From: a virus
Length of the DNA stretch: 36,869 nt
IMG/VR virus record: IMGVR_UViG_3300003937_000231
Coordinates: 1-36,869 of that record
Reading direction: 5' to 3' (one strand)
Each line of letters starts with the position of its first letter. The first letter of the stretch is position 1. A program made the position numbers and the translations under genes. Under the pieces are notes generated by a model. It was given only the letters and a program-made list of their open reading frames with translations. It searched no databases and had not been told where the DNA came from. This document shows positions 1-36,869 of the stretch, one piece after another.

Positions 1-371
1 AGGTATCCTGAACCAGCACATTCTGGACATGTACCATCTTTGATATAATCGTCTTCGAATCCGCCCGTTAATGCATCTTGTAATTGATCGTATGCTTCTT
101 TTCTTTGCTCAGCATCATACCAGTTATCGGGCTCTCCGATCATACTTTCGTTTATGTCTTCGTTTTTAACACAATTAGGAACTGTTTTACCGAACATCTT
201 TTTTGTACCTTTTTTAGTATAACCTTTCCAGCAACGTGTTCCTTCCTCAGTTTTTTTCTTTTTCTTTTTAGAAAAAACACTTGGATTAGGACGTTTAATA
301 ACTTTGCCGACTGGTTGTGCCACTACAGCAATACCGCCTGATGTTGTTTCACTGATATCTCTTATCTTCAT
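1..371 (-). CDS. Partial conserved phage protein, 3' end outside window
   Basis: Open frame read on the minus strand from ATG at 371 to the window edge (about 123 residues seen, no stop), so the C-terminus is missing. It begins MKIRDISE, a short N-terminal peptide of the type shared by several genes to the right, with a possible ISE/T prohead-protease-type site. Residues about 45-68 carry a basic Cys-containing module (RCWKGY...MFGKTVPNCVK) that I remember recurring in proteins of marine T4-like phages. The last visible residues hold CPECAGSGY, a CxxCxGxG knuckle as in DnaJ zinc fingers. There is no Shine-Dalgarno; a late-promoter box ends 5 bases before the ATG, so a leaderless mRNA is predicted. 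Function unknown; a packaged head protein is an inference. Confidence 0.75.
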   Translation of the reverse strand, partial: MKIRDISETTSGGIAVVAQPVGKVIKRPNPSVFSKKKKKKTEEGTRCWKGYTKKGTKKMFGKTVPNCVKNEDINESMIGEPDNWYDAEQRKEAYDQLQDALTGGFEDDYIKDGTCPECAGSGY

Positions 372-376
372 AATAC

Positions 377-384
377 TATTTATC
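377..384 (-). promoter_or_regulatory. T4-type late promoter box (GATAAATA)
   Basis: Minus-strand GATAAATA five bases before the ATG at 371. With T4 late-promoter geometry (start about 6 bases after the box), transcription would begin at the A of the ATG. Confidence 0.7.
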
Positions 385-410
385 AAAGTTTGTAATTTTT
401 ATTTTAAATA

Positions 411-437
411 AAAAAAAGCACTCCGAAGAGTGCTTTT
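411..437 (-). terminator. Intrinsic terminator with cUUCGg loop
   Basis: On the minus strand a 10-bp stem (AAAAGCACTC paired with GAGTGCTTTT) is closed by a C(UUCG)G tetraloop and followed by a T run. It lies just downstream of the stop of the VWA-domain gene, before the late promoter of the next gene. Confidence 0.9.
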
Positions 438-475
438 GGTGTGACGCCTTCCGTTGTCACGGTTCCTAAGGTAGA

Positions 476-1645
476 TTAGGATTCTGATATATTTGGAATT
501 GCAAATCCAAATGTATTTAATGCATCAATAATTGTATTAGTGTAATACGCCGCTGTTGCCGCCGGAGTAACATTATCTACTCGCTTACACTTAGATGAAA
601 GATCACTTAAACCATTAGTTCCTGAATAATTACTTGTACCGCTGTGTACATTATTAATTAAAGTTTGATATGCACTAAAGTAGTTATCATATGATGCTAC
701 ACGGAATACCACTGACTTGTAATATCCGTCACCATTTGCTGATGTTGATGAACTTATAGCACTTCTTAATCCTGCCATGTCAGTATCAAATACATTAGTT
801 CTGGATGGTTCAGATCCTGCTTCAGCACCATAAGGAGATGCTTCATCCTGGAACACAAGATTAATAACCTGTGTTACATTTGCTTCACTGCCTAATGTTT
901 GCAACTGTGTAGGACCAAATGTTCTTTCATTTGGATCTTCGACAAATGATACGTTGTTATCATAGTCGTCGCTGTCATTTTTATAAAACGGTAATAATGC
1001 TTCTTTGAGTAATTCGTTTTTGGCTGTTCTTAACGCGGAAAGTGATGAGTTCATACTACCACTTGTATCAAAGAATATATTAATTTCTGTTTGGCTATCA
1101 ATCTCAACCTGCGGTGCCGCTCTGTGTAATCCACCTGCATACATAATAATCAATCTTGCAGTACCAGTAGTAGCATCACCAGTGGTTACTGTAGATTTAA
1201 TTGTTGTTTGGTCAGTGTACTTTACATTGTACTCTTCTTTTATTTCGTTTGCACTGTGATCCCAATCTGACAATAACTTAGCATTGTCACTTGCATCACC
1301 AACCTTGATTGTTGTTGCTTCTGTGGCATTAGTCCAACCTGTAAGTGGTCTAATTGCTACACTTAAAATTGTTGTGTTTGCTCTTACAACTAATTGGTTA
1401 GTAACACTGTCATTGTAATTAATAACATTACTAAACATTCTTGTTGTGTGATATCCTTCGAGCTGATCTTTAGTTACTGCATGATCGTCTGCTGTACCAT
1501 CTAAAACCTTTGCACGAGTTAAATCACCGCCGTTTTCACGTAATTGAATATCGGAGGTTCCGTCAACAACACGTGGACCGCCCTTACCTAATTCAACGTT
1601 ACCACTGACACCTGCGATACCGTAATTTTTAACTGAATCTACCAT
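476..1645 (-). CDS. Virion structural protein with von Willebrand A (MIDAS) domain
   Basis: 389 residues. The N-terminal part (about 1-180) looks like a phage fibre or decoration protein: glycine- and valine-rich, with an AVTKDQLEG segment near residue 56, beta-type and Thr/Asn-rich. Residues 188-198 contain INIFFDTSGSM, a textbook MIDAS motif (DxSGS) of VWA domains, which bind a divalent metal and mediate protein adhesion. The remaining ~190 residues would hold the rest of the VWA fold. The stop is followed by a strong terminator, so this closes a late transcription unit. The start has a weak AAGGG upstream. The role in host or particle attachment is inference; the VWA motif itself is seen directly. 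The exact virion location is unknown. Confidence 0.75.
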   Translation of the reverse strand: MVDSVKNYGIAGVSGNVELGKGGPRVVDGTSDIQLRENGGDLTRAKVLDGTADDHAVTKDQLEGYHTTRMFSNVINYNDSVTNQLVVRANTTILSVAIRPLTGWTNATEATTIKVGDASDNAKLLSDWDHSANEIKEEYNVKYTDQTTIKSTVTTGDATTGTARLIIMYAGGLHRAAPQVEIDSQTEINIFFDTSGSMNSSLSALRTAKNELLKEALLPFYKNDSDDYDNNVSFVEDPNERTFGPTQLQTLGSEANVTQVINLVFQDEASPYGAEAGSEPSRTNVFDTDMAGLRSAISSSTSANGDGYYKSVVFRVASYDNYFSAYQTLINNVHSGTSNYSGTNGLSDLSSKCKRVDNVTPAATAAYYTNTIIDALNTFGFAIPNISES

Positions 1646-1658
1646 TTTATATACCCTT

Positions 1659-2309
1659 TTAGTTTTTACCCGATTTCATATTAGCACACCAGTGATACAT
1701 TTTTCCACGCTCACCACTATACTTCTTGGCTTTAGCACGAAGATCCGTTACCGAACCCTTGCAACTTGCACCTGCTTTTTTAACTCTACCCGGTCGGCTT
1801 TTGCCTTTCTTTTTACCATCTGCAAAGTTTTCATTTGCTAAACCTAAATTAAATAAAATATTTGATTTAGATCCCGTTGTTTTTTTAGGCATCTTCTTAA
1901 CTTTTTTATCTAATGCCTCTTTCCACTTATCTTCCATTGTAGGTTGATCATCTGCTGTGTCGCTGTAATGATCGATAAGTTCTTCTATAGTAGCATCAAC
2001 TTTAATTACTTTAACTGAAGTTAATTCTAAGCCTCGAGCTACATCATAACGATGATGCCCATTTACAATATAGTTATATTTATCAATTATGATAGGTCTT
2101 ATTGTACCGTCATTGAAGCCACGTTTTGCTTTATCATGCATGCCTTTTACACGTTGACTTTGTACAGGCTTTAATTTGTCTATGCTTATTTTACCTGTTT
2201 TATAACTAAACGGACTGTCCTTTAAATTCTTTTTTCTAATCTGAGGCATCACACTACGTGGAAAGTCTTTATCTGATTCAGGTCTTTTGCCTAACTCAAA
2301 CAGTCTCAT
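1659..2309 (-). CDS. ParB/sulfiredoxin-like domain protein
   Basis: 216 residues. The N-terminus MRLFELGK matches the peptide style of its neighbours. Residues about 60-100 resemble a ParB/Srx fold: a KLKPVQ...RV segment, then RPIIIDKYNYIVNGHHRYD, where the GHHR motif is the ParB nuclease/CTPase signature. The basic C-terminal third (lysine-rich linker, then ASCKGSVTDLRAKAK...MYHWCANMKSGK) looks like a separate Cys-containing module that I recall at the ends of other marine T4-like phage proteins. Its ATG overlaps the upstream SOD stop by one base (TAATG), so it is translationally coupled to it. Likely a DNA-associated, possibly packaged protein; nuclease activity is unproven. Confidence 0.65.
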   Translation of the reverse strand: MRLFELGKRPESDKDFPRSVMPQIRKKNLKDSPFSYKTGKISIDKLKPVQSQRVKGMHDKAKRGFNDGTIRPIIIDKYNYIVNGHHRYDVARGLELTSVKVIKVDATIEELIDHYSDTADDQPTMEDKWKEALDKKVKKMPKKTTGSKSNILFNLGLANENFADGKKKGKSRPGRVKKAGASCKGSVTDLRAKAKKYSGERGKMYHWCANMKSGKN

Positions 2310-2842
2310 TACTTGATCCTCACATTGACTTTGTCCCAGTCAATTATTTTCCATATGTTATTTAGATACTTTTCTTTATCACTCTGATAATCAAGTGCCC
2401 ATGCATGTTCCCACCAATCAACTAACACTAATATATCACTTCTCATTGCATGATTAGGTATGGTTTTTATTGTGCCGTTCCTTGCAAGATACACCCAGCC
2501 ACTGCCTTGTATACTCATTGCAACTTCTTTAAACTGTTCTTTGAATGTGTCATAGTTGCCAAACTTAGCAATTATGAATTCTAATATTTCACCATGAGGT
2601 TTATTTGCACCTGCAGGTTCTTTTAACTGTGGGAAGAAAATGTTGTGCAAGAATGCACCTGCTTCATTAAATTTTGCATCACCTTTACCAGCATTAAACT
2701 TATCTACGTATGCTTTTGCAAGTTTACCAAAATGATAATCTACTGTGTCTTTGCTCATCACAGGATTTAATGCATCACGTTTATAAGGTAAACGTTCTTG
2801 TACAAGTTTTTGTTTTTGCTCAGTTAAGTTCTCAAGTCTCAT
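2309..2842 (-). CDS. sod: Fe/Mn superoxide dismutase
   Basis: 177 residues. The alignment to Fe/Mn-SOD is clear: LPYKRDAL (18-25) matches the usual LPYxxDAL, and all four metal ligands are present (H37, H66, D142 in VDWWEH, H146). FGN...F...F and GSGWVYL core motifs are also present. It should convert superoxide to oxygen and peroxide. Oddities: the helix normally reading GKHH reads GKLA (residues 39-42), losing the conserved active-site-funnel His; the position that holds Gln in many Mn enzymes is His131, as in mycobacterial-type enzymes. About 10 extra N-terminal residues (MRLENLTE...) precede the SOD fold and resemble those of neighbouring late genes. TAA of the upstream giant gene abuts this ATG. 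Packaging into the head is an inference. Confidence 0.9.
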   Translation of the reverse strand: MRLENLTEQKQKLVQERLPYKRDALNPVMSKDTVDYHFGKLAKAYVDKFNAGKGDAKFNEAGAFLHNIFFPQLKEPAGANKPHGEILEFIIAKFGNYDTFKEQFKEVAMSIQGSGWVYLARNGTIKTIPNHAMRSDILVLVDWWEHAWALDYQSDKEKYLNNIWKIIDWDKVNVRIK

Positions 2843-5800
2843 TTATGTTGCCTTAGGATTAAATTGGAATAACATTTCTTGTGGCTTATCTGTTGTGATA
2901 ATTGCAGGATTCTTTTTGTACATACTGATTTGTTTTAAGTCTTCACCTGTCTTAACAACACCAATGCTGTTTGCCGCAAAACTTATAGCGGCAAGTATTT
3001 CCCATTCACCACCCATGTCGCTGTTCTTGTACCAATTAAAGTTACTGATAATATATGCTTTTCTCACAGTGTCTGGATCTGCGTTAGGTTGTGCAAATGC
3101 TTGTATTACAGGAGCCGCTTCAGGTCCAAATATCTCACCAAAGACTGCCTGTCCGTATGCGTTTCTTTCCTGTGGTTCTAACTCTGCAGAATTACATAGT
3201 TGTACAAACTGTTCTATGTTTAAACTTTTTTGTTTGATCAAATGCTGTGCAATCAATGGCTTTATTTTTTCGCTCGATGTAACAATTTCTAACATGCGAT
3301 TACGACTTGGAACATTACCTGTTTCACCAAACCTACCACCGCCGCCACTTGGGTTACTGCTAACTGCCGCTTTAATCTCTACTGCTGTATTGCCAATGGT
3401 TACATCACCTTTACCTTGTATGCTGATTTTCCTACACAAGATTGCTAAGGCATGTTCTGCTGGGCCTTTCATTTGTTGTCCAACACCAAATATTTTTAAG
3501 TGGTCGAACATGGCTTTGTTTACACTGCTGTTAAATGTTAAATCATCTACAGTGTAACTGCCCGGTGTTAACAATACTTTAGGATTAATTACTTTGTCTT
3601 TTGCTAAGTTATCTGCAAACTCCGAACGCTCAGCATAAGTTAATGGTGCCGTTGTGAGTTCGTATGCAATTTGTATAACCATTTTGTCTGAGTACTCGCC
3701 TCGTAATACTGTTGGTAATACTTCTTGTACTCTATCTAATACATTTCCTTTGTTTAAGATTGTGTAGATTTTATCTAATAAGTCAGCATTCTTTTTAGCA
3801 AGTTCTTGATCATCAGTTGCTGTGTCTAATGCTTGTACACCTTGTATAATATCTTGCTTTGCTTGATCCAGTGATGCATATTCAAATAATTTGCCTTCTG
3901 CTAATTGCTTTTGCTGACTGCTATGTAGTGTACCCATAAACCCTTTTACTACACTTCTTAAATCTATGCCTGTTCCACCAGATGCTATTGCTAACTTAAA
4001 TGCACTAATTAATTGTGGATTGGGTATAGCAACATAGGCTTCAAACTGTCCTTTGAGATCACTGCCTAACAAAGGCTTCATCATCAAGGCATTTAATTTA
4101 TCAAGTCTATCATTTTTAGGCACTGCACCTTCTTCTACCTGTGCTTTTTTTGTATAAACTTTGTGGGCTTCATCTATTTTGCTTTTGTCAATTTTTGCCA
4201 ACAAACGTAATTGTTCTTGTAATGGTAGTTTATCAAACTTAGTAAATGCATTTTCTTTAGTAGAAATCTCTGGATTATTTATACGCCATGCCGCGGCTGA
4301 TGAAGGCTCAAACGGTTCACCATTTGGTCCGTTTATTTCCGATCTTGGTAATAGTGGAGTTTGTTTATCTGTTTCTCTGCTGTCACCGTCGTTGGTAACT
4401 TTGATACGATTTTTCTTTAACAACGCCTGGAATTCCCTGTTCACTTTCATCTTAGATGCTTGAATGTGTTCCGGAGTTTTGTAATATAAATTTTTAAAGG
4501 CTGAAATTATATTGTGAGCAACATTTTCTCGCCATGTGCCTTTATATCGCGGATTGGCTAAAACTTCCTGTGCTTCAATTGTTATATGCCAATGCCTTGT
4601 AGGAATAATAAGCAATGTGTTATAGTTGTTACGGACGCCATGTTGCATATCAAAATCTCTGTAATCTGGTCTTCCGTTTTGTAAACTTTGAACTACTTCT
4701 TCATCAACATACACATATGAGAACATTGGTACATTAATTTCGGCTTTGTGATTTTGTCCATGCTTTTTATTAAATGCTTGTTGTTTTTTATCTAACTGCT
4801 TTTTATTTGCTATTGCATTACTTTGTCCAGCGAAGCCAAGTTTCTTAGCCATGTTGTCAACTGATGTTAGGTACTTTTCAATTGCACTCACACGTCCAGT
4901 AATTAATCTTTTGATGTCTGGATGTTTATAAAAATCTGGATTATTCTGTTTGTTGTTATAGTAACGATCGAATACTCTATTAACAAAATTTTGTGTCCAA
5001 TCTTTTAATCTGTCAGTGATAGAAGTAAAACTGAAACCATTCTCACCGGATTGATTTGTTAACTCTTGTATAATATTTTCTAACTCTTCTGCTTGTCTAT
5101 CACTTAATCCAAAATAATTATAGCCGTCATCATTATCAGCATGTATAGTATCAGCAAGACCAGGATAGTTATGTAAAAAGTCTTCTTGAGTTGCGTATGC
5201 TGAACAATCTGCATATAAGTTATCTAAAGGTTTAATAAGGCTGTGTAAACTATCTATGTATAGTTGTACATCTATGTCTTTGATACGGTCGAGTTCTTCC
5301 CAATACTTTCGCATTTTAATTAACATTTTAGATTGGGCATTATCCATATATGAATCGTCCCCTGTCAAATTAGGATTATGTCCTTTTGCAACTGGGTGAT
5401 TGTAATCTTCAAATTGAGATAATTTTTTAACCAACAGTTTAAATGATTTATCATTTATAGGTTGATTAATTTTAAACCAAGCGCCGTCTCCCCTTGGTAA
5501 TGAATGGCTATATCTTCCTGCTATTATGGCTTGGTTGAACGTTTTAAATTCTCGTTGTGGGTCGCCACTGCTTAAATCTTTCCATGCCTTCTTAACGTCG
5601 TCGACTTCATTATTTGTTAATGCTGATAAAAGTGTGTATGTTTTTTCATCTAACTCTTGTCCACTTTGTATTGCATTCCACATTAGTCCTACTACTTGTT
5701 CAACCTGCGGACCTGTCATAAACGATGGAGTTTGTACAACTTGTTTCTTAAATAATCTATCTACGCCATTTTGCAAAGACTGTATTAATGTTTTTTCGTT

Positions 5801-8215
5801 AGGATTGTTTTCCCCGACATTAATCATATTTCTATTTTTTAGTATGTTAGTACTAAGTTCTTCAAATGATAATTTAAAATCTTTAATAGAATTTCTCAAC
5901 ACACCAATTGCTTTAGCATTGACTGTAGCTCTATTTAAATTTCTATTTAAGTCATAACCTGCCTGTGCAATTGCTACAGAAAAACTATTTTGTGCTCTTT
6001 GCAAATATACTGGAGCGGTTTTACTTGGTGCAATAGTGTCTGGTTTAATTACACCTCTTAACGGTTTGTCCTCATCATCTTCAGTAATTTTCTTACCAGT
6101 ATGAGCTTCATAATCTTTAACGCTCTTTCTCCACTCAGCATCTGCCTTGGGATCACTGTACTTGTTGTACTTGTTTAAATTATTCAAAGACGTTGCAAGT
6201 GTATTCATGCTGTCACGATAATTATGTTTGCTGAATAAGTTCTGCAAGACATCAACTAACGGTTGATTGTCATCATCAAATCTACCCTTTGCAAACTCTA
6301 CATCTGTAGAATCTACTTTATCCAAATTGTTTATCAAACGGAATAATGCCTTTGCATAATCTTTTTTGTATAAGTCTTTCTCATAACCTGCCTGCATTGT
6401 GACTGCATAACGCAACACTGCTTTTGCGGCTTTATTAAACTCTTCGTGATAATCTCTACCACCACCAATTCTAAATTCTATTAATTTATTACCAGAATCA
6501 TTATCAGTTTGATCTTTGAAATGTATGCTGGAAAATTTATTATGATTGATTCCTTTACGTAAAATTTCTTCAATGGCTCGGATTGACTTTGTATTGTTAG
6601 GATCTGCTTTTAATTCTTGTGCCGCTTGTTTTAATTTACCCATATGGCTTTTAGCATAACTATTGCCATCTCTGCCAAACGTGCTTAACAAATACTTGTC
6701 GCCTAATAATACTGCAAGTTTAACTTCGTTGGCTTCGTGAGCCTGTTTATCTGCTGAATTGTAACTCATGGTCACGTGTAAACCACACGAACCGTTAGTG
6801 CCGCCGCCTTGCTCATCAACCCATGTAAACAGTTGCTTCATTTCACCAAGCATTTCTTTAGGTGTGCTATACACTGGACTTATTAATTCTGCACCAGTTC
6901 CGCCTTCATTTTCAATACTGCTGTCTGTTTCTACACGCCAAAAGTCTTGATTAGTACCTGCATTAGTGTGGTACTCTCCTGATTGTACTCTATGAAACTG
7001 AGATTTGTCGTACGCCCAATCTTCTAACATAGAACCCACAGTGTATACACCTTCGCCATCTTGTCCTGGGTTACTTAAATAAATTCCATGCTCTGATAGA
7101 GTAGATCCCCAACTGCCGTATTCGTATCTGGCCCACTCATCCATGTCGTATTCGCTTCTTGCATCATCGTAGGCTTGTTCCATTGCTTCACCACTATCAC
7201 GAATCTCATCTTTAAGCCATATTTCAAGTTCATCATGATGATGTTCTTCTACTAACTGTCTACCCCAAGCAAGAATATCCCAATCCTCGTATTCTTCTTT
7301 GTCCTGATCTTCTAAATCTTCAAGATATTGATCTCTGTATTCTTCGATGTCTGATTCATCCATTTCTTGATCAATGTAATCATTTATGTAAACTTCGTCT
7401 TCTACACGACTTTGATACATTTCTTCTACGATGTCGTATTCGAGATCTAATGCTTTATCGCCAATCCATTCGTTATATGCTTCTTCGAGTGTATTGACAC
7501 TGGACTGACCTTCTTGGTCCTGGACAAATTCCTCAATGTCGGGCCAATAGTATTCATCAACCCAATTTTCATCCTCATCAGAATCGTTTATTTGTTCCCA
7601 ATATGTTTCTGCTTCGAATCCACATTTAATAGGCATGTCTAATGCTGATGTTATTAACTTTTTGTTGTTGAAATTTATTTCAAATAAATCTTCTTCGCCT
7701 TGTTCAAGTAGATTATTTTGTCTAACAAGTCTTTTGATTTTTCTATGTATATGTTGCTTACGTTTATTTTTAGATAGTATGTTTAATGCCTTACTTTCTT
7801 CTATCTCATCTGTGGAGTCAACGTTTACAACATCGTCTGGTTTCATAATGCTAAACTTTTTGGTTGCTGGATGTTGCACAACAACTGCTTCTGGATTATT
7901 ACCATCTCCTACTGGTGAGGAAACTACTCCTATTACTTGCCCTTTATCGTCTTTGTATTCTGTGCCTACTTGTAAATCTTTTGCTTTTGCTTTTGTTAGT
8001 GTAGGTTTATTTGTTGCTGTTGTACTGACAGGTCCTGTTGTAGTAGGACTTGGTGAAGGCTTATTTAATGTAGGACTTACTGCTGGCTTTTTAACTGCAC
8101 TGGTTGATTTTGCTACAGCACCTGTTTTTTGTTGTGTGACTGGTGTTGCAGGACCTTTGGTCATGCCATATTCTTTAATCACAGTTTGTATAGATCTTAA
8201 GTCTTTAAACTTCAT
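2843..8215 (-). CDS. Giant virion-type protein with amidoligase domain and PD-(D/E)XK-like motif
   Basis: 1790 residues, the largest gene here. N-terminus MKFKDLRSIQ, then a Pro/Thr/Lys-rich disordered stretch (20-80). Residues 196-590 match the Amidoligase_2 (COOH-NH2 ligase, glutamine-synthetase-like) pattern: GFEAE at 199-203, FWRVETDSS...GAELISPV at 425-448, CGLHVTMS at 477-484, IEFRIGGG at 579-586. An extremely acidic insert (about 210-350) sits within it. Such ligases form amide bonds using ATP. Residues 601-1590 are unassigned and largely helical. At 1604-1615 GDV...VEIK gives D-x8-E-x-K, a PD-(D/E)XK nuclease-like motif, followed by a GGGGRFG loop. A Shine-Dalgarno (AGGT) precedes the ATG; the stop abuts the SOD start. 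Possibly an injected internal protein; the domain calls are by motif only. Confidence 0.8.
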   Translation of the reverse strand: MKFKDLRSIQTVIKEYGMTKGPATPVTQQKTGAVAKSTSAVKKPAVSPTLNKPSPSPTTTGPVSTTATNKPTLTKAKAKDLQVGTEYKDDKGQVIGVVSSPVGDGNNPEAVVVQHPATKKFSIMKPDDVVNVDSTDEIEESKALNILSKNKRKQHIHRKIKRLVRQNNLLEQGEEDLFEINFNNKKLITSALDMPIKCGFEAETYWEQINDSDEDENWVDEYYWPDIEEFVQDQEGQSSVNTLEEAYNEWIGDKALDLEYDIVEEMYQSRVEDEVYINDYIDQEMDESDIEEYRDQYLEDLEDQDKEEYEDWDILAWGRQLVEEHHHDELEIWLKDEIRDSGEAMEQAYDDARSEYDMDEWARYEYGSWGSTLSEHGIYLSNPGQDGEGVYTVGSMLEDWAYDKSQFHRVQSGEYHTNAGTNQDFWRVETDSSIENEGGTGAELISPVYSTPKEMLGEMKQLFTWVDEQGGGTNGSCGLHVTMSYNSADKQAHEANEVKLAVLLGDKYLLSTFGRDGNSYAKSHMGKLKQAAQELKADPNNTKSIRAIEEILRKGINHNKFSSIHFKDQTDNDSGNKLIEFRIGGGRDYHEEFNKAAKAVLRYAVTMQAGYEKDLYKKDYAKALFRLINNLDKVDSTDVEFAKGRFDDDNQPLVDVLQNLFSKHNYRDSMNTLATSLNNLNKYNKYSDPKADAEWRKSVKDYEAHTGKKITEDDEDKPLRGVIKPDTIAPSKTAPVYLQRAQNSFSVAIAQAGYDLNRNLNRATVNAKAIGVLRNSIKDFKLSFEELSTNILKNRNMINVGENNPNEKTLIQSLQNGVDRLFKKQVVQTPSFMTGPQVEQVVGLMWNAIQSGQELDEKTYTLLSALTNNEVDDVKKAWKDLSSGDPQREFKTFNQAIIAGRYSHSLPRGDGAWFKINQPINDKSFKLLVKKLSQFEDYNHPVAKGHNPNLTGDDSYMDNAQSKMLIKMRKYWEELDRIKDIDVQLYIDSLHSLIKPLDNLYADCSAYATQEDFLHNYPGLADTIHADNDDGYNYFGLSDRQAEELENIIQELTNQSGENGFSFTSITDRLKDWTQNFVNRVFDRYYNNKQNNPDFYKHPDIKRLITGRVSAIEKYLTSVDNMAKKLGFAGQSNAIANKKQLDKKQQAFNKKHGQNHKAEINVPMFSYVYVDEEVVQSLQNGRPDYRDFDMQHGVRNNYNTLLIIPTRHWHITIEAQEVLANPRYKGTWRENVAHNIISAFKNLYYKTPEHIQASKMKVNREFQALLKKNRIKVTNDGDSRETDKQTPLLPRSEINGPNGEPFEPSSAAAWRINNPEISTKENAFTKFDKLPLQEQLRLLAKIDKSKIDEAHKVYTKKAQVEEGAVPKNDRLDKLNALMMKPLLGSDLKGQFEAYVAIPNPQLISAFKLAIASGGTGIDLRSVVKGFMGTLHSSQQKQLAEGKLFEYASLDQAKQDIIQGVQALDTATDDQELAKKNADLLDKIYTILNKGNVLDRVQEVLPTVLRGEYSDKMVIQIAYELTTAPLTYAERSEFADNLAKDKVINPKVLLTPGSYTVDDLTFNSSVNKAMFDHLKIFGVGQQMKGPAEHALAILCRKISIQGKGDVTIGNTAVEIKAAVSSNPSGGGGRFGETGNVPSRNRMLEIVTSSEKIKPLIAQHLIKQKSLNIEQFVQLCNSAELEPQERNAYGQAVFGEIFGPEAAPVIQAFAQPNADPDTVRKAYIISNFNWYKNSDMGGEWEILAAISFAANSIGVVKTGEDLKQISMYKKNPAIITTDKPQEMLFQFNPKAT

Positions 8216-8220
8216 TCCAG

Positions 8221-8499
8221 TTACCTATTAAGCATTTTTAATCTGCGACTTGCAGGATTAAATCTTTTTGTTCTCTGTGCTTTACGCTTCATGCGTGAAC
8301 CAAACTTTGCTTTAGTTTTTTTAAGTGTTAATCTTTTCTTTAGATCAATTGGTGCTGAACATTGTGCCGCTGTGCTTACTACTCTGCCTTTTCGTCTACC
8401 TGAGGTGCATCTCACAGCACGGACTACTTTGTTGCCCATCTTACGCCACACCATTCTTGCTTCAAGAATATTTTCTTCAGTGAGTTGCTCGTATCTCAT
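8221..8499 (-). CDS. Small conserved basic protein
   Basis: 92 residues from the ATG at 8499, chosen because it overlaps the upstream TGA as ATGA; a longer frame would run far into the neighbour. The start MRYEQLTEENILEA carries the recurrent N-terminal style and an ILE/A cleavage-like site. The remainder is very rich in Lys/Arg, with two Cys (RCTSGRRKGR, AAQCSAP) and a repeated KRxxRTKRxNPASRR-type tail. I recall similar basic proteins in many T4-like marine phages, without a known role. A DNA-binding, head-packaged protein is the simplest reading, as inference. Confidence 0.75.
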   Translation of the reverse strand: MRYEQLTEENILEARMVWRKMGNKVVRAVRCTSGRRKGRVVSTAAQCSAPIDLKKRLTLKKTKAKFGSRMKRKAQRTKRFNPASRRLKMLNR

Positions 8500-8744
8500 A
8501 CACCCATCATCCTCATAAGCAAACCACCTACTGTGGCTAATAATGTTGTTACTGTTAATCCAACAATTGCAACAATCCAACCCTCAAGTTTATTTAATCT
8601 TGCTTTGGTATCTTCTTTGAATTCTCTTAATTCAGTTGTGATGTTTTCAATACGCAACATATCAGCAATGATATGAGCTTCAAGATTACCATCCTCAAGA
8701 TATTTTTTTTCTACTTTACTTTCTGGTTGTGCTTTTCTTGGCAT
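8496..8744 (-). CDS. Small coiled-coil protein with C-terminal membrane helix (XhlA/holin-like)
   Basis: 82 residues. Residues about 20-55 form a charged heptad-like helix (ADMLRIENITTELREFKEDT...LNKLEGW) followed by a hydrophobic segment (about 57-76, IVAIVGLTVTTLLATVGGLL). This helix-then-single-membrane-span layout is that of XhlA-type hemolysin/holin accessory proteins and of some phage membrane proteins. No cleavable signal is seen. It sits between virion-type genes, with ATGA coupling to the downstream basic protein. A lysis or membrane role is inferred from architecture only; no endolysin is nearby. Confidence 0.65.
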   Translation of the reverse strand: MPRKAQPESKVEKKYLEDGNLEAHIIADMLRIENITTELREFKEDTKARLNKLEGWIVAIVGLTVTTLLATVGGLLMRMMGV

Positions 8745-8759
8745 AACAATTTTCTCTTA

Positions 8760-9164
8760 TTATAATAAATCTTGCTTAGTGAATTCCATATTCACTGTAT
8801 CTTTAGTATCTATAGTACCGCCATTTAATACGATACCATCTAATTCATCTTTAAGTGTATTAATTGTGTGTACGCCTTCTCTTTCAAAAGCAAATTTAAA
8901 AATCCAGCCTGCTCCTTCCATACTCGGTGCACCGTAATTTTCTAATAAGTTTTGACCTGTGCCGTTTAGTGCTACTGGGTTATTCATAACTACTGGTTGA
9001 GCTCTCAAACCAATAACTTGTACAACACTTTCAAAATCTTTTTGTGTTTCATCTACAAAATCACCTGTTCTGGTGATATCCAATGATGTAAACAATGTAT
9101 AATATTCAATGTTACTCGATAATACTTCACTGCTACCCATTGCGCCTGTTCTGTCTAATGCCAT
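8760..9164 (-). CDS. Hypothetical virion-type protein
   Basis: 134 residues starting MALDRTGAMGSSEV. I chose the ATG at 9164 because a GGAG Shine-Dalgarno sits about 8 bases upstream and a late-promoter box lies at 9197-9204; the longer frame to 9206 would begin upstream of that promoter. The sequence is not recognised with certainty, but this style of short late gene resembles conserved structural proteins of T4-like marine phages. It contains no cysteine and no membrane segment. It is followed by the XhlA-like gene. Confidence 0.7.
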   Translation of the reverse strand: MALDRTGAMGSSEVLSSNIEYYTLFTSLDITRTGDFVDETQKDFESVVQVIGLRAQPVVMNNPVALNGTGQNLLENYGAPSMEGAGWIFKFAFEREGVHTINTLKDELDGIVLNGGTIDTKDTVNMEFTKQDLL

Positions 9165-9196
9165 GTGTGTCTCCGCAATATTGTGTTTCTTTGTAC

Positions 9197-9204
9197 TATT
9201 TATC
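9197..9204 (-). promoter_or_regulatory. T4-type late promoter box (GATAAATA)
   Basis: GATAAATA on the minus strand, giving a leader of about 28 bases with a GGAG site before the ATG at 9164. Confidence 0.7.
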
Positions 9205-9240
9205 AAAGAAATAAATTTTACTGCAAGAAATTTTATCCAT

Positions 9241-9266
9241 AAAAAAGCACACCGAAGTGTGCTTTT
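9241..9266 (-). terminator. Intrinsic terminator with cUUCGg loop
   Basis: 10-bp stem AAAAGCACAC / GTGTGCTTTT with a UUCG loop closed by C-G, then a T run on the minus strand. It ends the small gene at 9287-9574. It is nearly the same hairpin as the one at 411-437. Confidence 0.9.
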
Positions 9267-9286
9267 AGATTTGTAAGTTAACTAAC

Positions 9287-9574
9287 TTAGAATGAGGCAA
9301 CTCCTGCCCATGCACAACCTGTAACACCAAATGCATCTGATGAATCATCAGCAATTGCTGGTCCACCTTCGTATGCAATGTGTACTGCTGTTGCTACGTC
9401 TACTACAAAACCAGATATACCAGTTACTGAGTAATTTGCTGTTTGAATAGCGGCAATTAATGCGTCCATTTTTGCTTGAGTCATGTTAGTTGAAACTGTT
9501 GCTGTTGCAACATGTAAGTCTCTACCGAAACCGTTTAAGTCTTCTGAGAAACCGTTTACTTTTACCTGTGCCAT
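9287..9574 (-). CDS. Small late protein, paralogous to the gene at 9689-9931
   Basis: 95 residues, starting MAQVKVNGFSEDLNGFGRDL at the ATG at 9574, which has an AGGAGA Shine-Dalgarno about 6 bases upstream; the longer frame to 9619 begins close to the late box and lacks one. It is Ala/Val/Thr-rich with alternating hydrophobic residues and one Cys. The NGF...T...V...A...GFVV layout is shared with the 80-residue neighbour, suggesting an old duplication. Each copy has its own late promoter, Shine-Dalgarno and terminator, which suggests high expression late in infection, as for head-decoration or other abundant virion proteins. Function unknown. Confidence 0.7.
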   Translation of the reverse strand: MAQVKVNGFSEDLNGFGRDLHVATATVSTNMTQAKMDALIAAIQTANYSVTGISGFVVDVATAVHIAYEGGPAIADDSSDAFGVTGCAWAGVASF

Positions 9575-9620
9575 TGTAATTCTCCTGAATAATGCGGACT
9601 TTAAATAAGCCCTATGCATT

Positions 9621-9628
9621 TATTTATC
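9621..9628 (-). promoter_or_regulatory. T4-type late promoter box (GATAAATA)
   Basis: GATAAATA on the minus strand, 46 bases before the ATG at 9574; the leader contains AGGAGA. Confidence 0.65.
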
Positions 9629-9640
9629 TTATTTTAGCCA

Positions 9641-9665
9641 AAAAAAATCCCCACATAGTGAGGAT
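9641..9665 (-). terminator. Intrinsic terminator
   Basis: 8-bp stem with one G-T pair (ATCCTCAC / GTGGGGAT on the minus strand), TAT loop and a run of seven T. It lies just after the stop of the gene at 9689-9931. Confidence 0.85.
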
Positions 9666-9688
9666 CTTTAAACATAAATGTTTGGATA

Positions 9689-9931
9689 TTAACCGAATGT
9701 TGCGATTAATGTAGTACCTGCGATTGAAGGTGTTGCCGCCGCGCCTTGTACAGCGATGTGACTACCACTTACTAAACCTGATACTGCTACAACTACGAAG
9801 CCTTCTACTTGTGCTTCAGTACATGCCGCTTCAACTGTTACTGCTGTTACGTCATCTACTTCTAAGATGTGAGTTGTGCCTACGAATCCGTTTGCCGCTC
9901 TAACTGCCGCGTTTGGGTTTGCTTGTGCCAT
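9689..9931 (-). CDS. Small late protein, paralogous to the gene at 9287-9574
   Basis: 80 residues, MAQANPNAAVRAANGFVG at the start, almost entirely small and hydrophobic residues (Ala, Val, Gly, Thr), low in charge, one Cys. An AGGAGA Shine-Dalgarno precedes the ATG by 6 bases and a late box lies about 50 bases upstream; a terminator follows. It shares the start MAQ, the NGF motif and a GFVV segment with its neighbour. The composition suggests a beta-rich assembling protein, e.g. decoration or tail-associated. No confident family. Confidence 0.7.
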   Translation of the reverse strand: MAQANPNAAVRAANGFVGTTHILEVDDVTAVTVEAACTEAQVEGFVVVAVSGLVSGSHIAVQGAAATPSIAGTTLIATFG

Positions 9932-9981
9932 GTTATTCTCCTAAGAAATTAATTAACGCATAAAAATTATGCTGTTACACT

Positions 9982-9989
9982 TATTTATC
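9982..9989 (-). promoter_or_regulatory. T4-type late promoter box (GATAAATA)
   Basis: GATAAATA on the minus strand, 50 bases upstream of the ATG at 9931. Confidence 0.65.
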
Positions 9990-10009
9990 AAAAAGTTGTC
10001 TTTTAATGG

Positions 10010-10507
10010 TTATTTATTGTACTTAGACTTGCGGAGTCTGGATATGCCTGTTGTGTTGTCAGCGTCTTTGTACTTAGCGGCACCATGTGCTATGCCTTGT
10101 TTAAATCCTTGTGGTGTACCTAAAACACCTGTATTTTTAGGAGCAGGGCCGCCTTTGAATGCATTCTGGTTACCTGCTTGGGCACCTCTACTTCTTGTTG
10201 GTAGGTCAGTAGTTGGTTCCAGTTCATATGCCTTTCTTGCTTGTGACTTATTAGGTTCGGATTTTTTATCTTTATCTCTGATATTAAACCCTTGTTTTTT
10301 AAATGCCATTCTTATGGCTTTTGCTTGATTTTGTTGGGCAGTACTAAAGTAAAATGTTTGGGCATCAATGGTTGCTCGATTGGCATCTAAACCTAAGTAA
10401 TCTGGGTGTCTCTGACCGCTATTTGCTATAGTAATATCGTCTTCGATTTCTTTTTGTAAATCGAGGGCTATATTCATACTTTCTGTTATAATTTCATGTA
10501 TTTTCAT
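10010..10507 (-). CDS. Hypothetical protein with head-targeting-like N-terminus
   Basis: 165 residues from the ATG at 10507, chosen over 10528 because AGGACAAAG lies directly upstream and ATGA overlaps the preceding stop. It begins MKIHEIITESMNIAL, very like the T4 internal-protein leader in pattern, with an ITE/S site. The rest is hydrophilic and rich in Lys, Asn, Gln and Gly (KGGPAPKNTGVLGTPQG, YKDADNTTG), suggesting disorder. I do not recognise a family. Last gene of the coupled late series 13375 to 10010. Confidence 0.7.
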   Translation of the reverse strand: MKIHEIITESMNIALDLQKEIEDDITIANSGQRHPDYLGLDANRATIDAQTFYFSTAQQNQAKAIRMAFKKQGFNIRDKDKKSEPNKSQARKAYELEPTTDLPTRSRGAQAGNQNAFKGGPAPKNTGVLGTPQGFKQGIAHGAAKYKDADNTTGISRLRKSKYNK

Positions 10508-11241
10508 TTCTTTGTCCTCGAGGCCCAATAATCTGCAATTCTTTTTATGCCGCCTGCACGTTTTTTATCTGGTTGTACACTTGGTGGAGAAACACGTCTG
10601 ATAACATCTTTCTTTTCAGCACTGTTAGTATACTTTCTATATTTATACATTTTATTAAACGTTATTAATAACTCGCTGGTTCTACCTGTGCTTTTACCCA
10701 GCCTGCTCATTTCTTGACCTATTTGATGTAACAGTAATGACTTCTGGATGTCTTTTAAACGTTTCCATTCCAATGCCATTCTACGCCAACGTTTATATCT
10801 GCCGTCATTGATATCTAATTGTGCTTCTAATCTAAACAAGTATGATTGTGCTTCACTTGGATCTGCTTTGCCTATAACAATCTTTCTTAAAAATTCAATG
10901 TGCTTTCTATCCTGAAATGATAATCTATTTAAAAATGCTTTACTTGGTATTTCATTACGCATTTTTACATAGTCATTGCTTGGATTTTTTATCTGGTATG
11001 CTAACATGTAAATGTCAGTTGCATGTGTTCTAAATAAGGAATATGTTGAGTACTGTGTTGATGCTCTTGCATAGTCTCTGGCATATCCGGATTGCTTATT
11101 GTCTGAGGAAAATATAAACAGCGATATGGTGTTTAAGTATAATAAGTTTGCTATGTCTTTGCCATCAAGAGTACTAAACTTACGAGTGCCTCTAAACAAA
11201 CGTGCTTCGGATAATTCTTGATCTATAAGTTGGAAATCCAT
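10504..11241 (-). CDS. Hypothetical basic helical protein
   Basis: 245 residues from the ATG at 11241, which follows the upstream TAA by one base; the upstream ATG at 11268 would overlap that gene. The start MDFQLIDQELSEARLF includes LSE/A, a prohead-protease-type site. The body is helical and strongly basic (RYKRWRRMALEWKRLKD near residue 150, then KRAGGIKRIADYWASRTKK at the end). No catalytic motif seen. Its place in a run of genes with similar leaders suggests a co-packaged head protein, as inference. Confidence 0.7.
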   Translation of the reverse strand: MDFQLIDQELSEARLFRGTRKFSTLDGKDIANLLYLNTISLFIFSSDNKQSGYARDYARASTQYSTYSLFRTHATDIYMLAYQIKNPSNDYVKMRNEIPSKAFLNRLSFQDRKHIEFLRKIVIGKADPSEAQSYLFRLEAQLDINDGRYKRWRRMALEWKRLKDIQKSLLLHQIGQEMSRLGKSTGRTSELLITFNKMYKYRKYTNSAEKKDVIRRVSPPSVQPDKKRAGGIKRIADYWASRTKK

Positions 11242-11242
11242 A

Positions 11243-12514
11243 TTATGCACCAGGCTTTCCTGATCCAAAGTTTAGTCTGCTAAACTCTAACCTATCAACA
11301 AGTTTTAGTGCATTGCCTACTCTGTCGACAGCAACAAAACCTTCTTCACTGGTTACTTCATATCCATCGCCAGTTTCAACAAATGTATCCATTTGACGTA
11401 TTTGTTCTAACTTCTTAACAATAATGACTTTAGACTCAATTAACTTCAAGTACAAATCATACACTGCAACAATACCTGGTACATGCTCTTTGATAAATTT
11501 AACACCTTGTACAAGTTTTTCTGTCATTTCGTCTTGCTTTGCTTGAGTCTTGTAACCGTCTATTTTCTTTTGCATAAAATTTATGTACTTTTGTACAAAA
11601 CCTTTTGCAAACACAGTTGGATTATCAAACGCTCCTGCTCTGATGTTATTGTTCACATGTGCTTTGAGCTGTTGTAAAAATTCTTTACCTATTAGATCGT
11701 TGCCTTTCTCTAACCAAGCAAATGTTTCAGCGTCAATGCTTTTTAAATATGTAGCCGCTTCTTGTATTGAGTTTTTCATAGCAACACTTTCTTCTTTGGT
11801 CATAGTGACTGTGCCGCTTAAATCTTTTATTAGTGCATCTCTGTGCCACACACTTGGTGTTTGCCCTAACACACTGCTGTCAAAACCAAACTTTGCTGAC
11901 GTATCTGCCAGTGTTGGACCACCTGCATATTCTGTGTGCCACACAATTCCCATTTCAGCACTGCTGATTTGTCCTGCTAACTCTGAGTTTGAAGGTACAG
12001 TATAAACAATGGTATTTGGTTTGAACGCAATTACTTCATCACCGTCTATGGTTGTTTTCATTAAGTCTTCTTTGGTGAACAACATATCGCCTTGTGCAAC
12101 TGTGTTCCATGTTAATTTACTTAAATGTGTTAATGCACTGATTAACTTTTGCTGTAAGCCTTCTGCAGGGTGATTTTCTTTGATATCTGCTACTGTGAAA
12201 TTCATTTTAGGCTTACGTGCAAACACACCTTTGGTGCCTACAAAGAATTTACCACTTTGCGGATCTCTGCCTGCTATAATGGCAGGAGCACCGTCCCACT
12301 TGGTTGTCATACTTACTGGTGCTTTTGTGTTGCCTTCAAGCATTTCATGTAAACTGTACAAGTAGTCTACTGCTTCCTTGGCGCCTTTATAGCCTTTGTT
12401 AAAAATATTATCTTCGAGATGTTCGAGGTGAGTGTTTTTACCTTCTGCTTCTTGTAGTGCAGACTCTGTGAGTATGCCTGTAACAAGTGGTTTAGAAAGT
12501 TCTACAAATTTCAT
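11243..12514 (-). CDS. KxDG nucleotidyltransferase (ligase-like) protein
   Basis: 423 residues. After a leader MKFVELSKPL...GILTE/S, residues 69-75 read SMTTKWDG. This matches motif I (KxDG, adenylated lysine K72) of DNA/RNA ligases and capping enzymes. FFVGTKGVFAR (90-100), AQGDMLF (140-146), VIAFKPNTIVYTVP (161-174) and MGIVWHTEY (188-196) follow in the order expected for motifs III-V, although the classical EGxV and KxK forms are not obvious. The C-terminal half is helical. It could seal nucleic acid or modify another target by nucleotidyl transfer; I recall a conserved unassigned T4-like marine family of this kind. The ATG overlaps the upstream gene's stop by one base. Confidence 0.65.
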   Translation of the reverse strand: MKFVELSKPLVTGILTESALQEAEGKNTHLEHLEDNIFNKGYKGAKEAVDYLYSLHEMLEGNTKAPVSMTTKWDGAPAIIAGRDPQSGKFFVGTKGVFARKPKMNFTVADIKENHPAEGLQQKLISALTHLSKLTWNTVAQGDMLFTKEDLMKTTIDGDEVIAFKPNTIVYTVPSNSELAGQISSAEMGIVWHTEYAGGPTLADTSAKFGFDSSVLGQTPSVWHRDALIKDLSGTVTMTKEESVAMKNSIQEAATYLKSIDAETFAWLEKGNDLIGKEFLQQLKAHVNNNIRAGAFDNPTVFAKGFVQKYINFMQKKIDGYKTQAKQDEMTEKLVQGVKFIKEHVPGIVAVYDLYLKLIESKVIIVKKLEQIRQMDTFVETGDGYEVTSEEGFVAVDRVGNALKLVDRLEFSRLNFGSGKPGA

Positions 12515-13119
12515 TACTTAATACCTGCTAACAGTTTTAGTTCTTCTAATTCTTTGCTTTGCATTAAGTTACTTTTGCCTGTGGCTAACCAAGCAACTAC
12601 TAACTGTTTTACATCAAAGCCTTGGTCGCGATATTTCATTATGCTTCTTCCTGCAAGTGCATACTGATCTTTGTTTAGTTTTCCAGCCTTAATAGCCTGT
12701 TGTATTTTAGCAGTTTTATCAGCCGGTAATACGTTAGTTGCAGGAGTTTGACTTTGTTGTCTCAAACGTCCTTTAAGCATACCAATTTGCTTGTCAAGTT
12801 CTGGTTTCTGTGATTGGTCGTATTTTTTATCTGGTGTTGGTGCTACTTTATCAGCAACCCAATCCACTGCGTCTGAGCCGCCTTTCTTTAATTTATTGAG
12901 TCTATCTGCTGTACTGCTAACTGATTTCTTTATGCGATCAGTTACACTGGCTTTAGGTTCACCTACTTTTCTATCTTTACCGAGAATGGCTTGACCAATT
13001 TTTGATTTAAAATCAAATCGCTCATCGTCCATACCTTTACGAGCATACCCTGATTTGAAGGTATCCCAGGCTTGTCTACGTAGAGTCTGTTGTGTTTTAG
13101 GTTTCTTTGTTTTGGCCAT
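12514..13119 (-). CDS. Hypothetical Lys-rich protein
   Basis: 201 residues, very basic, with many Lys/Gln and low-complexity stretches (KTKKPKTQQTLRRQAWDTF at the N-terminus; KKSVSSTADRLNKLKKGG near residue 70). The C-terminal 60 residues (KLNKDQYALAGRSIMKYRDQGFD..., LKLLAGIK) look like a compact helical domain. No enzyme motif. It overlaps the previous gene by 23 bases and the next by one, so it belongs to the same late unit. Function unknown. Confidence 0.65.
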   Translation of the reverse strand: MAKTKKPKTQQTLRRQAWDTFKSGYARKGMDDERFDFKSKIGQAILGKDRKVGEPKASVTDRIKKSVSSTADRLNKLKKGGSDAVDWVADKVAPTPDKKYDQSQKPELDKQIGMLKGRLRQQSQTPATNVLPADKTAKIQQAIKAGKLNKDQYALAGRSIMKYRDQGFDVKQLVVAWLATGKSNLMQSKELEELKLLAGIK

Positions 13120-13375
13120 CAGTTTTCCCTTGTGATTCTTTAATCACTTTCTTTATACCTCGGGAGAACTTATTAGCATCTTTACCACGTATGCTGTTAA
13201 TTAATCTATTTGTTAGATCTTTAGCAATTTTTTCATCGTAGTTTTTTTCTATCTGCTCAATAAGATTGATTGCACTGTTAATAACATGCTCGCCTCTATT
13301 CTCAACCACAAAATCTTTATTCCTGTCTACAGAAATGCTGTTGAGTTCCTCTAAAATGCTACGTGACCTACGCAT
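13097..13375 (-). CDS. Small hypothetical late protein
   Basis: 92 residues: MRRSRSILEELNSISVDRNK, then a charged helical body with a basic end (SRGIKKVIKESQGKT). The N-terminus contains SILE/E, weakly like the protease site in neighbours. It is the first gene of the unit driven by the late box at 13406-13413; the leader carries AAGGGA before the ATG. No recognised family. Confidence 0.65.
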   Translation of the reverse strand: MRRSRSILEELNSISVDRNKDFVVENRGEHVINSAINLIEQIEKNYDEKIAKDLTNRLINSIRGKDANKFSRGIKKVIKESQGKTDGQNKET

Positions 13376-13405
13376 ATCAATTCCCTTATTATATAGTACT
13401 ACGAG

Positions 13406-13413
13406 TATTTATC
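13406..13413 (-). promoter_or_regulatory. T4-type late promoter box (GATAAATA)
   Basis: GATAAATA on the minus strand, overlapping the end of the helicase gene, 30 bases before the ATG at 13375. It separates the replication genes (right) from the late unit (left). Confidence 0.7.
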
Positions 13414-14791
13414 ACTTTTTGTTCTTTAAGAAGTCCATCAACTGCAAACTATCAGACACTGTGCCTTGTGCATCATCTGTTTCTGCTTTTATACTGCTTG
13501 AACGTTTCAGTGAATCCATTAAACTGTTTGTTGTTACTGTCATTGCATCTTCGTCATCTTCGCTGAGATCTTCAATACGCAATGTATCTGGGTCAAATTT
13601 TAAATCTACTTTACTTCCTACACCACTACTTGAACGTGTTTTCATAAACTGTATTTGATATCTACCACGTTCACGCATAGCATTACTTGTAAAGATACCA
13701 ACAACATTATCTGCTGTGTTGATCTTACTGATACCACCTGCAATGTGACTGTGGTCAAATTCTATTTCTTCTACAGCACTTCTGCCTAACTGAGAAGCAG
13801 TTACTAACAACATATTACGTTCCATTGCAAGGTTACGTAATTCTTCTGATATGTATTTGTCTTTAACAAACAAGTTTTCTGCAGATATCTTTGCACTAAT
13901 AGGCATCATTAAGTCCAAGTAATCAACTAACAATGCATCTACCTTTACACCTGATTGTATTTCATACTCTCGTAAAAACGCTCTTATATCATTACAATTA
14001 ACACCACTTGGCATTTGTTTTACTCTAAACTTACCTGCGCCTTTACCTTTCATAACTACTTTTAAATGCACATCATCCATGTTACGCATGATTTCTTTAG
14101 CGGCGTACCCGCTAACCATACCATCGAGTCTCATACTAATAAGTTGTTCACTGAGTTCTAAACTGATGTAAACAACATTAAGTCCTGCTAAACTCCAGTT
14201 TACACCAAAGTTTTGTAAGAATAAACTTTTACCTGCTCCTGAGCCTCCTGCGAAAATTGTTATTTCGCCTCTGTTCAGTCCACCGTAAAGTTTCTGATCT
14301 ATTCCTTTCCAGCCTGTGCTTACGGCGCCTGCCTGTGCTTTTATCCATTCTAATCGCTCTTTTGGGTTATCAAAGTAATCTAAACCTAAATCTTTTACTA
14401 AGCCTGTCTGTACAGCATCTTTGATCTTTTGTTCTACTGTGCCATAATCTTTTGCTTCAAGCAAATCAGTACTTTCGATGATTGCTTTTTCAAGTGCTTT
14501 ATGCCTACAAAAAGTTTCAAACTCATCCATAAACCAATTATGATGATCTGGTGTTACATTTTCGATCAGTTCAAACTTAACTGGACTAATAGCATTAACT
14601 TGTTCTAATGTAGGAACAGCATTATGATTAGTTGCATGACTAATCATTAATTCTACTGCCGCTTTATACTTTAAATTAAAGTGATCAGGGTGTACAATGT
14701 TTTGACATCTTGCAAACAAATCTCCATCGCTTAATAAAAACTTAATAAAAAGTTCTTGTACATCATCTGTATATTGTTTAATGTCTGTCAT
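13412..14791 (-). CDS. 41: Replicative DNA helicase, DnaB/gp41 type
   Basis: 459 residues, the normal size for T4 gp41-like helicases. The N-terminal ~130 residues are a helical DnaB-type domain. The RecA-like core starts with STGWKGIDQKLYGGLNRGE (about 158-176), then Walker A GGSGAGKS at 182-189 and VDALLVDYLDLM as Walker B near 283-294. A conserved VTASQLGR segment follows. It unwinds DNA 5'-3' at the fork with the primase encoded two genes upstream. ATGA overlap with the unknown protein upstream shows translational coupling. Confidence 0.93.
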   Translation of the reverse strand: MTDIKQYTDDVQELFIKFLLSDGDLFARCQNIVHPDHFNLKYKAAVELMISHATNHNAVPTLEQVNAISPVKFELIENVTPDHHNWFMDEFETFCRHKALEKAIIESTDLLEAKDYGTVEQKIKDAVQTGLVKDLGLDYFDNPKERLEWIKAQAGAVSTGWKGIDQKLYGGLNRGEITIFAGGSGAGKSLFLQNFGVNWSLAGLNVVYISLELSEQLISMRLDGMVSGYAAKEIMRNMDDVHLKVVMKGKGAGKFRVKQMPSGVNCNDIRAFLREYEIQSGVKVDALLVDYLDLMMPISAKISAENLFVKDKYISEELRNLAMERNMLLVTASQLGRSAVEEIEFDHSHIAGGISKINTADNVVGIFTSNAMRERGRYQIQFMKTRSSSGVGSKVDLKFDPDTLRIEDLSEDDEDAMTVTTNSLMDSLKRSSSIKAETDDAQGTVSDSLQLMDFLKNKK

Positions 14792-15645
14792 TCTACTGGT
14801 GCCTCTGCTCGTTCATTAATTAAATTTACCCAATTACGTCTCAGTATAATGTTTTTTTCGATCTCATCAGCAAATAATTGCTGTGCTTCTGCTGTATAAC
14901 TCATACCTAAATCAGTTTTAGTAATGTAGTCTAAAATCTCTACAATGTGATAACGTGTTTTAATTAACCCTTCAAAAGTTTTATTATGGCAAGATTCTCT
15001 GCCAACAATCTTATTTGCATCATCGAGCCCACGCAACAACGGATCGCCTGTTAATGTAGCAGTCTTTGATGCTGACAAGAAACAAAAATTATCTAAGTAG
15101 CCTGATCTATATCTCAATGTGTGTTCAAGCAAAATAATATTTTTTAAGAACTCCTGATATACAGTACTTGGAGTATAGAGAGTTTCTCTTAATACGTCTA
15201 TGTTTTTTACTTTATCAGTAATAAGTTTTTGGACATCTTTTGATAAGTCCTTGATAGAAATAACCTCACCATCTTTGCATAGTATAATACTGTTATCAGG
15301 TTGTACAAAAATCACAATACCATACGTTTCTTCGTGTAGTTCGATAACATGTGGATCTGGTAATTCAATTAAAAAATACCAACTTAGTCTTTCTTCATGT
15401 TGATACTCTGGTGAGTTTACTAAGAAGTTTAACACATCTCTGAACACTTGTTGTATACTACAACCAGGAATACTCATGTTCCTAATTCTGCCATTTTTTG
15501 TTTTGCCAATTTTAATCAATTGTGGCCAGGCATACGGACATAGTTTTCTTTTTTCGTTTGTGTGCTTATCTCTGATTGTTGCAAAGTCCTGATTGCCTGA
15601 TGTGGCGCTCGAACCATGAACATAAAATTTTATTTGTGGGTCCAT
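14788..15645 (-). CDS. Unknown protein between primase and helicase
   Basis: 285 residues, no confident family. It starts MDPQIKFYVHGSSATSG, contains a mixed alpha/beta N-terminal half (ELPDPHVIELHEETYGIVIFV; KDGEVISIKDL) and a helical C-terminal half ending LRRNWVNLINERAEAP. The gene is locked between gp61 primase (TAATG overlap) and gp41 helicase (ATGA overlap), so a role at the replication fork, such as helicase loading in place of T4 gp59, is a reasonable guess, but no gp59 motif is visible. Confidence 0.75.
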   Translation of the reverse strand: MDPQIKFYVHGSSATSGNQDFATIRDKHTNEKRKLCPYAWPQLIKIGKTKNGRIRNMSIPGCSIQQVFRDVLNFLVNSPEYQHEERLSWYFLIELPDPHVIELHEETYGIVIFVQPDNSIILCKDGEVISIKDLSKDVQKLITDKVKNIDVLRETLYTPSTVYQEFLKNIILLEHTLRYRSGYLDNFCFLSASKTATLTGDPLLRGLDDANKIVGRESCHNKTFEGLIKTRYHIVEILDYITKTDLGMSYTAEAQQLFADEIEKNIILRRNWVNLINERAEAPVE

Positions 15646-16640
15646 TATATTTTTCCTGTGTCTGTATTTATAAGTTTGGCTTTTACCTGAGCTTTTATTT
15701 TGTTTCCTGTTGCACTGTTTATGATACTATATACTGTAGCAAGGCGACCATATTTACTAACTGCGTCAGCGGCATCTTTGCAATCTACATGCCACGGTGG
15801 AAAACTTACTTCCCATCCAAGTGCTAATGCTTGATCAATTAGTTCTATGCCTGCTTTGTCTCTATCAGGGCATACTATTACCCTAAGTCCTAATTTATCT
15901 ATAAGATGTGCCTGCTCTGGTGTAATAGTGTTACCCATAATGCTAACACCATCTACTAATATTGCATCAATTACACCCTCTGTGATAATCACTATATCTC
16001 TGTCTGTGTCTACAAATTTGTCTATATTAAACACATACCCTGGTTGTAATTTTTGTAGATACTTTGGAGTTTCTTTATTAGGTGGTGCTACGTGCCTTCC
16101 TGTCCAGCCCACTAATTTATTATCGTACAAGAAAGGTATCATTACTCTTTTTCTGTTTGCAAAGTCTTTGAAATGCATTAACGGATATAAATCTAAAATA
16201 CCTCTACTGATTGCATATTGTTTTAGTTCGTTTACATCACTTAAATTTTCTATTAGTTCAGTGCCTTCCGGTAACTCATACTCTTCAAATTTTGCAATAT
16301 TGTAAACATAATTATTTAGATCTACATCCTCGAAGTCATCACTGAACTTCATTAGTTCAATTTGAGTATCATGTATTGCTTTTCTATCAGCACCTAATTT
16401 TTCTGCAAGTTCTTTATACTTTTTACCTAAGTAAGGACTCGGACTCCAGCCTGTAGTAAAGTTGCAATTAAAACAATGGAAACTTATCTTAGAACCGTTG
16501 GTGTTTAATCCACCACGTTTACGTTTATCACTACACATAGGACAATCCATGGTAATCCAACCACTTGGAGTCTTTGTAGTTTTTAACGGTAAATGGTCGA
16601 GTAATAAACTATGTACTGAGCCAACAACTGTTTCTAACAT
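15645..16640 (-). CDS. 61: DNA primase, DnaG/gp61 type
   Basis: 331 residues. An N-terminal zinc ribbon CPMC (33-36) ... CFNC (56-59) binds template DNA. The central TOPRIM fold shows VIITEGVIDAILV (the Glu of the catalytic motif) and VIVCPDRDKAG (the DxD motif). It makes RNA primers and acts with the gp41 helicase encoded just downstream. The promoter at 16647-16675 has its -10 box six bases before the ATG and no Shine-Dalgarno is present, so this mRNA is predicted to be leaderless. Confidence 0.92.
   Translation of the reverse strand: MLETVVGSVHSLLLDHLPLKTTKTPSGWITMDCPMCSDKRKRGGLNTNGSKISFHCFNCNFTTGWSPSPYLGKKYKELAEKLGADRKAIHDTQIELMKFSDDFEDVDLNNYVYNIAKFEEYELPEGTELIENLSDVNELKQYAISRGILDLYPLMHFKDFANRKRVMIPFLYDNKLVGWTGRHVAPPNKETPKYLQKLQPGYVFNIDKFVDTDRDIVIITEGVIDAILVDGVSIMGNTITPEQAHLIDKLGLRVIVCPDRDKAGIELIDQALALGWEVSFPPWHVDCKDAADAVSKYGRLATVYSIINSATGNKIKAQVKAKLINTDTGKI
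15665..15672 (-). promoter_or_regulatory. Possible late promoter box (TATAAATA)
   Basis: Exact TATAAATA on the minus strand inside the last codons of the primase gene, 19 bases before the ATG at 15645. It could supply late transcription of the downstream genes, or be chance in AT-rich coding DNA. Confidence 0.3.
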
Positions 16641-16646
16641 CTATAT

Positions 16647-16675
16647 ATTATACACTATCCTTTTACAAGTGTCAA
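16647..16675 (-). promoter_or_regulatory. Sigma70-type promoter for primase
   Basis: TTGACA (16670-16675), 17-bp spacer, TATAAT (16647-16652) on the minus strand; full consensus. The ATG at 16640 falls where transcription should begin. Confidence 0.85.
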
Positions 16676-16681
16676 GTATAA

Positions 16682-17836
16682 TTAGTTTCTCAGTTGTATT
16701 TTTTCTAAGGTTCCTGAAGTAGGCTTAGATACTAATCTTACCCAGTTGCAGTTAGTTTGGAAAGTTTCTGTGACCACGTTTGCATCAGGCTTTTTATATG
16801 TGTCTGCGCCTAACCCTAACTTGGTTACACTGTCGCCGGAAATACCAAAATGCATTCCTGCAAGTTGCAATTGATATGTTTTGGTGTTTGCTATTTCGGA
16901 CTCAGTGCTTATAACACTTGCTACAACATTTGCATTTGTGTTAGCACCGTTGTTTATTAAATTTGCAACGTCTAATAATGTGGTTGCACCTACAAAAGAT
17001 ATCGTTTCTGTTCTATTGTCTGTGTCAATCTTTTCATAGTCAACAATGGTCATAGATGTTAATCCTAACGAAGTAACTCTGCCTGTGCTGGTTTGTATGT
17101 TGCTGTCAGTAACAATAACATTGCCCTTTACCAAATACTTGTCACTGATGTCTATTGTTTTAACTGTGTACCAATCAAAACTATCATCTTCTGTTGAAGG
17201 TGTAGCAGTTAAACTACTTGCTTGTAATTGAACTTGACCAGTGTACTGCTGAGGATATATTGCCACTGTGTGTTGTGCATTGGTAAAGTTTCTGTCTAAG
17301 TTACCATACATAGCACTTGATACAAAAACATTTGATGCATCACCAGTAGATGTATTCTGCGTTTGGAAAAATGTTTTATCTTCCTGAGTAGGCACAGGTT
17401 GTACACCAACTTGGTCTGTGACTTCAATGTCAAAACGTAAAGAATTATTTTGGTCTGTGTACACAGGTCTGTCAGTTAACTCATCAACCGAACGTGTGAT
17501 GAATACTTGATATAAACCTGGATCTATTTGAGCAAGATCTCCTTCACTAAGGACCAACTTAACCTTTCCAACTTCACTGGTGTCTTCGAGGATTCGTGTA
17601 ATCAATCTCTTCTTGGTAGAAGGATTTACTAAGTATGCTCTCAGTGTTTCAGAAAATACATTTTGTAATTTTCTATCTCTATTTCTTATCTGGAAATAAA
17701 TATCATTAGTTACGCCCTTGTGGGCTTTTAAGTTTCTATTGTTCATTGGTCTGTTATCCACATATAAATCTCCTGCCATTATGACAAGATCTACTACATT
17801 TTCGTACAAATAAAGTCTATTGTCGCCGTTACTCAT
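16682..17836 (-). CDS. Putative virion structural protein (baseplate/fibre-like)
   Basis: 384 residues from the ATG at 17836 (MSNGDNRLYLYENV). The longer frame to 17884 would start within or beyond the late promoter and overlap the divergent gene, so it is rejected. The sequence is beta-rich, Thr/Asn/Val-rich, low in Cys. The N-terminal half (VDNRPMNNRNLKAHKGVTN, IDPGLYQVFITRS) resembles Ig-like baseplate or fibre adaptor proteins of T4-like marine phages. No catalytic motifs. The late box ends 5 bases before the ATG and no Shine-Dalgarno is seen, so a leaderless mRNA is predicted. Confidence 0.7.
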   Translation of the reverse strand: MSNGDNRLYLYENVVDLVIMAGDLYVDNRPMNNRNLKAHKGVTNDIYFQIRNRDRKLQNVFSETLRAYLVNPSTKKRLITRILEDTSEVGKVKLVLSEGDLAQIDPGLYQVFITRSVDELTDRPVYTDQNNSLRFDIEVTDQVGVQPVPTQEDKTFFQTQNTSTGDASNVFVSSAMYGNLDRNFTNAQHTVAIYPQQYTGQVQLQASSLTATPSTEDDSFDWYTVKTIDISDKYLVKGNVIVTDSNIQTSTGRVTSLGLTSMTIVDYEKIDTDNRTETISFVGATTLLDVANLINNGANTNANVVASVISTESEIANTKTYQLQLAGMHFGISGDSVTKLGLGADTYKKPDANVVTETFQTNCNWVRLVSKPTSGTLEKIQLRN

Positions 17837-17841
17837 ACATG

Positions 17842-17865
17842 TATTTATCAGTCGAGTGATAAATA
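17842..17865. promoter_or_regulatory. Divergent palindromic late promoter
   Basis: TATTTATC (17842-17849) and GATAAATA (17858-17865) are exact reverse complements separated by 8 bases, giving a late box on each strand. The minus box serves the gene starting at 17836 (gap 5); the plus box serves the gene starting at 17872 (gap 6). Confidence 0.75.
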
Positions 17866-17871
17866 TCTTAG

Positions 17872-18237
17872 ATGGTAGAAGCAAATGAATACTCCAACTT
17901 TGAGTTCCTAACTGGTATAACGTACGGTGGCAGAGAATATGTCGGCATAGTAGTTAATCAAGATGGTCAAATCCTCACATTTTACGATGTAGAGCAGATT
18001 CCAACACCAGAAATAAAGAGAAATTTTTTAGAACTTGGCGAAATATGGTGGTGGGAAAGTAATAGACAATTACCAATTGATGTATTCTTACATTACGAAA
18101 TGAAAGCATTCATGCCTTATCTAAGAACATTTGTAATGAAGGACGTGGAAATATTATTTGGTCCTGTGACCAGTTTGCAAAATTTACTAAAGAAAAGAAT
18201 TAAACGAAGAACAATTCAACTTATCAAGAAGACTTAG
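17872..18237 (+). CDS. Hypothetical protein, the only plus-strand gene
   Basis: 121 residues. Start MVEANEYSNFEFLTGITYGG; contains an aromatic WWW run (WWWESN) near residue 60, then a helical basic end (KKRIKRRTIQLIKKT). No family recognised, although the fold appears alpha/beta (VGIVVNQDGQILTFYDV). It reads away from the structural gene at 17836 through the palindromic late promoter and converges on the DnaE-like gene, overlapping its 3' end by 14 bases. There is no Shine-Dalgarno; the ATG is 6 bases after the late box. Late expression and a virion or assembly role are inference. Confidence 0.75.
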   Translation: MVEANEYSNFEFLTGITYGGREYVGIVVNQDGQILTFYDVEQIPTPEIKRNFLELGEIWWWESNRQLPIDVFLHYEMKAFMPYLRTFVMKDVEILFGPVTSLQNLLKKRIKRRTIQLIKKT

Positions 18238-18805
18238 CAGTCTCAACAATCAAATTCAACTGTACCGCAATAGTTAATGCATAAGCAATAGCATGACTCT
18301 TCTTAAAGAAGTATGTATCATCAGTTGGTCTCAACCATACATCCGATTCAATCTCTGCCCAACTCTTACCAACCAAATGTTTCTTACCTGGTCTAATAAT
18401 TGCAAGTATCATTGCTAATTGCTCTACTGATTGCGGCTTATATTCTGCTACTAATTTTGCATAGTTATTAATATGGAATAGTTGCTCTACTATATCGCTA
18501 TGTAGCAATAATTCCCACATAGGTTCTTTGCTGAGTAGTTGATTTAAGTGTGCTTCAGATTTAATATCTGTATACACACTATTGTTCAGTACATCAAGTT
18601 TAAACCAACCATCTTCTTCTGCTGTTTTGTGATCTATGTTGCTGAAGTTTTCAATTGGTTTGAATGGAATATTTTGTAAGTAGACGCCAGTGTTGTGCTT
18701 AGTAAATTTACCATCTTTAACAATACTTGCAGGTATATGCTTGATAAACTTTAACAGTTCATCACGATTAGGCATATCAATGTCTACATCAAAATCAATC
18801 TTCAT
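18224..18805 (-). CDS. Miniature DnaE (DNA polymerase III alpha)-like protein
   Basis: 193 residues that reproduce, in order, the palm and finger landmarks of bacterial Pol III alpha. DFDVDIDMPNRD (4-15) matches the catalytic DFDVDF..xxRD motif (two aspartates D6, D8); KHNTGVYL (36-43) matches KHAGGVVI; FKLDVL (68-73) matches KFDFL with the Lys and third aspartate (K69, D71). SVEQLAMILAIIRPG (126-140) matches the ED..ALVALFRPG helix, and FFKKSHAIAYAL (166-177) matches FNKSHSAAYAL. DnaE is about 1100 residues; PHP, most of the thumb, beta-binding and tau-binding parts are absent. A minimal polymerase, or a DnaE decoy, is possible. It has its own consensus promoter with the ATG 7 bases after the -10 box. 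Confidence 0.75.
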   Translation of the reverse strand: MKIDFDVDIDMPNRDELLKFIKHIPASIVKDGKFTKHNTGVYLQNIPFKPIENFSNIDHKTAEEDGWFKLDVLNNSVYTDIKSEAHLNQLLSKEPMWELLLHSDIVEQLFHINNYAKLVAEYKPQSVEQLAMILAIIRPGKKHLVGKSWAEIESDVWLRPTDDTYFFKKSHAIAYALTIAVQLNLIVETAKSS

Positions 18806-18812
18806 AATGGTT

Positions 18813-18840
18813 ATTATAACACCTATTCATTTAATGTCAA
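18813..18840 (-). promoter_or_regulatory. Sigma70-type promoter for the DnaE-like gene
   Basis: TTGACA (18835-18840), 16-bp spacer, TATAAT (18813-18818), minus strand, overlapping the 3' end of the lipoprotein gene. The ATG at 18805 follows the -10 box by 7 bases, with no Shine-Dalgarno. Confidence 0.85.
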
Positions 18841-20331
18841 GTAATCAGTAGTGGTGTATATTTCTATATTACCATCTGTTGCAGTTGTTTCGCCAAACAC
18901 AACAACATCAACATAACCATCGCTGTTCATATCGTGTAGATAACCTTGTGCATTGTCCTGTACACCACTGTGACCCGGCATTGGCTCTTCAGCGTTTTCA
19001 TACATTACAAACTTACTGCCGTTGTTTAAATACACCATTGGCTTACCACCAAATTGTCGCTCACCTCTACTGAACTCTGATATAACCACATCACTTAATC
19101 CGTCGTTGTTAATATCTCCGCATTCAAAGAAGTTTGCATTGTATTGATTAATTTCATTTACAAATGCATCTTCACGTTGTACTAATTTATTATCTACAAT
19201 ATCAAACACTAATAAGAATCTATGGTCGTCCATATCGTCAACATCATACGTTCCGCCTTCGTACACTTCTACTGTAGGCTTCCATCCATCAAACATAGCA
19301 ATAACAGAAGAGTCGTCCATAACACACATTTGGCTGGCCGCAATACCTAAATACTGCTCGCCATTAACCAACATCACATCCATTGGACCAACATCACCAT
19401 TCCAATTGGTAACTGTGATAATAAACTCTGCTGGTGTTAAATAACTATCATCCATTGCCCAGTCTTCGTATTCTGTAAACAAACCAATACCACATGCTGG
19501 TGGTGTGTCATTACTTGTGAAAATACAAGTTGTACCAACAATCGAATCTGTACCAACAGTTTGAAAATCTGTTGACCAATGACTTGCTGGTTGATTTATT
19601 CCCACAGGATATTCTTGTGTAGTAGATACCCATTCATTGTTTACTAATCTGTATGCCTGAAATTGGTCGCCACAATAGCCTCCAAACAATGCATCATCAT
19701 ATCCTTGATCGTTTGGCCTCGATTGTACTGCATGTCCCCAACAAGGTTGTCCAAACACACTGATGTCATATGTGTAATTTGCATTACTTAATAACACTGT
19801 TGGTTGAGCATCATACACTGACTCATTGTTTCTACCATCTTCCCAATTGGTTGCAAATGCATAATCATCTACACCATCGTTATTAAAGTCACCTACAGCA
19901 TATTTTCTACTTGCACCACTGATGCTTGGGTAACTCTCACCAAACACATCATAGTTCTCTACAGTAAATCCGCCAATGCCGTCACTAACCTGTGCAACAA
20001 GTATATTAGGTGTAGCAGTAGTCTTCTCTGAATTAGTTGCTAAGTCGCACCAATAGACAACAATAAAGTCTGTGTACTCGTCATCATTTAACTTTGTGGG
20101 TATTGCAAACTGTATGCTTGGCTCTAACGTTGTATCAGCAGTACACACATTGCTGTAATATGTATCTGGATCATATGCTACAAGTGGTTCAGCATTGTAT
20201 AATGGTGTTGGAGTTGAGGGTGGTGTAGGTGGTGTGAGTGGTTGTAACCCAACTGCTGGAGATGTCCCACTACCGCCACATGCGGTCAAGAACAATAAAC
20301 TAATACCTACACTGACTTTGCTAAAATTCAT
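18823..20331 (-). CDS. Secreted lipoprotein with FG-GAP/VCBS-type repeats
   Basis: 502 residues. The N-terminus MNFSKVSVGISLLFLTAC is a lipoprotein signal with lipobox LTAC and lipidated C18, followed by a Gly/Ser/Pro/Thr-rich tether (19-45). The body contains several FG-GAP/VCBS calcium-binding repeats: VGDFNNDGVDDYAF near 146, CGDINNDGLSDVVIS near 422, MNSDGYVDVVVFG near 470. These suggest a beta-propeller on the host membrane surface or in the periplasm. Aspartate- and aromatic-rich, with several Cys. It has its own consensus promoter and a GGTAGGA Shine-Dalgarno, so expression early in infection is expected. Such a gene is bacterial in style. Receptor masking or nutrient binding are possible; not known. 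Confidence 0.88.
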   Translation of the reverse strand: MNFSKVSVGISLLFLTACGGSGTSPAVGLQPLTPPTPPSTPTPLYNAEPLVAYDPDTYYSNVCTADTTLEPSIQFAIPTKLNDDEYTDFIVVYWCDLATNSEKTTATPNILVAQVSDGIGGFTVENYDVFGESYPSISGASRKYAVGDFNNDGVDDYAFATNWEDGRNNESVYDAQPTVLLSNANYTYDISVFGQPCWGHAVQSRPNDQGYDDALFGGYCGDQFQAYRLVNNEWVSTTQEYPVGINQPASHWSTDFQTVGTDSIVGTTCIFTSNDTPPACGIGLFTEYEDWAMDDSYLTPAEFIITVTNWNGDVGPMDVMLVNGEQYLGIAASQMCVMDDSSVIAMFDGWKPTVEVYEGGTYDVDDMDDHRFLLVFDIVDNKLVQREDAFVNEINQYNANFFECGDINNDGLSDVVISEFSRGERQFGGKPMVYLNNGSKFVMYENAEEPMPGHSGVQDNAQGYLHDMNSDGYVDVVVFGETTATDGNIEIYTTTDYLTLNE

Positions 20332-20364
20332 GAATATCCTACCTTTCGTAAATTATTAGTGTAT

Positions 20365-20392
20365 ATTATAGCAAATTGTGTGTGTTTGTCAA
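20365..20392 (-). promoter_or_regulatory. Sigma70-type promoter for the lipoprotein gene
   Basis: TTGACA (20387-20392), 16-bp spacer, TATAAT (20365-20370) on the minus strand; the leader is about 30 bases with GGTAGGA before the ATG at 20331. Confidence 0.88.
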
Positions 20393-20401
20393 CCTGTTTT
20401 A

Positions 20402-21154
20402 CTAATCAACTATGCCGCCTTTACTGCTGTAAAGAGCTTCATATATGGAAATAGATAATTCATAGTGTCCACGTTTTGTGAGTATAGATGTAGGTGTTAT
20501 TATTTTATCTCGATCTTCGGGCTCGAAATCGTCAATCCATCTATTAATGTTCAACCCGTTGTGATCTGTTTCAGCCATTAGCTCGTTGTCATCTAAAGGA
20601 CATATATGTGCTGATGCAATTATAAACAATGCAGGTACGCCTACTGATTGCAACATCCTAACACATTGAAAATGTCTATTATAAAAAGTGCTGTTGAAAT
20701 TCCACAAGCAATCTCGATTGTCCCAAACTGCATTTTCATATGCTTGATGTAATTCTTGGTCTATAACATGATGTTGTTGGTCAGCATGTTCAGGTCTCCA
20801 TTTTGTAAACACTGCCATCTTAGAATCATTAAGTATGCCGAGCTCTTCCTTAAAGTCAAAGTTCTTTTGTTCTTTAACACTTAATTCGTTATAGTCGTTT
20901 GATCTCTCTATGCTGTAAAAATGCTTATGCCACATATTACCATATTGCACAATAACCATATCAGACTTTTCTATTTGGTGTGTTCGAACTTCTTGGGCAA
21001 TGGTATCCCAAATATATTCATTTGAAGTGCTATCTGTAACTCTGTTGTCTAAATTTTTGCTCACAGAGGTTGCTAATAGCTCTGGCCAAGATGTTTCATC
21101 TTCGTTGTGGGCACGTGAGAATTCGGAACCAAATGCGATAAGTTTATTTGGCAT
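20402..21154 (-). CDS. SGNH/GDSL-hydrolase-like protein
   Basis: 250 residues. The start MPNKLIAFGSEFSRAHNEDE resembles the first SGNH block (F-G-[D/S]-S), here FGSEFS, and SWPELLA follows as in these esterases; DMVIVQYGNMWH (about 64-75) fits the block with Gly-Asn. The C-terminal region holds a possible catalytic pair, ILTKRGHYELS, with D/H spacing. The first motif has Glu after the Ser (GSE rather than GDS), so catalysis is uncertain. T4-like marine phages often carry SGNH-like proteins of unknown substrate. It overlaps the thyX stop by one base (TAATG). Acyl-hydrolase activity is inference. Confidence 0.6.
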   Translation of the reverse strand: MPNKLIAFGSEFSRAHNEDETSWPELLATSVSKNLDNRVTDSTSNEYIWDTIAQEVRTHQIEKSDMVIVQYGNMWHKHFYSIERSNDYNELSVKEQKNFDFKEELGILNDSKMAVFTKWRPEHADQQHHVIDQELHQAYENAVWDNRDCLWNFNSTFYNRHFQCVRMLQSVGVPALFIIASAHICPLDDNELMAETDHNGLNINRWIDDFEPEDRDKIITPTSILTKRGHYELSISIYEALYSSKGGIVD

Positions 21155-21813
21155 TAAATTTCTTTCCCTTTGAACTCTTCTGCTAATGGAAATATCTCTG
21201 CTATAACATCTGCTACAGCATGAGCAATATCCATATGCTCTTGTTGTGTGCCATTAGCACCACGTAATTCAATATAATGAATCCAACTACGCAACGTACC
21301 GTTAACGTACAGCCTGCTTAACGTGTTTCCTTCTGGTAGTACTGCTCTTGCCTGCTCTTTGGCAATACCGTTGCTTACAGCGAAGTTATAAGCGTCTGTG
21401 GCGGCTTTAATAACATCTCTTTGTCTGTCTTCCCACTGAGCTTGTAGTATTGTATCATCAGTAGTAATACTGTTCTGCCTGTTCTTAGGATCTTGTAAAC
21501 GTGCTTCACGTATTTCAAAGTCTAAGTCCTTTGTTGGGTCAGCATAACGTTGACTAAACTCTTGGAAACTAAAACTTCTATGACGTAACAGTTGCCTTGC
21601 TATGTCTCTGGTTGTTTCTACTTCTAAACAAACGCTCACCATTTCAAGTGGTGACCAATGTTTGTGTTTCATCAAATACTTCACAAGTTTTTCATTTGTT
21701 TCTGTATTGTTTTGATTACTTGGGTTACTTACTCTGGCACAATATGCCACTAAGTCTAATGCTGACTCTTCGTACATAGGTGCTTGTGAGTGACTAATTA
21801 GTTTTACTTTCAT
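21154..21813 (-). CDS. thyX: Flavin-dependent thymidylate synthase ThyX
   Basis: 219 residues, typical ThyX length. The signature RHRSFSFQEFSQRY at 77-90 matches RHRxxSxxExSxRY; H51-K52-H53-W54-S55-P56 (HKHWSPLE) and a C-terminal WIHYIELR are the other usual blocks. It methylates dUMP to dTMP using FAD, NADPH and methylene-tetrahydrofolate, feeding phage DNA synthesis in a host that may lack ThyA. Shine-Dalgarno AAGGATTG precedes the ATG. It is followed by the SGNH-like gene in the same unit. Confidence 0.95.
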   Translation of the reverse strand: MKVKLISHSQAPMYEESALDLVAYCARVSNPSNQNNTETNEKLVKYLMKHKHWSPLEMVSVCLEVETTRDIARQLLRHRSFSFQEFSQRYADPTKDLDFEIREARLQDPKNRQNSITTDDTILQAQWEDRQRDVIKAATDAYNFAVSNGIAKEQARAVLPEGNTLSRLYVNGTLRSWIHYIELRGANGTQQEHMDIAHAVADVIAEIFPLAEEFKGKEI

Positions 21814-21837
21814 TACAATCCTTAATTTAGTTGCTAC

Positions 21838-21845
21838 TATTTATT
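21838..21845 (-). promoter_or_regulatory. Weak late-like box (AATAAATA) upstream of thyX
   Basis: AATAAATA on the minus strand, about 25 bases before the thyX ATG, overlapping the stop of the zinc-finger gene. One base off the boxes seen elsewhere; chance is possible in AT-rich DNA. Confidence 0.3.
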
Positions 21846-22558
21846 TAAATTTGTGCTGTTTCACATGCATTGCGGATTTCAGTAACCTCTGCAGGATTCT
21901 TTGTAAACACTTTAAGCCAAAACTGAGAATCGATAATGTGTTGTATCATTTTAATTTGCTCATCGCTTAATCGTGTTAACACTTCGGAGCCAGTCTCACT
22001 AAGATACAATACCCAAGGACTTACTTTGCCTGATCTAATATCATATACAAATCTTGCAGGACTAACTACAGTAAAATATTCTTGCCAATCGCATTCATGT
22101 TCTTCAGACCATTTAGCAAAATGTATAATACTTCTTTCTAACCCTTTCATACCGGGCTCTTTTTTAACATACTCTAATAGCCAATCATCATATACAGCAT
22201 CCTTACTCCAGTCCGCTAACTTCTTACCATTCTTAATTAGCCACTCCGCAAATGTTTCAGGCGACAAGTATTCATTGCGAATACAACTTCTACCAAACTT
22301 GGTAAAGCCTTCATAGTATTGACTGCGAATAAAGTCTTCTTGACTTTTTGGTTTGCTGGTTGCAGTATTGATTTCATAGAACATCTGGAATACACGGTAT
22401 CCTAATCTAACATGTGTCATATCTTTGTCTGCCCAACGCCTTTTGCGTGGACACATATGAGCGGCTAAAGTTCTATCACTACGAAAACTTTTGTCGCACC
22501 ATTTACAAACTTGATCACTTACCGAAGATGTCTTTGATTGTTTTGTCATCGTACCCAT
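21845..22558 (-). CDS. Zinc-finger hypothetical protein
   Basis: 237 residues. Residues 18-36 form a C2HC finger, CKWCDKSFRSDRTLAAHMC (C18, C21, H34, C36), close to the start. A Lys/Arg patch follows (PRKRRW). The rest is helical and aromatic-rich (DWLLEYVKKEPG, IIHFAKWSEEHECDWQEYF) with no known motif. It overlaps the upstream gene by 44 bases; the ATG at 22549 is an alternative start. A nucleic-acid-binding role is plausible because of the finger and the replication neighbours. Family unknown. Confidence 0.75.
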   Translation of the reverse strand: MGTMTKQSKTSSVSDQVCKWCDKSFRSDRTLAAHMCPRKRRWADKDMTHVRLGYRVFQMFYEINTATSKPKSQEDFIRSQYYEGFTKFGRSCIRNEYLSPETFAEWLIKNGKKLADWSKDAVYDDWLLEYVKKEPGMKGLERSIIHFAKWSEEHECDWQEYFTVVSPARFVYDIRSGKVSPWVLYLSETGSEVLTRLSDEQIKMIQHIIDSQFWLKVFTKNPAEVTEIRNACETAQI

Positions 22559-22982
22559 AATCTTTTGCTAAGTCTTTTAATTCTTGTTTTGTGTTCATAC
22601 TCAATACCATTTCTATTTCATCTGCTTTTAGATGTGGTAATAAGTCTGCTATAAATTGCTGAGACTTGTTTTTCTTTTTCTTTTGTGTAGGTGGTTTAAT
22701 ATACGGATGGAATTCTACTTTGCCTGAACCACATGCACTTAATAACAGCCATTGTAATTCTGGATGTTTGTTAATTGAATAAAAGTCTTGGTTAAACAAC
22801 TCATTGACCATAAAGATATACTGTGGTGCATTCTTACCTTGCACACTACTCGCATATCTCAACATCATCCACAGTCCTAAAGACTTACGTTGTTCAATTG
22901 TTAAGTTGTTATAAAAATTCTTGTCTCTTTTATCAATTGCATGTAGTACTGTTTTAAGTGGTAGTTTAGGCTCCTTTGCCAT
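22515..22982 (-). CDS. Possible clamp-loader small subunit (gp62-like)
   Basis: 155 residues. The pattern VNELFNQDFYSINKHPELQW..LL, followed by GSGKVEFHPYIKPP, then a Lys-rich linker and a C-terminal LKDLAKDYGYDDKTIKDIFGK helix-turn-helix, is reminiscent of the short gp62-type clamp-loader subunit of marine T4-like phages in length and general layout. The similarity is weak and from memory. No ATP-binding motif is present, as expected for gp62. It overlaps the next gene and abuts the preceding one. No gp44 or gp45 gene is in the window to support the call. Confidence 0.4.
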   Translation of the reverse strand: MAKEPKLPLKTVLHAIDKRDKNFYNNLTIEQRKSLGLWMMLRYASSVQGKNAPQYIFMVNELFNQDFYSINKHPELQWLLLSACGSGKVEFHPYIKPPTQKKKKNKSQQFIADLLPHLKADEIEMVLSMNTKQELKDLAKDYGYDDKTIKDIFGK

Positions 22983-23479
22983 TACATTAAATCTCCAACC
23001 TCAATATTACAAATTTTGTTTTGCTCTTTTACAAAGTATGCACACCGTGGCTTGTCTTTGCTTTCTAAAGGAACAGCCAACATGTGGCCATGCTTTAGTT
23101 TAGGAAAAAACCATTTTACGTCTTGATAGATATTTGTAATAGTAATATCATAACAGTCTGGTATTTTAGTACTTAGTGGATTGGTTGCTAATGCTTTAAA
23201 TCCTCTATTGTTTAAACTTGTTAATGGAATAACTTCTACTCCACCATAGTCATCGTCACAGATTAATATACTCCAATCCATTGGCATCTGTATAGATGAA
23301 TTTCCTATTTGCAAACATATTGCAGGAGCATGGAAACTCTCTAAAAATATCAATGGCAGGAAGTAAAAGTCTATCTCGTCTTTGTCTGATGCATCAAGTA
23401 CACAATATCGCATGTCCTCAACTTCATCAGGAACCGTATTGAGATCAAATGGCTCGTTTTCTATCGTTAATATTTTCAT
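22982..23479 (-). CDS. Conserved T4-like phage protein next to uvsW
   Basis: 165 residues, acidic, alpha/beta. It contains motifs MRYCVLDASD, FFPKLKHGHMLAVPL, SIQMPMDWSILICDD and PLTSLNNRGFKAL that I recall from a conserved unnamed protein lying next to uvsW in marine T4-like phages. No catalytic signature. A GGAAAA Shine-Dalgarno precedes the ATG at 23479. Function unknown; the neighbourhood suggests a replication or recombination accessory role. Confidence 0.75.
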   Translation of the reverse strand: MKILTIENEPFDLNTVPDEVEDMRYCVLDASDKDEIDFYFLPLIFLESFHAPAICLQIGNSSIQMPMDWSILICDDDYGGVEVIPLTSLNNRGFKALATNPLSTKIPDCYDITITNIYQDVKWFFPKLKHGHMLAVPLESKDKPRCAYFVKEQNKICNIEVGDLM

Positions 23480-23487
23480 AGTTTTCC

Positions 23488-24945
23488 TTATTTGTATTCA
23501 ACTTTCGTCATAGTGTGTCTGAATTCTTTTTCTTTGTAAAACACTTTACGTTTAGTTAAATGTCTTTTACTATACTTTAGATTGCTTGATATGTCAATCA
23601 CATTTACGTAATCTTTGTCCTCTGCCTTACGAATACCTCTACCGATACTCTGTATGACACGAACAAAACTTTTTCCTGGTTCCAACATAATCAAATTAAA
23701 TATTCGAGGTATGTTGATACCTACTGCCGCTACACCGTATGTAGCAACAATGACCTTGTTATCCATTTCTGATATTTCATCATACTCGGATTGTCTGTCT
23801 TTGACTTTCATACCACCACTAACAAATGCCCATTCGGGATTCATCTCTGAAAATATATTTCCTGTGGCAATTCTATCTATGAGGACAAGTGTGTTACCTT
23901 GTTGTGCCATTTGGTTAATTATCTGCGATAGATGTTTTAGTCTTGTTTCGTCTGTGGTAAGCCATTTAAGTTCTTGTGCATATCCATTGAACCCAAGTGG
24001 ACCATCTTGCATCTGCAAAATACTAATGTCCAAGTCAGCCAATACACCCATGTCTTGTAACTCTTTACTGCTTAGGCTACCTGTAACAGGTCCTAATGCA
24101 CAGGTACATGCTACTGCTTCGTGTTCGTCTTGCGGTATAGTACCTGTTAGTCCCCAACGTATAGGAACATTTTTAAACATACCACTCAACTGGTCACGCA
24201 ATACATCTGCTTTTGCTTTGTGTACTTCGTCAACCATTACACACACAACTTGATCGAGGAATACATCTAAGTCAACTTCGGCTTCGCCTGCCTTTGTTTT
24301 CTTTTCCAGTACTGCAAGACTTTGCCATGTGCATATAGTATGAGTCTTGTCATATTCTTTTCTGTCGCCATAAAGAACACCAACGTCCATACCTAAATTT
24401 TTGTAATCTTTTTCTGTCTGCACAACAAGATCTTTGTTTGGCACAATTACTATAGTCCTGCCAAAGTCCTCACAACGATGACTAAGCACTGCTGTGATAA
24501 GTGTTTTACCGGCTCCTGTTGCCACTTCCTGTAAACACTGAGGATTATCAAGGAATCGATTAATAACTTCTACTTGATAGTCTCTTAAAATAATAGGTAA
24601 CCCTGCGGCAGGATGTCTGGGAGGCCATGCAGTATCTTCATAACTGTTTGCCTCAACAGGGTTAAATTTGAAATCCCATGTTTGCCTTTGATCATCAACC
24701 TCTACATCATAACCTGCCGCGGTTACAATTGGTAGTAGAGTGTCGAGTAAATTCAAATAGGATCGGCCGCCAATGTCGCAAAATCTAACGCAACCATCCC
24801 AGCGGCCTAATTTGTATGCTGGCATATGGTATGCATAAGGTAAAAAGAATTTTACCGAATCAGAAATCTTACGCCTTGTCTTTACATCGAGTCCAACGAA
24901 CTTGATGTTTACTTCGTCTCTAATTTCTAAAACTGTTTTATGCAT
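23488..24945 (-). CDS. uvsW: UvsW-type recombination DNA/RNA helicase
   Basis: 485 residues, close to T4 UvsW (about 500). The N-terminal ~110 residues form the small DNA-binding domain (LPYAYHMPAYKLGRWDGCVRF). The superfamily 2 core has a Q-like RDYQVEVI at 121-128, Walker A ATGAGKT (142-148), DEVH box (239-242), GLTGT, and the C-terminal IQSIGRGIRKAE arginine-finger motif VI. It unwinds branched DNA and R-loops and switches replication from origin to recombination mode. The promoter at 24951-24979 puts the ATG about 5 bases after the -10 box with no Shine-Dalgarno (predicted leaderless). Confidence 0.95.
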   Translation of the reverse strand: MHKTVLEIRDEVNIKFVGLDVKTRRKISDSVKFFLPYAYHMPAYKLGRWDGCVRFCDIGGRSYLNLLDTLLPIVTAAGYDVEVDDQRQTWDFKFNPVEANSYEDTAWPPRHPAAGLPIILRDYQVEVINRFLDNPQCLQEVATGAGKTLITAVLSHRCEDFGRTIVIVPNKDLVVQTEKDYKNLGMDVGVLYGDRKEYDKTHTICTWQSLAVLEKKTKAGEAEVDLDVFLDQVVCVMVDEVHKAKADVLRDQLSGMFKNVPIRWGLTGTIPQDEHEAVACTCALGPVTGSLSSKELQDMGVLADLDISILQMQDGPLGFNGYAQELKWLTTDETRLKHLSQIINQMAQQGNTLVLIDRIATGNIFSEMNPEWAFVSGGMKVKDRQSEYDEISEMDNKVIVATYGVAAVGINIPRIFNLIMLEPGKSFVRVIQSIGRGIRKAEDKDYVNVIDISSNLKYSKRHLTKRKVFYKEKEFRHTMTKVEYK

Positions 24946-24950
24946 ACTTA

Positions 24951-24979
24951 TATATACCTTAGTTTGATGAGATTGTCAA
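24951..24979 (-). promoter_or_regulatory. Sigma70-type promoter for uvsW
   Basis: TTGACA (24974-24979), 17-bp spacer, TATATA (24951-24956) on the minus strand; overlaps the 3' end of the receptor gene. The ATG at 24945 follows by 5 bases. Confidence 0.7.
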
Positions 24980-26557
24980 GAAGTATTTTCTACCACCAGC
25001 ACCATAGCCTGGTGTTACTTCAAACTCATTATCAAATACATCGCGAACAGTAAACGATACTGTGGCTTTTGCAAACTGTCTGCTGAACACAAAATCAAGT
25101 GTGCTTAGGTCATCCAGGCTTGCTCCATCGTAAGGTCCAGGTGCTCTGTCAAACATACCACTATAAATAGTTTTGAATTTTACATCACCAAAACTTGCAT
25201 AGTAGCTCAACTGAGTTTTTAACTCTGGTACACGTGGTTGATCACTGTCTGTGTATCCAACCATTACATTAAGACTGCCATACGGTACAGCATAAGCATC
25301 TACAAATCTAATGCCCTGTGTTTTGTATTCGCCTGAGTTAATGTATGTTGCACTGTTATACACACCTGCATCATCCGTGTAGCCTGATTGGTATTGTATA
25401 CCTTGTTCAAATTCATACCTGTACAATGTTATAGCACCAAATGTAACTTCAGCACCCATAGACTCTTCTGCTTCTAAGTCTGCATTGCCTTGTACCCATA
25501 CGTCACCATTTTGTTGATACAATGTAGGGTTACGATAACTGGTAGCAAAATTTATAGAAAGCAGTTCTTTGCTGTATCCTACTCTGTAAACAAATGCATC
25601 TTCGTTTACTCTTACGCCGACACCAAATTGGTTTTCAAAGTTAATAGATGCATAACCACTGACATCAGTCTGATCGTTATCCATATATGTTTCTTGATCA
25701 CCGGTGATACCCACAATAAGTTCTGCGGCTGGTGTGCCAAGTAGATATTTGGTTTTAGCATCTAAGTAAAGTCTTTCTGCTTCGCTGTCATACGTTAAGT
25801 CATCTCCAGTAAAATAATCTGCATTATTTTTGTTATAACCTAATGTGATGTTATCATTACGAACACTCACAGCAACTTTATTACCAGTCTGAGTACAATC
25901 GTTTGACTGTGAAAAACTTGCAGTATAGCAGTTGTCATAGTCATAATCGTAATCAGTGTAATTTACATTGATGTCAAATCCACCAACTGTTTGATCAAGC
26001 CTTGCTGTTTTGTTTACATAATTATCTGTTTCATCGTTGTCAGTTCTCACTGAGCCGTTTGATACATCAAAATATGTAACACCAAATCCGCTTTGACTTA
26101 CATCAACAAGTGTATGGTCTGACCCAAGCCTGGATACAAAACCGTCTTGTAGGTCGTCTGTGATAAACACTGAACCACCCAAACTGCCTGAACCATATAG
26201 CACACTGTTAGGACCACTAACAATTTTTAATGCTTCTTGTCCAGTAACAATGTCGTGACCAAAGTCATACCATCCTGAGCCTGCATCGTTAACAGGTACA
26301 CCATTCCTAAAAATAGTTGTGTGTTCTGTTTGTGCTCCACGCTCATTATAGCCACTAAAGCCACCAAAGCCTCCGGCTGTGTATGCCATTGCAGGCATTA
26401 CTGTTTCTACTAACCCAAAGTCTTCGTTAACGTTTGGAGTAGTTTCAACAATTGTTGCACCGACTACAACAATTTCTTCTATCAAGTCATCTGCATACAC
26501 GTTAATGTTTAATAAACATGCAACGGCAAGTAATGACGCTATCTTTCTATTCTTCAT
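24959..26557 (-). CDS. TonB-dependent outer-membrane receptor
   Basis: 532 residues. A signal peptide (MKNRKIASLLAVACLLNINVYA) is followed by a TonB box-like EEIVVVGA (27-34). The plug domain then has RNGVPVNDAGSGWYDF, the IVSGPNSVLYGSGSLGGSV plug hallmark (about 112-130), and the remaining ~390 residues are alternating aromatic/hydrophobic beta strands (YNVKYTD-like repeats) ending in GAGGRKYFLTISS with a near-C-terminal Phe, typical of barrel assembly. It is short for the family (often 600-750) because of a shortened plug and loops, but looks intact. TonB-dependent receptors import B12, iron complexes or sugars. AAGGAAAA precedes the ATG. No sigma70 box is visible directly upstream. Confidence 0.93.
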   Translation of the reverse strand: MKNRKIASLLAVACLLNINVYADDLIEEIVVVGATIVETTPNVNEDFGLVETVMPAMAYTAGGFGGFSGYNERGAQTEHTTIFRNGVPVNDAGSGWYDFGHDIVTGQEALKIVSGPNSVLYGSGSLGGSVFITDDLQDGFVSRLGSDHTLVDVSQSGFGVTYFDVSNGSVRTDNDETDNYVNKTARLDQTVGGFDINVNYTDYDYDYDNCYTASFSQSNDCTQTGNKVAVSVRNDNITLGYNKNNADYFTGDDLTYDSEAERLYLDAKTKYLLGTPAAELIVGITGDQETYMDNDQTDVSGYASINFENQFGVGVRVNEDAFVYRVGYSKELLSINFATSYRNPTLYQQNGDVWVQGNADLEAEESMGAEVTFGAITLYRYEFEQGIQYQSGYTDDAGVYNSATYINSGEYKTQGIRFVDAYAVPYGSLNVMVGYTDSDQPRVPELKTQLSYYASFGDVKFKTIYSGMFDRAPGPYDGASLDDLSTLDFVFSRQFAKATVSFTVRDVFDNEFEVTPGYGAGGRKYFLTISSN

Positions 26558-26586
26558 TATTTTCCTTAATGTTAAAGTTAAAATAA

Positions 26587-26610
26587 CTCTACCCGGAAAT
26601 CCGGGTAGAG
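26587..26610 (-). terminator. Intrinsic terminator after the AAA+ gene
   Basis: 10-bp GC-rich stem CTCTACCCGG / CCGGGTAGAG with a 4-base loop, then TTATTTT on the minus strand. It separates the AAA+ ATPase from the receptor gene. Confidence 0.85.
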
Positions 26611-26641
26611 CGTTGTGTTACAAACAAGTTGTGGGAGAATG

Positions 26642-27670
26642 TTATGCAACACGTTTCATACAGGTTGACTCCGCAAGTTCTTGCCAAGTGTCCGGAGACA
26701 TCTGTTTAAGGTCTGCTACCTTAAGAACCATCCTGAGTGAAATTTCACGCAACCTGTTAGCCTTCAAAACCATAAAGTCCACTACTTCTTGGTCTCCTTC
26801 TTTACCGAAGTTATACTCGTCTAACATACCGTCACGTACAATTTGGTTAATACGTAAGAACCTATCGCTAACACTATTCATCTCAAGGTCAATGTAATGA
26901 CATCTGGACATAAGTGCTGATAAGTGATCCTTGATCTTCTTAGAACGAACGTTTTCAAAGTCAACGTTAGTAATAAAGATACAACCACCTTTGAACTCAA
27001 ATCTATCAGGAATACCTTCTCTACGAAGAGCCTGCGATTCTGACTTCCAACTAATAGTTCTTTTCTTGCCTGAGTCAAGTACTGCCTTCAACATGTTCAA
27101 GCATACTTCATCAAACAATACACTGTCGCAGTCATCAAACACAAGGATGTCACCTTTCTGCGAATTGTTGTATAGTGTCTGATACAGACCAATTGGTGTC
27201 ATTGAACCCTTGACTACTTCTGTTCTTGGCGGCTTACTGCTAAGTTTAGCCATAACATCGTATTCGTCAAGTATCTTCTCAACACCAAAACTCTTACCAA
27301 CACCTGGAGGGCCACTTACGATAAGACCTCTAACAACACCGTTTGCCACAGCATCAGTCATCTCATCAAGGATATTAAATCTACGTTTGATTCTATCCAT
27401 GGCCTGCTCTTCAGTTTCTTTTACTGCTTTTGCAGGTGCAGTTTCAGTAGACTCAACTTCAGTTGCTGGTCCGTCAACGTATTCTATATCGTTTGGATTT
27501 TCAAGCAATACACGTATTGCTTTCTTGTCTGGACCTAACACCTTGCTGGCGTCTACAGTAATAAATAAACCTTTCTTACCGAAAGTGCTTGGTTTTACTA
27601 ACGGAAACACTGTATCAGTGATAGGTGCGTTTCTGTAAGTACCTTGTATAATGCGAACTTGCTTTTCCAT
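26642..27670 (-). CDS. AAA+ ATPase
   Basis: 342 residues from the ATG at 27670, chosen because GGGAGG lies just before it; an in-frame GTG further up would include that site. N-terminal ~70 residues are a small domain (FGKKGLFITVDASKVLG), then an acidic linker. The AAA+ core has Walker A GPPGVGKS (120-127), Walker B ILVFDDCDS and a sensor-type FITNVDF. It ends with a helical lid. Unassigned family; T4-like phages use AAA+ proteins for clamp loading and DNA handling, but no gp44 signature is evident. It has its own consensus promoter and a terminator behind, so it is an independent transcript. Confidence 0.85.
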   Translation of the reverse strand: MEKQVRIIQGTYRNAPITDTVFPLVKPSTFGKKGLFITVDASKVLGPDKKAIRVLLENPNDIEYVDGPATEVESTETAPAKAVKETEEQAMDRIKRRFNILDEMTDAVANGVVRGLIVSGPPGVGKSFGVEKILDEYDVMAKLSSKPPRTEVVKGSMTPIGLYQTLYNNSQKGDILVFDDCDSVLFDEVCLNMLKAVLDSGKKRTISWKSESQALRREGIPDRFEFKGGCIFITNVDFENVRSKKIKDHLSALMSRCHYIDLEMNSVSDRFLRINQIVRDGMLDEYNFGKEGDQEVVDFMVLKANRLREISLRMVLKVADLKQMSPDTWQELAESTCMKRVA

Positions 27671-27709
27671 AATATTGCCTCCCACAGCAATTAATTAATT
27701 TATGTACAT

Positions 27710-27737
27710 ATTATAGCAGTTTTTAATGATCTGTCAA
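27710..27737 (-). promoter_or_regulatory. Sigma70-type promoter for the AAA+ gene
   Basis: TTGACA (27732-27737), 16-bp spacer, TATAAT (27710-27715) on the minus strand. Confidence 0.88.
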
Positions 27738-27757
27738 CCGTTTTGGTATGCTGTAAC

Positions 27758-28351
27758 CTATTGATTTGTAACAAGATTGTAAATTTCTTCCCAATTCTTT
27801 ACTACAATACCCTTAGGTTCTACCATATTATGCCCGTGTTCTACCAAAATTCCCTTCAATCCTGCATTGATTCCTGCTTGTACATTCTCAGGCTTATCCT
27901 CAATCCAGTAATTATCAGTGTACTTGGCACCGTATTCTGCAAGTATTTCATCCTTATCAGCACCAGTATCTAAACAAACAACGTCAATGAATGCATCACC
28001 AAACAACTTGTTTAAATTACGAGTCCTCAATTCCTTGGCATAAGGATCTAAAGACAGAGATGTTATGGCTATAAACTTATACCCATGTTGCTCAGATAAC
28101 TTTTTAACAAAGTACTGTGCATCTCTGAGGGGAGGGAGAAAGCCTATTGCGGCACTCTCGTTGAATACTTTAACAAGTTTATGTCCGTTGTTTCTGGACA
28201 TGCCATAGCGATCACCGATGGAATACATAAACTGATATCCATCAACTTTGCTATGACCGTGATGCTCCATCCAGACAGAGAAGCCTTCTTCCCAATCAAG
28301 AACTACACCATCTACGTCTGTTAAAATTATTTTGTTTTTTCTAATACCCAT
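27758..28351 (-). CDS. HAD-superfamily 5'(3')-deoxyribonucleotidase-like phosphatase
   Basis: 197 residues from the ATG at 28351; the longer frame to 28444 runs into the tRNA-Arg gene. Motif I is DVDGV at 12-16 (nucleophile D12, acid D14), followed by VLDWEEGF as in cytosolic deoxynucleotidases; AITSLS is motif II and WIEDKPENV is the motif IV aspartate region. It would dephosphorylate deoxynucleoside monophosphates or tune the dNTP pool, or act on a related small phosphate ester. The Shine-Dalgarno is weak. It lies in the tRNA/QueC-like region. Confidence 0.85.
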   Translation of the reverse strand: MGIRKNKIILTDVDGVVLDWEEGFSVWMEHHGHSKVDGYQFMYSIGDRYGMSRNNGHKLVKVFNESAAIGFLPPLRDAQYFVKKLSEQHGYKFIAITSLSLDPYAKELRTRNLNKLFGDAFIDVVCLDTGADKDEILAEYGAKYTDNYWIEDKPENVQAGINAGLKGILVEHGHNMVEPKGIVVKNWEEIYNLVTNQ

Positions 28352-28382
28352 CTTATTAATAATATATACTCCTCTAACTTGT

Positions 28383-28459
28383 TGGCGCGGCTGGAGAGAT
28401 TCGAACTCCCGACCCTGTGGTTCGTAGCCACATACTCTATCCAACTGAGCTACAGCCGC
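28383..28459 (-). tRNA. tRNA-Arg (anticodon ACG)
   Basis: Cloverleaf with a GCGGCTG/CAGCCGC acceptor stem, D arm GCTCAGTTGG, anticodon loop CTACGAA (ACG), T loop TTCGAAT, and encoded 3' CCA. Its promoter is directly upstream. Confidence 0.97.
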
Positions 28460-28473
28460 CTACCTATGAAATA

Positions 28474-28501
28474 AGTATAGCATCTTTTAGGTATTTGTCA
28501 A
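28474..28501 (-). promoter_or_regulatory. Sigma70-type promoter for tRNA-Arg
   Basis: TTGACA (28496-28501), 16-bp spacer, TATACT (28474-28479) on the minus strand, about 8 bases between predicted start and mature tRNA 5' end. It lies immediately after the stop of the upstream gene. Confidence 0.85.
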
Positions 28502-28502
28502 C

Positions 28503-28757
28503 CTACATTTCTATTGTTTTAAATTTAGTGAATCCGAGGTCCTCATCGAATGTGAGGATGAATTGTGCAAGTTCTGGATCTGATTGGAACGATAGGTGCA
28601 GTTCGTACCCTACTGTTTTAAAAGAAACTTCTATGCCGTAATTTTTAGCCCATTTGTTAACTGCATTAGATATTCTGCCTCTGTGCATTTGAGCTGGCAT
28701 ACCGCCACCACCTGAGGGTAAGTTAAATCTGATATATCTACGTTTTGTTCTATCCAT
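28503..28757 (-). CDS. Small hypothetical protein
   Basis: 84 residues from the ATG at 28757 (MDRTKRRYIRFNLPS), chosen because it overlaps the QueC-like stop by 8 bases with GGGA just before; the longer frame to 28826 is entirely inside that gene. It has a basic, Gly/Met-rich N-terminal half (PSGGGGMPAQMHRGRI) and an acidic C-terminal half. No family recognised. Its stop abuts the tRNA-Arg promoter. Confidence 0.65.
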   Translation of the reverse strand: MDRTKRRYIRFNLPSGGGGMPAQMHRGRISNAVNKWAKNYGIEVSFKTVGYELHLSFQSDPELAQFILTFDEDLGFTKFKTIEM

Positions 28758-29403
28758 TCCCTGTGTCAACTTTATCCATAGACTCAAATGCCCATGCACG
28801 TTCTTTGCAATGATAACATTTACCACATTTACCAGTCATTGTTTCTGTACAACTATGTGATAGGTTTGATATTTCTTCTACACCTAACTGAAACATAATA
28901 TCAATGGTGTGGCTCTTTTGAGTATGGTTAAAAGGAAAAATCAATGTGCCCGGCATTGGGCCTTCTATCTTTTCGCTTCTGGTGGGAAGTGTAGTATCTA
29001 AGTCTGGATTAGAACGTTGGTCGCCCATGTAAATTTGATCTACATCGTAGTTCTCTAAAGTATGCAATATAGACTCCCAAACTTTTTGTCCATGGAAACG
29101 TTGATGTAATTGTGTTATCCTAACACGAGTTGTTGACGGTAATTCTATATCAAACTTTTTCTCAACAAACTCTATAAGTGCAGGTGGATATAATTCAGCA
29201 CCATCGGTCTTGGGTATGTTAAACAAATATTTAATAACATCTTTAGGTTGTTTACCCTGTGCAATTATATCCTTACACATACAAGACAACAATACAGAAC
29301 TGTCTATACCACCACTTAAAAAGAGACCAATCTTTTTTGTAGTGTCTATGTCTATTGTTACTATTTCTCTATGGTCTTCAGGACCACATTCAAGTTTAAG
29401 CAT
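28750..29403 (-). CDS. PP-loop ATPase, QueC-like (7-deazaguanine type)
   Basis: 217 residues. An ATP pyrophosphatase (PP-loop) signature SGGIDSS is at 30-36. The C-terminus (NLSHSC, then CGKCYHCKERAWAF) has the QueC-like C-x(n)-CxxCxxC zinc site plus Arg and AF; QueC converts CDG to preQ0 in queuosine and phage deazaguanine pathways. QueD, QueE and FolE are not in the window. It lacks a Shine-Dalgarno and starts 5 bases after a TATAAATA late box, so a leaderless mRNA is predicted. A related PP-loop enzyme, such as an asparagine-synthase-like or thiolation protein, remains possible. Confidence 0.75.
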   Translation of the reverse strand: MLKLECGPEDHREIVTIDIDTTKKIGLFLSGGIDSSVLLSCMCKDIIAQGKQPKDVIKYLFNIPKTDGAELYPPALIEFVEKKFDIELPSTTRVRITQLHQRFHGQKVWESILHTLENYDVDQIYMGDQRSNPDLDTTLPTRSEKIEGPMPGTLIFPFNHTQKSHTIDIMFQLGVEEISNLSHSCTETMTGKCGKCYHCKERAWAFESMDKVDTGNG

Positions 29404-29408
29404 ATCTG

Positions 29409-29416
29409 TATTTATA
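29409..29416 (-). promoter_or_regulatory. T4-type late promoter box (TATAAATA)
   Basis: Exact TATAAATA on the minus strand, 5 bases before the ATG of the QueC-like gene. Confidence 0.65.
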
Positions 29417-29425
29417 ATTTAATAG

Positions 29426-29500
29426 TGGCGGTCCGACGGGGAATCGACCCCCGAACACCGCCGTGACAGGGCGGAATTATAACCGTTTAACTACCGGACC
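29426..29500 (-). tRNA. tRNA-Asp (anticodon GTC)
   Basis: Acceptor GGTCCGG/TCGGACC, anticodon stem CCGCC/GGCGG with loop CTGTCAC (GTC), T loop GTCGATT, encoded CCA. G34 makes it a potential queuosine substrate. Confidence 0.97.
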
Positions 29501-29513
29501 GGTTATGTACAAA

Positions 29514-29590
29514 TGGTGGGTGATGACAGGTTCGAACTGCCGACCCTCTCGGTGTAAACGAGATGCTCTACCAAACTGAGCTAATCACCC
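29514..29590 (-). tRNA. tRNA-Val (anticodon TAC)
   Basis: Acceptor GGGTGAT/ATCACCC, D arm GCTCAGTTTGGTAGAGC, anticodon loop TTTACAC (TAC), T loop TTCGAAC, encoded CCA. Confidence 0.97.
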
Positions 29591-29664
29591 ACATTGCTTT
29601 CTACTCTGGCTCTATTTAGTTTATGTAGGTCCAAGAGCTGTTGACCTGCCATTTGTTTTTGTTG

Positions 29665-29692
29665 TTTAAAGTCTGTACAAAACGAGCGTCAA
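29665..29692 (-). promoter_or_regulatory. Possible promoter upstream of tRNA-Val
   Basis: TTGACG (29687-29692), 16-bp spacer, TTTAAA (29665-29670) on the minus strand in the 125-base gap between tRNA-Glu and tRNA-Val. Poor -10 box; weak candidate. Confidence 0.3.
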
Positions 29693-29715
29693 TACGCAAA
29701 AATCAGACTATAGTA

Positions 29716-29790
29716 TGGTACTCCGTAGGAGGATCGAACTCCTATTGCTGAGATGAAAACCCAGTGTCCTAACCATTAGACGAACGGAGC
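29716..29790 (-). tRNA. tRNA-Glu (anticodon TTC)
   Basis: Acceptor GCTCCGT/ACGGAGT, anticodon stem CTGGG/CTCAG with loop TTTTCAT (TTC), T arm GGAG-TTCGATC-CTCC, encoded CCA. Confidence 0.96.
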
Positions 29791-29803
29791 AAAGATAAAT
29801 TGG

Positions 29804-29874
29804 AGGGATGGATTACTGTCGTTACTCTGTCGTAAACGAATTGTGGACTGGTAATCACTTGTAATCCTGTCCCT
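29804..29874. other. Unassigned folded element between tRNA-Glu and the 45-residue gene
   Basis: AGGGA-GGATTAC (29804-29808, 29810-29816) pairs with GTAATCC-TCCCT (29861-29867, 29870-29874), enclosing TCGTTAC (29819-29825) paired with GTAAACGA (29832-29839, one bulge). On the minus strand the element reads tRNA-length (about 74 with the following CCA) but has no T-loop or anticodon arm. Strand and function unknown. Confidence 0.5.
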
Positions 29875-29896
29875 TACCCGAGTCTCTCGACCCCTA

Positions 29897-30034
29897 TTAA
29901 ACTCCACTGGTCATGTGTTCGTATGCTTCATTACATTCTGTAATTTGCTCGCCACATGCACAGGTTTGCTCTTCCTCAAGAGTTGGCGCACCAACTAATG
30001 ATCTTATTTGTTCTTCTGTATAATTTTGTTCCAT
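29897..30034 (-). CDS. 45-residue Cys-containing protein
   Basis: 45 residues: MEQNYTEEQIRSLVGAPTLE, then EEQTCACGEQITECNEAYEH. It is acidic with three Cys (C25, C27, C34), which may form a metal knuckle. A full consensus sigma70 promoter sits immediately upstream, its -10 box ending 6 bases before the ATG, and there is no Shine-Dalgarno, so a leaderless transcript is predicted. The same promoter likely continues into the tRNA cluster. It was below the usual size limit but is supported by the promoter placement. No homologue is remembered. Confidence 0.65.
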   Translation of the reverse strand: MEQNYTEEQIRSLVGAPTLEEEQTCACGEQITECNEAYEHMTSGV

Positions 30035-30040
30035 GCTACT

Positions 30041-30068
30041 ATTATAGCAAATTAGAAAAGTTTGTCAA
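30041..30068 (-). promoter_or_regulatory. Sigma70-type promoter for the small gene and tRNA cluster
   Basis: TTGACA (30063-30068), 16-bp spacer, TATAAT (30041-30046) on the minus strand. Confidence 0.9.
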
Positions 30069-30073
30069 CCTGT

Positions 30074-30535
30074 TTATTGAATTACAATATCTTCCATTCC
30101 AGCAGTTCTAAGTTTTGTGATGTGTCCTATTTGCCATTGCTTGACATCTAAGCCTTTCATAATACCTAAGTACCTGTTTCTCAATAGACTGAATTGGTTA
30201 CATAGATGCGTTAGGTCAATAACACTATCTTCACCGTCAACATACTTTTCAGCATCTCTGCTGGACAGTTGTCTATTGTATGTTTCCAAATACTTGCGGA
30301 ATGTTTTAGAACGTTCTTTGCGAAGTTCTATGTTTAAGTGTTCGAGGATTGCTTCAATCTCTTGTAACTGATTAAAGCGATGTTCTGTGATGCCGGGTAA
30401 GGCAGAACTGGATTTCTCCAGACTGCCTCTTATCCCAACTTCATACTTGGCTTCCTCAAGTTCGTTTTCAAAGTAATTTACTGAATCAACGATCTCACCT
30501 AAATTACCAACTACTTTATTATACCAAGTACTCAT
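30074..30535 (-). CDS. uvsY: UvsY-type recombination mediator
   Basis: 153 residues. A helical, charged protein of T4 UvsY-like size (137 in T4). The C-terminal segment LDVKQWQIGHITKLRTAGMED resembles the conserved end of UvsY proteins (R-x-F-x-I-K-x-I-x-x-M/W-R). It loads UvsX onto gp32-coated single-stranded DNA, and both partners are encoded immediately upstream. It begins just after the stop of the small acidic gene. The assignment depends on the C-terminal motif and context. Confidence 0.8.
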   Translation of the reverse strand: MSTWYNKVVGNLGEIVDSVNYFENELEEAKYEVGIRGSLEKSSSALPGITEHRFNQLQEIEAILEHLNIELRKERSKTFRKYLETYNRQLSSRDAEKYVDGEDSVIDLTHLCNQFSLLRNRYLGIMKGLDVKQWQIGHITKLRTAGMEDIVIQ

Positions 30536-30537
30536 TT

Positions 30538-30774
30538 TTAATACTCGTACTCGTCGTCTTCATCCTCGTCATCAATGCCTTCGTCAAAATAAGTGACAAT
30601 GGCAGTTTTCATGACTTTGTCGAATTCGTTCATGTAAACATTAATATCCTGGATATCAATATTTTCTTCAAACAATCTCAACATGGATTCTGCTACGTGT
30701 AAACGATCTTTAGCATTGACATGGGTTTTTACAAGTTCCCATGTCTCACTAAGTAATGCTATCTCAGGACTCAT
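30538..30774 (-). CDS. Small acidic protein between uvsX and uvsY
   Basis: 78 residues: MSPEIALLSETWELVKTHV, then KDRLHVAESMLRLFEEN and an extremely acidic tail (DEGIDDEDEDDEYEY). I recall similarly sized proteins in marine T4-like phages at this site with a LLSExW...KDR pattern. It overlaps the uvsX stop by 11 bases. The DNA-mimic-like tail could tune the recombination proteins, as speculation. No enzyme motif. Confidence 0.8.
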   Translation of the reverse strand: MSPEIALLSETWELVKTHVNAKDRLHVAESMLRLFEENIDIQDINVYMNEFDKVMKTAIVTYFDEGIDDEDEDDEYEY

Positions 30775-31879
30775 CCATCAACTCCTCTATGTTATCAAGT
30801 TCATCTGGGTCAACATCGCCAAGATCAAGATCTTCTTCAAACCCTGTTGCTTTTGGATTTTGACTCCATTCATCTATAATTACCTGAAGTTTATCTCCAG
30901 ACCAACCTTTTCTGAACTCTTTGATTTCTTCACCTGTTACTGGTGAAACATAAGAGAGTTTGTTACCAACTTTATCAACGATGCCACGTGTTTCAAGCAT
31001 TTCTAATAGGCCACTATAAGGATCCATGCCTGTTTCATATGGAATCTTGATTTGCACACCTTCAAACGGTTTGCTGTAACGAGACTTAACTACCTTACAT
31101 GCCGCTCTAATACCTTGCACTGTAGATACTTTGTTACCATCGAGATCTTCTTTTAATTTAAGTTTTCTCATAGCAACAACAATACTACTTGCATATATAA
31201 AGCCTTGTCCTCCACTTATTTTATCATCTGGATCAAACATGTCCTGTGATGCATAAGTGTGGTTAGTAGCAATTAAGGCAATCGGAAAAGGTGCAATCTG
31301 GTTAACAGTGTTTCTAACCAAGGCTGTTAATGCCTTAGGCTTTCTACCCATGTCACCTTTCATGTCACCTTTTTCAAATTGTGCTACGTCAGTAGGCGTT
31401 AATAACATACCCAAACTATCAATAACAAATGCTAACTTAGGCATTTCTTCATAGGGGAGATCGCTGTAGTTTGCTTTGTAGTCTTTAACAAATTCACTAA
31501 TTGCTTTCGCAACATCGTCAATCATGCTAACACTGATCTTTAATAGTTTCTCTGGTGATGTATCAACGTCAAGTGCTTGTAGCCAATCTTCGTCGAGTGC
31601 GTTCTCTGAATCAAACAACACTACTTGACAGCCCATTTCTTGAGCGTTCTTTACAATGTTGCCTGAACATATAAACGATTTACCAGAACCGGATTCACCT
31701 GCAAATACACTAACCTTTCCTAACGGAATTCCTTTGTTAAAGTCACTACTGATTAAGTAGTTTAGTGTGTAGTTGCCTGTGCTAATCCAATCCTGTGGAT
31801 CGTGGAATCCTGCACTAATACCACTAATACTTTTAGTGATACCAGTACGGAACTTACTTAGGTCAAAAGGTTTTTGCAT
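30764..31879 (-). CDS. uvsX: UvsX, RecA-like recombinase
   Basis: 371 residues (T4 UvsX 391). Walker A GESGSGKS at 61-68, a VIDSLGMLLTP Walker B region at about 148-158, DDKISGGQGFIYASSIVVAM as the conserved L2-type region. It forms filaments on single-stranded DNA, catalyses strand exchange and supports recombination-dependent replication. AAGGAG precedes the ATG at 31879. The gene order gp32-uvsX-small acidic-uvsY keeps the whole presynaptic set in one unit. The acidic C-terminal tail (EEDLDLGDVDPDELDNIEELMDES) is typical of UvsX. Confidence 0.96.
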   Translation of the reverse strand: MQKPFDLSKFRTGITKSISGISAGFHDPQDWISTGNYTLNYLISSDFNKGIPLGKVSVFAGESGSGKSFICSGNIVKNAQEMGCQVVLFDSENALDEDWLQALDVDTSPEKLLKISVSMIDDVAKAISEFVKDYKANYSDLPYEEMPKLAFVIDSLGMLLTPTDVAQFEKGDMKGDMGRKPKALTALVRNTVNQIAPFPIALIATNHTYASQDMFDPDDKISGGQGFIYASSIVVAMRKLKLKEDLDGNKVSTVQGIRAACKVVKSRYSKPFEGVQIKIPYETGMDPYSGLLEMLETRGIVDKVGNKLSYVSPVTGEEIKEFRKGWSGDKLQVIIDEWSQNPKATGFEEDLDLGDVDPDELDNIEELMDES

Positions 31880-31890
31880 GATGTATCTCC

Positions 31891-32907
31891 TTACCCGTTG
31901 CTTCTGTTACGAATCATCTGTAAGATGTCATCTGCTGATTGCTTTCCTTTATCTACTTCAGGTGCAGGAGCAGGTGCTACTGGAGCCGCTGTTTCTACTG
32001 CTGGTGCAGGTGCTACTGGAGCCGCTTCTGCTACTGCTGGTGCAGGTGCAGGTGCCGCCGTTGGTGCTACTGGAGCCGCCGCTTGTGCTGGAGCACTTGT
32101 GGCTGGTGTCGCTGTGCTTGGAACTTCTACGCCATATGGCTTGTAAAAGTTACCCCAACGCTCTGGATCATACAACTCACCATCTACTGATGCCGCAAAC
32201 ATTTCTGTAATTGCTTGGTATCCTTCTGCAGTTGGCTTTGCAGGCAAAAAGTCTGCTAAGTTGTGTAAACCATTTGTGTCTACTGCCGCAAGTTGTACTT
32301 CATCTAATGCACTCTCTTTACGAGCCCATTTTGAAGTACTGTAGTCTGCGTATTGACCTTTGGTTGTTTTTGTGACTCTAAAGTCAGTACCTGCAACATA
32401 ATCAGTTGGAATGTTTTCCATATCTGGATCCATAAGTGCTGATTTAATAATGTTGAAGATTTGTGGTGAAATCACAAAACGTCTAATTGGGTTTTCTGGT
32501 GATTCCTCGTTGAGAGGATTCTCAGTTACAAATCCTTGGAAAATGTATGAACGTTTTTTCCAATACTTTCTGCCCATATCTTCTAAAGATGCGTCTTTGA
32601 ACCAAGGACGTACTTCAGTTAGTACTGGACACGAATCGCCGTACATTTCACCGCAAGGTACTTGTACTGTAACTGGTTTGTTTTCTCCACCTTTCACACC
32701 TGGGAAAGTCAAACGAATCATTTGACGTTCTACCCAAAAGAATGTGTTATCTGGATCTGAGTCTGGTAAGAATCTCAATACTGCTGAGGTACCTTCGTCA
32801 ATATTCCAGTGTGGATAAATTGCGTTGTCGCTTTGTGAGTTATTTTTGGAACCGGGTTTGGTTTCCATTGATGAGAGCTTCGCTCTGATTTCTGCTAATG
32901 AGGCCAT
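31891..32907 (-). CDS. 32: gp32 single-stranded DNA-binding protein
   Basis: 338 residues. The core (about 20-240) has the gp32 pattern: FFWVERQMIRLTF, VQVPCGEMYGDSCPVL, RPWFKD and RFVISPQIFNII. In T4 the zinc site is C77-x9-C87-x2-C90 with H64; here two Cys are kept (C-x8-C) and the third is Leu, so the zinc site may be lost or altered. A remarkable Ala/Pro/Val-rich linker (about 270-320) follows, then DKGKQSADDILQMIRNRSNG; the T4-type acidic tail is missing at the very end. AGGAGAAA precedes the ATG. It coats single-stranded DNA and coordinates UvsX and UvsY. Confidence 0.93.
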   Translation of the reverse strand: MASLAEIRAKLSSMETKPGSKNNSQSDNAIYPHWNIDEGTSAVLRFLPDSDPDNTFFWVERQMIRLTFPGVKGGENKPVTVQVPCGEMYGDSCPVLTEVRPWFKDASLEDMGRKYWKKRSYIFQGFVTENPLNEESPENPIRRFVISPQIFNIIKSALMDPDMENIPTDYVAGTDFRVTKTTKGQYADYSTSKWARKESALDEVQLAAVDTNGLHNLADFLPAKPTAEGYQAITEMFAASVDGELYDPERWGNFYKPYGVEVPSTATPATSAPAQAAAPVAPTAAPAPAPAVAEAAPVAPAPAVETAAPVAPAPAPEVDKGKQSADDILQMIRNRSNG

Positions 32908-32943
32908 GATGTTTCTCCTGTAATTGCCATGTTTGCCATAGTC

Positions 32944-32959
32944 GTAATCATATGATTAC
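32944..32959. repeat. 16-bp palindrome in the gp32 leader
   Basis: GTAATCATATGATTAC, a perfect palindrome just downstream of the gp32 promoter -10 box (about +1 to +16). A protein operator or a leader hairpin are both possible; T4 gp32 is known to control its own translation. Confidence 0.5.
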
Positions 32960-32965
32960 TGGTTT

Positions 32966-32994
32966 ATTATAATTGCCAAGATAGAATTTGTCAA
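32966..32994 (-). promoter_or_regulatory. Sigma70-type promoter for gene 32
   Basis: TTGACA (32989-32994), 17-bp spacer, TATAAT (32966-32971) on the minus strand; leader of about 55 bases. Confidence 0.9.
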
Positions 32995-33032
32995 CCGTTT
33001 TTTTACATTGTTTCAAAAAAAACTTTGTTTGT

Positions 33033-33044
33033 GGAGTTAACTCC
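33033..33044. repeat. 12-bp palindrome GGAGTTAACTCC
   Basis: Perfect palindrome between the gp32 promoter and the late box upstream of it. It could be an operator, or chance; nothing else explains it. Confidence 0.35.
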
Positions 33045-33056
33045 TTCTAACAGTTT

Positions 33057-33064
33057 TATTTATC
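33057..33064 (-). promoter_or_regulatory. T4-type late promoter box (GATAAATA) upstream of gene 32
   Basis: GATAAATA on the minus strand directly after a terminator, giving gene 32 a possible late promoter with a long (about 150-base) leader. Confidence 0.5.
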
Positions 33065-33089
33065 AAAAAACCCGCATATAGCGGGTTTT
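33065..33089 (-). terminator. Intrinsic terminator after the virion-protein gene
   Basis: 9-bp stem AAAACCCGC / GCGGGTTTT with a 5-base loop and T run on the minus strand, 30 bases after the stop at 33118. It isolates the terminase unit from the gp32 unit. Confidence 0.9.
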
Positions 33090-33117
33090 ATTTGGTTAGT
33101 TCTTTTAAAACAGTAAC

Positions 33118-34374
33118 TTACAGGATATCTAATGATTCCATGAATGCTTCAAACTTAGCACTGTGATCTTCTGCTACTGCTTTAATTTGTGGTTGATTAG
33201 CACTTAGTAAACAACTCTTAATAGTTGCATACTCATGTTGATTAAGTCCTGCTCCACCACCAATCTTTTTACTGATGCCGTTCAAGTAAGTACCTAACAT
33301 TGGATTAGTAGATGATTGACTCATTTGTGATACTTGGTGACTAAGTTTTGCCGCTGGTGAAATAAATTCAACACCGTCATCTTCTGACAACAAGTTCTTG
33401 AGGTTATCAAACTTTTCATTCTGTACTGCTAATGTAATACTTTCTTCAAACTGTGATCTTCTTGACATAGCACTTTTGATACTTGACATAGCATTTGCTA
33501 CTCTGTCATCAAAATGTGTTTCTGTGAATTTTGCTTCTAAGTCAATATCATCTTCAAGTACTTCTATTTGACTTCTACCAATAACGCTCTCAGATGTATT
33601 TGCATAAGTTTTAGCACCTGCAAGTTTCTGTAATGTGTCATTGATACTGTTAATATTTTCAACAGCAATATTTACATACTCTTCGTTGGTTTCATTTACC
33701 AACCCGCCCTTCTTAACATAACGAACAAACTCTTTTAATGTTCTATGTTCAGCGGCCATTTCAGTAATGCTCTCACCTACTGTGTCATGCATTTCTCCGC
33801 CTTTCTGTATATGGCGTGCCATTGCTCTTGCGGCTTTCAAATTGTTTTCAGCCATTTTAAATCTTTCGTCACCACGTTGTATAAAGATGCTGTGGATATT
33901 TCTGCTTCTTGCTCCACGTACTTCTTCGTTAACTGCTTTCTTGTGTCTCACAACGATTTTGACATTATCAAGTCCTTGGTAACTGGTTTTAGTACTGCCA
34001 GTCATTGCACCAAATCCTTCTAATACATCTGCCATGTCTTTCTCCTGCTTTTGTGCGATATCAATCATCTCTGATTTAGGTTCTAATCTTCTATCAAACA
34101 CTTTAAAGTCAAAGTTTTGTAAATTGTCAGTTGCTAAATCTTTTAACATAGTACGTAATTGCTCTGATTCTTCTGCTGTACTTGTAGCAAACTGAATTGT
34201 TTGATTAGGCTTGTCATAACGCACAATCATGTTAGGATCCGCTACTACAAATCGTGTTGCGTCCTGTGGATCAATTGTAATCTTGCCTTCGGCACTAAAA
34301 CTTTTAACCTCAAGACCGAAGCCTTTCATAAGGTTAAAGATTTTTTCTCCTACTGCATCTGCGTTAACTGCCAT
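33118..34374 (-). CDS. Conserved T4-like phage virion-type protein
   Basis: 418 residues. An N-terminal alpha/beta domain (EVKSFSAEGKITIDPQDATRF, MIVRYDKPNQTIQF) is followed by a helical section and the string EEVRGARSRNIHSIFIQRGDERFKM...NNLKAARAMARHIQKGG (about 150-200), which I remember from a conserved large structural protein of T4-like marine phages. The C-terminal ~180 residues are helical. A late box at 34399-34406 and AGGAGA precede the ATG; a terminator follows. Exact virion role not known. Neighbour of the terminase. Confidence 0.75.
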   Translation of the reverse strand: MAVNADAVGEKIFNLMKGFGLEVKSFSAEGKITIDPQDATRFVVADPNMIVRYDKPNQTIQFATSTAEESEQLRTMLKDLATDNLQNFDFKVFDRRLEPKSEMIDIAQKQEKDMADVLEGFGAMTGSTKTSYQGLDNVKIVVRHKKAVNEEVRGARSRNIHSIFIQRGDERFKMAENNLKAARAMARHIQKGGEMHDTVGESITEMAAEHRTLKEFVRYVKKGGLVNETNEEYVNIAVENINSINDTLQKLAGAKTYANTSESVIGRSQIEVLEDDIDLEAKFTETHFDDRVANAMSSIKSAMSRRSQFEESITLAVQNEKFDNLKNLLSEDDGVEFISPAAKLSHQVSQMSQSSTNPMLGTYLNGISKKIGGGAGLNQHEYATIKSCLLSANQPQIKAVAEDHSAKFEAFMESLDIL

Positions 34375-34398
34375 TGCTGTTATCTCCTTTAGTACAAC

Positions 34399-34406
34399 TA
34401 TTTATC
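34399..34406 (-). promoter_or_regulatory. T4-type late promoter box (GATAAATA)
   Basis: GATAAATA on the minus strand, 24 bases before the ATG at 34374, with AGGAGA in between; between the terminase stop and this gene. Confidence 0.7.
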
Positions 34407-34408
34407 AC

Positions 34409-36001
34409 TTATAGAAGATCTATTGGCATTGGTCCGTCCCATTCATCTTCATCGCTGTACTCTGATAGCACATCATTGGTGAGATTAGAGTTTACTCGTT
34501 CATACACTTCATCTTCAAATGTTGCTATATAATCAATCATACGTACTGCTAATACAAGACTCATTACAAGGTCATCGTGTTCGCCTACTTTAGCGGCAAA
34601 ACTGTTACCTTTTGCAACAAAGTTTTTTAACTCTGACATTAGAGGTTTACTTTGAAGTGTAATTTTATCATGTTCAACTAAACGTTTTAGTGATAAACAT
34701 GATTCTACTTTAGACTTGTGACTGGTATAAAAACCACGTCTGCCTTTCTTTCCTGATACTTTCTTTGGTTCGTGTAGCATTTCACCTGGGAAGTTTTCCT
34801 CACCTGTGTCTCTGATAACAACCAGAGCCGCTTCACCAACTGCATTGCTTTCAACACTCCAGTATATTTGTGCTACTTGTAATTCTTTTAGGTACTGTAG
34901 TATATCCATCATAGTACGCATTTGGCCTTCTACAGGTGTTTTATTATGTTGCCATTCTGCTACCTGTGTTAATGTTGGTAACTCTACAACTTGTATTCCA
35001 GCGGCATCGCCGCCTGTGCCTGTGCTTGGATCTAAACTAACTACATAAGTGCAATTAGGATGTGGATGTTTATACCAACGTACTTGACCCATTTGTCTTA
35101 TAGGATCTTGTCCACGCAAATTAACAAGTTTTAACGGAGCAATCAGTGTTTCATCATATATAACAAACTCACATTGGTGTTCTCGTCTAAAACGTTCTTC
35201 ACCAATACTTGCCCTTTCTTGTGCCGCCCATGCTTCATCTCTGTCTGGGTGTTGATCCCACACAGCCAAATATGGTTTAAAACCATTTACACCAAGGTGC
35301 GAATCATTACCATATTCATCAAATGTGTTGTTTGCACCAGCCCAAATCATTGCAAACTGATCGTCATCATTGTTTGGTGTGCTTGTTACAATTGCTTTAC
35401 CACCTGTTGCAAGTGTAGGAGATAATGAAGTCCAAAACTCTTTAGCAATGGTATTACGCACAAACGCAAACTCATCACAGTAAACAAGTGTTAAGGACAT
35501 ACCACGTCCAGTTGTTTCAGTGGTTGTACTACTTAAAATACGACTACCATTATCAAAAGTTATACTGCCTTTGTTGTACTCGCTTACTCCTGCTCTGATG
35601 TGATCTGGTACATTCTCATACGCATATCTGATACGTTGCATAATTTCACTTGCACCTGCCGCCTTGTGAGCCGCAACAAGTATTGTACTGTCTGGTTGAA
35701 ACATTGCATACCACAACAAGTAACCTGCGGCTACAGTGGTTTTACCCATCTGTCTGCCCAGCATGTTAATACTATAACGATAGTCGTTGTAATTTTTTAT
35801 TAGTTCTAACTGGTAATCAAATGGTATAAACTTTATACCACCTCTGGTAGGATGCTGTATTTTCATAAACTCTGTCATGAAAAATAATGCACCAGATGAC
35901 AAATCGCAACACTTCTGGAATTCTCTTAATTCATCAGGAGTGTAGTCAACTTTAGAATGTGCTGGTTTAACCAGACTGGAATCTGCTGTACCTCTTGCCA
36001 T
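34409..36001 (-). CDS. 17: Terminase large subunit (gp17)
   Basis: 530 residues. The ATPase domain has Walker A LGRQMGKTT (81-89; T4-like R-Q-x-G-K-T), Walker B LVYCDEFAF, and the VTSTPNN coupling motif. The C-terminal RNase H-like nuclease domain has VVSLDPSTG (first Asp) and a later HDDLVMS Asp pair. It cuts concatemeric DNA and pumps it into the prohead. No small terminase is recognised directly upstream. A TATAAATA box ends 6 bases before the ATG and there is no Shine-Dalgarno, so the transcript is predicted leaderless. Confidence 0.97.
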   Translation of the reverse strand: MARGTADSSLVKPAHSKVDYTPDELREFQKCCDLSSGALFFMTEFMKIQHPTRGGIKFIPFDYQLELIKNYNDYRYSINMLGRQMGKTTVAAGYLLWYAMFQPDSTILVAAHKAAGASEIMQRIRYAYENVPDHIRAGVSEYNKGSITFDNGSRILSSTTTETTGRGMSLTLVYCDEFAFVRNTIAKEFWTSLSPTLATGGKAIVTSTPNNDDDQFAMIWAGANNTFDEYGNDSHLGVNGFKPYLAVWDQHPDRDEAWAAQERASIGEERFRREHQCEFVIYDETLIAPLKLVNLRGQDPIRQMGQVRWYKHPHPNCTYVVSLDPSTGTGGDAAGIQVVELPTLTQVAEWQHNKTPVEGQMRTMMDILQYLKELQVAQIYWSVESNAVGEAALVVIRDTGEENFPGEMLHEPKKVSGKKGRRGFYTSHKSKVESCLSLKRLVEHDKITLQSKPLMSELKNFVAKGNSFAAKVGEHDDLVMSLVLAVRMIDYIATFEDEVYERVNSNLTNDVLSEYSDEDEWDGPMPIDLL

Positions 36002-36007
36002 ATTAGT

Positions 36008-36015
36008 TATTTATA
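36008..36015 (-). promoter_or_regulatory. T4-type late promoter box (TATAAATA) for the terminase
   Basis: Exact TATAAATA on the minus strand, 6 bases before the ATG at 36001. Confidence 0.75.
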
Positions 36016-36026
36016 GGATTTGAGAC

Positions 36027-36497
36027 TTAGGAAAGAATGTTTTGGAGTTTAGCTCTTAGTGATTTAACAAGTTCTTCTTTGTCTGTGCTGTAAGAAACAT
36101 CTTCATATTCCTTTGTACCACCGAAATAGCCGTCATCTTCTTCGCACTCTTCGTCACTGCATTCAGGGTCATCACAACGTGGACAATCTTCTTCTGCAAC
36201 TTCGCTGTCTGCAACAACTTCAGGCTCTTCTTCCTTTTCAGGTTGAATTGGGTCTTGATCTGCATTCATACCACTTGGTAATGTTAATCCTGCAAGTTTT
36301 AATACTTTTGCAAGTTCTTGCATATCGTCTGCACTTGCTTCTATGCTTACTGAACCTTTATCAGTGTTCTTGTGCTGTTTGAATTCTACTGAACCTGTTA
36401 CTTCTGGTTCTGCTGATACTTGTGGCATGCCAAAACTGTTGAAAGAAACTCCTTCCATAATGTTTAATAATTTTTTGTTAAGATCTCTTTCGTTCAT
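36027..36497 (-). CDS. Conserved acidic Cys-rich protein next to the terminase
   Basis: 156 residues. The N-terminus MNERDLNKKLLNIMEG and the segment VSIEASADDMQELAKVLKLAGL (about 49-70) recall a family conserved near gp17 in marine T4-like phages. A very acidic middle (about 85-130) contains five Cys in CPRCDDPECSDEEC, a possible metal site. It ends YSTDKEELVKSLRAKLQNILS, helical. AAAGGAAC precedes the ATG. Function unknown; a small-terminase role is not supported by sequence. Confidence 0.75.
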   Translation of the reverse strand: MNERDLNKKLLNIMEGVSFNSFGMPQVSAEPEVTGSVEFKQHKNTDKGSVSIEASADDMQELAKVLKLAGLTLPSGMNADQDPIQPEKEEEPEVVADSEVAEEDCPRCDDPECSDEECEEDDGYFGGTKEYEDVSYSTDKEELVKSLRAKLQNILS

Positions 36498-36498
36498 C

Positions 36499-36869
36499 TT
36501 AGTTCCTTTTACTGCTCTGAGATATTACATCAACATGCTTTGACTGTTCTGCACCTTGTCCCATATTAGGAGTGTTCATTATAGTATCAAACATAGGTCT
36601 TAAATTATCGCCCATGATTTCATCTTTTGAAGGGTAACAACGGAAATAGTCTGCACCTTTCTCACTTTTAATTTTCTGTAACTCGTCTAAGAATTTTTTG
36701 TTAAAGTCTTCACCGAAGCCGTAATCTTTGAGATCGTCTTGCTGTGCTTCGTAATGCTCCATGCTCTCATCATTGAGTAAAGCATCTTCTTCTGATACTT
36801 GTCTATCCTCGTCTGCTTCAAGTCTTTCTGATTGCATATCTGCTTCAAGTCTACGTGGTTCGTTAACAC
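36499..36869 (-). CDS. Partial acidic protein, 5' end outside window
   Basis: The frame is open to the right edge (residues ...NEPRRLEADMQSERLEADED...), so the internal ATG at 36837 is probably not the start; about 123 residues are visible. Glu/Asp/Gln-rich helical start with an apparent short repeat RLEAD (twice), then EDFNKKFLDELQKIKSEKGADYF and a Cys (FRCYPSKDE). Stop one base before the next gene. Location upstream of gp17 suggests a packaging or head gene; unrecognised. Confidence 0.6.
   Translation of the reverse strand, partial: VNEPRRLEADMQSERLEADEDRQVSEEDALLNDESMEHYEAQQDDLKDYGFGEDFNKKFLDELQKIKSEKGADYFRCYPSKDEIMGDNLRPMFDTIMNTPNMGQGAEQSKHVDVISQSSKRN

Follow-up and report, generated by a model that had tools for sequence, protein, structure and literature searches.

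A giant polyprotein of an aquatic T4-like phage carries an amidoligase domain and is predicted to be head-packaged, protease-processed and injected

The window (the whole stretch of DNA analysed, 36,869 nt, from an IMG/VR virus record) encodes on its minus strand a 1790-aa giant protein (2843..8215), whose homologues, encoded on many viral contigs, are 1500-2350 aa long. An amidoligase domain is its second module, placed after an N-terminal leader resembling T4 capsid-targeting sequences, and the same arrangement was found in 29 non-redundant complete phage giants. We consider it probable that the giant is a polyprotein that is packaged into the head, processed by the prohead protease and injected into the host.

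The window is a 37-kb fragment that contains T4-like phage genes (terminase, gp32-type SSB, DnaB, primase and helicase). Its terminase is closest to those of Pseudomonas jumbo phages of the PA5oct/MIJ3 group (57% identity), and the source of the giant is an aquatic T4-like phage. The initial annotation had described a giant late gene encoding 1790 residues. The size was confirmed and the orientation was corrected to the minus strand, whereas "late" is unproven, the count of the T4 late promoter TATAAATA not exceeding that in shuffled sequences (6 in the window versus 3.84 expected, which is uninformative). Additionally, two ~500-aa proteins with apparent secretion/lipoprotein signals (18826-20331 and 24962-26557, minus strand; LFLTACGG and LLAVACLLNINVYA), unusual for a T4-like replication region, are encoded in the window.

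Amidoligase_2 (PF12224) was the only Pfam family above the cut-off in the giant. It matched residues 419-561 (E 1.4e-6; 28.8 bits versus a cut-off of 22), and the same profile matched 5 of 8 aligned members. A match to SbsC_C at residues 847-883 was below the cut-off and was discarded. Profile-profile comparison with annotated phage amidoligases (hhalign) gave a probability of 98.8% and an E value of 1.3e-16, pairing W.VE.DSSI, ELISP, N.S.GxH and EFR with their counterparts; this alignment covers the motifs from W..E onward, and GFEAE was matched to the canonical members by eye. An AF2 model of the region (pLDDT 82.5), as proposed in the initial annotation, had glutamine synthetases as its top matches in a Foldseek search of the PDB (E 0.058, prob 0.85, sub-significant), and the Pup ligase PafA and Dop were also among the matches but much weaker. 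A PDB sequence search with the amidoligase profile gave nothing meaningful. Because the Foldseek E value does not reach the usual significance, the family assignment rests on the sequence profiles. The Amidoligase_2 domain previously recognized within the 1790-residue protein is supported by both profile methods and, weakly, by the fold, and the region was not placed in another fold lacking the ATP-site Glu residues. Its reported extent (6460-7630) was correctly located but slightly too short, the domain comprising residues ~178-640 (6296..7684, minus strand). The giant almost certainly carries an amidoligase-class domain, for which ATP-dependent ligation is predicted.

The minus strand encodes every motif named in the initial annotation: GFEAE, the first catalytic motif (residue 199; 7607..7621), FWRVETDSS (residue 425), ELISPV (residue 443), CGLHVT (residue 477) and IEFRIGGG (residue 579; 6458-6481). 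These motifs are not chance resemblances: in an alignment of 24 homologues with 31-47% identity to the query, the Glu, Asp, His and Arg residues of the catalytic motifs are all invariant, and the other motif positions are invariant or nearly so. Specifically, GFEAE is invariant in 24/24, as are E429, D431 and SSI of WRVETDSSI (6914..6940); E443, S446 and P447 of ELISP (6875..6889), T, N, G, L and H480 of TNGSCGLH (6776..6799), and E580, F581 and R582 of IEFR (6470..6481) are likewise invariant. The "very acidic insert" noted earlier was also confirmed. It is all-helical in the model, contains 67 D/E and 11 K/R in 206 residues (6986..7603, minus strand) and lies between GFEAE and the remaining motifs, and because it intervenes, the PF12224 match stops before GFEAE.

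A search of IMG/VR yielded 132 stretches fitting a pattern, 109 of which were confirmed as relatives, so the amidoligase module is encoded on at least 109 viral contigs. No relative was confirmed in the bacterial genome contigs scanned. Among named phages, only Agrobacterium phage Atu_ph07 yielded a close relative. This protein of 500 aa stands alone, aligns throughout and is without the leader region, and its gene lies one gene away from that of the portal. A Christensenellales phage (L139:3191-6048) has, close to ParB and terminase, genes for an amidoligase and a gamma-glutamyl cyclotransferase, an arrangement absent from the window. The phage Amidoligase_2 members compared (from Porphyromonas and Christensenellales phages and Atu_ph07) share G[FI]E.E, W.V..DSSI, E[LV]xSP, N.S.GxH and EFR with the giant. 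Those checked are stand-alone proteins of ~315-520 aa, whereas in the giant the domain comes second in a polyprotein of 1790 aa. The giant further differs from canonical members in its acidic helical insert, in that searches of 16 giant-bearing contigs, all fragments, gave no GATase_6 or AIG2_2 partner, and in having HVT instead of HVH, the second His of the canonical CGxHVH being Thr in the giant and Asn in Atu_ph07.

The leader of the giant, MKFKDLRSIQTVIKE-Y (8171..8215, minus strand; putative cut before Y), ends in I-x-E and is conserved in complete giants, in which leaders such as MKFTDVRTLESVLAE-Y and MTLNELLE-Y likewise end in L/I-x-E. For targeting in T4, IPIII needs no more than its first 10 residues, and the cut made by gp21 follows L/I-x-E (PMC9026906). 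A second putative prohead-protease site, LLE-Q (7700..7711, minus strand), is located just ahead of the amidoligase. In nearly all giants, a basic stretch ending in x-E-A or x-E-Q is found 5-10 residues before the "LFEINFN" of the ligase. The strict L/I-x-E form of this site is present in 23 of 30 sequences, compared with ~17% expected from the site density; sequence 30 is Atu_ph07, not a giant, and the strict fraction is therefore 23/29 giants. By eye, with P3 or P1' relaxed, 28 of the 29 giants have the site; 6 of the 29 fit only via the relaxed P3.

Another putative site, LFE-Y (3878..3889, minus strand), is located ahead of the C-terminal module (2846..3880, minus strand), and the P1 Glu of this site occupies one of only 14 columns that are invariant across 25 sequences. 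In other phages this module is a stand-alone gene, whose products begin with MRASELLFE-Y, MRARDFLRE-Y, MRAKQLIRE-Y or MKITQIVRE-Y, and the giant has KLFE-Y at the same Glu. Moreover, the region around this Glu is the sole internal stretch of the C-terminal model with a pLDDT below 50, indicating flexibility. Between the amidoligase and this site are a helical middle region without an assigned function (4226..6295, minus strand), which is kept alongside the amidoligase in most relatives, and a ~75-aa helical module, KPLL..DLKGQ..AY.AIPNPQ (3905..4126, minus strand), which recurs in giants, usually directly before the C-terminal module. Giants continuing past the KPLL module have an L/I-x-E-type site there, whereas those ending at it have none.

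The invariant residues of the C-terminal module in the 25 sequences include E1587, D1604, E1613-x-K1615, GGR1626-1628 and Q1784, giving the E, D, E-x-K pattern of PD-(D/E)XK nucleases, but no fold or profile match to these nucleases was found. The model of the module (pLDDT 84.9) had no Foldseek match in the PDB below E 4.5 and matched only uncharacterised phage proteins in the viral library, and a PDB sequence search with its profile gave nothing meaningful. Pfam and PHROGs showed no informative family for this module or for most of the swapped tails; type-2 tails matched phrog_3560, a family without an assigned function. No fold match being found, the nuclease assignment is inferred from the motif. 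Across giants, the C-terminal slot is exchanged among at least three nuclease-motif families or is empty, and besides the type in the window there are at least two tail families with different D...K motifs. Two families with D...S-x-K style motifs were seen, one in giants L038, L062, L064, L067 and L097 and the other in giants L044, L059, L061 and L071, and some of these modules sit upstream of the KPLL module rather than after it. In Synechococcus phage ACG-2014f (L141:3713-5014), a stand-alone relative of the type-2 tail is located directly before a Dam methylase gene, which is compatible with a nuclease.

A gp21-type protease (Peptidase_S77) was found beside gp22-/gp23-like genes on 2 of 20 related contigs, which are fragments; one (G010) bears an amidoligase giant and the other (G016) a relative without the ligase. 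The window itself, a fragment without the head gene cluster, contains neither gp21 nor gp23. The leader pattern independently picked out gp21, gp22 and gp23, which served as a positive control, and was present in 23 of 101 genes within 10 positions of the giant versus 24 of 460 elsewhere (3% in interior control windows). Counted by gene family, leaders were found in 15/46 near the giant versus 20/245 elsewhere (p 3.5e-5), and in families with at least two members the values were 6/18 versus 7/83 (p 0.011); because the contigs are related, independence is overstated and these p-values are indicative only.

Several neighbours of the giant are encoded on the minus strand. An Fe/Mn superoxide dismutase (2312..2842; Sod_Fe_C 8.4e-25) has the leader MRLENLTE-Q and, judging from this leader, is possibly head-packaged and delivered at infection. 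The corresponding leader is MKVNDFLTE-A in contig G002, and the superoxide dismutase of the cultured Pseudomonas phage MIJ3 starts with ...YISIAE-A. A protein with the leader MRYEQLTEENILE-A is encoded at 8224..8499, and a ParB-like nuclease-family protein (1662..2309; phrog_620 1.1e-8) has the N-terminus MRLFELGK. In addition, a DUF6267 protein (11246..12514; 3.1e-101) has a leader-like N-terminus (...ILTES) and may be another head-packaged protein; this N-terminus is present in relatives too.

These features suggest a mechanism in which the leader would take the giant into the prohead core, where a gp21-type protease would remove the leader and linker and cut between the amidoligase-plus-middle part and the nuclease-like module at the C-terminus. 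These pieces would then exit the head together with the DNA into the host. Head packaging and processing are likely from the sequence features, and injection is somewhat less firmly predicted, yet still favoured. In the host, the amidoligase, as an ATP-dependent ligase of the glutamine-synthetase fold, would join an amine (an amino acid or peptide) to a carboxylate of a host protein or small molecule, aiding takeover or counter-defence, and the C-terminal module would act on nucleic acid. The predicted targets of the ligase are probably host proteins or metabolites; the proposal that the substrate is a host protein is tentative. A bolder version, in which widespread aquatic T4-like phages inject a protease-matured polyprotein whose ligase adds amino acids or peptides to host proteins early in a pupylation-like manner, alongside an exchangeable C-terminal nuclease module, is speculative and rather unlikely as a whole.

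The closest comparison is with T4 Alt and IPI-IPIII, which like the giant have a leader ending in L/I-x-E; a gp21-type protease is found in relatives of the giant, and ejection with DNA would be expected. The giant differs in its far larger size, in the internal sites between modules and in being a ligase, whereas the T4 internal proteins are ADP-ribosyltransferases or restriction inhibitors. The polyvalent proteins (Iyer et al. 2017, PMC5512222) are very large, multi-domain and predicted to be delivered with DNA. Like them, the giant would combine enzymatic modules in one chain (a ligase and a nuclease-motif module, with injection predicted), but none of the domains of the published set was found in it, Pfam showing Amidoligase_2 alone above the cut-off, and its processing would involve a gp21-type protease rather than the zincin-like metallopeptidases of polyvalent proteins (PMC5512222). 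The text of that paper contains no mention of an amidoligase.

The initial annotation had considered modification of the host cell wall, of a virion component or of an injected peptide. The leader and cleavage sites speak for a protein that is packaged in the head and injected; cell-wall modification is disfavoured for the reasons given below. The alternative that survives best, albeit unlikely, is that the ligase is a virion-modifying enzyme rather than mainly a host effector: within the head or prohead, it would couple amino acids or peptides to proteins of the head or core. The leader and sites point to the head, where the enzyme could act before DNA packaging, and relatives have acidic, carboxylate-rich core proteins; however, a specific head substrate is not evident, and T4 internal proteins with such leaders are in many cases ejected (PMC9026906).

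Cell-wall modification has been proposed for the amidoligases of phiEco32-type phages (cited in PMC10580990). By analogy, the giant would be a cytoplasmic late enzyme altering peptidoglycan or the cell surface against superinfection, and the Christensenellales phage with a gamma-glutamyl cyclotransferase gene near its amidoligase agrees with such a role. We consider this improbable: the ligase of the giant shares its chain with a leader, processing sites and nuclease-like modules, and searches for GATase_6 and AIG2_2 partners on 16 giant-bearing contigs, which are fragments, gave no match, which makes it less likely. It is equally improbable that the giant is a bulk internal-head structural protein with the ligase as a domesticated, inactive fold. 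Its very large size, its helical middle region and the retention of the module while the tails vary would suit such a protein, but structural reuse would not need the catalytic acidic, His and Arg residues, which are invariant at 31-47% identity. About as improbable is that the protein is a cytoplasmic enzyme of several domains joined by ordinary linkers, in which leaders and Glu sites occur by coincidence. Although L/I-x-E is a short motif, its positions are precisely conserved at two module borders, stand-alone versions start at the same Glu, and the same pattern caught gp21, gp22 and gp23.

Precedents exist for amidoligases, for internal proteins targeted to the capsid and for polyvalent proteins, and a search of the open-access literature, which left out most subscription papers, gave no description of an amidoligase delivered by a capsid. 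If the reading of the giant as a head-packaged, processed and injected polyprotein is true, T4-like phages inject glutamine-synthetase-type ligases, ligation would extend the known repertoire of ejected proteins beyond ADP-ribosyltransferases and restriction inhibitors, and the head protease would mature a multi-enzyme polyprotein. The grammar of leader and sites would offer a concrete route to predicting ejected effectors in uncultured T4-like phages.
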